DNA from: Cryobacterium sp. MP_M3
GTDB taxonomy: Bacteria; Actinomycetota; Actinomycetes; Actinomycetales; Microbacteriaceae
DNA: 64,000 nucleotides
Reading direction: 5' to 3'
NCBI RefSeq assembly: GCF_015752155.1
Contig: NZ_JADOVI010000016.1
Location: forward strand, 1-64,000
In this document: positions 1-64,000 of the stretch, one piece after another
Numbering within the stretch: position 1 is the first letter of the stretch
Layout of the letters: each line of letters begins with the position of its first letter
The notes under the pieces: generated by a model
What the model saw: only the letters and a program-made list of their open reading frames with translations
Databases searched by the model: none
What the model was told of the DNA's origin: nothing
Program-made: the position numbers and the translations under genes

Positions 1-207
1 TGCAAACCCAACCACGCGTTGAAAACCCAGACCCGGTGGACCGTCACCCAGAAACCCGGCGGCATCCTCACCTGGACCTCCCCGACCGGACGGGAGTTCA
101 CCACCGAACCCGCCACCATACTGCCGACCGTGCTCCCCACCGGGCCGCCCACAGCCGGGCCGCCGACAGCCACGGCTCCAGACCTCCCCGACGACCCGCC
201 GTTCTGA
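1..207 (+). CDS. DUF222/HNH endonuclease, 3' end only
   Basis: The window opens inside a reading frame that ends at the TGA at 205-207. The first codons read CKPNHALKTQTRWTV, followed by a W-x-SPTGREF motif and a proline-rich tail. This matches the end of DUF222-type HNH proteins, where the last HNH residues (C..NHxLK) precede a 'WxSPTGR' strand. The rest of the gene lies outside the window. Such genes are multicopy in Microbacteriaceae, and a complete relative lies at 23222-25006. The stop is one base from the stop of the convergent glycosyltransferase gene. The family is annotated as endonuclease, but its cellular role is not established. Confidence 0.75.
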   Translation, partial: CKPNHALKTQTRWTVTQKPGGILTWTSPTGREFTTEPATILPTVLPTGPPTAGPPTATAPDLPDDPPF

Positions 208-208
208 G

Positions 209-961
209 TCAGAGGGAAGCGTCTGCCGCACCGGCCCCGGCCGCTTGATCACGCAAATAGCCGGCAAATCCGGCCGGGGTGCGGCCGCTGAGCCGCCCGG
301 AGGTGAGCACCGGGATCAGCTCGGTGCGGATCTCGCTCACCCTCAGACCACGCAGGGCAGCGACCAGTCGCACGTCCTCATTCCCGTCGAGGAGAGCGAA
401 TTCTCCGGCCTGGTGGTACCGGTCAGCGCGCACTCCGAGGTTCGCGCCGTGCACATGGGTGTGCCCCTCGACCAGCCGATGCTGGGCGTCCCATCGCACC
501 CTGCCTCCGTCCGACAACCCGTCGTCGGGAATGACCGTTCCCAGCACGAGGTCGACGGAGTTGCGGGCGAATGCGAGTTGAACGGTGAGCCAATTGGGCG
601 GCACGGCGGAGTCGGCATCCGTTGTCGCGATCCAGGTGGCCGAGCTGAAGTCGTTCAATGTCGGCAGCAAGTGTCGCACCCCGGCCCGGCGGGCGACGCC
701 GACCGCGCCACTATTCGTGCTGATGCTGCCGAATGCGGGCCAGTCCGCGACAACCTCGGCCGTTCCGTCGCTGCACCGGTCGAGAACGACCACGACATCG
801 ATGGCGGGCGGCGCCTGGCCGGCCACACCGCCGACCTCCCCTGCAGCGCTGACCTCCCCGACAGCCGTCGTCAACGCGGCCAGGCAACGAGGCAGGAGCT
901 CTTCCTCATTTCGGGCCGGGACCACGACCACGACCCTGTCGATGGTGTCGCGGCCCGTCAC
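209..961 (-). CDS. Family 2 glycosyltransferase
   Basis: A 250-residue GT-A type glycosyltransferase that would transfer a sugar from a nucleotide-sugar donor. The N-terminus VVVVVPARNEEELLPRCL (about residues 10-27) is the usual nucleotide-binding strand. VLDRCSDGT lies near 59-67, the DAD metal motif (TTDADS) near 113-117, and HGANLGVR and GNEDVRL follow in the acceptor part. No membrane segment is visible, so it is probably cytoplasmic. The start overlaps the stop of the PIG-L/methyltransferase gene by four bases (ATGA), so the two are translationally coupled. It is last in a three-gene operon with an acyl-CoA dehydrogenase. Donor and acceptor cannot be told from sequence. Confidence 0.85.
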   Translation of the reverse strand: MTGRDTIDRVVVVVPARNEEELLPRCLAALTTAVGEVSAAGEVGGVAGQAPPAIDVVVVLDRCSDGTAEVVADWPAFGSISTNSGAVGVARRAGVRHLLPTLNDFSSATWIATTDADSAVPPNWLTVQLAFARNSVDLVLGTVIPDDGLSDGGRVRWDAQHRLVEGHTHVHGANLGVRADRYHQAGEFALLDGNEDVRLVAALRGLRVSEIRTELIPVLTSGRLSGRTPAGFAGYLRDQAAGAGAADASL

Positions 962-2433
962 GGCACCAGGCCCTCGTGTTGGGCGACAGAGCGAGCCGGC
1001 GCGGCTTCGAACACCTCGAGCAGGAAGTCGCGTTCCCGATGCTCGACGGTGCGCTCGAACCCGGCCAGATTGCCGAGTTCCGCGTGCACCTGGTCACCGG
1101 TCAACGGGTATTCCGGCACCGGATGCCTCCAGTGGCAGGCCACGATCACGCCCCCGGGAGCAAGGCTGTCGCGGCATCGCCGGAGCACCTCGCGCAACTC
1201 GACGGCTGAGAAGTAGTACCCGACCTCGGAGAACACGATCAGGTCGAAGGTGCCCTCCGGCCACTCGGCGGGCAGGGTGAGCCGCGCGAAGCTGACGCAG
1301 GGCCGTGCCGCCAGCCGGGCGCGGGCGACCGAGAGCGGCCGCTCCGCGATGTCGACCGCGCTGACCGTGTCGCACCGCTCAGCCAGGCCGGCCGTGAGCA
1401 CGCCGATCGAGCAGCCCAGTTCGAGCGCCGCTCGGAAGCGTTTGCGAGGCAGGGCCGCCAGGGTCAGGAGTCGCTTGCGCTCCTCGTACCACCGGGTCTC
1501 GAAACCCCAGGGGTCACGGGTCCCCGCGTAGAACTCCTCGAAGAAATCCCCGGTCAGGCTGGATCCGGCGACCTGGTCCGGCAACGATAGAGCATCCGTC
1601 TCCGGCTCCGCGTCGATCTCGATGAACGTCTCGTACCCGCGTTCGAAGTGCACGCCGAAGGCCGCCTGGATGACGGGTTCGTCGCCGGGCAGCACGGAGA
1701 GCGGCTGCACCTGGCTGCGGTGCAGGGCCATCGCCCGGGTTTTGCACCGACGGTCCTCGGGTGCGAGGTCGAGGGTTCGAACCACCCCGTCCGACCAGAC
1801 CGGGTCCCCGGGCGTGGACCAGTGCCAGGCCCAGATCGGGTATCCGAAGAGGCGCACGGCCCGGTCGCGGGCCGCGCGGTGGGCAGCTTCGGCAGCGGCC
1901 GCGTGGTCCGGATGCCCGTCCAGCCGCCAGGGGGCCACCAGCCAGGTTCCCGGCCCGCCGGCCCCGATCTCGGCGGAAATCGCGCGGACCGCATCGTCGT
2001 GATGGCCGGCCAGGGACCCGTCAGGCAGGTCGAGCAGGCGCACCAGCGTCGCCGGCGCCAGCGCGGCGACGGCGGCCGTCACCTCGACCTGGCGCAATGC
2101 CGCGAGCCGCGCGGGGTCGTGGGTGCTGGATCCAGGGTGGGAGGCCTCACCGTTGGTGAGCACCACGACCGTCACCGGCAACCCGGCCCGACCGGCCTGG
2201 GCGATCAGCCCGCCCGCGCCGAGGGTCTCGTCGTCGGGGTGCGCGGCGACCACGATGAGCCGGCGCAGTTCGTCGACGCGCAACGCCCGCTCCGAGGGGT
2301 CCGCCGGGAGCGGGGCGGACCCTGGCAGGGCCGCGCCGGCGGATGCCGCTTGCCCCGCTCGAACGGACTCTCGATGCGCCGCCTCCCACACGCTCTCGGC
2401 AGTGCCGGCATCCGTGTGGCTGAAGCTCACCAT
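958..2433 (-). CDS. PIG-L deacetylase fused to NodS-like SAM methyltransferase
   Basis: A 491-residue two-domain enzyme. The N-terminal half is a PIG-L/LmbE zinc deacetylase with the HPDDE motif at residues 65-69 and a later zinc histidine in DGHPDH; this family removes acetyl groups from N-acetylglucosaminyl compounds. The C-terminal half (from about residue 300) begins FYAGTRDPWGFETRWYEERKR and carries the SAM-binding strand ALELGCSIGVLT, the pattern of NodS-type methyltransferases acting on amino sugars. A deacetylase joined to an N-methyltransferase suggests successive deacetylation and methylation of one amino sugar; that is inference. It overlaps the upstream acyl-CoA dehydrogenase gene by seven bases and the downstream glycosyltransferase gene by four. 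Confidence 0.88.
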   Translation of the reverse strand: MVSFSHTDAGTAESVWEAAHRESVRAGQAASAGAALPGSAPLPADPSERALRVDELRRLIVVAAHPDDETLGAGGLIAQAGRAGLPVTVVVLTNGEASHPGSSTHDPARLAALRQVEVTAAVAALAPATLVRLLDLPDGSLAGHHDDAVRAISAEIGAGGPGTWLVAPWRLDGHPDHAAAAEAAHRAARDRAVRLFGYPIWAWHWSTPGDPVWSDGVVRTLDLAPEDRRCKTRAMALHRSQVQPLSVLPGDEPVIQAAFGVHFERGYETFIEIDAEPETDALSLPDQVAGSSLTGDFFEEFYAGTRDPWGFETRWYEERKRLLTLAALPRKRFRAALELGCSIGVLTAGLAERCDTVSAVDIAERPLSVARARLAARPCVSFARLTLPAEWPEGTFDLIVFSEVGYYFSAVELREVLRRCRDSLAPGGVIVACHWRHPVPEYPLTGDQVHAELGNLAGFERTVEHRERDFLLEVFEAAPARSVAQHEGLVP

Positions 2434-3542
2434 GGGGACACCCCGGCGCCCCGCAGCCGGCGGCCGAGCGCCGCGTCGTCCCGCTCGGCGTGGTGCTGGC
2501 GCACGTACAGCTGCAGGTCCGCGACGCGTGCCGCGTGCCGGGCGTCGAAGGCGAGCGGTGCGGGGCCGAGCGCGTGGCCCGTGCGGGTGATCACCTCGTC
2601 GACCACATGTGCGACCTGGCCCCTCACTCGCGCGGCGAGGAGGGCACCCTGGTCACCGACGGCGTCCCCGGCGTCGATCGCCGCCGCACCGGCGGCCAGG
2701 GAAACCCCGGCCGCGGTCAGGGCGATGTCGAGCGCGCCGAGGTGCGCGAGCGCGATCTGATCGGGCTCCCGCTCGAGAACCGACTCCCACACCCGCCTGG
2801 CCAGTCCGACGGCGCCACCCCACCAGCAGGCGGCCACACCGATCCCGCCCCAGGCGAAGCCGGGTCGGCGGAGGTACCAGTCGTCGTCCCCGACGGGCCG
2901 GGCAGGGACGCCCCGGAACTCGACCGGTCCGCTCGGCACCGCCGGGAGCCCCCGGCCCACCCACGCGTCCGTGCGGACGGTGATCCCTGGGTCGGCCAGG
3001 TCGACCAGGAACAGCCGCCGGGTGGAGGGCGAGGTGTGAGCGGTGACCAGGGCGTGGCTGAGCGAGCCGGCCAGCGAACACCACGGTTTCGTGCCGTCGA
3101 TCCGCCATGGTTCGCCGTCGGTCTCGCCGGCCTCCGCGACCGGTGTCGCGTCGAGACGAGAACCGGCGCCTTCGGCGGCGAAGACCCCCCAGCTCGGTGC
3201 CGTGCCGCCGCCCGCGGCAAGCCCGGCCGGTTCGACGCCGGCCTGGTCCAGGATGGCGAGCGCGTCCAGGTGCGCCTCTGCCACCCGCGCGGCCGTGAGG
3301 TCTGCCGCCGCCAGGGAAGCCAGCGTTTCGAACAGTCGAAGCGTCCCTGCCGCGCCTGATCCAGGCCGGCCTGACCCCGGCCGGGGAACCGTGCCGTCGA
3401 GCTCACGGGCCAGGGCGATGGCGCGCCCGGCATCTCCGTTCACGGCGTAGGCCGCCGCCGCGGCTTCGCGCAGCCCGGCCTCCGCCGTGCGATTCTTCGG
3501 CGCGGTCAGCCAGACCGGCTCTGAGCTCTCGATTCGCGTCAC
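2427..3542 (-). CDS. Acyl-CoA dehydrogenase-like flavoprotein
   Basis: 371 residues, GTG start preceded by a good ribosome-binding site (GGGGGAGG). The layout matches the acyl-CoA dehydrogenase fold: helical N-terminal domain, a middle beta domain with the motif WRIDGTKPWCSLAGSLSHALVTA (residues near 146-168), and a C-terminal helical domain. It is slightly shorter than catabolic family members, and the usual catalytic glutamate is not obvious, so the reaction may differ from beta-oxidation. It is the first gene of an operon with the PIG-L/methyltransferase and the glycosyltransferase. That company points to a secondary metabolite or cell-surface modification rather than fatty-acid breakdown. 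The substrate is unknown. Confidence 0.8.
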   Translation of the reverse strand: MTRIESSEPVWLTAPKNRTAEAGLREAAAAAYAVNGDAGRAIALARELDGTVPRPGSGRPGSGAAGTLRLFETLASLAAADLTAARVAEAHLDALAILDQAGVEPAGLAAGGGTAPSWGVFAAEGAGSRLDATPVAEAGETDGEPWRIDGTKPWCSLAGSLSHALVTAHTSPSTRRLFLVDLADPGITVRTDAWVGRGLPAVPSGPVEFRGVPARPVGDDDWYLRRPGFAWGGIGVAACWWGGAVGLARRVWESVLEREPDQIALAHLGALDIALTAAGVSLAAGAAAIDAGDAVGDQGALLAARVRGQVAHVVDEVITRTGHALGPAPLAFDARHAARVADLQLYVRQHHAERDDAALGRRLRGAGVSPW

Positions 3543-3649
3543 ACTGACCTCCCCCTTTCGTGCCGACCGCGCCTTGGCCGGTTGACCGACCCGCTGAATT
3601 GGAGCCGCGCTGGATTGGAGCCGCTGCCCCCGCTCAGGCGCTGCGGACC

Positions 3650-4144
3650 TCAGGCCTTGCCGACCGGCCTGGTCGGAGCCTTGGCCGTGGACTTACGGGG
3701 GGTGCGGTTCTCGGCGCTGACCATCCAGGCATACTGTTCCAGCTTCTCGATGAAACCGTGCAGGATGTCGGCGCTCGTCGGGTCTTCCTCATCGACCGCG
3801 TCGTGAACGGCACGGATGTTGTCGACCGTCGCGTTGAGGCGGTCGGTGACCAGGCCGACGGTCTCTGCGGTGTCCACCTCTCCGGCCGGGAACTTCGGCA
3901 GGTGGGTGGTGGCCGTGACCGTCTCGCTGCGACCGTCGGGCAGGGCGTCGAGGGCGCGCATCCGCTCGGCGAGTTCGTCGGAGAACAGCCGGGCATCGTC
4001 GATGATCTCGTCGAGCTGCAGGTGCAGGTCGCGGAAGTTCTTTCCGACGACGCTCCAGTGAGCCTGCTTGCCCTGCACATGCAACTCGATCAGGTCGACG
4101 AGGACGGACTGCAGGTTGGAGCCGAGTTCTGCTGATGCCTTCAT
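3650..4144 (-). CDS. dps: Dps-family ferritin-like DNA-protection protein
   Basis: 164 residues. Dps dodecamers oxidise and store iron with peroxide and often bind DNA during starvation. All five ferroxidase ligands fall at the spacing of E. coli Dps: His29, His41, Asp45, Asp56 and Glu60. The C-terminal tail after about residue 148 is lysine/arginine rich (PRKSTAKAPTRPVGKA), which fits DNA binding by a flexible tail. It is transcribed alone; a kinase gene lies upstream on the same strand, separated by a possible terminator. No Fur- or OxyR-like operator was recognised upstream. Confidence 0.93.
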   Translation of the reverse strand: MKASAELGSNLQSVLVDLIELHVQGKQAHWSVVGKNFRDLHLQLDEIIDDARLFSDELAERMRALDALPDGRSETVTATTHLPKFPAGEVDTAETVGLVTDRLNATVDNIRAVHDAVDEEDPTSADILHGFIEKLEQYAWMVSAENRTPRKSTAKAPTRPVGKA

Positions 4145-4201
4145 GGTGTTGCCCCTCTCTCGCGCGAAGGAAACACGTCTCGGCCGCCTGCCGGCCAGTG
4201 T

Positions 4202-4246
4202 CCCCGCTTGGTTTCAGACAGCACTGTAGCAGGTGCGAAAGCGGGG
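4202..4246 (-). terminator. Possible terminator between the kinase and dps genes
   Basis: Perfect 8-bp inverted repeat CCCCGCTT / AAGCGGGG with a 29-base spacer, just past the stop of the kinase gene and upstream of dps. There is no T-run, so this is tentative. Confidence 0.35.
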
Positions 4247-4260
4247 CGCCGAGCCGGGAA

Positions 4261-5622
4261 TCAGCGAGCGGCCCGACGCGTCTCCAGGCGCAGTTCGAGC
4301 TCGTTCATGACCACGGATGCGAGGTCCTCCAGGGTCGTGATCTCCTCCGGGGTGACCGTGCGAGGTTCGAAGTCGAGCACACAGAGGGTGCCCAGATTGT
4401 GCCCGTCGCTGGTCTTCAGCGGCACGCCCGCGTAGAACTGCAGCCCGAATTCGCCCGCCACGAGCGGGTTGGCGAGAGCACGCGGGTCGGAGCGGGCATC
4501 CTCGACCACCCAGGGAACGTCGCTCATGATCGCGGAGGCGCACAGGCCCGGGTCGCGGGGAATCTCGGCGAGGTCGAGCCCGTGATGCGACTTGAACCAG
4601 ATCCGGTCGTGGTCGACGATGCTGACGATGGCGATCGGCACCCCGAAGATGCGGGCGGCGAGCGCCGCGATCCGGTCGAAGGCGCCGTCAGCGGGGGTGT
4701 CGAGGATCTCCAGGCGGTGAACCTCGTTCATCCTGGCCGCCTCGTCGGTGGAGAACGGCCGGGATTCGTCGGCGCGGTGCCTTCCCGTCTCGGCAATGAC
4801 GGCCTGGCGGAGCGCGAGCACCAGTTCGCCGATCGGCGGCCGACGCTCGGGTTCCCTGGTGAGCATCGACGAGAGCAGGTCCCGCCAGGCCGGCGCGAGG
4901 GTCTCGGGGATGACCGGGTCGCGCAGCAGCCTCGCGAGCGCTGCCGGCACCGGCTGGCCCTCGAATTCGACCTCACGGGTGAAGCATTCCAGCAGCACGA
5001 GCCCGAGGGAGTACACGTCGCTCGACGGCCCGACCTCCTCGCCCCTCGCCTGCTCCGGGCTGAGATAGGCGGCGGTGCCCGAGGTCATCCCGTCGTTGGT
5101 CAGCCGTTCGCTGGAAGGGTACAGGGCGATGCCGAAGTCGGTGAGCTTTGCCCGGGCCCGCAACCGGCTGCTGTACTGGGCGAGCAGGATGTTGGCCGGC
5201 TTGATATCGCGGTGAACGACACCCCGGCCGTGGATGTACTCGAGCCCCTCGGCCAGGTCATACCCGATCTGGGCGATGTGGCGGGTCGAGATCGTGCCCT
5301 GCACGAGGCGCTCCCGCAGGTCGACCCCGTCGACGAGTTCCATCACGAGGTAGATCTGGCGTCGATCCGGGGACGCGCGGTGGACCCCCACGTCGAGAAG
5401 CGTGACCAGGCTGTGGTGATTCAGGCTCGCCAGCACGTTCGTCTCGGCCTGCTGCCTCGCGATATCGCCCTGGTCGACGGCGCTCGTGCGGAAGACCTTG
5501 ATCGCCACGTCGCGACCCAGCCGCTCGTCGGCGGCACGGTACACCGAGGCCATGCCTCCACTGCCGATGAGCTCTTTCAATCGATAGCGCTCACCGAGGA
5601 GACCGGTGGGTTTCGCGGTCAT
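4261..5622 (-). CDS. Ser/Thr protein kinase with C-terminal GAF domain
   Basis: 453 residues. Residues 10-285 form a Hanks-type kinase: glycine loop LIGSGGMASVY (19-29), catalytic Lys42 in VAIKVF, HRD at 137-139 in VVHRDIKPANILL, DFG beginning at Asp162, and the activation segment GTAAYLSPEQARG. Residues about 300-450 form a GAF domain with PIAIVSIVDHDRIWFKS, GLCASAI, VEDARSDPRALANPLV and an LGTLCVLD strand. No transmembrane helix or PASTA repeat is visible, so it is a soluble, GAF-sensing kinase rather than a PknB-type wall sensor. The start has a strong ribosome-binding site (CAGGAGG). It diverges from the lipoprotein gene. The GAF ligand is unknown. Confidence 0.92.
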   Translation of the reverse strand: MTAKPTGLLGERYRLKELIGSGGMASVYRAADERLGRDVAIKVFRTSAVDQGDIARQQAETNVLASLNHHSLVTLLDVGVHRASPDRRQIYLVMELVDGVDLRERLVQGTISTRHIAQIGYDLAEGLEYIHGRGVVHRDIKPANILLAQYSSRLRARAKLTDFGIALYPSSERLTNDGMTSGTAAYLSPEQARGEEVGPSSDVYSLGLVLLECFTREVEFEGQPVPAALARLLRDPVIPETLAPAWRDLLSSMLTREPERRPPIGELVLALRQAVIAETGRHRADESRPFSTDEAARMNEVHRLEILDTPADGAFDRIAALAARIFGVPIAIVSIVDHDRIWFKSHHGLDLAEIPRDPGLCASAIMSDVPWVVEDARSDPRALANPLVAGEFGLQFYAGVPLKTSDGHNLGTLCVLDFEPRTVTPEEITTLEDLASVVMNELELRLETRRAAR

Positions 5623-5732
5623 TCGGCCTCCTGTCGGATTTGAGTATATGACAGCGCGAACCCCGTGATTTCACCGCCCAGGTGGCGGCTGCAGGGGGTG
5701 CGAGATCGGCCCAGGAGTGTGACACTGGGCCT

Positions 5733-6362
5733 ATGACCAGCAGAGAAGTCCGGGGGCGCAGCCGCAGGGCCGGGTTGGCCTGCCTGGCCGCCGGGATCGT
5801 GCTCCTGGCGGGATGCGCCGCCCCGACGGCATCGACCTCCGGCTCCCCGACGCCGACGGCTACGGCTACGGCGACCTCCTCACCGACCTCCACACCGGCT
5901 CCGACCGCCTCTGCCGGCGTCGCCGCGTGCGGACCCAACCAGCTCGCACTGTCGCTCCAGTCCCGGCCCTACGACAGCGGTGCCGGCAACTTCTTCTGGG
6001 ACCTGCAACTGACCAACAACAGCTCGGTCGAATGCACGGTCGAGGGGTACCCGGCGGTCTCCCTGATCAGCGCCAATTCCGGTGAGACGATCGGCGCCGT
6101 GAGCCCCGAGGAACCCGGCCGCTTCTTCCCGGTCGCCCTCGTGTCGCTGGCGCCGGGGGCATCCGCTTTCAGCCTGCTGCACCTCGGTCAGGCCGGGGCC
6201 TACAGTTGCACGATCGTTCCGGTCACCGAAGTCTCCGTCACCCTGCCGGACTGGACCGACCCGCGCCAGGTCGCCACACCCAACCAGATCGACGGCTGCG
6301 ATGACACCAGCACCGCCGTCGTGCGCTCAGGGCCCCTGGCACCGGAACGGGTCGTCTTCTAG
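5733..6362 (+). CDS. DUF4232-type secreted lipoprotein
   Basis: 209 residues from ATG 5733; a longer in-frame start at 5682 would put non-signal residues ahead of the signal peptide, so it was rejected. The protein has a basic N-terminus, a hydrophobic stretch and the lipobox LLAGC, with lipidation expected at Cys28. A Thr/Ser/Pro linker (about 30-65) leads to a domain CGPNQLALSLQ...NNSSVECTVEGYPAVSLI typical of DUF4232, a beta-sandwich of unknown role in actinobacterial lipoproteins. It is probably anchored on the outer face of the membrane. It is divergent from the kinase gene. Confidence 0.82.
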   Translation: MTSREVRGRSRRAGLACLAAGIVLLAGCAAPTASTSGSPTPTATATATSSPTSTPAPTASAGVAACGPNQLALSLQSRPYDSGAGNFFWDLQLTNNSSVECTVEGYPAVSLISANSGETIGAVSPEEPGRFFPVALVSLAPGASAFSLLHLGQAGAYSCTIVPVTEVSVTLPDWTDPRQVATPNQIDGCDDTSTAVVRSGPLAPERVVF

Positions 6363-6375
6363 CGTGAACCAACCC

Positions 6376-6699
6376 ATGGATGCCGAATCAGCCTTCATCT
6401 CCCTGGCCGCCGAGTTCGCCCCGGCTGGCGCCGTGACGGCGAAGATGTTCGGCGCCCGGGCCATCACACTGCGGAAGAAGGCGTTCGCCTGCCTCCAGGG
6501 CGACGCCATCGCGTTCAAGCTCGGCGCCGGCAGCGCGGCGCACGCCCGTGCCCTCGCCATCCCCGGCGCCGGCCTGTGGGATCCGTCGGGCATGGGCCGG
6601 CCGTTCAAGGACTGGGTGCTGGTGCCCGCGATCGACGGCCCGGAGCTCTCCGGCCTCGCCGAGGAAGCCCTGACCGGCCTCGCGGCCGCGCTGGGCTAG
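6376..6699 (+). CDS. TfoX N-terminal-like small protein
   Basis: About 107 residues from ATG 6376; a GTG at 6364 in the same frame is an alternative, and neither has a clear ribosome-binding site. The sequence VTAKMFGARAITLRKKAFACLQGDAIAFKLG followed by WDPSGMGRPFKDWVLVP resembles the TfoX/YjbR-like fold found in many small actinobacterial proteins of unknown role. In proteobacteria TfoX (Sxy) regulates competence, but this should not be assumed here. It lies close behind the lipoprotein gene, and its stop codon overlaps the stop of the convergent RND gene (shared CTAG). Confidence 0.55.
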   Translation: MDAESAFISLAAEFAPAGAVTAKMFGARAITLRKKAFACLQGDAIAFKLGAGSAAHARALAIPGAGLWDPSGMGRPFKDWVLVPAIDGPELSGLAEEALTGLAAALG

Positions 6700-9600
6700 T
6701 TTCCCGTCCGCAGCGGAGCTTCCACGGCAGCGACGGCCCGCAGCTCCCGGCGCTCCGCCCGTCGCTCCCGCCCGCCTTCGACGAGGAAGTACAGCACCGG
6801 CAGCACGACGAGGGTGAGCAGGGTCGAGGAGACGAGCCCGCCGATCACCACGAGGGCGAGCGGCTGGGAGATGAACCCTCCCTTGCCGGTGAGCCCGGTG
6901 GCCATCGGCAGCAGCGCGAAGATCGTGGCGAGCGCGGTCATCAGGATCGGGCGGAGCCGGCGGGATGCCCCGTTCACCAGCGCCTCGCGCACTGACAGTC
7001 CCCGGCGCCGATACTGGTTGACCAGGTCGATCAGCACGATCGCGTTGGTCACCACGATGCCGATCAGCATCAGCACCCCGATCAGTGACGGCACCCCGAG
7101 CGGGATGCCCGTGACCACCTGCAGGGCGATCGCGCCGGTGGCGGCGAACGGAACGGACACGAGCAGGAGCAGCGGTTGCAGTAGCGATCGGAAGGTGGCC
7201 ACCATCACGATGTAGACGATCAGGATCGCCACCAGCAGTGCGATGCCGAGCTGCTGGAAGGCCTCGGTCTGGTCGGCCGTGACACCGCCGAGGGTCGCCG
7301 TCGCCCCGGCGGGCAGCGCGGGGCCGGCGAGCGCGGCGGCCATCTGCGTGTTCGCCGTGCCCAGGTCGTTGCTGTTCGGCGTGGCCGACACCGTGGCCGT
7401 GCGGAGCCCCTTCGTGGTCGTCAGGGTGGAGGGCCCGTCGACCTGCGCGACCGTGGCCAGGGTGTCGAGGGCGACCGGCCCGGCCGGCGTCGGGATCTGC
7501 AGGGCCGCGAGTTCGGCGGTGGTGGCCGGCGTGGTCGCCGATTGCAGGTAGACGGACAGGGTGGTCTCATTGATCACGATCGACCCGGCGACGCTGGGCT
7601 GCATGGCCTGCGACACGAGCGTGCCGAGGGCGAGCTCGCTGAGTCCGGCCTGCGCCGCGGCATCCCGGTTCACCGTGACGGCGAGGTAGGGGCGGGAGGC
7701 GGCGAGGTTGCTCGAGCTCTCCTTGATGGCGTCGAGCTTCTTCACGGCCGCGAGGATCGTGTCGGTGGCCTTCTGCAGGTCGGCGCCGGTGGCCGCGGTG
7801 ATGTCGACGGCGATGTCGGATGACCCGCCGAACCCGCCGCCGCTCGTGACCGAGAACTCCCCGCTGTCCTTCAGCCCGGCCAGGGTGCCGCGCACGGCAT
7901 CCTGCACGGCGTCGGGCTTGACCGTGCCGTCGGTGGTGATCGAATAGGCCACCGCGCTGGTCGAGGGCGCTCCGCCGCTGAAGGCGGCCAGCGCGCTGCC
8001 GCCGCCGATCGACACCTGCACGATCTTGATGCCGTCGGTGCCGCGCAGGGCCTTCTCGACGGCCGTGGACGCCGCGTCCTGGGCGGCGAGGCTGGTGCCC
8101 ACCGGCAGGGTCTGGGTGACCCGGAAGGTGGTCTGCCCGGTCGAGCCGAGGAAGTTGATCTTCATGAACGGCACGATCGCGACGGTGCCGCCGAGCACCA
8201 GAACTGCGAGCAGCATCGTCGTCACGGCGTGGGTGAGGGTCCAGCGGATGACCGGAAGGTAGCCCTGCTGCAGGCGGCTGGGGTGCTCCGTGATCACATT
8301 CGCGGAGGCTTCGGCCGCCGCGTGCCGCCGGCGGCGTGCCCGTTCCTCGCTGCTCGAGTCGACCGAGGCACCCCCGGTGATCGAGCCACCCCCGGGAATC
8401 GAGCCACTCCCCGTGATCGAGCTTGTCGAGATCCCCATTCCGACCCCCGCCGGCTCGACCCCCGCCGCCGCAGGCCGCACCCGCGCGGGCCGGAGGAACC
8501 AGTACGCGAGCACCGGCACGATGGTCAGCGACACCAGCAGCGACGCGAGCAGCGCGATCGTCACCGTGAGCGCGAAGGGGCGGAACAGCTCACCGGTCGA
8601 CCCGCCCACGAACGCGATCGGCAGGAACACCGTGACGGTCGTGATGGTCGAGGCGGTGATCGCCCCGGCCACCTCCCGCACCGCCCGCACGATGGTGTCG
8701 GCACGGTCGATCCCGGCGACCAGGTTGCGCTTGATGTTCTCGATCACGACGATCGAGTCGTCGACGACCCGGCCGATCGCGATCGTGAGCGCGCCGAGGG
8801 TGAGGATGTTCAGCGAATAGCCGACACTCTGCAGCCCGATGAAGGTGATCAGCACCGAGGTCGGGATCGAGATCGCGGTGACCAGGGTCGCCCGCACCGA
8901 GAGCAGGAAGACCAGGATCACCAGCACCGCGAAGATGAGGCCGAGGAAACCCTCCTGGGTGAGCGAGTCGATCGACTCCTGGATGAACGGCGCCTGGTCG
9001 AAGACCACGGTGAAGGTGGTTCCGGCGACGGCGCCCTCGAGCTTCGGCAGGATCGCCCGCACGGCCTTCGACACGTCGACGGTGTTGGCGGCCGGCACCT
9101 TCGTGACCGCGATCGTGAGCGCCGGCTTGCCGTCCACCCTCGAGATGCTCGACACCGGGTTCGGGCCGAGCGTGACCGTGGCCACGTCGCCGATCCGGGC
9201 CGGTCCGGCTCCCGGCACCCTGGAGATGAGCGGCAGTGCCGCGATGTCCTCCGCGGAGCCCAACTTCGTGCCTGCCTGCACGGAGAGCGTCTTGCCGTCC
9301 TGGCTGAGCGCACCGGCCGGGATCAGCGACCCGTTCTGCTGGAGGGCGTCACGGATGGCCTGCGTGGAGAGCCCGCGCCCGGTGAGGGCGGCGACATCCG
9401 GCGTGATCGTCACTCGGCGGCCGACGTCGCCGACGAGGGCGGCCTCGCGCACGCCCGCGACGTCACGGATGTCGCCGAGCACGCTGCGTTTGAGGTCGTC
9501 GGCCAGGGTGGCCTGGTCGCCGCCGGAGACGGCGAGGGAGATCACCGGGAAGTCGTCGATGCTGCCGCTGATCACCTGCGGGTCGAGGTTGTCGGGGAGC

Positions 9601-9956
9601 CGGGTCTTGATCCGGTTGATGGCCTGGCTGATCCGCGACTCCGCCTTGACCAGGTCGGTGCCGTAGGTGAAGGTGGCACTCACCAGGGATGAGTTCGTGC
9701 TGCTCGTCGTCGACGTGGATTCAAGCCCGGCGATGCCTTGGATCGCGGTCTCGATCGGCGTCGACACGTCGTCGTTGACGACCTCGGGCGAGGCACCCGG
9801 GTAGCTCGTCGACACCAGCAGCTGAGGCAGCTGGAGCGAGGGAATCAGCTCCTGCTTCAGGCTGGTCAGCGCGAGGCTGCCGAAAATGGCGGCGACGATG
9901 GTGATAAGCGCGATCAGCGCCCGGTTCTTCATGCTCACAACGGCGAGGAAATGCAC
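6696..9956 (-). CDS. RND-family efflux permease (AcrB/SwrC type)
   Basis: 1086 residues, GTG start. The N-terminus IALITIVAAIFGSLALTSLKQELIP is TM1 followed by the conserved entry to the large extracellular loop. TM4 has the proton-relay pair in IAIGRVVDDSIVVIENI, and the duplicated second half has GVVTNAIVLIDLVNQ. It belongs to the hydrophobe/amphiphile exporter group; in Gram-positives this group (SwrC-like) exports surfactants and drugs without an outer-membrane partner. Residues about 480-550, the cytoplasmic linker between the two halves, are long and Gly/Ser rich, and contain three 6-residue repeats encoded by an 18-bp tandem repeat (8371-8424). No membrane-fusion partner gene lies next to it. 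Confidence 0.92.
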   Translation of the reverse strand: MHFLAVVSMKNRALIALITIVAAIFGSLALTSLKQELIPSLQLPQLLVSTSYPGASPEVVNDDVSTPIETAIQGIAGLESTSTTSSTNSSLVSATFTYGTDLVKAESRISQAINRIKTRLPDNLDPQVISGSIDDFPVISLAVSGGDQATLADDLKRSVLGDIRDVAGVREAALVGDVGRRVTITPDVAALTGRGLSTQAIRDALQQNGSLIPAGALSQDGKTLSVQAGTKLGSAEDIAALPLISRVPGAGPARIGDVATVTLGPNPVSSISRVDGKPALTIAVTKVPAANTVDVSKAVRAILPKLEGAVAGTTFTVVFDQAPFIQESIDSLTQEGFLGLIFAVLVILVFLLSVRATLVTAISIPTSVLITFIGLQSVGYSLNILTLGALTIAIGRVVDDSIVVIENIKRNLVAGIDRADTIVRAVREVAGAITASTITTVTVFLPIAFVGGSTGELFRPFALTVTIALLASLLVSLTIVPVLAYWFLRPARVRPAAAGVEPAGVGMGISTSSITGSGSIPGGGSITGGASVDSSSEERARRRRHAAAEASANVITEHPSRLQQGYLPVIRWTLTHAVTTMLLAVLVLGGTVAIVPFMKINFLGSTGQTTFRVTQTLPVGTSLAAQDAASTAVEKALRGTDGIKIVQVSIGGGSALAAFSGGAPSTSAVAYSITTDGTVKPDAVQDAVRGTLAGLKDSGEFSVTSGGGFGGSSDIAVDITAATGADLQKATDTILAAVKKLDAIKESSSNLAASRPYLAVTVNRDAAAQAGLSELALGTLVSQAMQPSVAGSIVINETTLSVYLQSATTPATTAELAALQIPTPAGPVALDTLATVAQVDGPSTLTTTKGLRTATVSATPNSNDLGTANTQMAAALAGPALPAGATATLGGVTADQTEAFQQLGIALLVAILIVYIVMVATFRSLLQPLLLLVSVPFAATGAIALQVVTGIPLGVPSLIGVLMLIGIVVTNAIVLIDLVNQYRRRGLSVREALVNGASRRLRPILMTALATIFALLPMATGLTGKGGFISQPLALVVIGGLVSSTLLTLVVLPVLYFLVEGGRERRAERRELRAVAAVEAPLRTGN
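8371..8434. repeat. Three 18-bp tandem units inside the RND gene
   Basis: Units at 8371-8388, 8389-8406 and 8407-8424, each a variant of CCCCCGGTGATCGAGCCA, closed by GTCGAGATCC. They encode SITGSG, SIPGGG and SITGGA on the minus strand. The same core (GGTGRTCGAGCC plus a C-rich end) forms the intergenic array at 30999-31076. Confidence 0.75.
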
Positions 9957-10102
9957 CTGCCCAGTATCTCATTGCAGGGTGTGCAGAATCCGTGCCGCAC
10001 CGGTCCGTGGGGTGTCGGCGGCGACGGCCCGCGCGTATTCTCGGCGGCAACGAGCCCCACCATCAGACAACATCCACTGACACCATCCACCGAGGAGAAA
10101 CC

Positions 10103-10306
10103 ATGTCCGTTGCACGCGTAACCACTCTGAGCATCCGGTCCGACACGTCGTTCGACGACGCGATCGCCTCCGGCATCGCCCGGGCGAACAAGACCCTGCG
10201 CGGCGTCTCCGGCGCCTGGGTGAAGGAACAGAAGGTGGAGGTCTCCGACGGCGCGATCACGTCGTGGGAGGTCGTGATCGAGGTGACCTTCGTGCTCGAC
10301 GACTGA
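10103..10306 (+). CDS. Dodecin flavin-binding protein
   Basis: 67 residues, the usual dodecin length. Dodecins form hollow dodecamers that bind flavin (FMN/FAD or riboflavin) and buffer its free level. The sequence has the family pattern SIRSDTSFDDAIASGIARANKTLRGVSGAWVKEQKVEV...WEVVIEVTFVLDD, with the conserved Trp in GAWVKEQ that stacks on the flavin. The ATG has a strong ribosome-binding site (GAGGAGA, 6 bases upstream); a longer frame from 9992 is unsupported. It is a single gene between the divergent RND permease and the convergent MocR gene. Confidence 0.92.
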   Translation: MSVARVTTLSIRSDTSFDDAIASGIARANKTLRGVSGAWVKEQKVEVSDGAITSWEVVIEVTFVLDD

Positions 10307-10322
10307 TTGGTGCCCGGGGGCG

Positions 10323-11783
10323 TCAGACGACGTCGGCGAGGTACCCGGTGTCCGGCACCGGATGCCGCAGCAGCGAATCCCAGGCCAGGCCGAGCACGTC
10401 GACGGCCAGGTCCATCTCGCCGGTGCTGTAACAGAACGGAATCCGCAGGAACCGTTCGAAGGCTCCGTCGAGCCCGAACCGCGGCCCGGCCGGCACGAGC
10501 AGGCCGTGGTTGCGCGCGGCGAGCGCGAGCTGGGAGCTCACCGGCAGCCCGAGGTTGACCCAGGCGGTGATGCCGCCGTCGACGTGCGGCACCTGCCAGT
10601 CGGGGAACCGCGCGGCGAGCAGCCGCTCCAGGTGGTCGCGGCCGATCCGGAGTTCGCTCCGGCGGCCCTCGAGGATCGCCGGCATCTCGGCCAGGAGGCG
10701 CACCACGATCAGTTGCTCGAGGATGGGCGTGCCCAGGTCGTTCGCCGACCTCGCGGCAACGAGCCGGCGGATCAGCGGCCGTTCAGCGCGAATCCAGCCC
10801 ACCCGCAGGCCGCCCCAGACGGTCTTGCCGACCGACCCGATGGCCACGACGTCGCCCGGCTGCCCAGGCTCGGCGTAGGCCGGGAAGGGCAGGAACTCGC
10901 CGGCCCGGTCGATGTCGAGTTCGGCGATCGTCTCGTCGACGACGAGCACCGTGCCCTGGCGGGCCGCGGCGGCCAGCACGCGCTCCCGCTGTTCGGCCGG
11001 CATGGTGCGGCCGGTCGGGTTGTGGAAGTCCGGCATCAGGTAACCGAGCACGGGGTTGCTGCGGCGGAGGGTCTGCAGGAGCGCGGTCTCGTCCCAGCCG
11101 GCGGTCGCGGCATCCTCGCCGGGCACGGCGGCCGACACGGTGACCGGCACGAGCCGGGCGCCCGCGGCGGTCAGCGCTTCGTAGGCGTGCGGGTAGGTGG
11201 GCATCTCGATCAGCACCCGGTCGCCGCGGCCGACCAGCACCCGGGCGAGCAGCGCGATCGCATGCTGGGCGCCGATCGTGACCATGATCTGTTCCGGGTC
11301 GGTGGGCAGCCCGCGGGCCCGGTACCGGTCGGCGATCGCGGCGCGAAGCTCCGGGATCCCGACGGGGTCGAAGCCGGAGCCGCCGAGCTGGCCGGGCAGG
11401 TCGCCCACGGCGGCCTGGGCGGCATCCGCGAGGCCGGCGAACGCCGGCATGGTGGCCTTGCTGAAGTCGAGGATGCCACCGGTGGCCGGCCCGGTGTGCG
11501 CCGCCGGCACCCCGGGCAGCCGCGCAAGGCTCCCTGAGCCGCGCACGCTGACCAGGAAGCCCGTGTCGCGCAGCCGGCGGTAGGCGGCCGTGACGGTCGT
11601 GCGGCTGACGCCGAGCCGCGCGCTGAGGTCGCGTTCGGCGGGCAGCCGGCTGTCGGTGGGGATGCGCCCGTCGAGGGTGAGCAGACGGATGCGGTCGGCC
11701 AGCGCCCGGTACGCGCTCCCGCCGTCGCGCCACTCCCCCAGCCTCGCCTCGAGGGCCCGCGCGCTCATCTGGTTCTCGACCAT
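10323..11783 (-). CDS. MocR-type regulator (GntR helix-turn-helix plus PLP aminotransferase-like domain), YczR-like
   Basis: 486 residues from ATG 11783; the open frame continues upstream through the divergent gene, but that part is non-coding shadow. Residues 20-90 are a GntR winged helix (DSRLPAERDLSARLGVSRTTVTAAYRRLRDTGFL). The rest is a fold-type I aminotransferase domain with MPDFHNPTGRTMP, VVDETIAELD and the PLP-lysine motif SVGKTVWGGLRVGW. MocR proteins use PLP as ligand cofactor. Divergence from a YczE-type membrane gene is the known arrangement of the YczR subgroup. A TATAGT box ending six bases before the ATG would give a leaderless mRNA. It probably controls yczE and itself. Confidence 0.9.
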   Translation of the reverse strand: MVENQMSARALEARLGEWRDGGSAYRALADRIRLLTLDGRIPTDSRLPAERDLSARLGVSRTTVTAAYRRLRDTGFLVSVRGSGSLARLPGVPAAHTGPATGGILDFSKATMPAFAGLADAAQAAVGDLPGQLGGSGFDPVGIPELRAAIADRYRARGLPTDPEQIMVTIGAQHAIALLARVLVGRGDRVLIEMPTYPHAYEALTAAGARLVPVTVSAAVPGEDAATAGWDETALLQTLRRSNPVLGYLMPDFHNPTGRTMPAEQRERVLAAAARQGTVLVVDETIAELDIDRAGEFLPFPAYAEPGQPGDVVAIGSVGKTVWGGLRVGWIRAERPLIRRLVAARSANDLGTPILEQLIVVRLLAEMPAILEGRRSELRIGRDHLERLLAARFPDWQVPHVDGGITAWVNLGLPVSSQLALAARNHGLLVPAGPRFGLDGAFERFLRIPFCYSTGEMDLAVDVLGLAWDSLLRHPVPDTGYLADVV

Positions 11784-11846
11784 GAGGCCACTATAGGGAG
11801 ATTGGCTACTTGATAACAGGCCAATAGTGCAATTGGATTGACGACT
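11784..11846. promoter_or_regulatory. Divergent promoter/operator region of yczR and yczE
   Basis: Holds ATTGG (11801-11805), CCAAT (11821-11825) and ATTGG (11832-11836). The first pair makes an inverted repeat centred near 11813, and the first and third are direct repeats. A minus-strand TATAGT (11790-11795) is a likely -10 for the regulator gene. Mixed direct and inverted half-sites suit MocR proteins. The site assignment is inference. Confidence 0.5.
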
Positions 11847-12521
11847 ATGACCCGTCGCCTCTCCCAACTGCTCATTGGCCTCTTTCTTTATGGCCTTGGG
11901 ATCGCGCTGATCGTGCGCGGCGAGATCGGCGTCGCCCCGTGGGACGTGCTCACCCAGGGCATCGACAGCCATACCCATCTGGGCTTCGGCCTGATCACGG
12001 TGCTGATGAGCGGCGTCGTGCTCCTGCTCTGGATCCCGATCCGGCAGAAGCCCGGCATCGGCACGGTGCTGAACGCCCTGCTGGTCGGGCCCTCCGCGGA
12101 CGTGGGCCTCTGGCTGATCCCGCCGGGCCAGGAGCTCTGGCTGCGCGTGATCTTCTTCGCGGCCGGGCTGCTCGTGCTGGCGGTCGCGACCGGCCTCTAC
12201 ATTGGCGCGCACTTCGGCCCCGGCCCCCGCGACGGCCTGATGACCGGCCTGCACAAGCGCACCGGCTGGCGGATCTGGGTGGTGCGCACCGGCATCGAGG
12301 TGGTCGTGCTGGGCGCCGGCTGGCTGCTCGGCGGAAACGTCGGCGTGGGCACGGTGCTCTTCGCGGTGCTCGTCGGCCCGCTCTGCAACTGGACGATCCC
12401 GTTCTTCGCGATCAAGCGCCCCGCCGAGGCGGAGGCCGTGCCCACGCACCCCGGCCTCGAAGAGGCTCTCGAGGGCTCCGCCGTCCCGTCCGAACCCTCG
12501 ATCGACAGCCCCGCCAACTGA
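11847..12521 (+). CDS. YczE/YitT-family integral membrane protein
   Basis: About 224 residues from ATG 11847 (a TTG at 11838 is also possible). Five or so hydrophobic segments: LLIGLFLYGLGIALIV, LITVLMSGVVLLLWIPI, VIFFAAGLLVLAVATGLYIG, WVVRTGIEVVVLGAGWLLGG and VLFAVLVGPLCNWTIPFF. Conserved loops GEIGVAPWDVLTQGI and GPGPRDGLMTGL are hallmarks of the YczE family, of unknown transport function. The C-terminal 30 residues are acidic and polar. It is divergent from its probable regulator, the MocR protein. Confidence 0.85.
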   Translation: MTRRLSQLLIGLFLYGLGIALIVRGEIGVAPWDVLTQGIDSHTHLGFGLITVLMSGVVLLLWIPIRQKPGIGTVLNALLVGPSADVGLWLIPPGQELWLRVIFFAAGLLVLAVATGLYIGAHFGPGPRDGLMTGLHKRTGWRIWVVRTGIEVVVLGAGWLLGGNVGVGTVLFAVLVGPLCNWTIPFFAIKRPAEAEAVPTHPGLEEALEGSAVPSEPSIDSPAN

Positions 12522-12556
12522 GGCCTCCACCCGGAGGCCGATGCTGAGAAGTCGGT

Positions 12557-12577
12557 GGCGATTGTTGAACAATCGCC
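12557..12577. promoter_or_regulatory. Palindromic operator upstream of pxpA
   Basis: Perfect 21-bp palindrome: arms GGCGATTGTT and AACAATCGCC around a single G. Its core ATTGTTGAACAAT recurs as ATTGTTCAACAAT at 19934-19946 in front of the other outer gene of the cluster. The TTGTNNACAA-like shape suits FCD-type GntR regulators, so the GntR protein encoded at 16969 is the likely binder. A second short palindrome TAAGG-CAT-CCTTA follows at 12583-12595. Confidence 0.7.
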
Positions 12578-12630
12578 GGAAGTAAGGCATCCTTAGTCAA
12601 AACTTCCCGCAAGGGACGGAGGGGATAAGG

Positions 12631-13419
12631 ATGTCCACCATCGACGTGAACAGCATCGAGCTGAGCGGTATCGACCTGAACAGCGACGTCGGAGAGTCCT
12701 TCGGCAACTGGAGCCTCGGCGACGACGCCGCCATCATCTCCTCGGTGTCGAGCGTGAACGTCGCGTGCGCGTTCCACGCCGGCGACCCGAGCACGATCAG
12801 GGCCACCTGCGCCGCGGCGGCCGCGGCACAGGTCACGGTCGGCGCGCATCCGGGCTACCGCGACCTCGCCGGCTTCGGCCGGCGCTTCATCGACATGGCC
12901 CCCGGCCACCTCACCGACGAGGTCATCTACCAGATCGGCGCGCTCCAGGCCCTGGCCGCGGTCGCCGGCACACGCGTCAGCTACGTGAAACCGCACGGCG
13001 CGCTCTACAACGCGATCGCGCACCACACCGTGCAGGCGCAGGCCGTGGTGGACGCCATCATGGCGGTCGATTCCGGCCTCCCGGTGATGGTGCTGCCGAA
13101 TTCCGAGATCCAGCGGCTCGCCGACGCGGCAGGGCTCCGCACGGTCGTCGAGGCGTTCGCCGACCGCGCCTACAACCCCGACGGGTCCCTGGCTTCGCGC
13201 AGCCTGCCCGGCGCCGTGATCGTCGACCCGGCCAGGGTCACCGAGCAGGCCCTCCGGCTGGCGGCCGATCGCCAGGTGCGGGCGGTCGACGGCACGTTCC
13301 TCGATGTGCCCGTCGAGAGCATCTGCCTGCACGGGGACACTCCCGGCGCGGTCGCCCTGGCCGCCCAGGTGCGCACTGCGCTGCAGGATGCCGGCATCCC
13401 GATCCGAAGCTTCGTCTAG
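12631..13419 (+). CDS. pxpA: 5-oxoprolinase subunit A (LamB/YcsF family)
   Basis: 262 residues. PxpA works with PxpB and PxpC to hydrolyse 5-oxoproline to glutamate with ATP. Family motifs are clear: [13 protein letters not shown] (19-31), [44 protein letters not shown], and a C-terminal [15 protein letters not shown]. The ATG has a purine-rich ribosome-binding site (GGAGGGGATAAGG). It is first in an operon with the fused PxpB-PxpC gene three bases downstream, then a biotin carboxylase and a GntR regulator. A palindromic operator lies 53-73 bases upstream of the start. Confidence 0.93.
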
Positions 13420-13422
13420 CCC

Positions 13423-15063
13423 GTGACGGGGTCGACTCGCGGCATCCGCGCCATCCGTGCCGTCGGCGATCGCGCCGTGCTGGTCGAACTGGACAGCCTC
13501 GCCGATGTGCTCGGCCTGCAGGCCCGGCTTCAGGAGGATCCGATCGACGGCCAGCTCGACGTGCTCGCGGCAGCCACGACCGTGCTCGTCACGGCCGTCT
13601 CCGCCGCGGCCGCCCGCGGGTTCGCCGCCGAGTTGCGAGGCCGCGACGTGACCCGGGCGCCGCACCCGGACACGACCCTCGTGCTGATCGACACCGTCTA
13701 TGACGGCGAGGACCTCGCCCTCGTCGCCGCCGAAACCGGCCTCAGTCAGGACGGGGTCATCGCCGCCCACACGGGCCAGACCTGGACCGCCGCGTTCGGC
13801 GGCTTCGCCCCCGGCTTCGTCTACCTGACCGGCGAGACCCCGGCGCTCGTCGCGCCCCGGCGCGCCGAGCCGCGCAGCGCGGTGCCCGCCGGGTCGGTCG
13901 CCCTCGCCGGCGACTACTCCGCCGTCTATCCACGGGCCTCCCCCGGCGGCTGGCAGCTGATCGGCCGCACGGATGCCCGGATGTGGGATCTCGACCGAGC
14001 CCGGCCTGCCCTCGTGCGGCCCGGCAACCGGGTGCGATTCCGTGCGGTGCGCGAGTTCGTCGTCGCGGCTGCGGGCTCGACGAACGCGGCAGTCGAGGCC
14101 GCGGAGGGCGAGCGGAGCCACGGGATCCTCGTGGTCTCCCCCGGCCTGCAGACCACCGTGCAGGACCTCGGCCGTCCCGGCTTCGCCGACCTCGGCGTGG
14201 CAAGCTCCGGCGCGCTCGACCGCGGCGCCCTCCGCCGGGCCAACCACATCGTCGGCAATCCGGCCACGGCCGCCGTGCTCGAGAACGCCCTCGGCGGGCT
14301 CGTCCTCACGGCAGAGACCGACCAGGTGCTGGCCGTCACGGGCGCGCCGATGAGCCTCACGGTCACGGCGCCCGGCATCACACCCGGCGGCACGCCCGGC
14401 ACTGCTCCCGTGCGCCGCGAGCCGCCGATGGACGCCCCCATCTCCCTGCTCGCGGGTGAGACGCTCACCCTCGGCCCGCCCCGCGCCGGGGTGCGCAGCT
14501 ACCTGGCCTTCCGCGGCGGGATCGACGTACCCCCGGTGCTCGGCAGCCGCTCCACCGACACCATGTCCGGGATCGGCCCGGCCCCGCTCGTCGCCGGCGA
14601 CCACCTCCGGATGCTTCCTGCCGCCCCCGGCAGCGCCGTGCACGGCCCCGAGATCCCGCCGGCCCCGCCGGCCGAGGTCACGGTGCTGCGCTTCGTGCCC
14701 GGGCCGCGCGCGGACTGGTTCGACGCGGCATCCGTCGCCCGGCTCGCCGAGAACGAGTGGGCGGTGAGCGCGCAATCGAACCGGATCGGCCTCCGTCTCG
14801 ACGGCGAGCCGCTCGTGCGGTCCAGGCCGGGTGAGCTCGCCAGCGAGGGCACCGTGAAGGGCGCCGTGCAGGTGCCGCCGTCGGGCCTGCCCGTCCTGTT
14901 CCTCGCCGACCACCCCGTCACGGGCGGCTATCCGGTGATCGGGGTCGTGCTGGCCGAGGACCTCGACCTGGCCGCCCAGCTGCCCACCGGCGCCCGCATC
15001 CGGTTCGACGCGGCACCCGGCGGCGCACCCTCGATCGTCCCCATCCCCGCAACGGAGAGCTGA
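13423..15063 (+). CDS. Fused 5-oxoprolinase subunits B and C (biotin-dependent carboxyltransferase-like)
   Basis: 546 residues, GTG start. Residues about 7-210 are the KipI/PxpB domain ([11 protein letters not shown]..., [42 protein letters not shown]). Residues about 228-540 are the KipA/PxpC domain ([72 protein letters not shown]). In E. coli these are two proteins; here they are joined as in urea-amidolyase-type enzymes. Both domains are related to carboxyltransferases of biotin enzymes, and a biotin carboxylase gene follows after four bases. The role is hydrolysis of 5-oxoproline with PxpA; whether biotin takes part is untested. Confidence 0.92.
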
Positions 15064-15067
15064 GACC

Positions 15068-16867
15068 ATGCAGAAAGTCCTGATTGCCAATCGCGGCGAG
15101 ATCGCGGTGCGCATCATCCGCGCCTGCGACGATGCCGGCCTCGAATCCGTCGCCGTGTATGCGGGGGTCGACGCCGACGCCCTGCACGTGAACGCCGCCA
15201 CCGAAGCCTGGGCACTGGGCGGGGACAGCCCGGCCGACAGCTACCTCAACGTGGCCAGGCTGCTCGACATCGCCCGCCGGTCGGGCGCCGACGCGGTGCA
15301 CCCCGGCTACGGCTTCCTCTCGGAGAACGCCGACTTCGCCCAGGCCGTGCTGGACGCCGGCCTGGTCTGGATCGGCCCGGCACCGGAGGCCATCCGGGTG
15401 CTCGGCAACAAGGTCTCGGCCAGGGAACTCGCGATCCGGGTCGGCGCTCCCCTCGTGGCCGGGTCGGAGGGCACCGTCGAAACGGCGGCCGACGTGCGCG
15501 CCTTCGCGATGGAGCACGGCCTCCCGGTCGCGATCAAGGCGGCCTTCGGCGGCGGCGGGCGCGGGCTCAAGGTGGTCTGGGACATGGATGCGATCGAGGA
15601 GTCCTTCGACTCGGCCGTGCGCGAGTCGACGGCCGCGTTCGGCCGCGGCGAATGCTTCGTCGAGCGCTTCCTGCACAAGCCCCGCCACGTCGAGGCGCAG
15701 ATCCTCGCCGACACCCGCGGCAACGTCATCGTCGTCGGCACCCGGGACTGCTCGCTGCAGCGCCGCAACCAGAAGCTCGTCGAGGAGGCGCCGGCGCCGT
15801 TCCTCACGTCCGCCCAGCGCGCGCAGATCTACACCTCGGCCAAGGCCATCTGCCGGGCTGCCGGCTACACCGGCGCGGGCACCGTCGAGTACCTGCTCGC
15901 CCAGGACGGCACCATCTCGTTCCTCGAGGTGAACACCCGGCTGCAGGTCGAGCATCCGATCACCGAGGAGACCAGCGGGATCGACCTCGTGCTCGCCCAG
16001 CTGACCATCGCAGCCGGCGGTCCACTTCCGGTGGCGGCCGACCCCGAGCCGCGCGGGCACTCCTTCGAGTTCCGGATCAACGCCGAGGATGTCGGGCGCG
16101 GGTTCCTGCCGTGCCCCGGCACCGTGGCGACGTTCACCGTGCCGACCGGGCCGGGCATCCGCGTCGACACGGGAGTGCGGGCCGGCGGCCTCGTCCCGGC
16201 CCAGTTCGACTCCCTGCTGGCCAAGCTCATCGTCACCGGGGCAGACCGCCAGCAGGCGCTCCGCCGCGCCCGGCGGGCCCTGGCCGAGTTCGAGATCACC
16301 GGCCTGCCGACGGTGCTGCCGTTCCACCGGGCCGTGGTGCGGGCACCGGCGTTCACCGGCACCGACCGGCTCGGCGTGCACACCGGCTGGATCCAGGCCG
16401 ACTTCACCGAGCAGCTGCCGAGCGACCCCCAGTTCAACCCGGCGGCCCCCGAGGCACCCCGCCACACCATCAGCATCGAGGTCGACGGCCGGCGGATGGC
16501 GCTCGGCCTGCCGGCGGGCCTGCTCGACGCGCTCGTGCGCGGTGCGAGGCCGGGAAACGGCCCAGCGGATGGCTCGGCGGCCGGTGCGTTCTCGGCCGAG
16601 GGCACGGCCGGCACCGCCACCGGCACAGGCAGCCCGGCGTCGCACGCCGACCCGAGCATCCTCAGCGCCACGATGGGCGGTTCGGTCGTGAAATGGCTGG
16701 TGGAACCCGGCACCGCGGTGACCGAGGGCGACCCGGTGCTCGTGCTCGAAGCCATGAAGATGGAGTCGATCGTGACGGCTCACCGCACCGGCATCCTGCG
16801 GAACCCGAGCGTGCACCCCGGCGACGCCGTGGCCGCGAACTCCGCCGTGGCCTCCATCGGCGACTGA
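15068..16867 (+). CDS. Biotin carboxylase with C-terminal biotinyl domain
   Basis: 599 residues. The N-terminal domain starts [23 protein letters not shown]-grasp motifs include [35 protein letters not shown] and [15 protein letters not shown]. Residues from about 520 are a biotinyl domain, with the acceptor lysine in [11 protein letters not shown] (about Lys564). Residues 495-525 are a Gly/Ala/Ser linker. The enzyme would carboxylate its own biotin using ATP and bicarbonate. It sits directly behind the PxpB-PxpC gene, which lacks a separate acyl-CoA carboxyltransferase partner, so its natural partner is probably that fused protein. A general acyl-CoA carboxylase role is the alternative and is less supported by position. 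Confidence 0.9.
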
Positions 16868-16968
16868 GCCGGACCCGCCCGCACCATGACGACCCGGAAC
16901 GGGACTGCCCTCAGCGGGACGGCCCGCAACGGGACTGCCCTGGACGCGCCAGCCCGTATCGTGGCAGC

Positions 16969-17673
16969 ATGACCCTCGCCGAGATCCTGGACGACCTCCG
17001 CCGCACCCGGGCGTCCGGCCTGCACGCCGAAACCGGCCTGTGGGTGGCCGGGGTGCTGCGCGAGCAGATCGCCGCCGGGAGGCTCGAGCCCGGCACCAAA
17101 CTGCCCGAGGAAACCCTGGGCGACGCGCTCGGAGTGTCCCGGAATACCCTGCGGGAGGCATTCTCCACCCTGAGCGCCGAGCGCGTGGTCACCAGGTTCC
17201 CCAACCGCGGGGTCTTCGTGTCCCGGCCGACGACCGACGATATCCGGGAGATCTACCGGGTGCGGCGCTATCTCGAGCCGGCCGCCGTGACCTGGACCCC
17301 CGCGGCCGATCTCGGCCCCGTCTGCCTCGCACCACTGGGCCAGGCGGTCGAACGGGCGCGCGCCGCCAGGGACGCCGGGTCGATCCCGGGCATGGCCGGG
17401 GCCAACCAGGACTTCCATGCCGGGATCGTGGCGCTGGCCGGCAGCGATCGCCTGGACCAGCTGATGAGCCAGGTGCTTGCCGAGATGCGCCTGGTCTTCC
17501 ATTCCATGGCCGAGAACGCGCTGTTCCACGCGCCCTACGTCGAGGAGAACGCCCGGATCGTGTCACTGCTCGCGGAGGGACGCCAGTCCGACGCCGCCAC
17601 CGTGCTGGCCGACTACCTCGTTCGCGCCGAGGCCCAGCTGCTCGCCGCCGTCGCCGCCCGCGCCGGCGGCTGA
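16969..17673 (+). CDS. GntR-family regulator, FCD type
   Basis: 234 residues from ATG 16969. The winged helix spans about 24-90 (LWVAGVLREQIAAGRLEPGTKLPEETLGDALGVSRNTLREAFSTL). The C-terminal helical FCD domain has the metal-ligand pattern D..FH (NQDFHAGIVALAGSDRL) and a later YVEENARIV histidine-poor helix. It is last gene on the plus strand of the 5-oxoproline cluster and probably represses it through the ATTGTT-N-AACAAT operators at 12557 and 19933. The ligand could be 5-oxoproline or a related acid; that is inference. No copy of the operator lies directly in front of this gene. Confidence 0.88.
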   Translation: MTLAEILDDLRRTRASGLHAETGLWVAGVLREQIAAGRLEPGTKLPEETLGDALGVSRNTLREAFSTLSAERVVTRFPNRGVFVSRPTTDDIREIYRVRRYLEPAAVTWTPAADLGPVCLAPLGQAVERARAARDAGSIPGMAGANQDFHAGIVALAGSDRLDQLMSQVLAEMRLVFHSMAENALFHAPYVEENARIVSLLAEGRQSDAATVLADYLVRAEAQLLAAVAARAGG

Positions 17674-17757
17674 TTCAGGAGATCCGACCCCAGGCTCCGC
17701 GCCGGGTCCCGGACCAGTGCGGTCGCCCGGCCGCGCGCGGAGAATCTCCTGAGTCAG
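17670..17757. terminator. Long inverted repeat between convergent genes
   Basis: Arms 17670-17684 and 17743-17757 match at 13 of 15 positions (core TCAGGAGAT / ATCTCCTGA), enclosing a GC-rich 58-base loop that can fold further. It sits between the stops of the convergent GntR and YcsI genes and could serve as a bidirectional terminator. There is no T-run. Confidence 0.5.
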
Positions 17758-17805
17758 GCACGACGCGACCCGATTGCTGCGGGATTGCGGCGGGATGACG
17801 CGCGG

Positions 17806-18603
17806 TTACGGCACGAGGTAGTCGGAGTCGCGGGCGTCCGTGATCAGCATGTGCCCGGGGGCGTGGCCGATCGCGAGGGGCGGCCGCGACTCCATCACCG
17901 CGGCCTGCGGGGTCACCCCGCAGGCCCAGAAGACGGGGATGTCCCCCGGCCGGAGCGAGACGGCCTCACCGAAGTCGGGCGCGGCCAGGTCGGCGATGCC
18001 GAGGCGTGCGGGGTCTCCGACGTGAACCGGGGCGCCGTGCACCGCCGGGTAGCGCGCGCTGATCCGCACCGCACCGGCCACCTGCTCGGGCGGGATCGGC
18101 CGCATCGAGACCACCAGTGGGCCACCGAGTGAGCCCGCCGCGGTGGATCGCACGTTCGTGCGGTACATCGGCACGTTCCGGCCCTGGTCGATGTGGGCCA
18201 CCGGGATGCCGCCGTCCTGCAGCGCGGCCTCGAAGGTGAAGCTGCAACCGAGGATGAACGTCACCAGGTCCGGTCGCCACCACTGCCCCAGGTCCGTCGG
18301 TTCGGCGACGAGCTCGCCGTGCTCGTAGACCGTGTAACGAGGCAGGTCGGTACGGATGTCCCCGCCGGCCAGCAGGGCACCGCTGGTCTCGCCCTCGTCC
18401 AGCACGCCGAGCACGGGACACGACTTCGGGTTCCGCTGGGCGAAGAGCAGCACGTCGAAGGCCTGCGCGCGCGGCACGATCAGGATGTTGGCCTGGGTGA
18501 AGCCCCGGGCCCAGCCGGCGGTCGGGGCGACGAGGCCGCCCCGGAAGTGCGCGCGGGCCGCCGCCGCGGTCAGGGTGGCCCGGTCCGGCGGGAGGGCGGG
18601 CAT
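17806..18603 (-). CDS. YcsI-type putative hydro-lyase (DUF1445, D-glutamate cyclase family)
   Basis: 265 residues. Family motifs include ANILIVPRAQAFDVLLFAQRNPKSCPVLGVLDEGE, FILGCSFTFEAALQDGGIPVAHIDQGRNVPMYRTN, VVSMRPIPPEQ and PVFWACGVTPQAAVMES. The family is related to vertebrate D-glutamate cyclase, which makes 5-oxo-D-proline; the bacterial members are annotated only as putative hydro-lyases. Next to 5-oxoprolinase genes, a role in producing or interconverting 5-oxoproline is plausible. It lies four bases behind the NRAMP-like gene on the same strand, as in the ycsF-ycsG-ycsI cluster of Bacillus subtilis. Confidence 0.88.
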   Translation of the reverse strand: MPALPPDRATLTAAAARAHFRGGLVAPTAGWARGFTQANILIVPRAQAFDVLLFAQRNPKSCPVLGVLDEGETSGALLAGGDIRTDLPRYTVYEHGELVAEPTDLGQWWRPDLVTFILGCSFTFEAALQDGGIPVAHIDQGRNVPMYRTNVRSTAAGSLGGPLVVSMRPIPPEQVAGAVRISARYPAVHGAPVHVGDPARLGIADLAAPDFGEAVSLRPGDIPVFWACGVTPQAAVMESRPPLAIGHAPGHMLITDARDSDYLVP

Positions 18604-18607
18604 CCGT

Positions 18608-19864
18608 CTACACCCAGAGCTTGGCGAGGCCGCCGAGCGACTGGTAACCGAGGAAGAGCGTGAGCAGCCACGCCAGCACCCCGATGGCCAGCAGCCACTT
18701 CGGGTAGACGTAGCCGCCGAGCAGGTCGCGGCGGCGCCACGCCACCCAGAGGATGACAGCGAAGCCCACGGGCAGGATCAGGCCGTTGATGGCCCCGGCC
18801 ATGATCAGCAGTGTCGCGGGCGCCTGCCCGAGGAGCGTGTAGACCACGGTCGACACGGCGATGAACGCACAGGTGGCGATGCTGCGGGTTCGCGGGGAGG
18901 TCCGCGGGGTGGTCACGAAGGAGATCGAGGTGTACGCGGCCCCGATCACGGAGGTGATCGACGCGGCCCAGAGCACGATGCCGAAGAGCCGCAGCCCGAT
19001 CTCGCCGGCCGCAGCCTGGAACGCCTCAGCCGGCTGGTTGTCGCTGGTCAGCGCGACCCCGCCGGCGACGACGCCGAGGATCGCGAGGAACAGCAGAACC
19101 CGGATCACGCCGGTGATGATGATGCCCAGGACCGAGCTGCGGGTGATCGCGGTGACGTTGTCACGACCAGAGACGCCGGCGTCGATCATCCGGTGCGCTC
19201 CGGCGTAGGTGATGTAGCCGCCGATGGTGCCGCCGATCAGCGTGGTGATGATGAGGAAGTCGACGCCGTCGGGGATGACCGCGTTCTTGAGGGCCAGGCC
19301 GAGGGGCGGATGCGACACGATCGCCACGTAGGCGATCAGCAGGATCATCACCGCGCCGAGCACGACGACGATCTTGTCGAGCGCGAGCCCCGCCTTCTTG
19401 CTCAGGAAGATCGCGATGGCGATCACGGCGGAGATGACGCCGCCGACCTTCGCGTCGACGCCGAACAGCACGTTGGCTCCCAGGCCGGTTCCCGCGATGT
19501 TGCCGATGTTGAAGACCAGCCCGCCGAGGCAGATCAGCGCGGCGAGAAACCAGCCCGAGCCGGGAAGGACGGTGTTGGCGAGTTCCTGGGCCCGCTTGCC
19601 GCTGACGCCGATGACCCGCCAGACGTTGAGCTGCACGGCGATGTCCACGAGGATCGAGACGAGGATGGCGAAGGCGAAGGCGGCGCCGAGCTGCACCGTG
19701 AAGCTGGTGGTCTGCACGATGAAGCCAGGCCCGACGGCGCTCGTCGCCATCAGGAACATCGCCCCGAGGAGGGCGCTTCGCTGGGTCTTCCGCCGCCCGG
19801 CCGGCTTCTCCGGGCGGGGGCCGGAGGGGCGTTTGGTTCGTGCGGGGCTCACGGTGGTAACCAT
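18608..19864 (-). CDS. NRAMP-family transporter, YcsG-like
   Basis: 418 residues from ATG 19864; an upstream in-frame start at 19912 adds 16 residues without a ribosome-binding site. About eleven membrane helices are visible, starting at ALLGAMFLMATSAVGPGFIVQTTSF, where classical metal-transporting NRAMPs have the DPGN motif. Here that position reads SAVGPGFI, so the canonical metal-binding Asp-Asn pair is missing and the substrate may not be a divalent metal. In Bacillus subtilis ycsG lies in the kip/ycs operon with the same partners. It probably imports a compound related to 5-oxoproline, though that is inference. An operator-bearing promoter lies 63-90 bases upstream. Confidence 0.85.
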   Translation of the reverse strand: MVTTVSPARTKRPSGPRPEKPAGRRKTQRSALLGAMFLMATSAVGPGFIVQTTSFTVQLGAAFAFAILVSILVDIAVQLNVWRVIGVSGKRAQELANTVLPGSGWFLAALICLGGLVFNIGNIAGTGLGANVLFGVDAKVGGVISAVIAIAIFLSKKAGLALDKIVVVLGAVMILLIAYVAIVSHPPLGLALKNAVIPDGVDFLIITTLIGGTIGGYITYAGAHRMIDAGVSGRDNVTAITRSSVLGIIITGVIRVLLFLAILGVVAGGVALTSDNQPAEAFQAAAGEIGLRLFGIVLWAASITSVIGAAYTSISFVTTPRTSPRTRSIATCAFIAVSTVVYTLLGQAPATLLIMAGAINGLILPVGFAVILWVAWRRRDLLGGYVYPKWLLAIGVLAWLLTLFLGYQSLGGLAKLWV

Positions 19865-19926
19865 CGGGCGCTCACTTCTCTGTGGGGGAATGCTGTCAGC
19901 ACCGGCGGCCACTGAGTTCGTGACAG

Positions 19927-19954
19927 CCTATAGATTGTTCAACAATCAGCGCAA
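19927..19954 (-). promoter_or_regulatory. Promoter of ycsG-ycsI with operator in the spacer
   Basis: On the minus strand TTGCGC (19949-19954), a 16-bp spacer, then TATAGG (19927-19932). The spacer contains the palindrome GATTGTT-G-AACAATC (19933-19947), the same core as upstream of pxpA. Binding here would block RNA polymerase, consistent with repression by the local GntR protein. Confidence 0.65.
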
Positions 19955-19993
19955 CCCCATCGCGCAGGTGAACCGCTGACACCCCCCGAAAGA

Positions 19994-20036
19994 GGGCAAA
20001 TGGTCGGTCCGGGAGCACCAGACCGACCATGTGCCC
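19994..20036 (-). terminator. Hairpin terminator of the merR gene
   Basis: Inverted repeat ATGGTCGGTC (20000-20009) / GACCGACCAT (20021-20030), extended beyond one mismatch by GGGCA / TGCCC, loop of 11 bases. It lies just past the MerR-type gene stop. Confidence 0.6.
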
Positions 20037-20044
20037 GCCCTGCT

Positions 20045-20821
20045 CTAGGTCTCCTGCGACGGCCGCAGGTGTCGATCGGAGTAGACGACCATGGCGTCGC
20101 GCACGAATTCGGCGCCGCGAACCCCGCCGAAGTTGGCCGCGAACCGTTCGTCGGCGACGTACATCTCACCGAGCCCGACGAAGTATTCCCGGGTCGGTCC
20201 GGTCGTGCCGGCACCGGGCGTTCCCGGGATGCCGGCCAGCCAGTCGAACTGACGCCCGGCCAGCCGCTGGCCCTCCTCGCCCTCGGGGGCGAGGCCTCGC
20301 TCGGCGGCGGCCTGCCACTCGGCCGCGAGCTGCCGCTGCTCGTTCTGCCAGGCCGCCTTCTCGGCCGGGCTCTTCCTCGTCCACCAGGCGTCGCCGTCGG
20401 CATAGGCGGCCTTCCCCCAGCGTCCCTCGACCTCGTCCCGGTGGGCCGTGTGGTCGAAGCCGTCGAACATCTGCTCAGCCATGAGTTGTTCCTTTCTGTC
20501 CAGGGTGTCAATCGTGTTCTCGATGGAGCGAATCTGCCGGGCGAGCCTCACTCGCTCTTGGCGCAGCCAGTCGAGGTGGGCGGCCAGGGCGCGCGTCTCA
20601 TCCGTCTGCTCGTCGATCACCTCGCGAATGGCGAGGAGGCCGAGGCCGAGGTCGCGGAGCATGAGGATGCGCTGCAGCCGCACGAGCGCGCGCTCGTCGT
20701 AATAGCGGTAGCCGTTGGCGCCGATCCGGCTGGGCTCGAGCAGCCCGACCGTGCCGTAGTGGCGCAGCGTGCGGCTGGTGGTGTTCGCCAGTCGCGCGAT
20801 GTCCTGGATCGACCAGTCCAT
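20045..20821 (-). CDS. MerR-family regulator with TipAS domain
   Basis: 258 residues from ATG 20821, which has a strong ribosome-binding site (GGGAGG). Residues 1-70 are a MerR winged helix (WSIQDIARLANTTSRTLRHYGTVGLLEPSRIGANGYRYYDE), 75-110 a dimerisation coiled coil, and about 115-258 a TipAS antibiotic-recognition-type domain (MFDGFDHTAHRDEVEGRWG..., EYFVGLGEMYVADERFAANF). TipA proteins bind thiopeptide and other drugs and activate their own promoter. The gene has a matching 19-bp-spacer promoter. No target gene other than itself is adjacent. Confidence 0.92.
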   Translation of the reverse strand: MDWSIQDIARLANTTSRTLRHYGTVGLLEPSRIGANGYRYYDERALVRLQRILMLRDLGLGLLAIREVIDEQTDETRALAAHLDWLRQERVRLARQIRSIENTIDTLDRKEQLMAEQMFDGFDHTAHRDEVEGRWGKAAYADGDAWWTRKSPAEKAAWQNEQRQLAAEWQAAAERGLAPEGEEGQRLAGRQFDWLAGIPGTPGAGTTGPTREYFVGLGEMYVADERFAANFGGVRGAEFVRDAMVVYSDRHLRPSQET

Positions 20822-20864
20822 GGTGCCTCCCGTCGTGTCGAGTGTCTCGAATGCGTCGATTCCC

Positions 20865-20895
20865 ACCCTAGAACTTGACGCAGCGTCAATGTCAA
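20865..20895 (-). promoter_or_regulatory. MerR-type promoter with 19-bp spacer and palindromic operator
   Basis: On the minus strand TTGACA (20890-20895), a 19-bp spacer, then TAGGGT (20865-20870). The spacer contains the perfect palindrome TTGACG-CTG-CGTCAA (20875-20889). Over-long spacers with an operator between the hexamers are the hallmark of promoters activated by MerR proteins, so the downstream TipA-type gene is probably autoregulated. Confidence 0.8.
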
Positions 20896-20970
20896 GGCGG
20901 ATCGGCGCCGGGTGTCGAGGCCCGAAGCGTCGAGGCCCCGAGCGTCGACCGGATCAGAGCGTCGACCGGA

Positions 20971-22143
20971 TCAGGCGCAGAAACCGGCGATGGTGCCGGC
21001 CAGGATCTCGGTCAGCTGGAGCACGGATACCTCCTCCGCCCACTCTTCTGCGGCGTGGGCCCCGCCGCCGGCGACGCCGATCACCAGGCAGGGGATGCCC
21101 GCCTCGTGGAGCAGCCCGGCGTCCGTCCAGAACGGTTCGCCCCGCGTTGCCGGAGGATGCCCGAGCACGCGGCCGGCCTCGGCTCGGGCGAGCCGCACGA
21201 TCGACCAGTCCGGATCGGCCTCGAACGCCGCCCGCGCCACGAGCCGGGTCAGGCGAAAACGGAAGTCCGCGGTGCGCTCGGCGATGGCCGTGAGCAGACC
21301 CCGCAATTCCGCCTCGACGTCGTCGGGCGTCTCGCCGGGCAGCGTGCGGCGCTCGATCGTGAGCGTGCAGGTCGCGGCGACGGTGGCGGCATCAGTGCCC
21401 CCGCGGATCATGGAGACCCGCACCGTGCCGTGCCCGAGGAGCGGATGCGCCGGACCGGCCTCGATCTGCTCGCGCAGGCCGTCGAGGGCGCGGAGCACGA
21501 GACCGGCGTGCGCGATCGCATCGACGCCCCGCTCCGGCTGGGAGCCGTGTGCGGCCAGCCCGATGAGTTCGAGCTCGAACCAGGCGAAGCCGCGGTGGGC
21601 GAGGGTCAGGCAGAGCTCGCTCGGTTCCGCCACGATCGCCGCGTCGGCCCGGTGGCTGCGCAGCACCTCCATGGTGCCGAGGCTGCCGAATTCCTCGTCG
21701 GCGACCAGGGTGACGAGCACGTCACCGGGGAGCCCGGCGGCGGATGCCCGCGCCGCCGCGACGAGGATCGCCGCCACGCCACCCTTCATGTCGAAGGCGC
21801 CGCGGCCGAGCACCCGGCCGCCGCGCCGCTCGCCGGAGAACGGGTCGCCGTCGTAGCCGGCGACGCCCACGGTGTCGAGGTGGCCGTTGAGCATGAGGGA
21901 ACGGCCGCCGCCGCTCCCGCGGAAGATGGCGACGATCGAGGGCCGCCCCGGGCGTTCCTCGAGGCGGTGAACCTCGAAGCCGTGGCCCTCGAGCCAGCGC
22001 GCGCACCAGTCCGCGATCGCCACCTCCCCGGCCGCGCCGGGCACGAGATCGGGATTGACCGAGTCGATGCCGATAAGCCGCCGCATCAGGTCGATCGGGT
22101 CGTCGGCTCCGCTGGTCCCGGCCCCACTCCGCTCGCTGGTCAC
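20971..22143 (-). CDS. M20-family metallopeptidase/deacylase (ArgE/DapE-like)
   Basis: 390 residues. The dizinc ligands are visible: His88 in NGHLDT, catalytic Asp90, bridging Asp118 in GRGAFDMKGG, the general base pair Glu150-Glu151 in ADEEFGSLG, an Asp/Glu near 173 (VAEPSEL), and the C-terminal histidine in GGGAHAAEEW. The lid domain contains ELELIGLAAHGSQPERGVDAI. Members cleave N-acyl amino acids or dipeptides (acetylornithine, succinyl-DAP and others); the exact substrate cannot be read from the sequence. It is a single gene, divergent from the membrane protein at 22201. Confidence 0.85.
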   Translation of the reverse strand: MTSERSGAGTSGADDPIDLMRRLIGIDSVNPDLVPGAAGEVAIADWCARWLEGHGFEVHRLEERPGRPSIVAIFRGSGGGRSLMLNGHLDTVGVAGYDGDPFSGERRGGRVLGRGAFDMKGGVAAILVAAARASAAGLPGDVLVTLVADEEFGSLGTMEVLRSHRADAAIVAEPSELCLTLAHRGFAWFELELIGLAAHGSQPERGVDAIAHAGLVLRALDGLREQIEAGPAHPLLGHGTVRVSMIRGGTDAATVAATCTLTIERRTLPGETPDDVEAELRGLLTAIAERTADFRFRLTRLVARAAFEADPDWSIVRLARAEAGRVLGHPPATRGEPFWTDAGLLHEAGIPCLVIGVAGGGAHAAEEWAEEVSVLQLTEILAGTIAGFCA

Positions 22144-22200
22144 AGCTTGAATCTACCGGCGGCCGGCGCGATCCCGGAGGATGCATCGGTACCATGTGGC

Positions 22201-23040
22201 ATGCGAAGTGCGACGGATGGCGCGACCGATGGCACGGTGACGGATGCCCCGCCGCTGGTCTCCTGGGGACTCCTGCCTGCCGGGCTGCTGTCAGCGTCGG
22301 CGGTCCTGCTCTTCGGGGTGCGTGCGGCCCTCCCCGGCTATGCGCTGCTGATCGCGGCCCTGGCCCTGGCCTTCGTCGTGAACCGAGCGCTGTTCAAGGA
22401 CCTGCTCCTGCTCGCGCTCGGCCTGGTGATCATCAGCACGATCTCGGTCGAGGCGAACATCGACTACCCGAACATGGCGTTGATGGGCACCGTGCTGACC
22501 CTCGCGGTGCTCGTGCCCTATCTGATCTCGCGCTACGGCTACCGGGACCACGCAATCCGCTTCCCGATTCGAACCGGCCAGCGCTGGAGCACCCTCGAAC
22601 GCTGGTATCTCGTCATCGTCGTCGGCCTCGGCTACGCGATCCTCCCGACCTATTTCATCCGATCGGGCGCCTACCAGAACTGGCCGGCAGTGACCGTTCC
22701 CGATGAGATCGCACGCCTTTTCGTAGGCGTGGGCTTCGTCGGCATCTGGGACGAGCTGTTCTTCATCTGCGTCGCCTTCACCCTGCTCCGGCGCCATTTC
22801 CCGGACTGGCAGGCCAATCTGCTGCAGGCGGTGATCTTCTGCTCCTTCCTCTGGGAGCTCGGCTACCAGAGCTGGGGCCCCCTGATGACCTTCCCCTTCG
22901 CGCTGCTGCAGGGTTACACGTTCAAACTCACCAGGTCACTCACCTATGTCGTCTGCGTACACCTGCTCTTCGACCTGGTGGTCTTCCTTGTCATCGTGCA
23001 TGCGCACACGCGCGAGTGGCTGGCGATCTTCCCCTACTGA
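22201..23040 (+). CDS. CPBP-like integral membrane protein with degenerate protease motifs
   Basis: 279 residues, ATG 22201. About eight hydrophobic helices. The region GIWDELFFICVAFTLLRRHFP, then FCSFLWELGYQ, then CVHLLFDLVVFL aligns in order with the three motifs of CPBP/CAAX-type intramembrane proteases (EExxxR, FxxxH, HxxxN/D). The first motif reads D-E without the following arginine and the second lacks its histidine, so proteolytic activity is doubtful. CPBP proteins take part in prenyl-protein processing or bacteriocin immunity. It is a single gene, divergent from the M20 peptidase. Confidence 0.7.
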   Translation: MRSATDGATDGTVTDAPPLVSWGLLPAGLLSASAVLLFGVRAALPGYALLIAALALAFVVNRALFKDLLLLALGLVIISTISVEANIDYPNMALMGTVLTLAVLVPYLISRYGYRDHAIRFPIRTGQRWSTLERWYLVIVVGLGYAILPTYFIRSGAYQNWPAVTVPDEIARLFVGVGFVGIWDELFFICVAFTLLRRHFPDWQANLLQAVIFCSFLWELGYQSWGPLMTFPFALLQGYTFKLTRSLTYVVCVHLLFDLVVFLVIVHAHTREWLAIFPY

Positions 23041-23221
23041 CCGCGCCCCCGTCGGACCCGGCGCCAGGATTTCGGCCCACCCAAGCACCGGCGGTCGGGC
23101 CCGTCGAGACCCCGAACCCCCGAACCCCCGAACCCCACGGTGGTCGAGCCCGTCGAGACCCGCGGCCCAGATTCCGATGATCTCAGCCTTACGCGCGGTC
23201 CCGGCGGAACCGGCTGGCCGT
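23041..23221. repeat. Repeat-rich convergent intergenic region
   Basis: Between the stops of the CPBP-like and DUF222/HNH genes. Two copies of a CGRGCCCGTCGAGACC element (about 23095-23111 and 23146-23161) flank three short CCGAACCCC tandem units (23112-23137). The element recurs at 25088-25109 and 31058-31076. No gene is visible. Confidence 0.6.
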
Positions 23222-25006
23222 TCAGTCCGTGTCCTGGTCCGCGGCCGGCGTGCCCGGGTCGAGCTGCCGGCGCGTCTTGCCGGGGAGGGCGATGCGCGTT
23301 TGTTCCGGGTCGACCGACACCGGTGGTTTCAGCCAGTACTGGTCGCCGTCGCGGAGGATGACCCAACCTGTGTTGTGGAGGAGCAGGTGGTGGGGGTGGC
23401 AGAGGCTGACGCCGTCGGCGAGGTCGGTGTGGCCCTGTTCGAGGAGCCAGGTTTTGAGGTGGTGGGCTTCGGTCCAGGACGGGGGCCGGGTGCAGTCGGG
23501 CCAGATGCAGCCGCCGTCGCGGGTGCCCATGGCGGTGCGTTGGGCCGAGGTGAAGAGGCGTTGTTCTCTGCCGACGTCGAGGGGCTGGCCGGTGTTGTCG
23601 AAGAGGATTCCGATGTAGCCGGTGTCGCAGAGTTGTCGTTCGACGGTGGCGAGGGAGACCGGGGCAGGACTGCCCTCGATGGAGCCATGCCCGGCCGCCA
23701 GAACCACGGCCGTCCCGGGCTGGCCGGATAGCTTGAAGGGAGCGGCTGTGTCAGGTCTGGCCACCGGAATGAGCTGGGGGTCTGACGGCTCCGGTGCTCC
23801 CGGTGCTTCAGATGCCGTGGTGGCGGGGGTTGTTCTTGGTGTTGACGGGGACGTGTCGGCCGGTGCCGGGGTGGCACTCCCGGCACCGGCACCGGTTTCA
23901 TCACCGGTGCCCGTGCTGGTGCGGGTGGCGTTGGTGAGGTCTTTTTGGGTGACGATGATGCGTACGGCGGGGCGGCGGCCGCCGAGCATCTGGCCGGGGT
24001 CTGCTTCGCCGGCGATTTTGAGTAGTTGCACGAACGAGTCCGCGGCGATCTGCGCGGTGCTGCGCGGGTCGTCCTGGACGGCCTTGGCCCAGGCGGCGCG
24101 CTTCGGGTCCACGAAGCGCACCCCGCCGCGCCTGGGGCTGGTGATCGAGTCGTAGGTGGAGAGCACGAACTCGCCGTCTTCGGGGGCGAAGAGCCCGTGC
24201 AGGCGGACCTTGCCGTCGGCGAGGCGGTAGACCTTGAGGAACCGGTCGTCGTAAGCCTGCTTCTCCCGGGCGGCGATGCCGGCCTGGTCGAGGTCGTCGC
24301 GCATCCTCCGGGCTTGTTTGAAACACTGGTCCGCGTTCAACTCACCCGCCTCCGCCAGTAGCCGGGTGAGGGCGGTGGCGAGTTTGTCTGCCGTGACGGC
24401 GGTGTCGATATCGCCCAGGCCCTTGCGGATGGATTCGGCGGCGTCGACCGAGAGAGTGCCGGCGGTCACGGCACGGGCGATCGGCGCCTGCCACGACCCG
24501 GGACCGGCCGGATCGGGCGGGAAACCGCCCGTCCCACCGAGGCCGCCCGAGTCGCCGCCGGCGCCCGAGTCGTCGACACCGGCAGTCCCGTCAGCAGCAG
24601 TCCCGTCAACGCTCGTCCCGTCGGCGCCGGTCCCGTCGTCACCGAGCGCCCCACGCACCTCTGTGGCCTGCTGGTCGGCGGCCTCCGCCTGGGCGAGCAT
24701 CGTGCCGACCGCGACGAGCTTGAAGGCTTCGTTCTTGCTCGAGCCGGTGACCTTCTGGATCATCGCCTCCGGGGAGAGGAAACCCTGCTGCGCAGCTAGG
24801 CCCGAATGGCCCAGCTCCGGGCGGGAGCGGTCGGCGATGGTCGCGGCCATCCACGCCGCCCGGGTCTCCAGCAGCCGACGTGCGGTGGCGATGTCTCTTT
24901 GACCGGCCAGCGCCGCGGCATCCGACAGAGCCTCATATTCGGCGCTGGAACCGCCCAGACGGGCGACGGCATCCGCCGCCTCTCTGAGCTGCTCTGCTGG
25001 GTTCAT
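23222..25006 (-). CDS. DUF222/HNH endonuclease-signature protein
   Basis: 594 residues from ATG 25006 (the frame extends nine codons further without better support). The N-terminal half is DUF222 (LRDDLDQAGIAAREKQAYDDRFLKVYRLADGKVRLHGLFAPEDGEFVLSTYDSI). The C-terminal HNH motif reads RDGGCIWPDCTRPPSWTEAHHLKTW...SLCHPHHLLLHNTGW with all Cys/His/Asn positions present. Two low-complexity stretches rich in Gly/Asp/Thr and Thr/Pro split the protein. Such genes are often multicopy and dispersed in Microbacteriaceae, which suggests mobility or expansion. The biological role is not established. It is preceded by a palindromic repeat at 25088. Confidence 0.9.
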   Translation of the reverse strand: MNPAEQLREAADAVARLGGSSAEYEALSDAAALAGQRDIATARRLLETRAAWMAATIADRSRPELGHSGLAAQQGFLSPEAMIQKVTGSSKNEAFKLVAVGTMLAQAEAADQQATEVRGALGDDGTGADGTSVDGTAADGTAGVDDSGAGGDSGGLGGTGGFPPDPAGPGSWQAPIARAVTAGTLSVDAAESIRKGLGDIDTAVTADKLATALTRLLAEAGELNADQCFKQARRMRDDLDQAGIAAREKQAYDDRFLKVYRLADGKVRLHGLFAPEDGEFVLSTYDSITSPRRGGVRFVDPKRAAWAKAVQDDPRSTAQIAADSFVQLLKIAGEADPGQMLGGRRPAVRIIVTQKDLTNATRTSTGTGDETGAGAGSATPAPADTSPSTPRTTPATTASEAPGAPEPSDPQLIPVARPDTAAPFKLSGQPGTAVVLAAGHGSIEGSPAPVSLATVERQLCDTGYIGILFDNTGQPLDVGREQRLFTSAQRTAMGTRDGGCIWPDCTRPPSWTEAHHLKTWLLEQGHTDLADGVSLCHPHHLLLHNTGWVILRDGDQYWLKPPVSVDPEQTRIALPGKTRRQLDPGTPAADQDTD

Positions 25007-25087
25007 GCCACGAAGATACCAAAACACGAACACAGATGTGAGACATTGTCACGTCTTGTGGACAACTTGTTCGAAGCTTTATTCTGT

Positions 25088-25109
25088 GGTCTCGACAGGC
25101 TCGACCACC
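25088..25109. repeat. Palindromic GGTCTCGACAGGCTCGACC element
   Basis: Imperfect palindrome between the HNH start and the glycosyltransferase stop. It belongs to the same family as the elements at 23095-23161 and 31058-31076. Near-identical short sequences are common between genes of high-GC actinobacteria. Confidence 0.65.
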
Positions 25110-25143
25110 GGGCGGCTCGCCCACCGTGGGCCGGCAGGAAGCC

Positions 25144-27474
25144 TCAGCGCAGGAACGCCCTCCGGCGGCGATCGCTGCCACCGTGCAGGTCGCGGTTGAG
25201 CCTGCGGTCGCCGTGGTAGAGAACCGAAACCCAGTCGATTTCTTCCAGAGTCTTCGGGATGATCTCCGGAGGTGCAGCCTTCTTCTTCCGCGGCGGGACG
25301 AACAGCCAGCTCAGGGTTCCCAGGAAGATGTCCACGAACGAGTTGCGCACTCCGATGTAGGCCCGGATGGCACTCGCCGCCAGCACCGCGTTCAGCGCCG
25401 CGAACGCCACGTTGCCCCAGTTCTCCTGCTGCAGGTTGCGCCAGAACGTGAGCAGCGAGAAGGCCACGATGATGTACGGAACGAGAACATACAGCGCGGG
25501 TGCCGCGGTCCTGTTCTTCACCTTCGGCGTGCGCACGAACGGGATCTTCTCACCCGTGATCGCCTGCTGCAGCGACTTCAGCACACCGGCCAGGTTCACC
25601 GGCAGCAGCACCAGGTTGAACCCGTAGATCCGGAAGATGTCGCTGAAACGGTGACCGGATTCCTTCAGGTCGCTTCCCATGGCCAGGAAGTACGGGAGCG
25701 CGGCGATGAACACCACCGGGCTGAGGAGCCGGCTGTCATACGGATACCCGAGCAGGAAGAGCAGTCCGAAACTGGCCCAGGCGATCGACGCCATGTAGTT
25801 CACGCGAAGCAGCACCTCTCGCACCGGGATGCGTTCGCGCATGAACCGGCGATGGGACAGCTGGTTCCACAGTTTGGGCAGGATGAGCAGCCCGCCGTTC
25901 GCCCAGCGCCGACGCTGCACGACGAGCGCGCCGAAGTCGGGCGGGGTGGCGCTGTAGCTCAGGCGCTCCGGGTAGTTGGAGAGGGTCCAGCCGTGCGCGC
26001 CAAGGTCGACGCTCGACTCCGTGTCCTCGATCACGGTGCGGTCCTGGATGTAGGTGCGCACCTCGAACCCGCCGACCGTCTCCACCTCGACGATGTCCTC
26101 GAGCGCCCGCTTACGGATGATGGCGTTCGCGCCGACCCAGAAGGTCGCGCCGTAGTACGTCATGCCCTGGTGCAGGATGTGCTGGATGTCCGTGGTGGCG
26201 CCGGCGACTCGCTCGATCCGGGTCGGTGCCCCGCGGAAGGACGAGTAGGGCGTCTGGGTGACCGCCACGCGCTCATTGCCCGCGGACTCCAGGAAGTAGA
26301 CCAGCCGCAGGCAGTAGTCGCGCAGCAGCAGCGAGTCCGCGTCAAGGGTGAGGAGGTAGGTCGTGTCCGGAGCGATCAGGTCGTCGGGACGCTCCTCGTC
26401 GGCAATCCGGAGTACGACCTGGCCCGCGGTGGACTCCCTGTGCCAGCGGTTGCCCATCAGGGAGATGTACGCGTTGAGGTTCATCGCCTTGTTGGCCTCG
26501 TGGGACAGGCTGGCGTACTTCTTGCGTTCGAAGGTCTCGAGCCTGACGTTGAAGATCCAGGCCAGCCGCTGGTAGAGCTCGGCCTGGCGGCGTTCGTCCG
26601 GCGCCTCACCCTGGGCCAAAGCCGCGTTCAGGGCGAGGAGGGTCAGCCTGAGCTCGCGGGCGAGCCCCATGATGACCCGGTCCACGAAGAACTCGTCGAC
26701 GTGGTCCTCCACGGTCTCGGCCTCGGCCATGGCTTCCAGCCACGCCGCGGCGGCCTCGTATTCGGCGGAGAGGCGGAGCACCTGCGCCTCAGCGTCGACT
26801 TCGGGCGCACGGCGGAAGTCCGCGAGGGCCGCGTTGAACCGGGCGGCGGGCACGGCGAGCGAGGCGGCGATGTCGTCGGTCAGCGCCCTGGTCTCTTCGA
26901 GCCGGGCCAGCACCCGCGGATCAGTGGGCTCGGGCGGGTCATCGACGAGAAGGACGATCTTCAGGTCGGGGAATTCCTGCAACGCCGCCGACCACAGCGT
27001 GGCGCGAACCACGACGGGCTCCTCGGCATACGACGGGACGAGAACGGTGATGCCCTCGGTGTAGTCATGGAAATGACGGTCCAGTTCCCCGCGGGGCACC
27101 CGCCGATGGCCCTGGAACCGGTAGAGCGCACCCTGCCTGGCCAGCAGGTACATCAGCGCGGAGAAGGTCAGGAACGTGACCACCACCAGATAGGAGAAGG
27201 TCTCGAACTGGAAGCGGAAGCCCGCGTTCGGGTTGTCGGCGAGCTGCTTGAAGATCGTGGAGACGACATAGACGATCCAGGCCACGATCGTCGTCACGAT
27301 CGCCAGCCGCCCCAGCGTGATCTTGCGCTGCGAGGGGATGGGGTGAACGATCGACAACGGCTCGGATCGCTTCTCCGAACCCCACTGGCGGCGACGAGCC
27401 GGCATTGCGGGCGCGGTGGGCGCGACGTCGTTCGAGCCCGAGAACAGCTCTGACAGTTGTACCTGGTCTGGCAC
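25144..27474 (-). CDS. Membrane-bound family 2 polysaccharide synthase
   Basis: About 776 residues from GTG 27474, chosen for its ribosome-binding site (AGGTGGGGG); ATG 27507 adds 11 residues. Two N-terminal membrane helices (IVTTIVAWIVYVVSTIF, YLVVVTFLTFSALMYLLA) precede a processive GT2 domain: ITVLVPSYAEEP, a DD pair in VLLVDDPPEP, LTLDADSLL, IQDRTVIEDTESSVDL and the QxxRW motif as QRRRWANGG. At least five helices follow. Residues about 165-310 form an unusual helical, acidic insertion between the first two motifs. The architecture is that of cellulose/chitin/PNAG-type synthases that couple synthesis to export. The product polymer is unknown. It diverges from a GH18 gene. Confidence 0.85.
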   Translation of the reverse strand: MPDQVQLSELFSGSNDVAPTAPAMPARRRQWGSEKRSEPLSIVHPIPSQRKITLGRLAIVTTIVAWIVYVVSTIFKQLADNPNAGFRFQFETFSYLVVVTFLTFSALMYLLARQGALYRFQGHRRVPRGELDRHFHDYTEGITVLVPSYAEEPVVVRATLWSAALQEFPDLKIVLLVDDPPEPTDPRVLARLEETRALTDDIAASLAVPAARFNAALADFRRAPEVDAEAQVLRLSAEYEAAAAWLEAMAEAETVEDHVDEFFVDRVIMGLARELRLTLLALNAALAQGEAPDERRQAELYQRLAWIFNVRLETFERKKYASLSHEANKAMNLNAYISLMGNRWHRESTAGQVVLRIADEERPDDLIAPDTTYLLTLDADSLLLRDYCLRLVYFLESAGNERVAVTQTPYSSFRGAPTRIERVAGATTDIQHILHQGMTYYGATFWVGANAIIRKRALEDIVEVETVGGFEVRTYIQDRTVIEDTESSVDLGAHGWTLSNYPERLSYSATPPDFGALVVQRRRWANGGLLILPKLWNQLSHRRFMRERIPVREVLLRVNYMASIAWASFGLLFLLGYPYDSRLLSPVVFIAALPYFLAMGSDLKESGHRFSDIFRIYGFNLVLLPVNLAGVLKSLQQAITGEKIPFVRTPKVKNRTAAPALYVLVPYIIVAFSLLTFWRNLQQENWGNVAFAALNAVLAASAIRAYIGVRNSFVDIFLGTLSWLFVPPRKKKAAPPEIIPKTLEEIDWVSVLYHGDRRLNRDLHGGSDRRRRAFLR

Positions 27475-27700
27475 GATCCCCCACCTATTGGAAGCCGGGG
27501 AGCACATTGCCCTGCCCGATTGTTAATTTCCGGTCGCCTGACCTCGAAAGATCAGGGATAATTTCACGAATGGCCCTCATGATAGTCGATGAGAAGCCAA
27601 GGCTGGGCGGGATTACCCGCGCTCCATCCTCGCGCCGTCGCGACGAGGCTCCGTTCCGGACCGCGCCTGAAAAATGCGGTTAGCCCACCTGGGGGATTTT

Positions 27701-29257
27701 TTGTCACAGCTCTTTCCTGGCCGTCGGCTGTCCGCTGTCCGCGTGCTCGTCCTCGGGCTCGTCGTCTCGCTCCTCGGCGCCGGCGGTGCGCTGGCCTGGA
27801 CCGAATTCGAGGATGCCAACGCGGCCTCTGCCGGAACGCCGTTCTTCGCCGGCTACGTCGATGTCACAGCCACCCCGTCGTATCCGTTTGAATCGTCGAC
27901 GACAGAGACAGGCAGGAGCGTCGTGCTCTCCTTCATCGTGGCCGACCCCGCGAACCCCTGCCAGCCGTCGTGGGGTGCCGCCTACGGCCTCGACGACGCC
28001 CAGACAACCCTCGACCTCGACCGGCGGATCGCGCGCTTCGAGCAGAACGGCGGGGACGTGTCCGTGTCGTTCGGCGGCCAGGCCAACAGCGAACTCGCGA
28101 CCGAGTGCACCGATGCGGCAGACCTCAAGCTCGCCTACGAACAGGTGATCGACCGGTACAAGCTCACCACGATCGACCTCGACATCGAGGGCGACAGCCT
28201 CGCCGACACGGATGCCGGGCTGCGCCGGGCGGAAGCGATCGCCTCCATCCAGGCCGACCGCCGCGCCGACGGCAAGTCGCTCAACGTCTGGCTGACCCTG
28301 CCCGTCTCCACCGCCGGGCTGGCGGATGCCGGGATCGCGGCGGTCGACCAGATGCTGGCGGCCAGGGTCAACCTCACCGGCGTCAACGCGATGACCATGG
28401 ACTTCGGTGACAGCCTCGGGGCGTCGCAGAGCGTGCTGTCAGCATCCGTCGCCGCCGCCCAGGCCACCCACACCCAGCTGGGCGACAGCTACGAACGCAG
28501 CGGTATGACCCTCGGACCGAAGACCATCTGGCGCAAGATCGGGCTGACGCCGATGATCGGCCAGAGCGACGTCGGCGGCGAGGTCTTCGGCCTCGACAAC
28601 GCCGAGGGGCTCAACGCTTTCGCCCGCAAGAACGGCGTCGGGCGCATGTCCGCCTGGTCATTGAACCGCGACGCGAGCTGCGGGGTGAACTACCCCGACG
28701 TCACCCGGGTTTCCGACAACTGCAGCGGGGTAGTGCAGGGCGGCACCAGCTTCGCCCAACTGCTCGCCCGCGGCATCACCGGACAGATCGATGCCGTCGT
28801 CACGACGCGCACGGCGACGCCCCGGGCCACCACCACTCCGATGCCCGACAACCCGGCGACCAGCCCCTACCCGATCTGGTCGAAGGACACCGCCTACGTG
28901 ATCGGAGACCGCGCGGTCTGGCACGGGAACGTGTACGCCGCGAAATGGTGGACGGTCGGCGACCAGCCCGACACCCCCATCGCCCAGGCGTCGAGCGCGC
29001 CCTGGGACCTGATCGGCCCGGTTCTCCCCGGCGATCGGCCCGTTCCCCCGATCGTGGTCCCGGAGGGGACGTACCCGGCGTGGTCTCCCACGACGATCTA
29101 CGAAAAGGGCGACCGCGTGCTCTTCGACGGCCGGATCCTGGAGACCAAGTGGTGGAACCAGGGCGAGAGCCCCCAGGCCGCCCTGGACGGTTCGAGCAGC
29201 GCTCCGTGGAGCCTGCTCAAGAACGAGGAAGTGCGGAAGATCCTGGCGGGCAAGTGA
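27701..29257 (+). CDS. GH18 chitinase-like enzyme with two C-terminal CBM5/12 modules
   Basis: 518 residues from TTG 27701, which has GGGGGA five bases upstream; ATG 27674 in frame has none. The signal peptide VRVLVLGLVVSLLGAGGALA is clear. The catalytic domain has the GH18 strand LTTIDLDIEG (DxDxE, with the acid Glu), preceded by DVSVSFGGQAN and followed by VNAMTMDFG. Two carbohydrate-binding modules of the chitin-binding type follow, each with W-S-x-x-T-x-Y-x-x-GD-R and AKWW or TKWW motifs, joined by Thr/Pro linkers. It would be secreted and hydrolyse a beta-1,4-GlcNAc polymer. The divergent neighbour is a polysaccharide synthase, so it may trim that product. A strong terminator follows. 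Confidence 0.88.
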   Translation: MSQLFPGRRLSAVRVLVLGLVVSLLGAGGALAWTEFEDANAASAGTPFFAGYVDVTATPSYPFESSTTETGRSVVLSFIVADPANPCQPSWGAAYGLDDAQTTLDLDRRIARFEQNGGDVSVSFGGQANSELATECTDAADLKLAYEQVIDRYKLTTIDLDIEGDSLADTDAGLRRAEAIASIQADRRADGKSLNVWLTLPVSTAGLADAGIAAVDQMLAARVNLTGVNAMTMDFGDSLGASQSVLSASVAAAQATHTQLGDSYERSGMTLGPKTIWRKIGLTPMIGQSDVGGEVFGLDNAEGLNAFARKNGVGRMSAWSLNRDASCGVNYPDVTRVSDNCSGVVQGGTSFAQLLARGITGQIDAVVTTRTATPRATTTPMPDNPATSPYPIWSKDTAYVIGDRAVWHGNVYAAKWWTVGDQPDTPIAQASSAPWDLIGPVLPGDRPVPPIVVPEGTYPAWSPTTIYEKGDRVLFDGRILETKWWNQGESPQAALDGSSSAPWSLLKNEEVRKILAGK

Positions 29258-29309
29258 CCGGGCGAACGACCGGGCCACAGCCGTGACTCGATAGCGCCGC
29301 ACCGACGCC

Positions 29310-29343
29310 GGGGCGGGACCAGACGATCGTCTGGTCCCGCCCC
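29310..29343 (+). terminator. Strong hairpin terminator after the GH18 gene
   Basis: Perfect 34-bp palindrome with 17-bp arms; the left arm begins GGGGCGGGACCAGACGA. It is followed by CTCCTGTTTCC. It lies 53 bases past the stop and is the most stable hairpin seen in the window. Confidence 0.75.
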
Positions 29344-29392
29344 CTCCTGTTTCCGGGTCGGAATGCCTGCCGGGGGTTGCGCGCCTGACAAA

Positions 29393-29432
29393 CGCGATAT
29401 ATCGTGAGTTCCAATAGACGCGATATATCGCG
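29393..29432. promoter_or_regulatory. Two CGCGATATATCGCG operators upstream of the DUF4097-padR operon
   Basis: Copies at 29393-29406 (CGCGATATATCGTG, one mismatch) and 29419-29432 (perfect palindrome), centres 26 bp apart, ending 56 bases before the first start. AT-rich palindromes in front of a padR operon are likely PadR autoregulatory sites. Confidence 0.7.
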
Positions 29433-29488
29433 ATTCAGGATTTCGGCATCCGGCGGATGCCACCCACGAACCCACGAAGGAGTACGCA

Positions 29489-30376
29489 ATGGCACAGGAG
29501 AAATGGCTGGTCGCCCCCGGGCAGACCAAGGTGATCGACATCGAGCTCGTCCGCAACCTCAAGGTGGGCCTGATCGGCGGAAAGGTCGACGTGATCGGCC
29601 ATGACGAGGCCGACACCCGGGTCGAAGTGCACAGCGTGAGCGGCAAGGACCTCAAGATCTCCCTCGACGGCGACACCCTCGAGATCGACCACCCCCAGTT
29701 GCGCTGGGACAACTTCATCGAGGTGTTCGCCTCCTTCCGCGGCACCGCGAAGGCCGATGTGAGCATCATGGTGCCCCGCGACGTTTCCCTGAAACTGGGC
29801 GTGGTCAGCGCCGAAGCCCTCGTCTCCGGGCTCAGTTCGGGCGCCCGGCTGAGCACCGTCTCCGGCGACATCGTCGTCGACGGCGTGACCGGCACCCTTG
29901 AGCTCAACGGAGTGAACGGCGAGATGTCGGTCAGCAACCACACCGGCCGCATCTCCGCGCACACCGTCACCGGCGACATCACCGCGAGCGGCAGGATCCC
30001 GCGTTTCAGCGCCGACGGGGTCAGCGGCAACGTGTTCCTCGACATCGACGGAGTCCCCGATGCGATCGACACCAACACGGTCAGCGGCAACCTCACCGCC
30101 CGGCTCGACGCGGCCGTGGCCACGAGCTACCACCTCAACACCGTCTCCGGCACGCTCCAGCTCGACGACCAGACCATGAAGGGCGTCTTCGGCAAGGGCT
30201 ACGAGGGCAGCAGCGGGGACCTTTCCGGCACCTGGCTCGAGTTGCACGCCAATTCAGTGTCCGGTGACGTCTCGATCGTGCGGCGCGCGCCGGCCTCGGC
30301 CACGGCAGCTCCGGCTGCAGCGGATGCCGCGGCGAGCGCCGACCCCACCGGCTCGGTGGCGGAGGCGTCGGAATGA
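29489..30376 (+). CDS. DUF4097-family beta-strand repeat protein
   Basis: 295 residues, ATG with GGAG-type ribosome-binding site. The body is a series of short beta strands with recurring VSGDI/VSGNL/VTGDI turns (VSGDIVVDGVTG, VNGEMSVSNHTG, VTGDITASGR, VSGNVFLDIDG, VSGNLTARLD, VSGTLQLDD, VSGDVSIVRR), the solenoid pattern of DUF4097. The last 30 residues are Ala/Ser rich. There is no signal peptide or membrane helix, so it is cytosolic. The role is unknown; members are often paired with PadR regulators, and here the padR start overlaps the stop by four bases. Confidence 0.88.
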   Translation: MAQEKWLVAPGQTKVIDIELVRNLKVGLIGGKVDVIGHDEADTRVEVHSVSGKDLKISLDGDTLEIDHPQLRWDNFIEVFASFRGTAKADVSIMVPRDVSLKLGVVSAEALVSGLSSGARLSTVSGDIVVDGVTGTLELNGVNGEMSVSNHTGRISAHTVTGDITASGRIPRFSADGVSGNVFLDIDGVPDAIDTNTVSGNLTARLDAAVATSYHLNTVSGTLQLDDQTMKGVFGKGYEGSSGDLSGTWLELHANSVSGDVSIVRRAPASATAAPAAADAAASADPTGSVAEASE

Positions 30377-30996
30377 CTCCCGTCTTCGCTCACGGCAGCC
30401 TGCGCCTCTACCTGCTCAGCCTGCTCGCCGAGCAGCCGCGGCACGGCTACGAGCTGATCCAGGCGCTCAGCGACCGATTCGGCGGCACGTACATTCCCAG
30501 CGCCGGCACGATCTACCCGCGCCTGGCCAAGCTAGAGGAGGAGGGCCTGGTCACCAAGTCCACGGACGGGCGCAAGACCGTCTACGAGATCACCGCCGCA
30601 GGCCGCGAGGAACTCCTGGCCCGCGAGGGCGACCTGGATGCCATCGAAACCGAGGTGACCGACTCGGTGCGGCGCCTGGCCGACGAGGTGCGCGTCAGCG
30701 TCACCGCGGCGATGAAGAGCCTGCGCGCCGATCTTGCCTCCGCGAAACGACAGGCCGGAATGGAGACCCCGGCCCCTCCCTCGAGCGGCGCCGCCGATTC
30801 GAGCACCTCCATCCGCCTCGAGTCGAACCGGGCCCTGCACGAGGCCGACCTCGTGCTCAACGAATTCCGTCAGCAACTCCGCGCCGACCTTCGCAACCGG
30901 GCCGCCGTGGCCCGCGTCCCGGCCGCCACGGTTCCCGAGTTGCGCCGGCAGCTCGCCGAGGTGCGCGCGGGCATCCTCGCCTCACTCGGCCACTGA
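30373..30996 (+). CDS. PadR-family transcriptional regulator
   Basis: 207 residues. The N-terminal winged helix (LRLYLLSLLAEQPRHGYELIQALSDRFGGTYIPSAGTIYPRLAKLEEEGLVTKSTDGRKTVYEIT) is canonical PadR. The C-terminal half is longer than in minimal PadR proteins, with two helical segments around an Ala/Pro/Ser linker (residues 135-150). It is translationally coupled to the DUF4097 gene (ATGA overlap). It probably binds the twin CGCGATATATCGCG sites and represses its own operon; the inducer is unknown. Confidence 0.92.
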   Translation: MTPVFAHGSLRLYLLSLLAEQPRHGYELIQALSDRFGGTYIPSAGTIYPRLAKLEEEGLVTKSTDGRKTVYEITAAGREELLAREGDLDAIETEVTDSVRRLADEVRVSVTAAMKSLRADLASAKRQAGMETPAPPSSGAADSSTSIRLESNRALHEADLVLNEFRQQLRADLRNRAAVARVPAATVPELRRQLAEVRAGILASLGH

Positions 30997-30998
30997 CC

Positions 30999-31076
30999 GC
31001 GGTGGTCGAGCCGCCCGCGGTGGTCGAGCCGCCCGCAGTGGTCGAGCCGCCCGCGGTGGTCGAGCCTGTCGAGACC
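30999..31076. repeat. 18-bp tandem repeat array ending in a palindromic element
   Basis: Four units of GCGGTGGTCGAGCCGCCC (30999-31016, 31017-31034, 31035-31052, 31053-31070, the last diverging at its end), closed by TGTCGAGACC. It lies between convergent padR and the small CxxC gene. The units match those inside the RND gene at 8371-8424. Confidence 0.8.
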
Positions 31077-31087
31077 AGCCCGCCCAC

Positions 31088-31354
31088 TCAGGCGGAACGC
31101 TCGGCGACCTGCTCCGGGGTGGGGTGGTAGACCTGCGTGCGCTCCCCGGAGCGGTCGATCTCGTGCAGGCTCATCAGCTCGGAGCAGATCGGGCAGCGGG
31201 CCTCCGACTTCGCCGCGGCCACCTCGGTCGCCGTCACCGTCGTGTACGGGCCGAGGGGCGGAGGGCCGATCCAGGGCAGGAGCGTGCGATTGAGCCAGCC
31301 GACGATGCCGACCAGGCCACTGCCGTCTCGTTCCCCTTTACTAGTGCGTGTCAT
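31088..31354 (-). CDS. Small conserved actinobacterial protein with a CxxC motif
   Basis: 88 residues from ATG 31354; ATG 31360 is also possible, and longer frames run through the operator and the divergent gene. The N-terminal half is hydrophobic-basic (GIVGWLNRTLLPWIGPPPLGPY) and the C-terminal half carries CPICSELMSLHEIDRSGERTQVYHP, a half zinc ribbon with CxxC and two histidines. I recognise it only as a type of small protein common in actinobacteria, with no known function. It is divergent from the OhrR-like regulator and shares its operator region, so it may be under that regulator. Confidence 0.7.
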   Translation of the reverse strand: MTRTSKGERDGSGLVGIVGWLNRTLLPWIGPPPLGPYTTVTATEVAAAKSEARCPICSELMSLHEIDRSGERTQVYHPTPEQVAERSA

Positions 31355-31358
31355 AATC

Positions 31359-31372
31359 ATTAGTGTACTAAT
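31359..31372. promoter_or_regulatory. MarR-type operator ATTAGT-GT-ACTAAT
   Basis: Perfect 6-bp arms around GT, located between the divergent small CxxC gene (start 31354) and the OhrR-like gene (start 31402), covering the likely promoters of both. Its shape is typical for MarR-family sites. Confidence 0.65.
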
Positions 31373-31401
31373 CAAATCCCGGAAAAACGAGGCGCTCACA
31401 G

Positions 31402-31845
31402 ATGACCGAGGACACCCCCGACCTGCTCCGACTCGAAGACCAGGTTTGTTTCGCACTCGCGATCGCCTCCCGCAGCGTCATCGGCATCTACCGGCCCATC
31501 CTCGAGCCCTACGGTCTCACTCACCCGCAGTACCTGGTCATGCTGGCCCTCTGGGGACGCAGCCCCCGTTCGGTCAAGGACCTCGCCACCGAGCTCCGCC
31601 TCGAACCGGCCACCCTCTCCCCCCTGCTCAAGCGGCTCGAGGCCACCGGGCTGGTCACCCGCACCCGGAACGACCGTGACGAGCGGATGCTCGACGTGGC
31701 ACTGAGCATGGAGGGCCTGCGGCTCCGCGAGGAGGCCCGGACCATCCCGCCGCGCATCATCGACAGGCTCGGAATGAGCATCGATGAGCTCGAGGCCCTG
31801 CGGCGCTCGCTCTGGCGGGTGATCGACGCGACCCACCCCGGGTAG
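31402..31845 (+). CDS. OhrR-like MarR-family redox regulator
   Basis: 147 residues. It aligns along its length with OhrR: LRLEDQVCFALAIASRSVIGIYRPIL has the sensing cysteine (Cys16), then LTHPQYLVMLALWG, VKDLATELRLEPATLSPLLKRLEATGLVTRTRNDRDERML. In OhrR this cysteine is oxidised by organic hydroperoxides. The tyrosine three residues after it in B. subtilis OhrR is replaced by Ala here, while the second (GIY) is kept. No ohr/osmC gene is adjacent; the divergent neighbour is a small CxxC protein. The target and inducer are therefore open. Confidence 0.85.
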   Translation: MTEDTPDLLRLEDQVCFALAIASRSVIGIYRPILEPYGLTHPQYLVMLALWGRSPRSVKDLATELRLEPATLSPLLKRLEATGLVTRTRNDRDERMLDVALSMEGLRLREEARTIPPRIIDRLGMSIDELEALRRSLWRVIDATHPG

Positions 31846-31952
31846 GGGCTCTGCGGGACGCGCGGGGACTCGCGGGGACTCGCCCGCGACTCGCCCGGAC
31901 CCGCTCGCGACACGCGGACGCCACGCCGCGTCCGGGGCAACCTCCCACAGAT

Positions 31953-31980
31953 TTGACAGCGGTGTGCAAGGGAGTAGTGT
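31953..31980 (+). promoter_or_regulatory. Promoter of the KimA-like gene, probably leaderless
   Basis: TTGACA (31953-31958), 16-bp spacer, TAGTGT (31975-31980). Transcription would start near 31987-31989, at the GTG start codon, giving a leaderless mRNA. The preceding 31846-31950 is GC-rich with repeated ACTCGC words and no gene. Confidence 0.55.
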
Positions 31981-31988
31981 CGTCCCTC

Positions 31989-34112
31989 GTGACACCAGAG
32001 GGAACCGGCCCCGCGCCAGAAACACGATCGCCCAAGCGATGGATCATCGGCGACCCGCTCTCGACCGAGCACCTCGAGGGCCAGCTGCTGCCCAAGCACC
32101 TCGCCCTGCCGATCTTCGCCAGCGACCCGCTGTCGAGCGTGGCCTACGCGCCGCAAGAGCTCCTGATGATCCTCACCCTCGGCGGGCTCGCGTTCCTGAG
32201 CTTCGCCCCGTGGGTCGCGGCCGTCGTCGTTCTCCTCCTCGTCGTGGTGGTCGCCTCCTACCGCCAGCTGATCAAGGCCTACCCCTCCGGCGGCGGTGAC
32301 TACGAGGTCGCCTCGAAGAACCTCGGCGAGAAGGCCGGACTGCTCGTGGCCTCCGCCCTGCTCGTCGACTACGTGATGACCGTCGTCGTCTCGGTGGCCA
32401 GCGGCGTGGACAACATCATTTCCGCGTTGCCGATGCTGGCCGGATTCCGCGTCGAGATCGCCGTCGTCTTCGTGATCCTGCTCGCGGCGGTCAACCTCCG
32501 TGGCGTCGCCGAGTCGAGCAAGGCGTTCGCGATCCCGACCTACCTGTTCATCGCGAGCGTGTTCCTGCTCGTGGTCGTCGGTCTCGCCCGGGTCGCCCTG
32601 GGCGACGCCCCCGTCGCCGAGTCGGCGGGGTTCGACGTGCAGGCCCAGAACCTGGCCCAGTCGGCCTTCATCCTGCTGCTGCTGCGCTCATTCGCCAGTG
32701 GGTGCAGCGCGCTCACCGGCGTCGAGGCGATCGCCAACGGAGTGCCCGCGTTCAAGCATCCGAAGGTCAAGAACGCGCAGCGCACCCTCGTGCTGATGGG
32801 CGGGATCGCGATCACCCTGTTCGTCGGCCTGACCGCGCTCGCCCTGATCACCAAGGTGCACTACGCCGAGAACCCCTGCGACCTGATCGGCTGGGACGAG
32901 TGCGCGACCTCTCCACAGCGGAGCCTGATCGCGCAGATCGCAGCCGCCACCTTCGGCAACAACTCGATCATGTTCTTCGTGCTGCAGGCCGCGACCGCCG
33001 CGGTGCTGCTGCTGGCGGCCAACACGGCCTTCAACGGCTTCCCGCTGCTCGGCTCGGTGCTGGCGAAGGACTCCTACGCCCCCAAGTCCCTGAGCACCCG
33101 CGGCGACCGCTTGATCTACTCCAACGGCGTGCTGCTCCTGGCCCTGTTCGCCTGCCTGATCATCATCGTCTACCAGGCGAACCTCACGGTGCTGATCCAG
33201 CTGTACATCATCGGCGTCTTCGTGTCCTTCACGCTCGGCCAGACCGGCATGGTGAAGCACTGGCTCACGCTCCTCAAGACGAATCCGCCGAACCGCGGCT
33301 CGATCATCGCGAGCCTGTCGATCAACGGTTTCGGCGCCCTGCTCACCGGCGTCGTGCTGATCGTCGTGACCATCACCAAGTTCACCCATGGCGCCTGGCT
33401 CGTCTTCGTGATGATGCCGGTGCTCTTCACGTTGATGCTCGGCGTCAACCGGTACTACCGGGACGTCGCCAAGGAGATCGAAGTCGACCCGGAGACCACC
33501 TTCGGTTCCCAGGGCGACCACGCGATCGTGCTCGTCGGCAAGATGCAGAAGCCCGTGCTCAAGGCTCTCGACTACGCGATCGCCGCCCGCCACGAGGGCA
33601 TCGAGGCCGTGCACATCTCGATCGACGAGGAAGAGACCAAACAGCTCAAACGCGACTGGGTCAGGCAGAACATCCAGGTGCCGCTGCGGATCGTGCAGTC
33701 GCCCTACCGTGACATCAGCTGGCCCCTGATCAGCTACATCAAGGACCGCCGCGTGGACCACGGCTCCGAGGTCATCACCATCTACACGCCGATCTACATC
33801 GTCGGACACTGGTGGGAGGGCCTGCTCCACAACCACAAGGCCCGGCGCCTGCGCCAGAAGCTCATGCTCGTGCACGGCGTCACCATTGCGCTGGTGCCGT
33901 GGCTGCTCGACTCCTCCGAGCTCATCTACGGCCGCCGCTCCCGGCCGATCCCCGGCCAGGATCGTCGCGGCGAGCCCGTGCGTCCCCGTCCGATCCCACG
34001 CAAGCCGCTCGCCCCCGCGACCAAGGAGATCCCCGTTCGGCCCACGCCGGTGGTCGGCGTGACCCCGCCTCAGTCCCGGCCGTCCGCCGCGCGACGCCGC
34101 AAGCGCAAGTAG
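31989..34112 (+). CDS. APC-superfamily permease, KimA-like potassium importer
   Basis: 707 residues from GTG 31989. It follows B. subtilis KimA (YdaO) closely: FASDPLSSVAYAPQELLMIL, SYRQLIKAYPSGGGDYEVASKNLGEKAGLLVASALLVDYVMTV, FASGCSALTGVEAIANGVPAFKHPKVKNAQRTL, AANTAFNGFPLLGSVLAKDSYAPKSLSTRGDRLIYSNG, FTLGQTGMVKHWL. Twelve membrane helices (about 50-480) precede a cytoplasmic domain (about 520-660) that in KimA binds cyclic di-AMP. A basic proline-rich tail of 45 residues is extra. KimA is a high-affinity proton-coupled K+ importer; whether this one is controlled by c-di-AMP is inferred. No riboswitch fits in the leader. Confidence 0.85.
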   Translation: MTPEGTGPAPETRSPKRWIIGDPLSTEHLEGQLLPKHLALPIFASDPLSSVAYAPQELLMILTLGGLAFLSFAPWVAAVVVLLLVVVVASYRQLIKAYPSGGGDYEVASKNLGEKAGLLVASALLVDYVMTVVVSVASGVDNIISALPMLAGFRVEIAVVFVILLAAVNLRGVAESSKAFAIPTYLFIASVFLLVVVGLARVALGDAPVAESAGFDVQAQNLAQSAFILLLLRSFASGCSALTGVEAIANGVPAFKHPKVKNAQRTLVLMGGIAITLFVGLTALALITKVHYAENPCDLIGWDECATSPQRSLIAQIAAATFGNNSIMFFVLQAATAAVLLLAANTAFNGFPLLGSVLAKDSYAPKSLSTRGDRLIYSNGVLLLALFACLIIIVYQANLTVLIQLYIIGVFVSFTLGQTGMVKHWLTLLKTNPPNRGSIIASLSINGFGALLTGVVLIVVTITKFTHGAWLVFVMMPVLFTLMLGVNRYYRDVAKEIEVDPETTFGSQGDHAIVLVGKMQKPVLKALDYAIAARHEGIEAVHISIDEEETKQLKRDWVRQNIQVPLRIVQSPYRDISWPLISYIKDRRVDHGSEVITIYTPIYIVGHWWEGLLHNHKARRLRQKLMLVHGVTIALVPWLLDSSELIYGRRSRPIPGQDRRGEPVRPRPIPRKPLAPATKEIPVRPTPVVGVTPPQSRPSAARRRKRK

Positions 34113-34115
34113 CCC

Positions 34116-34535
34116 GTGCGGCTCGCTCCGGCGGTCTTCCTCGGCGGTGTCGTCGGAACCGCCCTGCGTTTCGGCACAGACCTTGTGCTGCCGCATTCCG
34201 CCGAACAGTTCCCGGCCGGCACCCTCGTGGTCAACACCCTCGGCGCGTTCGTGCTCGGCTGGCTGGTTGCCGGCCTCTGGACCCGGCCGGTGGTGCCGCA
34301 GTGGATCAAGGCGGCGCTCGGCCCCGGCCTGCTCGGTTCGTTCACGACCTTCTCCGCGGTGATGGTCTCGCTGGTCGGCCTGGCCTCCGCCGGCTCCTGG
34401 GCGCTGGCCGCCGCCTACCTCGCTGCCACCCTCGCGCTCGGGCTGCCGGCCGCCGCGCTCGGCCTCTGGCTGGGCAACCCGCTGGCCCACCGGCCGGGCG
34501 GGCGCGCGGCGACGGATGCCGGGGGTGCCCCGTGA
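34116..34535 (+). CDS. crcB: CrcB/FluC fluoride channel subunit 1
   Basis: 139 residues, GTG start three bases after the permease gene. Four hydrophobic helices and the family motifs GGVVGTALRFG, GTLVVNTLGAFVLGWL and GLLGSFTTFSAVM are present. Fluc channels export fluoride as dual-topology dimers; many Gram-positives encode two paired subunits that form a heterodimer. The next gene overlaps this one by four bases and encodes the second subunit. Confidence 0.9.
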   Translation: MRLAPAVFLGGVVGTALRFGTDLVLPHSAEQFPAGTLVVNTLGAFVLGWLVAGLWTRPVVPQWIKAALGPGLLGSFTTFSAVMVSLVGLASAGSWALAAAYLAATLALGLPAAALGLWLGNPLAHRPGGRAATDAGGAP

Positions 34536-34900
34536 ACGCCGGCCTGGTCGTCGCCGTGCTCGCCTGCGGAGGCGCGGCAGCGGTCATCCGTTACCTGGTC
34601 TCGCGCGCGCTCCCGCTGGGCCCGGGCGGACTGCCGCTCGGCGTTCTCGTGGTGAACGTGGCGGGGTCGCTGATCGGCGGGATCGTGCTCGCTCTCGTCG
34701 AACGTGCCGCGGTCGGCGACGACGTGCGCCTGGTCGTGCTCACGGGCGTCTGCGGCGGGCTGACCACCTTCAGCACCTGGAGCGTCGAGACTGTCGAGCT
34801 GATGCTCAAGGGGCGCTGGCGGGCCGGCCTGGCCGGCCTGGCCGGCAACCTCGTGCTCGGGCTCGGCTTCTGCGCAGCGGGGTACCTGCTCGCCCGGTGA
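34532..34900 (+). CDS. crcB: CrcB/FluC fluoride channel subunit 2
   Basis: 122 residues from GTG 34532, overlapping the first crcB by GTGA. Motifs: CGGAAAVIRYLVSR, GVLVVNVAGSLIGGI and GVCGGLTTFSTWSVETVEL. It pairs with the preceding protein to form an antiparallel fluoride channel. The GTGA overlap implies equal, coupled synthesis. No fluoride riboswitch is visible upstream of the pair. The region up to 34937 contains a TGCCCG/CGGGCA inverted repeat (34902-34931) between convergent stops. Confidence 0.9.
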   Translation: MNAGLVVAVLACGGAAAVIRYLVSRALPLGPGGLPLGVLVVNVAGSLIGGIVLALVERAAVGDDVRLVVLTGVCGGLTTFSTWSVETVELMLKGRWRAGLAGLAGNLVLGLGFCAAGYLLAR

Positions 34901-34936
34901 TGCCCGACTGTAGTGCCGCGTCCAGGCCGGGCACTG

Positions 34937-36025
34937 CTAGAGCAGGGCCACGATCTGGCGGGCGATCGTGCGCCCGGCCCGGTGCGCGCCGACCGTGCTC
35001 GCCTGGGGTCCATAACCGGCCAGGAAGATGCGCGGGTCGGTCCAGGACGCCCCGCCGCCGACCGAGAGCCCGCCGGCCTTCTCCCGCAGCTTGAGCGAGG
35101 AGAGGTGGCGCAGTTCGGGCCGGAACCCGGATGCCCAGATGATCGCGTCGGCCTCGGTGAACGTGTCGTCGGGCCAGCGCACGCCGTTCGACTCGATGGC
35201 CGCGAACATCGGCCGGGCCACGAGCAGCCCGCGGTCGATCCCGGCGGCGATCCGGCGGCTGACCGGAACCCCGGTGCCGCTGACGATGCTCGGCAGGGCA
35301 CGCCCGGCCCTGGCGGCCTCGTCTTGCGCGGCGACCGCGGCCGACGCCCCCTCGAGCTCGAGCAGTTCGGTGTGGATCCAGTCGATCGGGCGCCTGGCCG
35401 CCCAACTGAGCTCGGCCGCGACGCCCTCGAGCTCGAGCAGGAACCCGATCGCGCTGGTGCCGCCTCCGACGACCACCACGCGCTGGCCGGCGAATTCGTC
35501 GGCGGAGACGTAGCCGGCCGTGTGCAGCTGCCGCCCCGCGAAACGCTCCGCCCCGGGGTAGTGCGGCACGAACGGGGAACCCCAGGTGCCGGTTGCGTTG
35601 ACGAGGAGCCGGGCCGTGGTGTCCCGGTCGCCGTAGCCCGGCGAGGTCGTCGACACCACGAGGTCCGCCCGGCGGTTGGAGACGGAGCGCACGGTGACCG
35701 GCCGCACGACCTTCAGCCCGAAGTGTTCCTCGTACCGGCGGTAGTAGTCCGCCACGACGTCCCGGGCGGGAAGTGAGCGGTCGGCGGTGTCGAAGCTGAC
35801 GCCGATTTCGCCCATCCCGGGCAGGTCGTTGACCCGGTGTGCGGCGCCGAGGCGCAGGGACCGCCAGCGATGTTGCCAGGCTCCGCCGGCATCCGGGCCG
35901 CGGTCGAAGATCACAAAGTCGCGACCAGGACTAAGCTCGAACTTGCGCAGGTAATAGGCCACCGAAAGGCCGGCCTGACCGGCGCCGACGATGACAACGG
36001 GTACCGTCGCCTCGTTCGCCATCAC
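34937..36025 (-). CDS. FAD/NAD(P)-binding flavin monooxygenase-like protein
   Basis: 362 residues. The N-terminal FAD site is VPVVIVGAGQAGLSVAYYL (8-26), and a second Rossmann motif VVVVGGGTSAIGFLLEL (near 178-195) would bind NADPH. ATGTWGSPFVPHYPG and IIWASGFRPELRHL are typical of the CzcO/flavin-monooxygenase group. It is shorter than Baeyer-Villiger enzymes and lacks an obvious full FxGxxxHxxxW fingerprint (the segment reads FAGRQLHTAGY), so the substrate and even monooxygenation are uncertain. It is a single gene, convergent with crcB. Confidence 0.82.
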   Translation of the reverse strand: MMANEATVPVVIVGAGQAGLSVAYYLRKFELSPGRDFVIFDRGPDAGGAWQHRWRSLRLGAAHRVNDLPGMGEIGVSFDTADRSLPARDVVADYYRRYEEHFGLKVVRPVTVRSVSNRRADLVVSTTSPGYGDRDTTARLLVNATGTWGSPFVPHYPGAERFAGRQLHTAGYVSADEFAGQRVVVVGGGTSAIGFLLELEGVAAELSWAARRPIDWIHTELLELEGASAAVAAQDEAARAGRALPSIVSGTGVPVSRRIAAGIDRGLLVARPMFAAIESNGVRWPDDTFTEADAIIWASGFRPELRHLSSLKLREKAGGLSVGGGASWTDPRIFLAGYGPQASTVGAHRAGRTIARQIVALL

Positions 36026-36085
36026 ACCTCATTCCAGCAGGGTGGCCTGTGAACCGCGTCAGCGGGGGTTCAGGCCCATCATGCT

Positions 36086-36102
36086 AAACTAGCGGCTAGT
36101 TT
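36086..36102. promoter_or_regulatory. Palindrome in the DUF3073 promoter region
   Basis: AAACTAG-CGG-CTAGTTT, perfect 7-bp arms, 72 bases upstream of the DUF3073 start and between divergent genes. TAAACT (36085-36090) could be a -10 hexamer, so the palindrome may be an operator. No local regulator gene is known. Confidence 0.45.
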
Positions 36103-36173
36103 TCACCATTCCGTTCGGCAACTCCCCGGGTGACTCATTCCTCACTCGGCCTGGCATCGTTAGGGGGTCTCGC

Positions 36174-36419
36174 ATGGGGCGCGGCCGTCAAAAAGCAAAG
36201 CACACCAAGGTAGCCCGCGAGCTGAAGTATTTCAGCCCGGACACCAACTACAACGCGCTCGAACGCGAGCTCACGGGGCATCCGGTCGAAGACCCGCGCC
36301 TCGATGAGGACCTGGCGAAGTGGCCGGAATATGAGGCATCCAAGCCCGGCAAGGGTGACGAAGACGACGAGCAATACGTCGACACCTACGCGACGGAAGA
36401 CGAGCAGCGCCGGGCGTGA
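36174..36419 (+). CDS. DUF3073 protein
   Basis: 81 residues. It begins MGRGRQKAKHTKVARELKYFSPDTNYNALERELTG, the well-conserved actinobacterial DUF3073 start, and ends in an acidic tail (DEDDEQYVDTYATEDEQ). The basic N-terminus and acidic C-terminus suggest a nucleic-acid or ribosome partner, but no function is established. In many actinobacteria the gene lies near purM/purF, as here. A hairpin element (36426) and a 72-bp palindrome (36559) follow before convergent purM. Confidence 0.93.
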   Translation: MGRGRQKAKHTKVARELKYFSPDTNYNALERELTGHPVEDPRLDEDLAKWPEYEASKPGKGDEDDEQYVDTYATEDEQRRA

Positions 36420-36425
36420 TGCCGC

Positions 36426-36480
36426 GCGATGCGAAGCATCGCGAAAGGCGGCAGCCCTAAATCCGGCAGCCTCCAGGAGT
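36426..36480. repeat. Hairpin repeat with 7-bp stem and GAA loop, copy 1
   Basis: Stem GCGATGC-GAA-GCATCGC (36426-36442) followed by GAAAGGCGGCAGCC (36443-36456) and, further on, CCAGGAGT. A second copy with a different but equally perfect stem lies at 47771-47817. It starts seven bases after the DUF3073 stop. Confidence 0.7.
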
Positions 36481-36558
36481 GCCACGGCGACCGGCGACCC
36501 CGACCTCGGCGTATCCCCGCGCCCGGTGACCACCGTCGCCCCCATGCCAACGCAAACC

Positions 36559-36630
36559 GCCGAGATCCACCTTTTCGGTCGAGACCGACTGGTGCGCGGG
36601 GCGGTCTCGACCGAAACGGCAGATCTCGGC
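36559..36630. repeat. 72-bp imperfect palindrome, copy A
   Basis: Starts GCCGAGATCC and ends AGATCTCGGC, with inner arms TTTCGGTCGAGACCG and CGGTCTCGACCGAAA around GGTGCGCGGGG. It lies between convergent DUF3073 and purM. Copies B (40911-40982) and C (45282-45353) have the same length and layout. Confidence 0.85.
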
Positions 36631-36679
36631 GAGGGTGTGAGGGCCCGGCCCGCGTCACTGCGCCTGCCACGCGACCGGG

Positions 36680-37783
36680 TCAGCCCGCGTAGCCGCCGAC
36701 CAGGCGCACGGCGCCGCCGTTGACGCCCTTGGCGCCCTGTTCGAAGCCCGACAGGTCGTGTGCCGCGGTCGAGACCCGTCCGGCAACCCAGGCGGGGATG
36801 CCGTCGGTGGCCAGGCGCGCGATGACGGATGACGCGGAGCCGGCCGCGACGACCGCGAACATGCCGATCCCCAGGTTCCAGGTGCCCTCGGAGCTCTCAA
36901 GGGAGGAGCCGGCCATCTCGCTGAGCACCCGGAAGACGGGCGACGGCGACCAGGTGGACCGGTCGACCTCGACCCAGGAGCCGAGCGGCAGCACACGGGC
37001 GAGGTTGGCCGCGATCCCGCCGCCGGTGACGTGGCTGAGCGAGTGCACCGCCCCGGCGAGCTCCGGGTCGGCCAGGACGCTGAGCAAGGGGCCGGTGTAG
37101 AGCCGGGTCGGGGTGAGCAGCACCTCGCCGACGACCCCGCCGAGATCAGCGGAGGTGTCGGTGTAGCCGATACCGCGCTGGGCGAGGATGTGACGCACGA
37201 GCGAGTACCCGTTGGAGTGCAGCCCGGATGACGCGAGTGCGATGACCACGTCACCCGGCATGACCCGTTCGGCGCCGAGCACCTGGTCGGCCTCGACCAC
37301 TCCGGTTGCCGCCCCGGCGACGTCATAGTCGTCGGGTCCGAGCAGACCGGGGTGCTCCGCGGTTTCGCCGCCGACGAGGGCTGTTCCGGTTTCGGAGCAG
37401 GCGCGGGCGATGCCGGCGACGATGTCCGCGATGCGCTCGGGGACCACCTTCCCGCAGGCGATGTAGTCGGTCATGAACAGCGGGCGGGCGCCCACCACGA
37501 CGATGTCGTCGACGACCATGCCGACCAGGTCCTGGCCGATCGTGTCGTGCTTGTCGATGGCCTGGGCGATCGCGACCTTGGTGCCCACGCCATCCGTCGA
37601 CGTCGCCAGCAGCGGGCGACGGTAGGAGGTGAGGAACGACACGTCGTAGAGCCCGGCGAAGCCGCCGAACCCGCCCAGCACCTCGGGGCCGTGGGTCTGG
37701 GAGACGGCGGCCTTCATCAGGGAGACGGCGAGGTCGCCGGCCTGGGTGTCTACTCCGGCCGCCGCGTATGAAGCGTTGCTCAT
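36680..37783 (-). CDS. purM: Phosphoribosylformylglycinamidine cyclo-ligase
   Basis: 367 residues. PurM (AIR synthetase) closes the imidazole ring of purines using ATP. Motifs: SYAAAGVDTQAGD, STDGVGTKVAIA, DLVGMVVDDIVVVGARPLFMTDYIACG, GGETAEHPGL, ALASSGLHSNGYSLVR, HVTGGGIAANLARVLP, NLGIGMFAVV. Length and motifs are normal. The start overlaps the purF stop by four bases, so the two are coupled. Confidence 0.96.
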   Translation of the reverse strand: MSNASYAAAGVDTQAGDLAVSLMKAAVSQTHGPEVLGGFGGFAGLYDVSFLTSYRRPLLATSTDGVGTKVAIAQAIDKHDTIGQDLVGMVVDDIVVVGARPLFMTDYIACGKVVPERIADIVAGIARACSETGTALVGGETAEHPGLLGPDDYDVAGAATGVVEADQVLGAERVMPGDVVIALASSGLHSNGYSLVRHILAQRGIGYTDTSADLGGVVGEVLLTPTRLYTGPLLSVLADPELAGAVHSLSHVTGGGIAANLARVLPLGSWVEVDRSTWSPSPVFRVLSEMAGSSLESSEGTWNLGIGMFAVVAAGSASSVIARLATDGIPAWVAGRVSTAAHDLSGFEQGAKGVNGGAVRLVGGYAG

Positions 37784-39402
37784 TCTTGTCTTCCTGGATC
37801 GCCGATCGGGAACACTACCGGTTTTGCTGGGATGCCGCCCTGGGTCGTTGGTTCTCCGGCCGGGGCGCCGGGGCGGCGCGCAGCCGCTTCGAGCAGGGGC
37901 TCGTACTCCGCGTCGGGTCCGGGGTCACAGCCGTCGGAACCGGCCGGGCGTTCGAGCAGGTTCTTGCCCAGGTGAAGCGCGTCGGGCAGCGGGATCGGGT
38001 AGACCCCGGTGAAGCACGCGGTGCAGAGCTTTTCGCGCGGCTGCTCGGTGGCGGCGATCATGCCCTCAGGGGAGAGGTAACCGAGCGAGTCGGCGCCGAT
38101 GGCCTGTCGCACCTCGTCGACGCCGAGCCCCGTCGCGATGAGTTCCGCCCGGGAGGCGAAGTCGATGCCGTAGAAGCAGGGCCAGGTGATCGGCGGGCTC
38201 GAGATGCGCACGTGCACCTCGGCGGCGCCTGCCTCCCGCAACATGCTGACGAGGGCGCGCTGGGTGTTGCCGCGCACGATCGAATCGTCGACGACGATCA
38301 GGCGCTTGCCCTTGATCACGGCCTTGAGCGGGTTGAGCTTGAGCTTGATGCCGCGCTGGCGGATGGTCTCCGACGGCTGGATGAAGGTGCGGCCGACATA
38401 CGAGTTCTTGACCAGACCCTGGCCGAACGGGATGCCGGACGCCTGCGCGTAGCCGATCGCGGCCGGCGTGCCCGACTCCGGGGTCGGGATGACGAGGTCG
38501 GCCTCGACCGGGTACTCCGCGGCGAGGCGGCGGCCCATCTCCACCCGCGCCTCGTGCACCCCGCGGCCCGCGATGGTGGTGTCCGGCCGAGCCAGGTAGA
38601 CGTATTCGAACACGCAGCCGGCGGGCTTGGACTCGGCGAACCGCTGCGAGCGCAGGCCGTCCTCGTCGATGATGAGCAGTTCGCCCGGTTCGACCTCGCG
38701 CACGAAGCTGGCGCCGACGATGTCGAGGGCCGCGGTCTCGGATGCGACCACCCAGCCGCGTTCGAGACGGCCGAGCACCAGCGGGCGCACGCCCTGCGGG
38801 TCGCGGGCCGCGTACAACGTGGTTTCGTCCATGAAAACGAGGCAGTACGCGCCGCGCAGCCGCGGCAGCACCTCAAGCGCGGTGGCCTCGAGGGTGTGGT
38901 CGAGGTCCCCGGTGAAAAGGGCGGTGATGACGGCGGTGTCCGTCGTGTTGCCGCGGGCGAGTTCACCCTCGACCTTCGGGTAGCGCTCGTGCACGAGCTG
39001 GAGCAGCTCGGCCGTGTTGGTCAGGTTGCCGTTGTGGCCGAGGGCGACGGTTCCGCTCGAAGTGCGGCCGAGGGTGGGCTGGGCGTTCTGCCAGCTCGAG
39101 GACCCGGTCGTGGAGTACCGGGTGTGGCCGACCGCGATGTGGCCGAGGAGAGTGCTCAGCGCGGCTTCGTTGAAGACCTGCGCGACGAGGCCCATGTCCT
39201 TGTAGATGAGGATCTTGGAGCCGTCGCTCGTGGCGATGCCGGCCGATTCCTGACCGCGGTGCTGCAGCGCGTAGAGGCCGAAGTAGCTGAGCTTGGCCAC
39301 CTCCTCGCCGGGGGCCCAGACGCCGAAGACGCCACAGGCATCCTGCGGCCCCTTCTCACCCGGGAGAAGGTCATGACCTAGAAGTCCGTCGCCACCAGCC
39401 AA
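37780..39402 (-). CDS. purF: Amidophosphoribosyltransferase
   Basis: 540 residues, apparent TTG start at 39402 with AAGAGG upstream. PurF makes phosphoribosylamine from PRPP and glutamine, the first step of purine synthesis. A propeptide of 22 residues precedes the nucleophile Cys23 (PQDACGVFGVWAPGEEVA). The PRPP loop is LIVVDDSIVRGNT; cysteines for a 4Fe-4S cluster fit CFYGIDF and CTACFTGVYPIPL. The C-terminal 60 residues are not conserved. It is the second gene of an operon behind a small membrane protein and ahead of purM. Confidence 0.95.
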   Translation of the reverse strand: MAGGDGLLGHDLLPGEKGPQDACGVFGVWAPGEEVAKLSYFGLYALQHRGQESAGIATSDGSKILIYKDMGLVAQVFNEAALSTLLGHIAVGHTRYSTTGSSSWQNAQPTLGRTSSGTVALGHNGNLTNTAELLQLVHERYPKVEGELARGNTTDTAVITALFTGDLDHTLEATALEVLPRLRGAYCLVFMDETTLYAARDPQGVRPLVLGRLERGWVVASETAALDIVGASFVREVEPGELLIIDEDGLRSQRFAESKPAGCVFEYVYLARPDTTIAGRGVHEARVEMGRRLAAEYPVEADLVIPTPESGTPAAIGYAQASGIPFGQGLVKNSYVGRTFIQPSETIRQRGIKLKLNPLKAVIKGKRLIVVDDSIVRGNTQRALVSMLREAGAAEVHVRISSPPITWPCFYGIDFASRAELIATGLGVDEVRQAIGADSLGYLSPEGMIAATEQPREKLCTACFTGVYPIPLPDALHLGKNLLERPAGSDGCDPGPDAEYEPLLEAAARRPGAPAGEPTTQGGIPAKPVVFPIGDPGRQE

Positions 39403-39423
39403 ATCGAAGCCTCTTAACTGTCT

Positions 39424-39819
39424 TTACTCTGAGTTGCCGCTGGAATTCGGGGAGTCGGATGGAGCATCCGGAGCCTCCTGGCCGCTCGGACCATAGGCGC
39501 CCAGTCTATCGACGACGACCGTGGTGGCCGAGCGGCCGGTGACCCGGTCGACGACCATGGCGGCTACGGCGCCGACGGTGACGCCGGCCACGACCCCCGC
39601 GAGCAGCAGGAATCCGAAGACCTGGCTGGGCGCGAACTCCGCATTCCCCGGGAAGGAGACGGTGAGCACGAGGGCGAGGATGGCGCCGACGACGGCGCCG
39701 AGGATCATGAAGTTGAGGTAGCGCGGCGAGCGCCGCATGGTGACCCGGGTCTGATCGACGAGGATCTCGCCTTCGCCGGACTCCGGGACCTGCTGTTCGG
39801 GTTGCTCGGCTGAACTCAC
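39424..39819 (-). CDS. Small two-helix membrane protein upstream of purF
   Basis: 131 residues from GTG 39819; the longer open frame upstream runs through the divergent ribokinase gene and is rejected. A polar N-terminus (SSAEQPEQQVPESGEGEILVDQTRVTMRRSPRYLNF) leads to two hydrophobic helices, MILGAVVGAILALVLTVSF and FGFLLLAGVVAGVTVGAVAAMVV, then an acidic Ser/Pro tail. Similar proteins sit next to purF in other actinobacteria, but I know no function. The stop is 21 bases before purF on the same strand. Confidence 0.75.
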   Translation of the reverse strand: MSSAEQPEQQVPESGEGEILVDQTRVTMRRSPRYLNFMILGAVVGAILALVLTVSFPGNAEFAPSQVFGFLLLAGVVAGVTVGAVAAMVVDRVTGRSATTVVVDRLGAYGPSGQEAPDAPSDSPNSSGNSE

Positions 39820-39886
39820 CCGTCTATTCTCGCACGCGCGCCGGGGCCATCGGCTGGCTTTTCGCGGTCGCTGGCAGACTGGGCAG

Positions 39887-40873
39887 ATGAACAGGATTGC
39901 GGTGCTCGGAAGCGCGAACATGGACCTCGTCGTGCGGCAGCCCCGCCCGGCGAACCCCGGGGAGACGATCATCGGCTCCGCCTTCATGACCGTGCCGGGC
40001 GGCAAGGGCCTGAACCAGGCGGTCGCCGCAGCCCGGCTCGGTGCCTCGGTCGACTTCCTCGGCGCGGTCGGAACGGATGCCTACGGCTCGGAGCTGCGCG
40101 CGCTGCTGGGCTCGGAGGGCATCCGCACGTCGGGTCTCGACACGGCGCCGGGGGCGACCGGGACCGCCCATGTCGCCGTCGTGGACTCCGGCGAGAACTC
40201 GATCGTCGTCGTGCCGGGTGCCAACGCGACGGTGACGGGACTGTCGGAGGCGCAGCGGGAGACGATCGGCGGGGCGTCCCATCTCCTGGTGCAGTGCGAG
40301 CTGCCGGTTTCCACACTCGTGGCCGGCGTCGCCGCCGCGCGGGCGGCCGGAGTGTTCACCGTGTTCACGCCGGCGCCGGTCGTGCCGCTTCCGGACGGGT
40401 TCCTCGCCGGGGTGGACCTGGTCGTGCCCAACCGCCTGGAATCGGCGGCGCTCACGGGCGAGAGCGACCCGGTGCGCGCGGCCGAGGTCCTCAGCGCGGG
40501 CCGCACCTGGGCCATCGTCACCCTCGGCGCGGAGGGCTGCGTCGTCGCCTTCGACGGCAGCGTGCTCGGGCTCGCCCCCGCGCGCCCGGTGCGGGCGGTC
40601 GACACGACCGCCGCCGGGGACACCTTCGTCGGCGCACTCGTCGCGCGACTGGCGGCCGGCTCGGACCGCGCGAGTGCTGCCGGCGTGGATGCGCGTGCCG
40701 GCACCGGCTCAGGCGTGAGTGCCGTTGGGGGCGCGGGGCCCGCCGCCGTCAGCGAGGCGGAGATGATCGACGCGGTGCGCTGGGCGACCGTTGCCTCGTC
40801 CCTGTCGGTCACCCGGCCCGGTGCCACGAGTTCGATGCCGACCCTGGCCGAGGTCACCGCGATCCTCCGCTGA
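39887..40873 (+). CDS. rbsK: Ribokinase-like PfkB carbohydrate kinase
   Basis: 328 residues. Ribokinase phosphorylates D-ribose at O5. The N-terminal PfkB signature is NPGETIIGSAFMTVPGGKGLNQAVAAARLGA; the anion-hole and catalytic base motif is DTTAAGDTFVGAL. Substrate-side motifs GSANMDLVV and GTDAYG match ribokinase. An Ala/Gly-rich insertion (about 262-286) near the end is unusual and makes it slightly long. No ribose transporter gene is adjacent, so the ribose may come from nucleoside turnover, fitting the purine neighbourhood. Confidence 0.88.
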   Translation: MNRIAVLGSANMDLVVRQPRPANPGETIIGSAFMTVPGGKGLNQAVAAARLGASVDFLGAVGTDAYGSELRALLGSEGIRTSGLDTAPGATGTAHVAVVDSGENSIVVVPGANATVTGLSEAQRETIGGASHLLVQCELPVSTLVAGVAAARAAGVFTVFTPAPVVPLPDGFLAGVDLVVPNRLESAALTGESDPVRAAEVLSAGRTWAIVTLGAEGCVVAFDGSVLGLAPARPVRAVDTTAAGDTFVGALVARLAAGSDRASAAGVDARAGTGSGVSAVGGAGPAAVSEAEMIDAVRWATVASSLSVTRPGATSSMPTLAEVTAILR

Positions 40874-40910
40874 GTGCGCCGCGTCCCGACGGCGCCTGGC
40901 GCCTACCCCC

Positions 40911-40982
40911 GCCGAGATCTGCCGTTTCGGTCGAAACCGACCGGTGCACGGGTCGGGTTTGACCGAAACGGTAGATCTCGGC
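40911..40982. repeat. 72-bp imperfect palindrome, copy B
   Basis: Starts GCCGAGATCT and ends AGATCTCGGC with inner arms GTTTCGGTCGAAACCGACC and GGTTTGACCGAAAC. It lies between the convergent rbsK and sterol-carrier genes. Same length and plan as copies A and C. Confidence 0.85.
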
Positions 40983-41053
40983 GCCACCGGGCCGGGTCAC
41001 CCGGGCCGGGGCACCCGGGCTCGGGCAACCGGGCCGGCCGCGCCCCGCCGCAA

Positions 41054-41419
41054 CTAGCCGAGCGGGAGCGGGAGGTGCGCGGCGAGGTCGGCCCGCTGGC
41101 CGGAGGCGTGGATGCGCCCGGTCGCGAGGCCGTCGACCCAGGAGAGCGACCCGGTGGCGAGGGAGAGCCAGGTGGCGGCATCCGTCTCGACCACGTTGGG
41201 CGGGGTGCCGCGGGTGTGCCGGGGACCGGCGATGCACTGCACGGCCCCGAACGGCGGCACGCGCACCTCGAGGGTGTTGCCGTTGGCCTCCTCGGAGAGC
41301 AGCTGCAGGGTGTAGCGCACGGCGAGGGCACGGATGTCCCGGCTCGCCCCGGCCGCATCCGCCACGTAGCTGCGCACCGCCGCGCGTCCCACTCCGTCGT
41401 CGATCCTCGCCTTGGCCAT
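41054..41419 (-). CDS. Sterol-carrier-like (SCP2) family protein
   Basis: 121 residues from ATG 41419. The fold pattern fits SCP2-like lipid-binding proteins: RALAVRYTLQLLSEEANGNTLEVRVPPFGAVQCIAGPRHTRGTPPNVVETDAATWLSLATGSLSWVDGLATGRIHASGQRADLAAHLPL. This 'sterol carrier family protein' is widespread in actinobacteria beside purine genes. Its ligand is unknown; it is probably cytosolic. It is divergent from purD. Confidence 0.82.
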   Translation of the reverse strand: MAKARIDDGVGRAAVRSYVADAAGASRDIRALAVRYTLQLLSEEANGNTLEVRVPPFGAVQCIAGPRHTRGTPPNVVETDAATWLSLATGSLSWVDGLATGRIHASGQRADLAAHLPLPLG

Positions 41420-41492
41420 CCCCCCATTCTGCCGTCCCCACCCCACAACCGCGCCCGCCACCCGCGGGCGCGTCATCCGGTAGCCTGAACCG

Positions 41493-42761
41493 GTGAGAAT
41501 TCTGGTCCTCGGTTCCGGTGCCCGCGAGCACGCCATCATCACCGCCCTGCTCCGAGAGGAGCCGGCCCACGAGGTCGTCGCCGCACCCGGCAACGCCGGG
41601 ATCGCCAGGGACGTGCCGGTCGTTCCGCTCGATCCGACCGACCCGGAGCAGGTCACCAACTACGCCAACCTGAACGGTGTCGACCTCGTCGTGATCGGCC
41701 CGGAGGCTCCGCTCGTGGCCGGCGTCGCCGACGCGTTGCGCGCCCACGGGATCCCCGTGTTCGGCCCGGGCAAGGCCGCCGCGGCCCTCGAAGGCAGCAA
41801 GACCTTCGCCAAACGCATCATGGAAGCGGCCGGGGTGCCGACCGGCCGCGCCGTGCGCGCGGGCACGCTCGCCGAGGCGACGGCGGCACTCGACGAATTC
41901 GGCTCGCCCTACGTGGTCAAGGCCGACGGACTCGCCGCCGGAAAGGGCGTGCTCGTCACCGAGGACCGCCCCGCGGCCCTCGCCCATGCCACGCACTGGC
42001 TGCAGCACGGCAGCGTGTTGATCGAGGAGTTCCTCGACGGGCAGGAGGTCTCGCTCTTCCTGCTCAGCGACGGCCACACTGTACTCCCCCTCTCCCCCGC
42101 CCAGGACTACAAGCGCCTCGGCGACGGCGACGCCGGCCCGAACACCGGTGGGATGGGCGCCTACTCCCCGCTGCCCTGGCTCGACGCCCGGTTCGGCAGC
42201 GAACAGGCCTTCGTCGACGAGGTCATCGAGACCATCGCCCTGCCCACCGTGCGCCGCCTCGCCGCCGAGGACACCCCGTTCATCGGGCTGCTCTACTGCG
42301 GCCTCATTCTGACGGATGCCGGCATCCGCGTGATCGAATTCAACGCCCGCTTCGGCGACCCCGAGACCCAGGTCGTGCTGCCCCGGCTCGTCACCCCGCT
42401 GTCCGGACTGCTGCTGGCTGCGTCCACCGGCGCGCTCGGCGGCCTGGCCCGCCCGGTGTTCTCGGCCGACGCCTGCGTCACGGTCGTGCTCGCGAGCGAG
42501 AACTACCCGGATGCCCCCGTCACCGGGCGCCCGCTGGCCGGCCTCGACGCGGCATCCGCCGTGCCCGGCGTCACGATCGCGCACGCGGCGACCGCCGTGA
42601 TCGACGACGTGCTCGTCTCCACCGGCGGGCGCGTGCTCAGCGTCGTCGCGGTCGGCGCCGGCTTCGCCGAGGCCCGAGCCCGCGCCTACGACGCCCTCGC
42701 CCTGATCACCCTCGAGGGCGCCCAGTACCGCACCGACATCGCCGCCCGCGTCGCCGGCTGA
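41493..42761 (+). CDS. purD: Phosphoribosylamine-glycine ligase
   Basis: 422 residues, GTG start. PurD joins phosphoribosylamine and glycine with ATP. Motifs: [53 protein letters not shown]-grasp [40 protein letters not shown], and [18 protein letters not shown]. Length is normal. purC follows after 22 bases, forming a purD-purC operon. Confidence 0.96.
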
Positions 42762-42783
42762 CACCGTGCGAGAGAATGAAGCC

Positions 42784-43749
42784 GTGACCTCACCCGACCA
42801 GCCCTCGACATCCGCCCCCCTCGACCTGCCGGGCTGGCGCCACGCCTATTCGGGCAAGGTGCGCGACCTGTACGTTCCCGCCGGGGCGAACCCGGATGCC
42901 CCTGTTGACCTGGCCACCGCCACCCGGGTGCTCGTCGTCGCCAGCGACCGCGTCAGCGCCTTCGACCACGTGCTCGAGCCCGGCATCCCCGGCAAGGGCG
43001 AACTGCTCACCACGCTCAGCCTGTGGTGGTTCGACCAGCTCGCGGGCATCCCCAATCACCTCGTTCCCGACCACACCGTGAACGGGGTCGTGACGAGCCT
43101 CATCCCCGCCGCGGTCGCCGGCCGGGCGATGCTCTGCAAAACCCTGGACATGTTCCCCATCGAATGCGTCGTGCGCGGCTACCTGACCGGCTCCGGCTGG
43201 AAGGAATACCTGGCCAGCCAGACCGTGTGCGGCATCCCGCTGCCCGCCGGGCTGCAGAACGGCGACCGGCTGCCCGAACCGATCTACACCCCCGCCTGGA
43301 AAGCGCCGATGGGCGAGCACGACGAGAACATCTCGTTCGAGCGCACCGTCGACCTGGTCGGCGAGCCGGTCGCGATCGAACTTCGCCGGCTCTCGCTCGA
43401 GATCTTCGGTCAGGCCTCCGTCATTGCCGAGAAGGCCGGCGTCATCCTCGCCGACACGAAGTTCGAGTTCGGCGCCGACCGCGTCACCGGCGTCATCACC
43501 CTCGCCGACGAGGTGCTCACCAGCGACTCTAGCCGTTACTGGGACGCCGCCCTGTGGCGCTCCGGCAGCACGCCCGAGCAACGGATGGCCAGCTTCGACA
43601 AGCAGATCGTGCGCGACTGGCTCGCCGCCCACTGGGACCAGACCGGCACCCCGCCCGCCCTGCCGGAGGACATCATCGCGCGCACCTCCGCCCGCTACCT
43701 GGAGTTGCTCGAGCGGCTCACCCACGCCGGGCTCGCCGCGAAGGGCTGA
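42784..43749 (+). CDS. purC: Phosphoribosylaminoimidazole-succinocarboxamide synthase
   Basis: 321 residues from GTG 42784, preceded by GAGAGAATGAAG; GTG 42766 is an in-frame alternative that would bury that site. PurC (SAICAR synthetase) joins CAIR and aspartate. Motifs: YSGKVRDLY, VVASDRVSAFDHVLEPGIPGKGELLTTLSLWWF, KTLDMFPIECVVRGYLTGSGWKEY, KAPMGEHDENISFE, ADTKFEFG and LTSDSSRYWD, all normal. It is the second gene after purD; a GC-rich hairpin follows the stop. Confidence 0.96.
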   Translation: MTSPDQPSTSAPLDLPGWRHAYSGKVRDLYVPAGANPDAPVDLATATRVLVVASDRVSAFDHVLEPGIPGKGELLTTLSLWWFDQLAGIPNHLVPDHTVNGVVTSLIPAAVAGRAMLCKTLDMFPIECVVRGYLTGSGWKEYLASQTVCGIPLPAGLQNGDRLPEPIYTPAWKAPMGEHDENISFERTVDLVGEPVAIELRRLSLEIFGQASVIAEKAGVILADTKFEFGADRVTGVITLADEVLTSDSSRYWDAALWRSGSTPEQRMASFDKQIVRDWLAAHWDQTGTPPALPEDIIARTSARYLELLERLTHAGLAAKG

Positions 43750-43770
43750 CACCCGCCGCGGGCACCCGGG

Positions 43771-43790
43771 CCGGCCCGGCGCCGGGCCGG
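43771..43790 (+). terminator. GC-rich hairpin after purC
   Basis: Perfect 20-bp palindrome CCGGCCCGGC / GCCGGGCCGG, 22 bases past the purC stop and upstream of the VOC gene. No T-run, so it is a possible, not certain, terminator. Confidence 0.45.
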
Positions 43791-43852
43791 CGCCCGCGTC
43801 TCGGGGAGTCACGCCCGCCCGCCCGCTGCCGCGAAAATGTTACGCTCCCGGC

Positions 43853-44230
43853 ATGCGAATCAAGATGTGCAGTGTCCACGTGAACGATCCCTCGGCCGCG
43901 TTCGACTTCTACACGTCCGTCCTCGGATTCGAGGAACTGCTGACCATGCCCGAACACCAGCTCTACATCGTCAAGTCCCGTGAAGACCCCGACGGCGTCG
44001 GGCTGCTGCTCGAGCCGAGCGACAACAAGATCTCCACGAAGTACGCCCAGGGGCTGCGCGCCCTCGGCCTGCCCGTGATCGTGCTCGGCTCCCCCGATGT
44101 TCGCGCGGACTACGACCGGCTCACCGCCCTCGGGGTGCGCTTCACCAGCGAGCCGATCACGGATGCCTCCGGCACCTCGGTGCTCTTCGACGACACCTGC
44201 GGCAACCTGGTCCAGCTCCACCAGGACTGA
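43853..44230 (+). CDS. VOC-superfamily (glyoxalase-like) protein
   Basis: 125 residues from ATG 43853. One VOC domain: MRIKMCSVHVNDPSAAFDFYTSVLGFEELLTMPEHQLYIVKSRE, then GVRFTSEPITDASGTSVLFDDTCGNLVQLHQ. It has the metal-site pattern H..E replaced by HVND at the start and Q near the end (LVQLHQ). Members include glyoxalases, dioxygenases and drug-binding proteins, so the activity is open. It stands alone behind the purC hairpin. Confidence 0.82.
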   Translation: MRIKMCSVHVNDPSAAFDFYTSVLGFEELLTMPEHQLYIVKSREDPDGVGLLLEPSDNKISTKYAQGLRALGLPVIVLGSPDVRADYDRLTALGVRFTSEPITDASGTSVLFDDTCGNLVQLHQD

Positions 44231-44337
44231 GCGCCCCGGCCAGGACTGAGGATCTCCACCAGGACGCAGCGCCGCGGGGTGCGCCCCCGAACGGGGCATT
44301 CCGGAATACCGGCTGGCCGGCATCCGTTTGAGCAATT

Positions 44338-45219
44338 GTGAGCCACTCTGCGAACGACTTCCTTCCCGCCTCCACCGGAATGGGCGCGGTGACCCTCCGG
44401 GTGGGCAACCTCGACGCCATGATCGCGTACTACCGGGATGCGGTCACCCTCACCCTGCTCAGCCAGCACGGCGCCGTCGCCGTGCTCGGCCGCGGCAGCA
44501 CGCCGATCGTGATCCTGCAGCACTCCCCCGAGCTCGCCGCTGCCGAGCCGCGCTCGAGCGGGCTGTTCCACACCGCGATCCTCTTCGACACCCAGGCGCA
44601 GCTCGCCGCGGCCGTCTACTCGGTCGGCACCAAGCATCCGGGCACGTTCACCGGCAGCGCCGACCACCTGGTCAGCCAGGCCTTCTACTTCACCGACCCG
44701 GAGGGCAACGGGATCGAACTGTACTGGGACCGCGACCGCACGGCGTGGAGCTGGTCGCACGGCCAGGTCGAGATGGCCACCCTCTACCTCGACCCGAACG
44801 AGTTCATCGGCGAGCACCTCACCGAGGCCGGCCAGGCTGACCCCTCCGCGGGCAACGCCATCGTCGGGCACGTGCACCTCTCCGTCGGCGACGTGGCCAC
44901 GGCCCGCCGGTTCTACGTGGACCAGCTCGGCTTCGAGGCGACGGCGTCGCTCGGCGGCGCGGCCCTGTTCGTGTCCGCGGGCGGCTACCACCACCACATG
45001 GCGATGAACACCTGGAACAGTGCCGGCGCCGGCAAGCGCCGGCTCGCGCTCGGGCTGGGCGAGGTGGACATCATCCTGCCGACCGTCGACGACATCGGCG
45101 CCCTCGATGAACGGATGAGCCACTTCGGCGCCCAGACCCGCCACGACGGGCAGACCCTCGACTTCGACGACCCGTGGGGCAACCGGATCGTCGTCCGCGC
45201 ACGGCGCGCCGCGGCGTAA
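44338..45219 (+). CDS. Two-domain VOC protein, catechol 2,3-dioxygenase-like (CatE type)
   Basis: 293 residues, GTG start. Two VOC modules: the first begins TGMGAVTLRVGNLDAMIAYYRDAVTLTLL and ends AFYFTDPEGNGIELYWDR; the second begins IVGHVHLSVGDVATARRFYVDQLGFEA with GGYHHHMAMNTW and ends DPWGNRIVVR. The HVHLSV histidine, the HHH motif and the Glu in ELYWDR match metal ligands of the CatE/YfiE group. An extradiol dioxygenase role is possible but no catabolic genes are near. A 72-bp palindrome follows before the convergent beta-glucosidase. Confidence 0.82.
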   Translation: MSHSANDFLPASTGMGAVTLRVGNLDAMIAYYRDAVTLTLLSQHGAVAVLGRGSTPIVILQHSPELAAAEPRSSGLFHTAILFDTQAQLAAAVYSVGTKHPGTFTGSADHLVSQAFYFTDPEGNGIELYWDRDRTAWSWSHGQVEMATLYLDPNEFIGEHLTEAGQADPSAGNAIVGHVHLSVGDVATARRFYVDQLGFEATASLGGAALFVSAGGYHHHMAMNTWNSAGAGKRRLALGLGEVDIILPTVDDIGALDERMSHFGAQTRHDGQTLDFDDPWGNRIVVRARRAAA

Positions 45220-45281
45220 AGCGGCGGCCCCACCCCGGCAGCCTGACCCCCGGACTGCGACCCCCAGCCACCGGACGCCCC

Positions 45282-45353
45282 GCCGAGATCTGCCCTTCCG
45301 GTCGAACCCGACCGGTGCGCGGGTCGGGCTCGACCGGAAGGGTGGAAGTCGGC
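45282..45353. repeat. 72-bp imperfect palindrome, copy C
   Basis: Starts GCCGAGATCT, ends GAAGTCGGC, with inner arms CTTCCGGTCGAACCCGACC and GGGCTCGACCGGAAG. It lies between the convergent VOC and beta-glucosidase genes. The arms differ from copies A and B at paired positions (TTTCGG/CCGAAA versus CTTCCGG/CCGGAAG), so pairing is kept while sequence changes. Confidence 0.85.
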
Positions 45354-45360
45354 GAGAAGT

Positions 45361-46683
45361 TCAGGCCACGGATGCCGCGGATGCCGCTGCGACCGCTGCG
45401 GGCCCCACTGACGCAGCGGGCCCTGACTCCGCGGGCTCCGACTCAGCGGGCTCCGACTCAGCGGGCTCCGACTCAGCGGGCTCCGACTCCGCGGGCTCGA
45501 CCGGCTCGTCGGGAAGGCCGTTCCGCTGGGCGACCTCGCCCAGCCAGGCCAGGCTCGGCTTCGGGGTGCGCACGAACGTCTCCCGGTCGACCGCGATCAG
45601 GCCGAAGGTCGGCCGGAATCCGCTGGCCCACTCGTAGTTGTCCAAGGCGCTCCAGTGCAGGTAACCGAGCACCTCCACGCCGTCCTCCATGGCAGAGCGC
45701 AACCCGCGGAGCGCGCCGTCGGTGTAGGCGATCCGGCGGGTGTCGTCGGCAGTCGCGATGCCGTTCTCGGTGACCATGACCGGCACGTGCCCGCTCAGCT
45801 CCCAGGCCGCGCGCACGCCCTGCCCGAGGGCCGGCGGGTAGTACTCCCACCCGGTCAGGGTGGTCTCGACGTCGTCCCGCACCGGGATGGGGCCGTCCGG
45901 TCCGATGAACGTGCGGGTGTACGCCTGCACGCCGATGAAGTCGTCCCCGCGGGCGTTCTCGAGGTACCAGTCGTCGCTCGGGTAGCCGTACTCGTGCAGC
46001 TTCTCGTCGGCGCCGGGCTCACCGGTCGACTGGAAGGCCTGGGTGGCGACGGTCCAGCCCGACTTCAGCCCGCTGACCGAGGACAGCACCTCGCGGGAGC
46101 GTTTGTGCGACGCGAGCAGGGCATCCGCCACCTGCAGGTCGGACCGGGGCAGCCCGAACGCGACCAGGTTGGCCGCGGTCTCCCCTCCGGCGAGCATCGC
46201 CGCGATGTTCGGCTCGTTGATGGTGCAGACGTAGTCGACGCCGTCGGCGACGATCGGCAGCGCCAGCTCGGTGAACCGGGCGAACAGGTCGGGGGCGTCC
46301 GGGTTGCGCCAGAAGCCGCGCTCGAACATCCACTGCGGCACGGTGAAGTGCATCAGGGTGACGATGGGGTTCAGCCCGTTCTCCCTGGCGGTGTCGACCA
46401 TCCGCCGGTAGTGGTCGATCTCGGCCCGGGAGACGCGGCCGGGAGCCGGCTCGATCCGACTCCATTCGATGCTGAACCGGTAGGAGTCCAGCCCGGCGTC
46501 GGCGAGCAGCCTCATGTCCTCACCGAAACGGTGGTAGCTGTCCATCGCGTCGCCGCTGGGCTCCACGATCCGGGTGCCGGCGGCGTGTTCCTTCACCCAC
46601 CAATCGTTGTTGACGTTGTTGCCTTCGACCTGGTGCGCGGCGGTGGCGGCGCCCCAGAGGAATCCTTGGGGAAAACTGGGCAC
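45361..46683 (-). CDS. GH1 beta-glucosidase
   Basis: 440 residues from GTG 46683, chosen for AAGGAG five bases upstream; the ATG six codons earlier overlaps that site. GH1 enzymes release glucose or related sugars from beta-glucosides. Motifs: FPQGFLWGAATAAHQVEGNN, RFSIEWSRIEP, acid/base Glu in CTINEPN and nucleophile Glu in VMVTENGIA, WSALDNYEWASGFRPTFGLIAVD. There is no signal peptide, so it acts on imported sugars. The C-terminal 45 residues are a tail of PAESE repeats encoded by a 15-bp tandem repeat. It is last in the ABC-transporter operon. Confidence 0.93.
   Translation of the reverse strand: MPSFPQGFLWGAATAAHQVEGNNVNNDWWVKEHAAGTRIVEPSGDAMDSYHRFGEDMRLLADAGLDSYRFSIEWSRIEPAPGRVSRAEIDHYRRMVDTARENGLNPIVTLMHFTVPQWMFERGFWRNPDAPDLFARFTELALPIVADGVDYVCTINEPNIAAMLAGGETAANLVAFGLPRSDLQVADALLASHKRSREVLSSVSGLKSGWTVATQAFQSTGEPGADEKLHEYGYPSDDWYLENARGDDFIGVQAYTRTFIGPDGPIPVRDDVETTLTGWEYYPPALGQGVRAAWELSGHVPVMVTENGIATADDTRRIAYTDGALRGLRSAMEDGVEVLGYLHWSALDNYEWASGFRPTFGLIAVDRETFVRTPKPSLAWLGEVAQRNGLPDEPVEPAESEPAESEPAESEPAESEPAESGPAASVGPAAVAAASAASVA
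45421..45495. repeat. Five 15-bp tandem units in the beta-glucosidase gene
   Basis: Units of CTCCGACTCAGCGGG at 45421-45435, 45436-45450, 45451-45465, 45466-45480 and 45481-45495; the middle three are identical. They encode repeated PAESE in the C-terminal tail. Confidence 0.85.
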
Positions 46684-46741
46684 GATAACTCCTTGGTGCA
46701 ATTGCGGGGGCGGTGACTGGCGGAAAAGTAGGGGCGGATGC

Positions 46742-47650
46742 CTAGCCGGCGTCGGTGGATCCGGCCGGGCCGGGGCTGGTGGCGGCCCAGAACCCGTCGA
46801 GCACGGCCGCGGTGGCGGCGGGGTTCTCGAGCTGTGGCGAGTGGGCGGCGTCCGGGATGACGGCGTACCGCCCGTTGAGGAGCAGCGCCATCGTGCGCTG
46901 CCAGTCCTGCGGCCAGGCCGGGTCGGCGGCGCCGTGCGCGACGAGCACGGGGAGCCCGGTCTCCAGCAGTTCCCCGGTGCTGTCGGTCTCGTCGGCGAGG
47001 ATCCCGGCGCCGGCGATCAGGTTGTCGTCGCTGGTGCGGCCCATCCGCAGCCGGCGGAACGCCTCGTCGGCGGTGAGCTCGGCATCCGCCCGGCCGACGG
47101 TGTGCGGGTTGTCCTCGCTCCACCAGCCGTCGGAACCCCGCGTACGGACGATGTCTGCCTCGCGTTCCAGCCTTCCCGCCCAGCCGTGCGGCCCGGAACA
47201 GAGCATGGTGAGGTCGGCGAACCTGCCGGGCGACGCGATCGCGGCGGCGCGCGCCACGACCCCGCCGAAGCTGTGGCCCAGCAGGTGCACCGGGCTTCCG
47301 GCGCCGACGAGTGCCGCCACGGCGACCACGTCGCCGGCGAAGAGGTCGAGGGTGTAGTTGCCCGGCCCTGAGGGAGCGGCGGAATCGGCCTGGCCACGCT
47401 GGCTGAAGCTCCAGGCGTCCCAGCCCCGCTCGGCCAGCAGCGGAAGGAACGCGGTGAAGTCCTCCTTCGAGCCGGTGAAGCCGGGCACGAGCAGCACGAC
47501 ACCGCGGGCCGGACCGGCCGGCCGGGCGCGGATGGCGGTCAGGCGGCCGACTGGGAGGTCGAGGCCCAGGTGGGCGAGCGCATCCGCCGGCGGCACGGGG
47601 AGGGTCCCGAACGGGGACACTGCGGGGAACGAGGTGGAGGTGGAGGTCAT
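46742..47650 (-). CDS. Alpha/beta hydrolase
   Basis: 302 residues. The oxyanion segment is VVLLVPGFTGSKEDF, the nucleophile elbow GHSFGG (Ser in VHLLGHSFGGVVARAAA), the acid Asp in VLVAHGAADPAWP, and the base His in IPDAAHSPQLENP. No signal peptide. The gene starts inside the end of the ABC ATPase gene (ATGA overlap) and ends 58 bases before the beta-glucosidase start. Within a sugar-uptake operon it may be an esterase that removes acyl groups from imported sugars; the sequence alone does not settle this. Confidence 0.85.
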   Translation of the reverse strand: MTSTSTSFPAVSPFGTLPVPPADALAHLGLDLPVGRLTAIRARPAGPARGVVLLVPGFTGSKEDFTAFLPLLAERGWDAWSFSQRGQADSAAPSGPGNYTLDLFAGDVVAVAALVGAGSPVHLLGHSFGGVVARAAAIASPGRFADLTMLCSGPHGWAGRLEREADIVRTRGSDGWWSEDNPHTVGRADAELTADEAFRRLRMGRTSDDNLIAGAGILADETDSTGELLETGLPVLVAHGAADPAWPQDWQRTMALLLNGRYAVIPDAAHSPQLENPAATAAVLDGFWAATSPGPAGSTDAG

Positions 47651-49584
47651 GAGGGGCTCCGGGGGGAGGTCAGGGAGGTTGGGACTGTGGCTGGGGGTGA
47701 GGAAGTTGGGACTGTGGCTGGGGGTGAGGAAGTTGGGACTGTGGCTGGGGGTCGCAGTCCCTTTTTTGAGGATTCCTGGGGGTGACGGCTGCCGCCTTTC
47801 GCGCCGCTTCGCGGCGCGGGGATCGCGTCGAGCAGTCGGATCGTGTACTCATCCTGCGGATTCTGCAGCACGGTCGCGGTGCGGCCCTCCTCGACCACCG
47901 ACCCCTTGTTGAGCACCATGATCTGGTCGGTGACGAGCCGGGCGCTGAGCAGGTCGTGGGTGATGTAGAGCATGCTCACCCCCCAGGTTTCGCGCAGGCT
48001 GTCGAGCAGGGCGAGCACTCCGGCGCGCAGGGACACGTCGAGCATCGACACCGGCTCGTCGGCGATGATCACCTGAGGGTCGCTGGCGAGCGCCCGGGCG
48101 ATCACGACGCGCTGCCGTTGCCCACCGGAGAGCTGGTGCGGGAGCCGGGCGGCGAACTGCTCGACGGGGGTCAGCCCCACGGTTTCGAGCAGTTCCAGCA
48201 CGCGGCGGCGGGCGTCCCGGCCGCGCAGCGACGAGTAGTTGAGCACCGGCCGGGTGAGCGCATATTCGACCGTGTGCAGGGGGTTCAGGGCGGCGTACGG
48301 GTCCTGGAACACCATCTGCACCTCGGTGTGCAGCCGTTTCAGCTGCCGGCGCCTGATCGTGTCGATCCGCAGATCACCGAAGGTGATGGTGCCGCTGGTC
48401 GGATGCTCGACGCCCGTGATCAGCTTGGCGATCGTGCTCTTGCCGCTGCCGCTCGCGCCGACGAGCGCCATCGAGGCGCCCGGCTCGAGAGTGAAGGACA
48501 CGTCGTTGACCGCGGTCACGGGCTGGTCGCGGCGGCTGGGCCGCGGGTAGACCTTGGAGACGCCGGAGACGACGATCGACTCCCGGGCGGCCCTGCCCTC
48601 GCGCTTCCGCACTGTCACGGCGGTCGGGGCGCTCGGGGCCGGCTCGCCGACCGGGGTCTCGACCGGCTCGCCCTGCGACTCGACCGGCTCGCCCTGCGAC
48701 TCAACCGGCTCGCCCACGGGGGCTCCCCCGGCAACGGCCTGAGCGACATCCGTCGCCCGCTCGGTGCCGCGGGAGGCGAGCCCCGGCACCTCGACGACGG
48801 CAGCGCGGGGGTCGCCGTAGTGGCTGAGCAGCATCCGGGTGTACGGATGCTGCGGCGCGGCCAGGATCTCCGCGGCGGTGGCGTCCTCCACGATCAGCCC
48901 GTCGTGCATGACCATGACCCGCTCGGTGACCTCGAGCACCATGCCGAGGTCGTGGCTGATCAGCACCGCGGTGAACCGCTCCGATTTCTGCAGTTCCCGG
49001 ATGGTGTCCATCACGGCATGCTGCACGAGCACGTCGAGCGCGGTGGTCGGTTCGTCGAAGACCATCAGGCGCGGTTCGAGGGAGAGGGCCAGCGCGATCG
49101 AGACGCGCTGGCGCATCCCTCCGCTCAGCTCACCGGAGAACCTGTCGAGCACGCTCGCGGGCAACTGGACCTTGCCGACGAGTTCGGCCGCCCTGGCCTC
49201 CCGGTCCCGGGTGGAGACGTGGCCGTGGGCGGCGAAGATGTCGAAGAAGTGATTGCGGATGCTGCGCACCGGGTTCAGCGCGTTCATCCCCGACTGCAGC
49301 ACCATGGCGAAGCCGCCGTGCCGCTGCACCCGCAGCTGGCTGGGGGTCAGGCCGGCGATGTCGACGCCGTCGAAGATGATGCTGCCGGCGGAGACGCGGG
49401 CCGGGGGCCTGGACAGCCCGGTCAGCGCGAAGCCCAGGGTGGACTTGCCTGACCCCGACTCGCCGACCAGCCCGACGAAGTCGCCCTGTTCGAGGTCGAA
49501 GGAGACCGCCTTGACGGCGGGCACCGGCTCGGCGCCGTTCGGTTCGTAGACGACGGACAGGCCTTGCACACTGACGAGGCTCAT
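47647..49584 (-). CDS. Double ABC ATPase of an oligopeptide/oligosaccharide (Opp/Dpp-type) importer
   Basis: 645 residues from ATG 49584; an upstream frame is shadow of the permease gene. It is a DppD-DppF fusion: first NBD (about 1-260) with GESGSGKST, LSGGMRQRV and VFDEPTTALD; second NBD (about 335-590) with GASGSGKST, LSGGQRQRV and IADEPVSMLD. A linker carries three GEPVESQ-like repeats. The final 60 residues are a repeat-derived tail, including PPATVPTSS units. It powers the two adjacent permeases. Stop overlaps the hydrolase start, and its own start overlaps the permease stop. Confidence 0.93.
   Translation of the reverse strand: MSLVSVQGLSVVYEPNGAEPVPAVKAVSFDLEQGDFVGLVGESGSGKSTLGFALTGLSRPPARVSAGSIIFDGVDIAGLTPSQLRVQRHGGFAMVLQSGMNALNPVRSIRNHFFDIFAAHGHVSTRDREARAAELVGKVQLPASVLDRFSGELSGGMRQRVSIALALSLEPRLMVFDEPTTALDVLVQHAVMDTIRELQKSERFTAVLISHDLGMVLEVTERVMVMHDGLIVEDATAAEILAAPQHPYTRMLLSHYGDPRAAVVEVPGLASRGTERATDVAQAVAGGAPVGEPVESQGEPVESQGEPVETPVGEPAPSAPTAVTVRKREGRAARESIVVSGVSKVYPRPSRRDQPVTAVNDVSFTLEPGASMALVGASGSGKSTIAKLITGVEHPTSGTITFGDLRIDTIRRRQLKRLHTEVQMVFQDPYAALNPLHTVEYALTRPVLNYSSLRGRDARRRVLELLETVGLTPVEQFAARLPHQLSGGQRQRVVIARALASDPQVIIADEPVSMLDVSLRAGVLALLDSLRETWGVSMLYITHDLLSARLVTDQIMVLNKGSVVEEGRTATVLQNPQDEYTIRLLDAIPAPRSGAKGGSRHPQESSKKGLRPPATVPTSSPPATVPTSSPPATVPTSLTSPRSPS
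47679..47752. repeat. 27-bp tandem repeat at the end of the ABC ATPase gene
   Basis: About 2.7 units beginning TTGGGACTGTGGCTGGGGGT (47679-47705, 47706-47732, partial 47733-47752). On the minus strand they encode the nine-residue unit PPATVPTSS. Confidence 0.85.
47771..47817 (-). repeat. Hairpin repeat with 7-bp stem and GAA loop, copy 2
   Basis: On the minus strand: stem GCGCCGC-GAA-GCGGCGC (47801-47817) followed by GAAAGGCGGCAGCC and CCAGGAAT. It matches copy 1 at 36426-36480 in loop and flank, with a different stem. It lies inside the ABC ATPase reading frame and encodes APRSGAKGGSRHPQ. Confidence 0.7.
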
Positions 49585-50531
49585 CGTGTTGCTCCTTCCC
49601 GGAGGCGCGGATTGCTCAGCCCGTCGACGCCGAAGTTGATCAGGCTCATCGAGGTGGCGAGCAGGGAGATGCAGAGGCCTGGGGCGAAGAGGAGCACCCA
49701 CTGGCCGGTGAGGAGGGCGTTGCTGTTCTGGGCCCAGAAGAGCATCGTGCCCCAGCTCACAGTGGTCGAGTCGCCCAGGCCGAGGAACTCGAGACCGGCC
49801 TCGGCGAGGATCGCCGCGGTCGACGCGCCGAAGAAGCTCCCGACGATGAGCGAGGTCATGTTCGGCAGGATCTCCCGGAACACGATCCGGGCCGGGCTCT
49901 CCCCGCTGAAAACGGCGGCCGTGACGAAGTCTCGGGAGCGGAGCGACTGGGTCTGCGAGCGGAGCACGCGCGCGCCCCAGGCCCAGCCGGTGATCACGAC
50001 GACGAGCACGATCATGCCGATCCCGCCGTTCTGGAGGTACGCGGCGATCACGATCATCAGCGGGAGTGCCGGGATCACGAGGAACAGGTTGACGATGAAG
50101 TTGATCACGTCGCCGGCGAGGCCGCGCAGGTACCCCCAGCTCAGTCCGATCAGCACGGCGATGATGGTCGAGAGCAGCCCGGCGACGAAGCCGACGAACA
50201 CGGAGACGCGGGCGCCGTAGATGATCTGGGAGAGCACGTCCTGGCCGGCGGCCGTGGTGCCCAGCCAGTGCGCCGCGCTCATGTCCTCGCTGCGGTCGAA
50301 GCTGTTGTCGGTCGCGCCGTAGGGGGCGAGGAGCGGGGCGAACACGGCCAGGAGCACGAAGACGCCGAGCAGCGCCACCCCGATCCGGGCCTTGGGCACA
50401 CTCCAGATGGTGAGGAACGCCCGCAGGATGACGCGCAACGGGTTGGCCCCGGCGTCGTGGTTCCCCTGGCTGATCGTCTTCACCGCGGAGGTGGTCGGTC
50501 TGGTCGGTCGGGTCGTGCCGGTGGGGGTCAT
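49581..50531 (-). CDS. ABC permease, DppC type
   Basis: 316 residues from ATG 50531. A cytoplasmic N-terminus of 45 residues, then about six helices (VALLGVFVLLAVFAPLLAPYG, FVGFVAGLLSTIIAVLIG, and others). The DppC pattern HWLGTTAAGQDVLSQIIYGARVSVFVG and the EAA-type loop FSGESPARIVFREILPNMTSLIVG are present. It forms the channel with the neighbouring DppB-type subunit. Four-base overlaps link it to both neighbours. Confidence 0.92.
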   Translation of the reverse strand: MTPTGTTRPTRPTTSAVKTISQGNHDAGANPLRVILRAFLTIWSVPKARIGVALLGVFVLLAVFAPLLAPYGATDNSFDRSEDMSAAHWLGTTAAGQDVLSQIIYGARVSVFVGFVAGLLSTIIAVLIGLSWGYLRGLAGDVINFIVNLFLVIPALPLMIVIAAYLQNGGIGMIVLVVVITGWAWGARVLRSQTQSLRSRDFVTAAVFSGESPARIVFREILPNMTSLIVGSFFGASTAAILAEAGLEFLGLGDSTTVSWGTMLFWAQNSNALLTGQWVLLFAPGLCISLLATSMSLINFGVDGLSNPRLREGATR

Positions 50532-51508
50532 CGTCGTGTCCTCGGGTCCAGGATGCCGTACAAGATATCGACAATGAAGTTGGCCAGGAGCACGCTGATC
50601 GTGATGATCAGGAAGAGCGCCTGCATGAGCGGGAAGTCCTGGTTGACCACCGCGGTGTAGAGCAGGTAGCCGACCCCGGGGTAGCTGAACACCCGCTCGA
50701 CCAGGAGCGAGCCGCCCACCACACCGCCGAGCGCGAGCCCGAACGAGGTGAGATTCGGCAGGATGGCGTTGCGGGCCGCGTAGCGGATGGCGACGGTGCG
50801 CGGGTGCAGGCCGTTGGCCTCCGCGAAGGTCACGTAGTCGTCGCCGAGGGTGTTGATCATGGTGCTGCGCATGCCGAGGATCCAGCCGCCGAGCGAGGTG
50901 ATCAGGATCGTCGTCGCCGGCAGGATGGAGTGGTAGAGGGCATCGAGCAGGAACGTGCCGGTGAGCTCGGGGGTGGCCGCGCTTCCGTAGGCCCCGGAGG
51001 TGGGAAACCAGCCGGCGACGTAGCCGAGGAAGAACAGCAGCAGCAGGGCGGTCCAGAAGTACGGGAACGCGCTGGCGAAGGTGCCGCCCACGGTGGGCAG
51101 GGTGTCCAGCCAGGTGCCGCGCTTCCACGCGGCGAGCACGCCGAGCAGGGTGCCGCAGATGAAGGCGACGATCGTGACGAACCCGACGAGCACCAGGGTC
51201 CACGGGAGCGCGGTGCCGACCAGGCTCGCGACGCTCTGCGGGAAGAATGTGTACGACACTCCGAAGTCGAAGTGCACGACGTTGTTCAGGTACTGCAGGT
51301 ACTGGTCCCAGGCGCTGCCGGTCGGCACGCCCAGCTGGGCCTCGATGGCGGCCCTGGTCGACGGGCTGACCGGGCCGTTCTGGGCGAGTTTGGCGATCGC
51401 GGCATCCGCCGGGGAGCCCGGCATGAGTCGGGGGAGGAGGAAGTTCAGCGTGACTGCGGCCCACAGGGTGAGCAGGAGCAGGCCGACCTTGCCCAGCAGA
51501 TAGCGCAC
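50528..51508 (-). CDS. ABC permease, DppB type
   Basis: 326 residues. It starts MRYLLGKVGLLLLTLWAAVTLNFLLPRLMPGSP, typical of DppB subunits, with about six helices and the EAA-type loop FAEANGLHPRTVAIRYAARNAILPNLTSFG. The C-terminus LANFIVDILYGILDPRTRR is characteristic of the family. A short perfect hairpin (51538-51553) separates it from the solute-binding protein gene. Confidence 0.92.
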   Translation of the reverse strand: MRYLLGKVGLLLLTLWAAVTLNFLLPRLMPGSPADAAIAKLAQNGPVSPSTRAAIEAQLGVPTGSAWDQYLQYLNNVVHFDFGVSYTFFPQSVASLVGTALPWTLVLVGFVTIVAFICGTLLGVLAAWKRGTWLDTLPTVGGTFASAFPYFWTALLLLFFLGYVAGWFPTSGAYGSAATPELTGTFLLDALYHSILPATTILITSLGGWILGMRSTMINTLGDDYVTFAEANGLHPRTVAIRYAARNAILPNLTSFGLALGGVVGGSLLVERVFSYPGVGYLLYTAVVNQDFPLMQALFLIITISVLLANFIVDILYGILDPRTRR

Positions 51509-51537
51509 GGGTCGTTCCTTTCGAGTCTGGACAGGCC

Positions 51538-51553
51538 GGCGGATGAATCCGCC
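51538..51553 (-). promoter_or_regulatory. Hairpin between solute-binding protein and permease genes
   Basis: GGCGGAT-GA-ATCCGCC, perfect 7-bp arms, in the 105-base gap after the solute-binding protein gene. Such hairpins commonly let the binding protein be made in excess over the permease. No T-run. Confidence 0.5.
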
Positions 51554-51613
51554 GTGGGCGGCGGGGCGGGCGAGTCCCCCCAGGGGTACCCGCCCGCTAT
51601 CGCCGATCGTGGG

Positions 51614-53266
51614 TTAGGACGCCTTCTTCAGATTGGTCAGGATGAGCAGCGGGGTCGAGTTCCACGTGTTCGGCGGAGCGTAGGCGTTGTCCGCGCTGGG
51701 CCAGTTGGTGAAGTTCTTGTCGCTGGACAGACCCCAGAGCCCGCCGTAGAACAGGCTGATCACGGGCAGCTGCTCGTAGAGCACGGACTGCAACTGGGCG
51801 GAGATCGCCTTCTGGTCGGCCTCGTCGGTGGATGCCTTGAGCTGGGCGAGCAGGGCGTCGACCTTCGGGTCGCTGAACCGGCCGTAGTTGCCGGTCGTGC
51901 CCGAGCCGATCGGGGTGGCGAACTGACTGTTCAGGAGCGTGTTCATGTCCTGGAAGACGCTGCCGGTGCCGCCGAAGCTGTTCATCGCCATGTCGAAGTC
52001 GCCCTTGCTGAGCGCCTCCGTGTAGGCGGCCGGCTGCGGCTGGCTGAGCTTCACGTCGATGCCGATCTTGCCGAGCTGCGACTGCACGGTCTGCAGGCCC
52101 TGGAGCCAGTCGGTGTAGCCGTTGGCCGTGAGGATGTTGATGCTGAGCTGCGTTCCGCTCGCGTCGACGAGCTTGTCGCCCTGCTTGGTGTAGCCGGCCT
52201 TGGCGAACGCGGCGAGCGCCGCGGTCTCGTCCTGGGCGACGACTCCGCCGTCAGGCAGGTCGGGGTTCAGCCACGCCTCCTGGTTGGGCAGCAGCAGGCC
52301 GGACTGGCCGGCCGCATCCACGTAGCCCTGCTCCGCGTCCTTGGCGATCTTGTCGCGGTCGAGTGCGAGGCTGAGGCCCTGGCGGAAGTTCACGTCGTTG
52401 TACGGCGCCTTGGTGAGGTTGGGTGTGAGCGTCACCGTTCCGCCCGGCGGGAACCAGTACTTGTTGTGCTGCTTGTCGGCGGCAACCCAGGTGCCCTCGA
52501 CATCCGTCATGAAGGCGTAGGCCCAGTCGTAGCCGTTCTTGACCACGTCGAGCTGGCTGTTGGCCGCGGGGAGCACGAGCTTCAGGGCGGCGACCTTGTC
52601 GGCCTGCCAGTAGTCCTTGTTCTTCTTCAGGGTGTACTGGTTGGCGGTGAACGTGTCGAGCACGAACGGGCCGGTGCTGACGGGCTTCTCGTTCTTCCAG
52701 GTCACCGGGTCCTTGACATCCTTCCAGATGTGCTCCGGCACGATCAGCTGCTGGTCGATGATCGAGGCGGCCGGAACGTCATCCGACTGGAGGTGGAAGA
52801 CCACCGTGTCGCCGACGATCTCGAGGCTCTCGATGTGCTGCCAGACGCCCCAGGTGTCGAGCGCGGGGGTCGCCTTGACCAGGTTGAACGTGAAGGCGAC
52901 GTCGGCGGGCGTGAACGCCTGGCCGTCGGACCAGGTGACGTCCTTGCGGATGTCATAGACGACCGTCCGGGCATCCGGCAGTGTGTTGCCGGTGGCGAGG
53001 AACGGGGTCGCCTTGCCGTCGAGGGTGTTGGTCACCTCGAGCGGTTCGTACATGTACGTCGTGGCGACGCGCTTGCTGGTCGAGAAGGGGTTGAAGTTCT
53101 TCTCGAAGGTGGGCGACCCGTTGTCGGCGGCCACGAGCAGTGACCCGTCACTCGAACCGGCAGACTGTTTGTTGACGTTCATGCTGCACGCGCTGGTGGC
53201 CAGCAGTGCGGTCACACCCACCACGGCCAGAGCCGTTCGTGCGATGCGCAATCTCAATTGCTTCAT
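51614..53266 (-). CDS. ABC solute-binding lipoprotein (family 5, Opp/Dpp type)
   Basis: 550 residues from ATG 53266; the longer frame to 53335 is not supported. The signal segment ALAVVGVTALLATSACS suggests lipidation at Cys27. The SBP family 5 pattern is clear: FEKNFNPFSTSKRVATTYMYEPLEV, YDIRKDVTWSDGQAFTPADVAFTFNLVK, VNFRQGLSLALDRDKIAKDAEQGY, FSDPKVDALLAQLKASTDEADQKA. Family 5 proteins bind peptides or oligosaccharides. With a GH1 enzyme and a LacI regulator in the same cluster, a beta-glucoside oligosaccharide is the better guess. Confidence 0.92.
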   Translation of the reverse strand: MKQLRLRIARTALAVVGVTALLATSACSMNVNKQSAGSSDGSLLVAADNGSPTFEKNFNPFSTSKRVATTYMYEPLEVTNTLDGKATPFLATGNTLPDARTVVYDIRKDVTWSDGQAFTPADVAFTFNLVKATPALDTWGVWQHIESLEIVGDTVVFHLQSDDVPAASIIDQQLIVPEHIWKDVKDPVTWKNEKPVSTGPFVLDTFTANQYTLKKNKDYWQADKVAALKLVLPAANSQLDVVKNGYDWAYAFMTDVEGTWVAADKQHNKYWFPPGGTVTLTPNLTKAPYNDVNFRQGLSLALDRDKIAKDAEQGYVDAAGQSGLLLPNQEAWLNPDLPDGGVVAQDETAALAAFAKAGYTKQGDKLVDASGTQLSINILTANGYTDWLQGLQTVQSQLGKIGIDVKLSQPQPAAYTEALSKGDFDMAMNSFGGTGSVFQDMNTLLNSQFATPIGSGTTGNYGRFSDPKVDALLAQLKASTDEADQKAISAQLQSVLYEQLPVISLFYGGLWGLSSDKNFTNWPSADNAYAPPNTWNSTPLLILTNLKKAS

Positions 53267-53353
53267 TGCTCTTGAATCCCTTGTGTCGTCGTTGACCTGT
53301 GGCAGTGGGGGTCGGAAGCCGGTGAACCGGACCACCTGAGGCGTTCCCCCAAC

Positions 53354-53367
53354 TGTATGCGCTTACA
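53354..53367. promoter_or_regulatory. LacI-type operator upstream of the solute-binding protein gene
   Basis: TGTATGCGCTTACA, one pair short of the palindrome TGTAAGCGCTTACA with a central CG typical of LacI-family sites. It lies between the end of the lacI-type gene and the SBP start (88 bases upstream), so the transport operon can be controlled separately. Confidence 0.7.
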
Positions 53368-53419
53368 TTCCGTCGCGCAACACTTTTTCCGGCGAGGTTG
53401 TCGAAACCCCGCGATCGGA

Positions 53420-54511
53420 TCAGACCGGGCCCTCTGAGCTCTCCCTCAGCAGCACCTTCACTGGCAGTCGCGAGGTGATCGGCGGCTGGTCCGGATGCTG
53501 CAGCCGGCTGAGCATGGCCCGCATCGCCGCCCGGCCCAGGTCGGCCATCGGCTGGTGCACGGTGGTCAGGCGCGGAGTGGAGAGCCGGCCGGCCTCGATC
53601 CCGTCGAATCCGGTCACGATCACGTCCTCGGGCACCCGGACGCCGGCCGGGCCGAACACGTCGAGGAAGCCCAGCGCCATCTGGTCGTTGCCGCAGACGA
53701 GCGCGCGGGGCAGGCTGCCGGCCGCAAGCAGTTCTTCGGCGAGGTCGCGGGCCCGGATCCGGGAGAAGTCACCGCGCAGCACCGGGAGGGCGGTCGCGTC
53801 GATGCCGGCCGCGGCCAGGGCCTGCACGAACCCGGCGTAGCGCTCCGCGTCGTCAGGCGAGTCGGCCGGCCCGGCCACGTAGACCGGTTCGGTGATCCGG
53901 TGGGTCACCAGCAGGTGTTCGGTGAGCGCCTGCATCCCCTCGGTGTTGCTCACACTCACGTGGTCGTAGTCGTCTCCGCGCCGGGGGCCGGCGATCAGCA
54001 CCACGGGGATGCGCCGCGACACGTGGTCGAGCAGGTCGTCGGGCACGCTGCGGGCCAGCACGGCCATCCCGTCGACCCGGCCGGCGATGTCGTTGACCAT
54101 CTCGGCAGGGTTCGTGCCGCGGCCGACGCCGACCATCAGGGCGAAGCCGTGGCGCCAGGCCTCGCGCTCGCTCCCCCGGAGCACCTCGTCGAAGTAGAGG
54201 TTCGGCGGCCGGACCTCGCCCGAATCGGGGATGTCCACCACGATCCGGACGCTCGTGTCCTGCACGAACGGCACCTCGGTGCTGTCGTCCTCGTCGTCGA
54301 TGCTGGGGAAGAACAGGCCGAGCACTCCCGTGCGGCGCGCGGCCAGGCCACGGGCACTGGCGCTGGGCACGTAGCCGAGGAACTGCACGGAGGCGAGCAC
54401 ACGCTCCCGGGTGGATGCGCGTACATCGGCGGGTCGCCGCAACACCCTCGAGACCGTCGCGATCGACACGCCCGCGTGGGCGGCCACGTCGTAGACGGTC
54501 GCGGCCTTCAT
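53420..54511 (-). CDS. LacI-family transcriptional regulator
   Basis: 363 residues from ATG 54511. The helix-turn-helix and hinge are ATVYDVAAHAGVSIATVSRVLRRPADVRASTRERVLASVQFLGYVPSASARGLAARRTGVLGL. The sugar-binding domain ends with VTGFDGIEAGRLSTPRLTTVHQPMADLGRAAMRAML. An insertion of about 40 residues (SIDDEDDSTEVPFVQDTSVRIVVDIPDSGEVRPPN) between the hinge and the first sugar-domain strand is unusual. It probably represses the downstream transport/beta-glucosidase operon through the operator at 53354. Confidence 0.93.
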   Translation of the reverse strand: MKAATVYDVAAHAGVSIATVSRVLRRPADVRASTRERVLASVQFLGYVPSASARGLAARRTGVLGLFFPSIDDEDDSTEVPFVQDTSVRIVVDIPDSGEVRPPNLYFDEVLRGSEREAWRHGFALMVGVGRGTNPAEMVNDIAGRVDGMAVLARSVPDDLLDHVSRRIPVVLIAGPRRGDDYDHVSVSNTEGMQALTEHLLVTHRITEPVYVAGPADSPDDAERYAGFVQALAAAGIDATALPVLRGDFSRIRARDLAEELLAAGSLPRALVCGNDQMALGFLDVFGPAGVRVPEDVIVTGFDGIEAGRLSTPRLTTVHQPMADLGRAAMRAMLSRLQHPDQPPITSRLPVKVLLRESSEGPV

Positions 54512-55230
54512 CAGGCTCCCGGGGTCGTGGCCGGCCCTGCCGGCGGGCGGGTGGCGGCCCGCTTGCCGCGGCGGGACAGCCCGTGCACAGCGGCCTGGAA
54601 CTCGCGTGCGCCGAGCGGGCGCCCCGGCAGCTTCGGGCGGTCCAGGTCCTTCGAGCGCAACCCGTCGAGCACGATCGAGAGTTGCCGGCGCCACTGGCCG
54701 GTGTAGCCGCCGCCGAGGGTGCCGAGGGAGCCGACCATGGTGACCAGCACGGCGAGGTCGACCGCGTCGACGTCCGGGCGCAACGCACCGTCTCGCTTGG
54801 CCTGGGCCACGAGCGCCGCGATCACGGTCTGGAATTCCTTGCCCTTGCCGAGCGTCGGGTCGATGGTCTCCATCCGCTTGAGGATGAACGGGAGGGCCGG
54901 GTCGGCGACGAGCCATTCGGCCACCCGCTCGGTGTAGACGACGATGCCGTCCCACGCGGTCGGGGCCGCGGCGATCTCGTCCTTGACGGTGGCAAGCTCG
55001 GCGAGCGCGATCTCGTGCAGCGCGCGAATGAGGTCGTCCCTGGTCGGGAAGTTGCGGTACAGCGTGGCCACACCCACGTCGGCGCGGCGAGCGATCTCCT
55101 CGAGTGACGCGTCGACACCGTGCACGGCGATCAGGGCGCGAGCCTCCAGGAGGAGACGTTCGCGGTTCTGCCGGGCGTCACGCCGTCTTGGCTGCGCCCC
55201 GTCCTGCTGGGTCGGTTCGGGCGAAGTCAT
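54511..55230 (-). CDS. TetR-family transcriptional regulator
   Basis: 239 residues from ATG 55230; an upstream in-frame start at 55338 is unsupported. The N-terminal helix-turn-helix is RERLLLEARALIAVHGVDASLEEIARRADVGVATLYRNFPTRDDLIRAL. The C-terminal ligand domain resembles the SbtR/TetR_C type (LPFILKRMETIDPTLG...). Its stop overlaps the LacI start by one base (TGATG), so two regulators of different families are co-expressed. It is divergent from kynA. A CCTCCG/CGGAGG inverted repeat at 55253-55270 lies in the shared upstream region. Confidence 0.9.
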   Translation of the reverse strand: MTSPEPTQQDGAQPRRRDARQNRERLLLEARALIAVHGVDASLEEIARRADVGVATLYRNFPTRDDLIRALHEIALAELATVKDEIAAAPTAWDGIVVYTERVAEWLVADPALPFILKRMETIDPTLGKGKEFQTVIAALVAQAKRDGALRPDVDAVDLAVLVTMVGSLGTLGGGYTGQWRRQLSIVLDGLRSKDLDRPKLPGRPLGAREFQAAVHGLSRRGKRAATRPPAGPATTPGA

Positions 55231-55391
55231 GGGCTTGATTCTAGGACCCTTACCTCCGACTTCGCGGAGGGGATCCTCCACGACCGGGGTTCGCGGTTCG
55301 TCATGTTGCGTCCACCGGCGTGTCCCACGAGAATGCAATCAACGAAACCTGGCACCGCGGCCCGATGCCGGCCGTGCGGAACGGAGCTGCC

Positions 55392-56247
55392 ATGCCGGTC
55401 GAGAACAACACCCGGGAGTTCGATCCGGAGATCGTGACCGACTTCCGGGAGCGGATGAGCTACGGCTCCTACCTCGACCTGGACACCCTGCTCGGCGCCC
55501 AGAAACCGGTCAGCAGGCCGGAGCACCACGACGAACTCCTCTTCATCATCCAGCACCAGACCACTGAACTCTGGCTCAAGCTCGTGCTGCACGAACTGCG
55601 GGCGGCCACGGAGCACCTGCGCCTGGACCGGATCTCTCCGGCCCTCAAGTGCATCGCCAGGGTCAAGCACATCCAGCGCACGCTCACTGAGCAGTGGTCC
55701 GTGCTCGCGACACTCACCCCGAGCGAGTACGCCGAGTTCCGGGGGGGTGCTGGGCAACTCCTCCGGGTTCCAGTCCTACCAATACCGGGCCGTGGAGTTC
55801 GCACTCGGCAACAAGAACCGGCGGATGCTCACCGTGTTCGAAAGCGATGAGGCGGCGCATGCGCTGCTCACCGAGATGCTCGAGGCGCCGAGCATCTACG
55901 ACGAGTTCCTGCGCTACCTGCACCGGCAGGGATTCTCCGTTCCCACCGCCGTGCTCGACCGGGACGTCACCGAGGCCTGGGTGCTGCACCCGGAACTGGT
56001 GGCGGTCTTCCGCGAGATCTACGAGAACGCCACCCTGCACTGGGGCGCCTACGAGGCCTGCGAGGAGCTCGTCGACCTCGAGGACAACTTCCAGCTCTGG
56101 CGGTTCCGGCACCTGAAGACGGTGCAGCGCATCATCGGGATGAAGCACGGCACCGGCGGCTCGAGCGGCGCCGCCTTCCTGCAGAAGGCCCTCGAGCTCA
56201 CCTTCTTTCCCGAGCTTTTCGCGGTGCGCACGGAGCTCGGCACGTGA
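55392..56247 (+). pseudogene. kynA: Tryptophan 2,3-dioxygenase, frameshifted by one extra G
   Basis: Start ATG 55392 (ACGGAG ribosome-binding site; [28 protein letters not shown] is the family N-terminus). The first frame ends in EYAEFRG at a run of seven Gs (55741-55747) and the second continues [21 protein letters not shown]. Six Gs would restore [12 protein letters not shown]. Joined, it gives 284 residues, normal for this heme enzyme that opens tryptophan to N-formylkynurenine. Heme histidine (FRHL) and substrate loop (KHGTGGSSG) are intact in the second part. Either a mutation, phase variation at the G-run or a sequencing error is possible; the rest shows no decay. It is first in a kyn operon. 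Confidence 0.85.
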
Positions 56248-56269
56248 GCCGCGGGCGGCGACCCACCCC

Positions 56270-57223
56270 ATGAGCGGCACCGTCTTCCCCGGTTTTCTCG
56301 ACGCGCACGTGCACCTGGCCCTGATCGACCCTGCCGGCCTGGCCGCCGGAGGGATCGCCAGGGTGCTCGACCTCGGCGGACCGCACCGGGCGCCGGCGAC
56401 GGATGCGGGCGACCCCGGCCCGCAGGCGTCCTTCGCCGGCCAGTTCCTCACCACGCCCGGCGGCTACCCCGCCAGGCAGGACTGGACCCCGGCCGGCAGC
56501 GTCTGCGAGGTGGCGCACGCCACGGATGCCGCCGCGGCCGTGGACCGGCAGCTCGCGGCCGGCGCATCCGTCATCAAGGTCACTCTCAACTCCGTGGCCG
56601 GCCCGGTGCTGCCCGGCGATGTGCTCGCGGCGATCGTCACCAGGGCGCACGAGCGCGGCGCGCCCGTCGTCGCCCACGCGGAGGGCGCCGGCCAGGCCGG
56701 GGACGCCTGCGCCGCGGGCGTCGACGCCCTCGCGCACACCCCGTTCGACGAGCGCCTGGACGACGACCTCATCGTCGCGATGGCCGGCCGGATGACCTGG
56801 ATCAGCACCCTCGACATCCACGGCTGGGGCCGGCCCACCGAGGACTTCGCCCGGGCGAGCGACAACCTGCGCCGGTTCCACGCCGCCGGCGGCCAGGTGC
56901 TCTACGGCACGGACCTCGGCAACGGCCCGCTCCCGGTCGGGCTCAACCGGCGCGAGCTCGACGCCCTGCTGGCCTGCGGCCTCTCCCCCGACGAGCTCCT
57001 CCACGCCTTGACCGGCGACTCCATCGGCCGATTCCCCGGCGCCCTCCCGCGCACCGGCGCGGGCCTCCCCGCCACGGTCATCCCGGGCGAGCGCCCCGGC
57101 GACCCGGGCGATTTCACCCGCTGGCTGTGCACGGCACGGGTCGTCGCGGCTGCGGCCGCCGGGGAAGTCGGTCATCATGGGAGCCTGCCGCACCAGCCGT
57201 TCGAGACCGAGGAAGCAAGATGA
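56270..57223 (+). CDS. Amidohydrolase-family protein, possible kynurenine formamidase
   Basis: 317 residues. TIM-barrel amidohydrolase pattern: metal motif FLDAHVHLALI, a lysine in SVIKVTLNS that may be carboxylated, His in VVAHAEGAG, His in VDALAHTPFDE, and the catalytic Asp in VLYGTDLGNGP. It lies between kynA and kynU, with the kynU start overlapping its stop (ATGA). The missing pathway step between those two is hydrolysis of N-formylkynurenine, normally done by KynB or an alpha/beta hydrolase; this protein belongs to neither family. A formamidase role is therefore inference from position. Confidence 0.8.
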   Translation: MSGTVFPGFLDAHVHLALIDPAGLAAGGIARVLDLGGPHRAPATDAGDPGPQASFAGQFLTTPGGYPARQDWTPAGSVCEVAHATDAAAAVDRQLAAGASVIKVTLNSVAGPVLPGDVLAAIVTRAHERGAPVVAHAEGAGQAGDACAAGVDALAHTPFDERLDDDLIVAMAGRMTWISTLDIHGWGRPTEDFARASDNLRRFHAAGGQVLYGTDLGNGPLPVGLNRRELDALLACGLSPDELLHALTGDSIGRFPGALPRTGAGLPATVIPGERPGDPGDFTRWLCTARVVAAAAAGEVGHHGSLPHQPFETEEAR

Positions 57224-58578
57224 CCCCCAGCACCGAAAGCAGCCACGCCGGCCTCGGCGGCCAGGATGCCCAGCTCGCCTTCGCCCGCCGGATGGACCGC
57301 ATCGACGGTCTCGCGCACTACCGCCGCCAGTTCGTCGGCACCGACGCCGTCGGCGACGCCACACCGAACCCGTTCGCCTACCTGGACGGCAATTCGCTCG
57401 GCCGGCCGACCCTGGCCAGCGTGGCCCGGATCACCGAGTTCCTCATCCACGACTGGGGCACCCGCCTGATCCGGGGCTGGGACGACGAGTGGATGGACCT
57501 GCCGTTGAAGATCGGCGACGACCTGGGCCGCGCCGCGCTCGGCGCCGGGCCCGGCCAGGTGTTCGTCGGCGATTCCACCACCGTGCTGCTGTACAAGCTG
57601 GCCCGCGCGGCGGTCGACTACCGCCGGATCGACACCGAGCCCGTGCGCACCGAGATCGTGCTCGACACCGACAACTTCCCCACCGACCGGTACCTGCTCG
57701 AGGGCATCGCCGCCGAGCGCGGGCTCACCCTGCACTGGATCCACTCCGACCCGGCCTCCGGCGTCACCGTCGACCAGGTGCGGCGGGCGGTCGGCCCGAC
57801 GACCGCCCTCGTGCTGCTCAGCCACGTCGCGTACCGCTCCGGTTTCCTCGCCGACATGCGCACGATCACCGAGCTGGTGCACGCCGCCGGCGGGCTCGTG
57901 CTCTGGGATCTCAGCCACTCCGTCGGGTCGGTGCCGGTCGAACTCGACCTCTGCGACGTCGACCTGGCCGTGGGCTGCAGCTACAAGTACCTCAACGGCG
58001 GCCCGGGCGCCCCCGCGTTCGGTTATGTGCGGCGTGACCTGCAGGACGTGCTCACCCAGCCGGTCCAGGGCTGGATGGGAACGAAGGATGTCTTCACGAT
58101 GGGCCCGGGGTATGTGCCGGCCGACGGCATCCGTCGCTTCATGAGCGGCACTCCCGCCATCGTCGGGATGCTCGCCATGCAGGACACCATCGCCATGATC
58201 GAAGAGGCCGGCATCGAGCAGGTGCGGGCCAAATCGGTGGCGCTGACCGAGTTCGCGCTCAGCCTGGTCGACACCTGGCTGGTGCCGCTGGGAGTGCGGG
58301 TGACCTCCCCGCGGGAGCACACGCACCGGGGCGGGCACGTGACGATCAACCACCCGGCCATGCGACAGGTCACGAAGACGCTCTGGGAGCACGACGTGAT
58401 CCCCGATTTCCGGGGCCCCGACGCCCTGCGGATCGGGCTCTCGCCACTGAGCACCAGCTTCGTCGAGACCTTCGAGGGCGTCGCCGCGATCCGCGACGTG
58501 CTCCGCGGGGTGCTGCTCGGACAGAGCGGACTGGCGGCCGGCGCCGCGGCCGGTCGCAGCACCCCTGCCGGCCTGTAG
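57220..58578 (+). CDS. kynU: Kynureninase
   Basis: 452 residues from ATG 57220, which has GAGGAAG upstream; the longer frame from 57127 is shadow. KynU, a PLP enzyme, cleaves kynurenine to anthranilate and alanine. Motifs: FAYLDGNSLGRPTLASVARI, GDSTTVLLYKLARAAV, TDNFPTDRYLLEGI, LLSHVAYRSGFLADM, LWDLSHSVGSVPVEL, PLP lysine in VGCSYKYLNGGPGAPAFGYV, and VTINHPAMRQVTKTLWE. It ends the kyn operon. Its presence with KynA but no hydroxylase points to the anthranilate route. Confidence 0.95.
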   Translation: MTPSTESSHAGLGGQDAQLAFARRMDRIDGLAHYRRQFVGTDAVGDATPNPFAYLDGNSLGRPTLASVARITEFLIHDWGTRLIRGWDDEWMDLPLKIGDDLGRAALGAGPGQVFVGDSTTVLLYKLARAAVDYRRIDTEPVRTEIVLDTDNFPTDRYLLEGIAAERGLTLHWIHSDPASGVTVDQVRRAVGPTTALVLLSHVAYRSGFLADMRTITELVHAAGGLVLWDLSHSVGSVPVELDLCDVDLAVGCSYKYLNGGPGAPAFGYVRRDLQDVLTQPVQGWMGTKDVFTMGPGYVPADGIRRFMSGTPAIVGMLAMQDTIAMIEEAGIEQVRAKSVALTEFALSLVDTWLVPLGVRVTSPREHTHRGGHVTINHPAMRQVTKTLWEHDVIPDFRGPDALRIGLSPLSTSFVETFEGVAAIRDVLRGVLLGQSGLAAGAAAGRSTPAGL

Positions 58579-58617
58579 AATCGTGGAATCCACCCCCCGA
58601 CGTCTCCGGAGTGAACC

Positions 58618-58886
58618 ATGCCAACAATCGTCGTAGAAGTTATGCCCAAGGCCGAGCTGCTTGACCCGCAGGGCAAGGCCGTCGCCGGCGCTCTCGGCCG
58701 CCTCGGCAAGAGCCGGTTCACCGGCGTGCGCCTGGGCAAGCGGTTCGAGATCACCGTCGCCGGCCACATCGACGACGCCGTGCTGGCCGAGATCCAGGAA
58801 CTCGCCGACACCGTGCTCTCCAACTCCGTCATCGAGGACGTCGTCGGCATCCACGTGCTGGAGGCACCCGCCGGAGAGACCCACTG

Positions 58887-58887
<1 letters not shown>
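58618..58887 (+). CDS. purS: Phosphoribosylformylglycinamidine synthase subunit PurS
   Basis: 89 residues. PurS is the small subunit that links PurQ and PurL in FGAM synthetase. Sequence: [49 protein letters not shown]..., the standard pattern and length. A TAGAAT hexamer (58577-58582) at the kynU stop could be a -10. The purQ start overlaps its stop by one base. Confidence 0.95.
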
Positions 58888-59585
<698 letters not shown>

Positions 59586-59631
59586 CCCTGCCCCGACCCA
59601 CACCCCTCCGCCCGCAGGCGCAGCCCGGCCG

Positions 59632-59815
59632 TTCCGAATTCAGGTGCATGAACCACCTTCCGAATTCAAGTGCGTGGTCCAGGTTCCGAATTCAGGTGCG
59701 TGAACCACGTTCCGAATTCAGGTGCAGAGCCCGGAACAGTGCGACGGATGCCCGCCAGCGCCCCGAAATCAGGCTGTACTCCTGAATTCGGAACAGGGGA
59801 ACAGGGGAACAGGGG
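59632..59815. repeat. 26-bp tandem repeats, inverted half-copy and 8-bp tandem repeats between purQ and thiD
   Basis: Four units beginning TTCCGAATTCARGTGC start at 59632, 59658, 59684 and 59710, exactly 26 bp apart. An inverted half-copy CCTGAATTCGGAAC lies at 59781-59794. It runs into three 8-bp units AACAGGGG (59792-59815). The whole lies in the 283-base gap between convergent stops; no gene is visible there. Confidence 0.88.
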
Positions 59816-59868
59816 AAGACGGCACCGCGACCGGCGCGAGCAGGCGGCGGCGAGCGCGGGTGGGCGGC

Positions 59869-61422
59869 TCAGGTCGTCTGGTCGAAGAAGGCGAGTTCGT
59901 GCTCGGCCGAGGCGTGGAATGCGCGCCGCATATCCGCCCGCTCGGTCGCGGCGGCGCCCCGGGCGGCCTGCTCGACGATGGCGATCGCCTCCAGGGTCAC
60001 CGCCTGGAAGTCGGGTTGCGCGTAACAGTCGAGCCAGGCCCGGTACGGATGCTCCGAGTGGTTCGCCGCCGCCAGCCGTTCCCCGACGTCCTGGTAGATC
60101 CAGAAGCAGGGCAGCAGTGCGGCGACGAGCACTGGGTAGGAACCGCCCTGCGCCGCCGCGAGCAGATGGCCCAGGTAGGCCGTCGTCACCGCCGACGGCG
60201 CCGCATCCGTGGCCCGGCCGTCGAGCCAGGTGCGGTGCAGCTCGAGTTCCTCGACCAGGCAGCCGTGCGCGCTCGAGGCCCAGAAGGCCTGTTCGGCCAC
60301 GGTCGGCGCGAGCTGGCTGGCCCGGGCCAGGGCCCGGGAGTAGTCGCGCAGATAGAGTGCGTCCTGGGCGAGGTAGTCCGAGAAGGCGTCGTCCGCGAGA
60401 CTGCCGTCGGCGAGCCCCCTGATGAACGCCAGGTCGCCGATCTCGGTGCGGAGGTGTTCGATTCCCGCCCACCACTCCTCGGTCTGGGCGGCGATGCCGG
60501 CGGCCGGGCCGGTGATGGACGCCACAGCATCGGCGACGGCTGCGGGGTCAGCGACAGCTGCGGGGTCAGCGACAGCTGCGGCGGCGGCCGCGTCCCCCGC
60601 GCGCCAGAGCGCCGCGAAATGGTTGATCGGCCCGTTGCCCTGCCCCACGTCGAGCTCGTCGGCGTGCCGCAGGCTGTCGGTCAGCCACTCCTTCGCCGAG
60701 GCGACGGCGGCCACCCAGTCGCCCAGCCGGGCCTGGCGGGTGGCGAGCGCGCTCGAGAGCGAGCAGCCGGTGCCGTGGGTGTTCGCCGTCGGCACCCGGT
60801 CCTGCGCGAACTCGACCAGGTCGCGGCCGCCGGGGAGCCCGGCGGCGGCATCGACCAGGGCATCCGGCGAGCCCTGGCCGCCGAGATGGCCGCCCTTGGT
60901 GAGCACGATCACGCCGTGCCGGGCGGAGACCGCCCTGGCCTGGCTCAGCGCCTCCGGCCAGGTCAGCGCGACCGGGCACTCGGCGAGCACGGCGAGCTCG
61001 GGCAGGTTGGGCGTGACGATGTCGACCTCGGCGAGGAGGCCGCGCATGGCGGCCTCGGCGCGTTCGTCGAGCAGCCGGTCGCCGCTGGTGGCGACCATGA
61101 CCGGGTCGAGCACGACGATCGGCGGGCGGATGCGACGCAGCCAGTCCGCAACCTCGGCGACCACCTCATCGGTGGCGAGCATCCCGATCTTCACGGCGTC
61201 GATGGTGACGTCGTCGCTGACGGCGTCGAGCTGTTCGCGCAGGAACGAGGTCGGCGGCAGGTGGATCGACCGCACACCCTGGGTGTTCTGGGCGACCAAG
61301 GAGGTGACCACGGCCATCCCGTAGCCGCCGTTCGCCGCGATCGCCTTGAGGTCGGCCTGGATGCCCGCACCCCCGGTCGGGTCGGTTCCGGCGATGCTCA
61401 GCACGCGTGGGATACCGCTCAT
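59869..61422 (-). CDS. Fused HMP/HMP-P kinase (ThiD) and thiaminase-II-like TenA
   Basis: 517 residues. Residues 1-265 are ThiD: VLSIAGTDPTGGAGIQADLKAIAANGGYGMAVVTSLVAQNTQGV, DPVMVATSGDRLL, PNLPELAVL, ANTHGTGCSLSSALA. Residues about 305-517 are TenA: DLAFIRGLADGSLADDAFSDYLAQDALYLRDYSRAL, catalytic Cys in LLPCFWIYQDVGERL, and the Glu in FHASAEHELAFFD. ThiD phosphorylates hydroxymethylpyrimidine; TenA salvages aminopyrimidine from degraded thiamine. The linker has an AVADPA repeat. The fusion joins salvage and activation. It is last in the thiM-thiE-thiD/tenA operon. Confidence 0.94.
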   Translation of the reverse strand: MSGIPRVLSIAGTDPTGGAGIQADLKAIAANGGYGMAVVTSLVAQNTQGVRSIHLPPTSFLREQLDAVSDDVTIDAVKIGMLATDEVVAEVADWLRRIRPPIVVLDPVMVATSGDRLLDERAEAAMRGLLAEVDIVTPNLPELAVLAECPVALTWPEALSQARAVSARHGVIVLTKGGHLGGQGSPDALVDAAAGLPGGRDLVEFAQDRVPTANTHGTGCSLSSALATRQARLGDWVAAVASAKEWLTDSLRHADELDVGQGNGPINHFAALWRAGDAAAAAAVADPAAVADPAAVADAVASITGPAAGIAAQTEEWWAGIEHLRTEIGDLAFIRGLADGSLADDAFSDYLAQDALYLRDYSRALARASQLAPTVAEQAFWASSAHGCLVEELELHRTWLDGRATDAAPSAVTTAYLGHLLAAAQGGSYPVLVAALLPCFWIYQDVGERLAAANHSEHPYRAWLDCYAQPDFQAVTLEAIAIVEQAARGAAATERADMRRAFHASAEHELAFFDQTT

Positions 61423-62126
61423 GACGCGGCCCCGGCCCAGGCGTCAGCGAACGCGCGGGTGGCTTCGGCCGGGTCGTCGGCGGCACAGATCGCGGAGACG
61501 ACGGCCAGCCCGGAGGCGCCCGCGGCGCGGAGGCCGGCCGTGTCGGTAAGGCGGATGCCGCCGATCGCGACGCAGGGAAGCCCGGTCGACCGCGCGATCT
61601 TGCCGAATCCGGCAACGCCGAGCGCCTCGGGGTGGTCGGGCTTGGTCGTGGTCGGGTGGATCACCCCGACCCCGAGGTAGTCGACGGAGCCCGCCGGCAG
61701 GGCGTGAGCGGCCCGCAGGTGCACGGGCGTGTTCGCGGTGAGTCCGAGCACGGCGTCCGGCCCGATCAGGGCGCGCACCGCAGCGGCCGGAAGGTCGGTC
61801 TGGCCGACGTGGACGCCGTCCACCTCGGCGCCGGCGTGCCGCGCCGCCAGGAAGACGTCGACCCTGTCGTCCACGAGCAACAGGCAGCGCCCGGCGGTGA
61901 TCCGGGCGGCGGTGACCACGAGATCGTAGAAGTCGCGGGTGTCGGCGGTCTTGTCACGGAGTTGCACGACGGAGACACCGCCGGCGACCGCTGCGGAGAT
62001 GACGCCGAGCACTCCGAGTCGCCCGGAGAGCCGCCGGTCGGTGACCAGATAGGTGGACAGGTCGAGGGTGCGCGGCCGTGGCGGTGCCGCGTGGGCCGGC
62101 CGGGTCGTGTGGGCGGGCAGGCTCAT
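61419..62126 (-). CDS. thiE: Thiamine-phosphate synthase
   Basis: 235 residues from ATG 62126; the longer frame upstream is shadow of thiM. ThiE couples HMP-PP and thiazole phosphate to thiamine phosphate. Motifs: [125 protein letters not shown]. The first 25 residues are a variable extension. Four-base overlaps connect it to thiM and thiD/tenA. Confidence 0.95.
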
Positions 62127-62944
62127 CCGATGACCACGCCGGCGAGAACGTCGTCGGGGGTCAGCCCGGCCAGCCGGTCGAGGAAGGCGACGGCGAAGCT
62201 GCCCGGACCGGCGGATTCCAGCGCGGCCTGCTCGGCCGCGAGGGCGTAGATCGCGCAGGCGGCCACGGTGGTGGCGAGCCGGTCGTGGTCCTGGGCCGCG
62301 AAGGCGGCGATCACCGCGCCGAGGGCGCAACCGCCGCCGGTGATCCGGGTGAGCAACTCGGTGCCGTTGTCGACGCGCACGTCCCTGACCCCGTCGGTGA
62401 CAATGTCGGTCGCGCCGGAGATGGCCACGATCGACCCGAAGTCGATGGCGAGGTTGCGGGCCGCCTCGAGGGCGTCGGCGGCGGAGTCGGTCGAGTCGAC
62501 GCCCCGCCCTCCGTGGCCGGACCCGGCGAGCGCCATGATCTCTGACGGGTTACCGCGGATGACCGTGGGATGGAGGCCGAGCAGGTCCCGGGCGAGGTGG
62601 GTGCGCACAAGGAGCGCTCCGATCGCGACCGGGTCGAGCACCCAGGGAGTGCCGGCCGCATTGGCGACGGTGACGGCCTCGACCATGGCGATCCGCTGGT
62701 CGTGCTGGGGGGTTCCGAGGTTGATCAGCACCGCGGACGCCACCCGGGCGAAGGGTCCGGCCTCGGTGGGGAGGTCGACCATCGCCGGGGCGGCGCCGAG
62801 GGCGAGCAGGGTGTTGGCGGTGAAGTTGGCCACGACCGCGTTGGTCAGGCACTGCACCAGCGGGACGCCCTCCCGCACTCGGTGGAGCAGTTCGGCGGCT
62901 GACTGGGTGTGCTGGTTCGACAAGCGAGAGTTCACTCGCGACAT
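62123..62944 (-). CDS. thiM: Hydroxyethylthiazole kinase
   Basis: 273 residues from ATG 62944, which directly follows the GAAGGG at the end of the TPP riboswitch; a start at 62995 would lie inside the riboswitch. ThiM phosphorylates the thiazole alcohol for thiamine salvage. Motifs: [83 protein letters not shown] and [17 protein letters not shown]. It is first in the thiamine salvage operon, controlled by the riboswitch. Confidence 0.95.
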
Positions 62945-62945
62945 C

Positions 62946-63020
62946 CCTTCGCTAGTACTGGCTAGATCAGGTTCTTCGGGTCTGATCTCAGCCATCGACT
63001 CTCGACGGCACCCCGTGTCA
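62946..63020 (-). promoter_or_regulatory. TPP riboswitch of the thiM operon
   Basis: On the minus strand the conserved TPP aptamer parts appear in order: ACGGGGTGCC, GGCTGAGATCAGACCC, GAACCTGATCTAG, and GCGAAGGG right before the thiM ATG. GAAGGG doubles as the ribosome-binding site, so TPP binding probably blocks translation. Only 20 bases separate the aptamer from the stop of the upstream glucoamylase-family gene, so the promoter must lie inside or before that gene. Confidence 0.93.
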
Positions 63021-63040
63021 CGCCTCCGAGCCTAGCCGCC

Positions 63041-64000
63041 TCAGGCGACCAGGCCCGCGCCGAACTCCTCGATCCCGATCAGCGGCTTGATCGTGGCCTG
63101 CACCTGGCCACGGATGAAATTGCGACGGATGACGTTGTCGCAGTACACGTTGCCGATGGCTCCGAGCACCATGGCCTGGTCGAGCGAGAGGTAGCGTTCG
63201 GCGATGAGACCCGACTTGACCGCGACCGCATCGTAGAATCCGCCCTCGCCGTAGGCCTTCAGTTCCCGCTCGATCCGGGACAGATTGTCGAAGGCCGCCG
63301 CTGGTTCGTATTGCATGGCCAGGAACGCGGCGTGCGGGGTGACCACTCCATCGCCCCAGGCCGGTGTCGGGTTCACGCCCACGCGGCATCCGTCGAACCC
63401 TCTGTCGAGGTGGGTGCGCTCGAGGTCGGACACGTAGCCGTCCGGGCTCATCCCGATCGCCTCGACCCCCCACTCGCTGTAGCCGCCGCCTGGCCGGCTG
63501 GCCGGCGAGAAGCCCCAGTAGCCGTACTTCGCGTCGTCGAGTCCGAACTCCCGCTGGGCCCGCACGGTCAGCGGGTGGTTCACTCCCCAGGCCTTCGGGG
63601 CCCAGCCGGCCTCCGGCACGAACAGGTCCGGCATCAGGGCCTCGAACATGTCGCCGCCCCAGCTGGGCACGATGTGCATGCCCCGGTAGGTGAACGCCCC
63701 CTCGAAGACGTCGATGCCCTGGTAGCTCCGGCGCACACCGACCGGCTTCTGCTCCAGCCAGGACCAGTCGCAGCTCTCGGGGAAGACCCGCTGGGTGGCG
63801 AAGTAGTGCGCGGCGGGGATCTGGCCGCGGGAGATGCCGATGTAGCTGGCGATGCGCGGCTCGCTGACGTGGATGTCGTAGTGGTTGAGGGTGTAGAAGA
63901 CGTTCTCGCCGGCGCCGAGGTAGTTTCCCTCGACGGTGTCGACGGCCGGCTTCTTGTCCCAGAAGCCGCCGCGCAGCAGCCCGGCGACGATGCCGGGGCG
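63041..64000 (-). CDS. Glucoamylase-family (PF10091-like) glycoside hydrolase, 5' end outside window
   Basis: The frame is open from the window edge (64000) to the stop at 63041, giving the last 319 residues. The visible part reads LNHYDIHVSEPRIASYIGISRGQIPAAHYFATQRVFP, then YRGMHIVPSWGGDMFEALMPDLFVPE, YGYWGFSPASRPGGGYSEWGVEAIGMSPDGYV and VTPHAAFLAMQYEPAAAFDNLSRIE. The WGGxMFEyLMP and WG(F/I)SxS patterns fit the 'putative glucoamylase' family, which includes beta-1,2-glucanases. The specificity is unknown. It is co-directional with the thiamine operon and ends 20 bases before its riboswitch. Confidence 0.82.
   Translation of the reverse strand, partial: RPGIVAGLLRGGFWDKKPAVDTVEGNYLGAGENVFYTLNHYDIHVSEPRIASYIGISRGQIPAAHYFATQRVFPESCDWSWLEQKPVGVRRSYQGIDVFEGAFTYRGMHIVPSWGGDMFEALMPDLFVPEAGWAPKAWGVNHPLTVRAQREFGLDDAKYGYWGFSPASRPGGGYSEWGVEAIGMSPDGYVSDLERTHLDRGFDGCRVGVNPTPAWGDGVVTPHAAFLAMQYEPAAAFDNLSRIERELKAYGEGGFYDAVAVKSGLIAERYLSLDQAMVLGAIGNVYCDNVIRRNFIRGQVQATIKPLIGIEEFGAGLVA

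Follow-up and report, generated by a model that had tools for sequence, protein, structure and literature searches.

Prokaryotic 5-oxoprolinases of the PxpABC type are known from E. coli, B. subtilis and C. glutamicum, and the coupling of ATP to lactam opening by these enzymes is described in print as an assumption (PMC13274462, in part). In C. glutamicum, the pxpTABC genes include a YcsG-type transporter, PxpT, which is needed for growth on 5-oxoproline, and are accompanied by the GntR regulator PxpR (PMC13274462, in part). No report of a biotin dependence of prokaryotic PxpABC was found in the portion of the literature covered, and none of the open-licence papers was found to link a biotin carboxylase (BC) functionally to 5-oxoprolinase; for Lactiplantibacillus pentosus, an extra BC/BCCP pair and pxpB/pxpC are both listed as special, without being joined in the accessible part of the text (PMC12427679). 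Related domains occur in urea carboxylase (K. lactis 3VA7; 5I8I in urea amidolyase), a single chain in the order BC-PxpC-PxpB-BCCP which is partnered by allophanate hydrolase and uses a lysine, K1605, as its probable general base (PMC5770610, in part). Lactam opening that needs both ATP and bicarbonate is documented for the ATP-dependent caprolactamase CapAB, for which three mechanisms are proposed, one of them through a carboxylated lactam; CapAB, however, belongs to an unrelated family, has an actin-like ATPase fold without biotin, and is not similar to PxpABC (PMC8453981, in part).

The window analysed here, a stretch of 64,000 nucleotides from Cryobacterium sp. MP_M3, holds a cluster which shares PxpA, PxpB and PxpC with the described PxpABC systems and a YcsG-type transporter and GntR regulator with C. 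glutamicum, but differs from them in a PxpB-PxpC fusion and in a dedicated BC-BCCP protein (Table 1). The PxpA, PxpB-PxpC and BC-BCCP genes lie head to tail with gaps of 3 nt and then 4 nt, PxpB and PxpC form one reading frame, and the GntR gene separates this half from a convergent YcsG-YcsI half. For YcsG, an alternative in-frame GTG start at 19912 is possible. Profile matches and coordinates bear out the gene content and the four-base spacing between PxpBC and BC given in an earlier note on this DNA, in which the GntR gene goes unmentioned. Elsewhere in the genome, neither PF03746 nor CT_A_B found a further match.

Table 1. Genes of the cluster, with positions in the window and the profile matches on which they are named.
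Feature	Position	Strand	Basis
PxpA (LamB/YcsF family), proposed ring-opening subunit	12631..13419	+	PF03746 (LamB_YcsF) 327 bits; NF003814 'PxpA' 353.8 vs cut-off 226
Fused PxpB-PxpC, urea-carboxylase-type carboxyltransferase	13423..15063	+	CT_C_D 180 bits aa 11-197; CT_A_B 279 bits aa 257-529
BC-BCCP, AccA3 relative	15068..16867	+	Biotin_carb_N, CPSase_L_D2, Biotin_carb_C, Biotin_lipoyl; NCBIfam
GntR/FCD regulator	about 16969-17673	+	PF00392 + PF07729; start = chosen ATG
YcsI, putative hydro-lyase, D-glutamate cyclase family	17806..18603	-	PF07286 (D-Glu_cyclase) 220 bits; NF003969 391.7 vs cut-off 324
YcsG/PxpT-like permease, Nramp family	18608..19864	-	PF01566 (Nramp) 86 bits; NF037982 28.2, below cut-off 50

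PxpA falls within the curated model of the 5-oxoprolinase subunit (NF003814). The fused PxpBC stays below the equivalog cut-offs for PxpB (TIGR00370, 116.9 vs 145.55) and PxpC (NF045499, 188.6 vs 500) and exceeds that of the broader domain model TIGR00724, '5-oxoprolinase/urea amidolyase family' (251.9 vs 230.2); the urea carboxylase model TIGR02712, with a cut-off of 1303.85, is reached neither by the BC protein (501.5) nor by PxpBC (152.9). In a quick-search tree of 142 rows, the fused proteins form a separate clade (support 99). The AlphaFold model of PxpBC (pLDDT 89.7) is closest to MSMEG_0435/0436, TTHA0988, E. coli YbgJK and the K. lactis urea amidolyase, its PxpC half matching 5I8I at Z 34.3 over 301 residues and 1.9 A; beyond these known relatives, the VIA-align and Foldseek lists held small-domain or weak matches only. 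Many core residues are common to PxpBC and urea carboxylase, and since the two window proteins together hold the BC, BCCP and CT_A_B/CT_C_D domains of that single chain, there is a domain logic for reading them as a carboxylase. With somewhat better than even confidence, we propose that PxpBC and BC-BCCP act together as a biotin-dependent carboxylase resembling urea carboxylase in type, which N-carboxylates 5-oxoproline, the ring then being opened by PxpA.

The BC protein itself is complete, as the earlier note had stated: a biotinyl domain with the motif EAMKMES, in which K564 is the biotin lysine, accompanies all 15 checked sites, whose roles we take to be those of the corresponding sites in E. 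coli AccC. With CT_A_B and CT_C_D encoded 4 nt upstream, the cluster thus has, as judged from its sequence, the active site, biotinyl lysine and carboxyltransferase component expected of a biotin-dependent carboxylase. The same BC-linker-BCCP layout is found in actinobacterial AccA3, and in a quick-search tree covering 50 of 88 linked BCs, the window group and AccA3 are sisters (support 97), AccA3 occupying one side of a branch (99). The window protein matches M. smegmatis AccA3 at 728.8 bits and is 58% identical to the genome's own AccA3 copy, a closeness that would fit a spare AccA3 which serves the housekeeping AccD carboxyltransferases and lies in this operon by accident. We consider such an accident very improbable. 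Unlike AccA3, the window BC is encoded with PxpABC and not with an AccD carboxyltransferase; among the family loci examined, BC-BCCP of this kind occurs only beside fused PxpBC; and together with PxpABC it has spread to Pseudomonas, Xenorhabdus, Comamonadaceae, a rhizobial genome and Klebsiella plasmids, with no conventional carboxyltransferase annotated near three plasmid loci, whose annotation is incomplete. The genome encodes a biotin ligase and four BC proteins against two PF01039 carboxyltransferases, one of which adjoins the BC on contig 2 while the other lies about 6 kb from that on contig 7, so that no PF01039 partner is left over for the cluster BC.

The linkage of BC to PxpBC recurs well beyond this genome. 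In 87 loci from Actinomycetota and Pseudomonadota, plasmids included, fused PxpBC has a BC directly downstream in the same orientation, their HMM envelopes being separated by a median of 68 nt. Where at least 2.3 kb of downstream sequence is available, BC is the next gene in 82 of 96 fused loci, the window included (81 of 95 distinct loci, L084 and L233 being the same), a count in which near relatives weigh heavily because its 80 named loci are the best-scoring of at least 571 found; the other 14 have no BC nearby. Other BC lineages stand beside PxpBC in at least two further branches, namely a sister group of urea carboxylase and L149/L150, next to the Klebsiella type, with L116 as a less firmly placed further case. 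Chance adjacency was considered and ruled out by the recurrent linkage together with the kept residues. Across 83 loci, the pairwise distances among the BCs track those among the PxpBC proteins (r = 0.836; as high in 0 of 1000 permutations), as would be expected for any operon transferred in one piece.

Split PxpB/PxpC loci mostly have no BC (52 of 57, or 51 of 56 without the urea-carboxylase-like L144; L192, a fusion interrupted by a frame break, was counted as split, and L142, lacking a PxpB match, was dropped from the locus set). This pattern is limited to the regions examined and does not describe the phylum, since in at least 17 genomes (11 of group f18 and six of f26, three of them among the examined regions) CT_A_B and a BC are no more than about 3 kb apart. 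The regions examined covered 33 of the 85 places listed for the phylum sample, plus G225 (2 of 14 genomes for f18, 1 of 6 for f26), and 47 of the 57 places listed for the family, leaving out G000 itself, the second piece of one gene and eight likely urea carboxylases, recognised by their long frames and high scores. Biotin_carb_C accompanies CT_A_B in 68 of the 70 phylum-sample genomes that have the latter (the exceptions being G064, 62% complete, and G103, 94%), which says little because Biotin_carb_C is present in 272 of all 296 sampled genomes.

The linked BCs are rarely degraded, with 82 of 87 keeping all 15 catalytic and biotin sites, and a role as a mere scaffold in most members was ruled out on this count. 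Of the other five, L227 is truncated where its contig ends, L158 is on a MAG contig and has a broken PxpB frame, and three are degenerate copies, two of which represent one locus; with these three set aside, the count is 82 of 84. In the two degenerate lineages (L082; the Frigoribacterium locus L084, identical to L233), PxpABC is kept beside a degenerate BC without biotin domain. Such copies would suit an enzyme that follows the assumed route, in which PxpBC phosphorylates 5-oxoproline with ATP, a step taken as an assumption in print (PMC13274462, in part), before PxpA opens the ring, with BC-BCCP as an accessory for tuning or for coupling to bicarbonate or biotin status that carries no carboxyl group to the substrate. 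The active sites point the same way: the conserved core of PxpBC is identical in kind with or without a BC neighbour, as is that of PxpA, so that BC linkage leaves no catalytic mark, and a special BC-only active site, sought in both proteins as a mark of the biotin class, was not found in this comparison. Moreover, B. subtilis PxpA, PxpB and PxpC, when mixed, reportedly reconstitute ATP-dependent activity without a biotin protein. We nevertheless judge the accessory role unlikely: the Pfam matches of PxpBC include no ATP-binding domain, the linkage recurs in separate branches, and such a role would not obviously require that nearly every linked BC keep each checked ATP, bicarbonate and biotin site.

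If the carboxylase reading is followed, the BC domain would carboxylate biotin on K564 using ATP and bicarbonate, the biotinyl domain would swing to the PxpB/PxpC active site, and PxpBC would place the carboxyl group on the lactam nitrogen of 5-oxoproline. The ring, activated in this way, would then be hydrolysed by PxpA to N-carboxyglutamate, which would lose CO2 to give glutamate, so that ATP would be spent by BC and not in a kinase step on 5-oxoproline. For the substrate, the carboxyl transfer and the order of steps of these three proteins, this is what we infer. Loci without a dedicated BC could instead draw on an AccA3-type subunit from fatty-acid metabolism. Some findings count against carboxylation. 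In place of the catalytic lysine of urea carboxylase, the window protein has R146, which aligns with K1605 of K. lactis urea amidolyase when that residue is placed by counting along a partial alignment; arginine occupies the position in 160 of 160 canonical PxpB sequences, and lysine in 3 of 3 urea carboxylases and 6 of 9 layout-2 proteins. Look-alike PxpBC proteins also exist where BC is degenerate or absent. The earlier suggestion that biotin supplies a carboxylated intermediate therefore fares unevenly: the pairing of BC with PxpBC is well supported by the recurrent linkage, the kept BC and biotin residues, the lack of a leftover conventional partner and PDB 9YX5 (see below), and the intermediate itself has to be weighed against the replaced lysine, the two degenerate-BC lineages and the 14 fused loci without BC.

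The remaining genes of the cluster bear on the substrate. In the window YcsG, GPGF stands at the position of the Nramp DPGN motif in helix 1 and AGAH at that expected for the second metal motif, in agreement with the earlier view that the metal-binding motif is missing. GPGF is found in 42 of 46 YcsG proteins, the other four being matched by neither pattern, and YcsG had no match among PDB sequences. Seven loci showed a transporter gap, of which four were scanned (L169 resembled L162, and the frame was unclear in L196 and L199), and in all four, MFS or DUF979 genes occupy the YcsG slot. The proposed import of the acid by YcsG is supported by its relative C. glutamicum PxpT (PMC13274462, in part), against the conclusion that B. 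subtilis YcsG is a Mn2+ importer (PMC10448178, in part); the importer role is largely published already, and the slot replacement is an addition to it. The GntR/FCD regulator, matched at more than 100 bits in 74 of the 87 fused loci with BC, likely responds to 5-oxoproline like PxpR; in the proposed scheme, YcsG would import the acid and the GntR protein would sense it. YcsI is near 39 of these 87 loci and belongs to PF07286, a family named after D-glutamate cyclase with solved relatives 2PIF and 3DB9. The earlier note suggests that YcsI may feed 5-oxoproline of either stereochemistry into the reaction; the published cyclase activity, conversion of D-glutamate to 5-oxo-D-proline, belongs to a mouse protein that carries an additional domain (PMC5339696, in part).

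These neighbours argue against a further reading, in which BC-BCCP and PxpBC carboxylate another lactam, ureide or amide, whose product PxpA hydrolyses, and 5-oxoproline is not the main substrate. The scores below the equivalog cut-offs and the separate fused clade would be compatible with it, as would the first description of B. subtilis ycsF, the PxpA gene, as related to the fungal 2-pyrrolidinone utilisation gene lamB (PMC3412718, in part). Since 5-oxoproline is served in C. glutamicum by a relative of YcsG together with a GntR regulator, the YcsI family is tied by name to this compound, and a DUF979 neighbour is common to a similar Photorhabdus operon and the Klebsiella chromosomal-type cluster, we regard it as improbable, and slightly more so than an accessory BC.

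The PDB entry 9YX5, known here from its title and chain lists, contains AccA3 together with MSMEG_0435 and MSMEG_0436, the PxpB/PxpC homologues of M. smegmatis; no paper describing it was found in the open-licence literature. The entry suggests that an AccA3-type subunit feeds PxpBC in this species, and a regulatory or incidental contact is also possible. A much broader claim can be formulated, which we view as doubtful: PxpABC in general, or at least across Actinomycetota, would be biotin enzymes, with PxpBC as a lactam N-carboxyltransferase that receives carboxybiotin from a dedicated BC-BCCP or, at loci without one, from the housekeeping AccA3-type subunit. The phosphorylation model would then not hold, and urea carboxylase would have branched off from the same machinery.

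Gene sets in which the same PxpBC is accompanied by an intact BC, a degenerate one or none make the question directly testable. Should the ATP be spent by BC, a widespread enzyme of damage repair and catabolism would join the biotin-dependent carboxylases with a new type of substrate, the lactam nitrogen, the fatty-acid carboxylases would be linked to 5-oxoproline recycling, and the complex in 9YX5 would gain a function.

Judged from its genes, the cluster (see table) is a PxpABC-like, putative 5-oxoprolinase system with a dedicated biotin carboxylase (BC) that looks catalytically intact. The mechanism that we rank as most likely, and towards which we lean modestly, is that 5-oxoproline would be N-carboxylated in a biotin-dependent manner, after which PxpA would catalyse ring opening; the mechanism currently assumed in print, going by an excerpt of PMC13274462, is phosphorylation by the fused PxpB-PxpC protein (PxpBC). 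The earlier note had placed a complete BC with a biotinyl domain four bases past PxpBC, and this is borne out (gap of 4 nt), PxpA and PxpBC being 3 nt apart. The genome measures 3.94 Mb, and the closest named PxpBC proteins among the 80 best-scoring of 571 loci are from Cryobacterium (74-75% identity).

Features of the window, of its genome and of surveyed loci (L-numbers)
Feature	Location	Strand	Remark
YczR, MocR-like regulator, divergent from membrane protein YczE	10323-12521		both above NCBIfam cut-offs; outside the present finding
PxpA	12631-13419	+	
Fused PxpB-PxpC	13423-15063	+	
BC with biotinyl domain	15068-16867	+	
Short near-repeats, CGGGACTGCCC-like	16890-16950		in the BC-GntR interval
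GntR/FCD regulator	about 16969-17673	+	
YcsI	18603-17806	-	downstream of YcsG
YcsG	19864-18608	-	precedes YcsI
MerR regulator with TipAS antibiotic-recognition domain	20045-20866		upstream of YcsG
BC with own transferase, reads as pyruvate carboxylase	contig 6		by eye
AccA3-like BC	contig 7		
MCC-like BC	contig 2		by eye
MFS permease in YcsG slot	L162:4630-5973		
MFS permease in YcsG slot	L220:3824-5113		
MFS permease in YcsG slot	L118:11188-12573		BC-less locus
DUF979 protein in YcsG slot	L205:3416-4429		Photorhabdus
PxpB/PxpC sets sister to urea carboxylase, with its lysine	L085, L088, L114, L115, L151, L154		PxpBC tree, starred 99
Degenerate BC genes beside fused PxpBC	L082:8834-10339; L084:6409-7938		natural loss-of-function cases

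The survey for the PxpC domain, CT_A_B, covered 296 phylum and 100 family genomes, of which 70 and 50, respectively, contain it. To 80 whole-genome regions (47 off the family list, 33 off the phylum list) we added 12 plasmid regions and, from 571 named genome loci, the 80 with the best scores; annotation was by HMMs made from the window's proteins. Where at least 2.3 kb lies downstream, BC follows fused PxpBC in 82 of 96 loci, the window included and one locus (L084 = L233) entering twice, namely in 62/70 named, 4/5 plasmid and 16/21 whole-genome loci. In all 87 loci with both, BC lies downstream of PxpBC in the same orientation, separated by a median of 68 nt as measured between HMM envelopes, and in 82 the biotinyl domain is in BC's own frame. 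Where PxpB and PxpC are split, BC is nearby in 5 of 57 pulled whole-genome regions, all five being other layouts; this count includes one urea-carboxylase-like locus (L144) and draws on a minority of the matches in two further families, where no fewer than 17 genomes carry BC close to CT_A_B.

The full unit (GntR, YcsG, PxpA, YcsI, PxpBC and BC with biotinyl domain) recurs in Pseudomonas species, in the rhizobial Ciceribacter lividus and on plasmids of Roseateles and Klebsiella pneumoniae, and the units of Paracidovorax, Variovorax, Xenorhabdus and Ketogulonicigenium lack YcsG, YcsI or both. Across 83 loci, PxpBC, PxpA and BC show correlated pairwise distances (r = 0.83-0.87, matched by none of 1000 permutations), so that the genes move together, as those of any operon would. 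Lactiplantibacillus pentosus is reported to carry an additional BC/BCCP pair and, as a separate item, pxpB/pxpC that were not found in relatives; these are possibly one system, left unjoined by the authors in the excerpt of PMC12427679.

A tree built from 92 BC domains unites BCs of the fused layout and actinobacterial AccA3, the acyl-CoA carboxylase alpha subunit, in one group (starred 99), outside which fall the BCs of urea carboxylase, pyruvate carboxylase, an MCC-like protein and other pxp layouts. AccA3 forms one side of a branch (starred 99), the window's BC group (n=17) is its sister (starred 97), the remaining operon BCs lie outside that pair, and the proteobacterial operon BCs nest within the actinobacterial ones. 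As the operon BCs thus do not form a clade of their own to the exclusion of AccA3, the operon label needs two changes on the tree, which is compatible either with AccA3 copies recruited once or twice or with AccA3 derived from the operon form. The window's BC is 58% identical to its own genome's AccA3.

The genome encodes a biotin ligase, four BC proteins including the window's, and two conventional carboxyltransferases (PF01039), of which one adjoins the contig-2 BC and the other lies some 6 kb away from that of contig 7. Among these two matches none is left over for the window's BC, which makes PxpBC the nearest candidate partner; alternatively, this BC may share an AccD with another BC. PDB entry 9YX5, 'Structure of the long chain acyl-CoA carboxylase complex from Mycobacterium smegmatis with MSMEG_0435-MSMEG_0436 bound', contains both these proteins and AccA3 by its title and chain lists, and as such is direct physical evidence that an AccA3-bearing complex can bind a PxpB/PxpC pair. 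The AlphaFold model of PxpBC (pLDDT 89.7) resembles MSMEG_0435/0436 (Z 39.3, 287 residues, 1.6 A), Thermus TTHA0988 (Z 38.8, 466 residues, 2.4 A), E. coli YbgJK (Z 35.9, 279 residues, 1.8 A) and K. lactis urea amidolyase (Z 34.3, 301 residues, 1.9 A). Counting against the biotin mechanism, K1605 of urea carboxylase, the proposed general base (excerpt of PMC5770610), aligns with R146 of the window's PxpBC; this position is R in 160/160 canonical-class sequences and K in 3/3 urea carboxylases and 6/9 layout-2 proteins (PxpB/PxpC apart, BC nearby).

A wider reading, in which biotin dependence would extend to PxpABC systems generally, seems to us less likely than not. B. subtilis PxpABC was reportedly reconstituted in vitro by Niehaus in 2017 without a biotin protein, which counts against it. 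PxpBC proteins with and without a BC neighbour have a conserved core in common and differ mainly by hydrophobic swaps and at a few other positions, e.g. 444 and P521, the latter being R in most split proteins and in those of urea carboxylase; in PxpA, all four classes share 23 conserved positions, and at 13 further ones their majority residues differ. As sequence patterns, these shared cores would fit either dependence of all on biotin, some by borrowing, or of none.

In the PxpBC tree (142 rows), the clade that contains the window's type of fused protein is starred 99 (61 with BC, 10 without, 3 with degenerate BC), from which we infer that the BC link probably arose a single time in this clade, with several later losses. 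Six layout-2 sets, most with PxpA nearby, are sister to urea carboxylase (starred 99) and are perhaps close to the form that gave rise to it. Two further sets, from Burkholderia (L149) and Rhizobium etli (L150), group with the BC-less Klebsiella type (starred 98), the placement of another (L116) is weaker, and a further set is on a haloarchaeal plasmid. Because layout-2 sets fall in separate branches with different BCs, BC has been tied to PxpABC more than once. One genome of the same genus (G373; loci L088 and L104) combines a fused system like the window's with a second set, PxpA/BC/PxpB/PxpC, which belongs to the sister group of urea carboxylase and has K at the position of the urea carboxylase lysine.

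YcsG is found in 43 and YcsI in 39 of the 87 loci. The suggestion that YcsG imports the acid rather than a metal gains support from its replacement: in seven listed gaps where YcsG is missing from its slot, the four proteins scanned were three MFS permeases and one DUF979 protein, whose gene is also found in the Klebsiella chromosomal-type cluster, and this swap favours a solute importer. GPGF occurs in 42/46 YcsG proteins and DPGN was matched in none, four escaping the pattern. In the excerpt of PMC13274462, the C. glutamicum relative PxpT is required for growth on 5-oxoproline, which the GntR repressor PxpR binds; for B. subtilis YcsG, the authors' conclusion in the excerpt of PMC10448178 is Mn2+ import.

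Among the 87 linked BCs, 82 keep all 15 checked positions, comprising the biotin lysine K564 and what we take, from E. coli AccC, to be the ATP, bicarbonate and biotin sites. Of the five others, one is cut by a contig end (L227), one (L158), from a MAG contig in which the PxpB frame is broken, has R291W and no K564 that was found, and three are degenerate copies (L082, L084 = L233) belonging to two separate lineages that retain PxpABC; in these copies the biotin domain is gone, as are catalytic residues. These degenerate loci are natural tests, in which PxpBC either borrows another BC or needs none.
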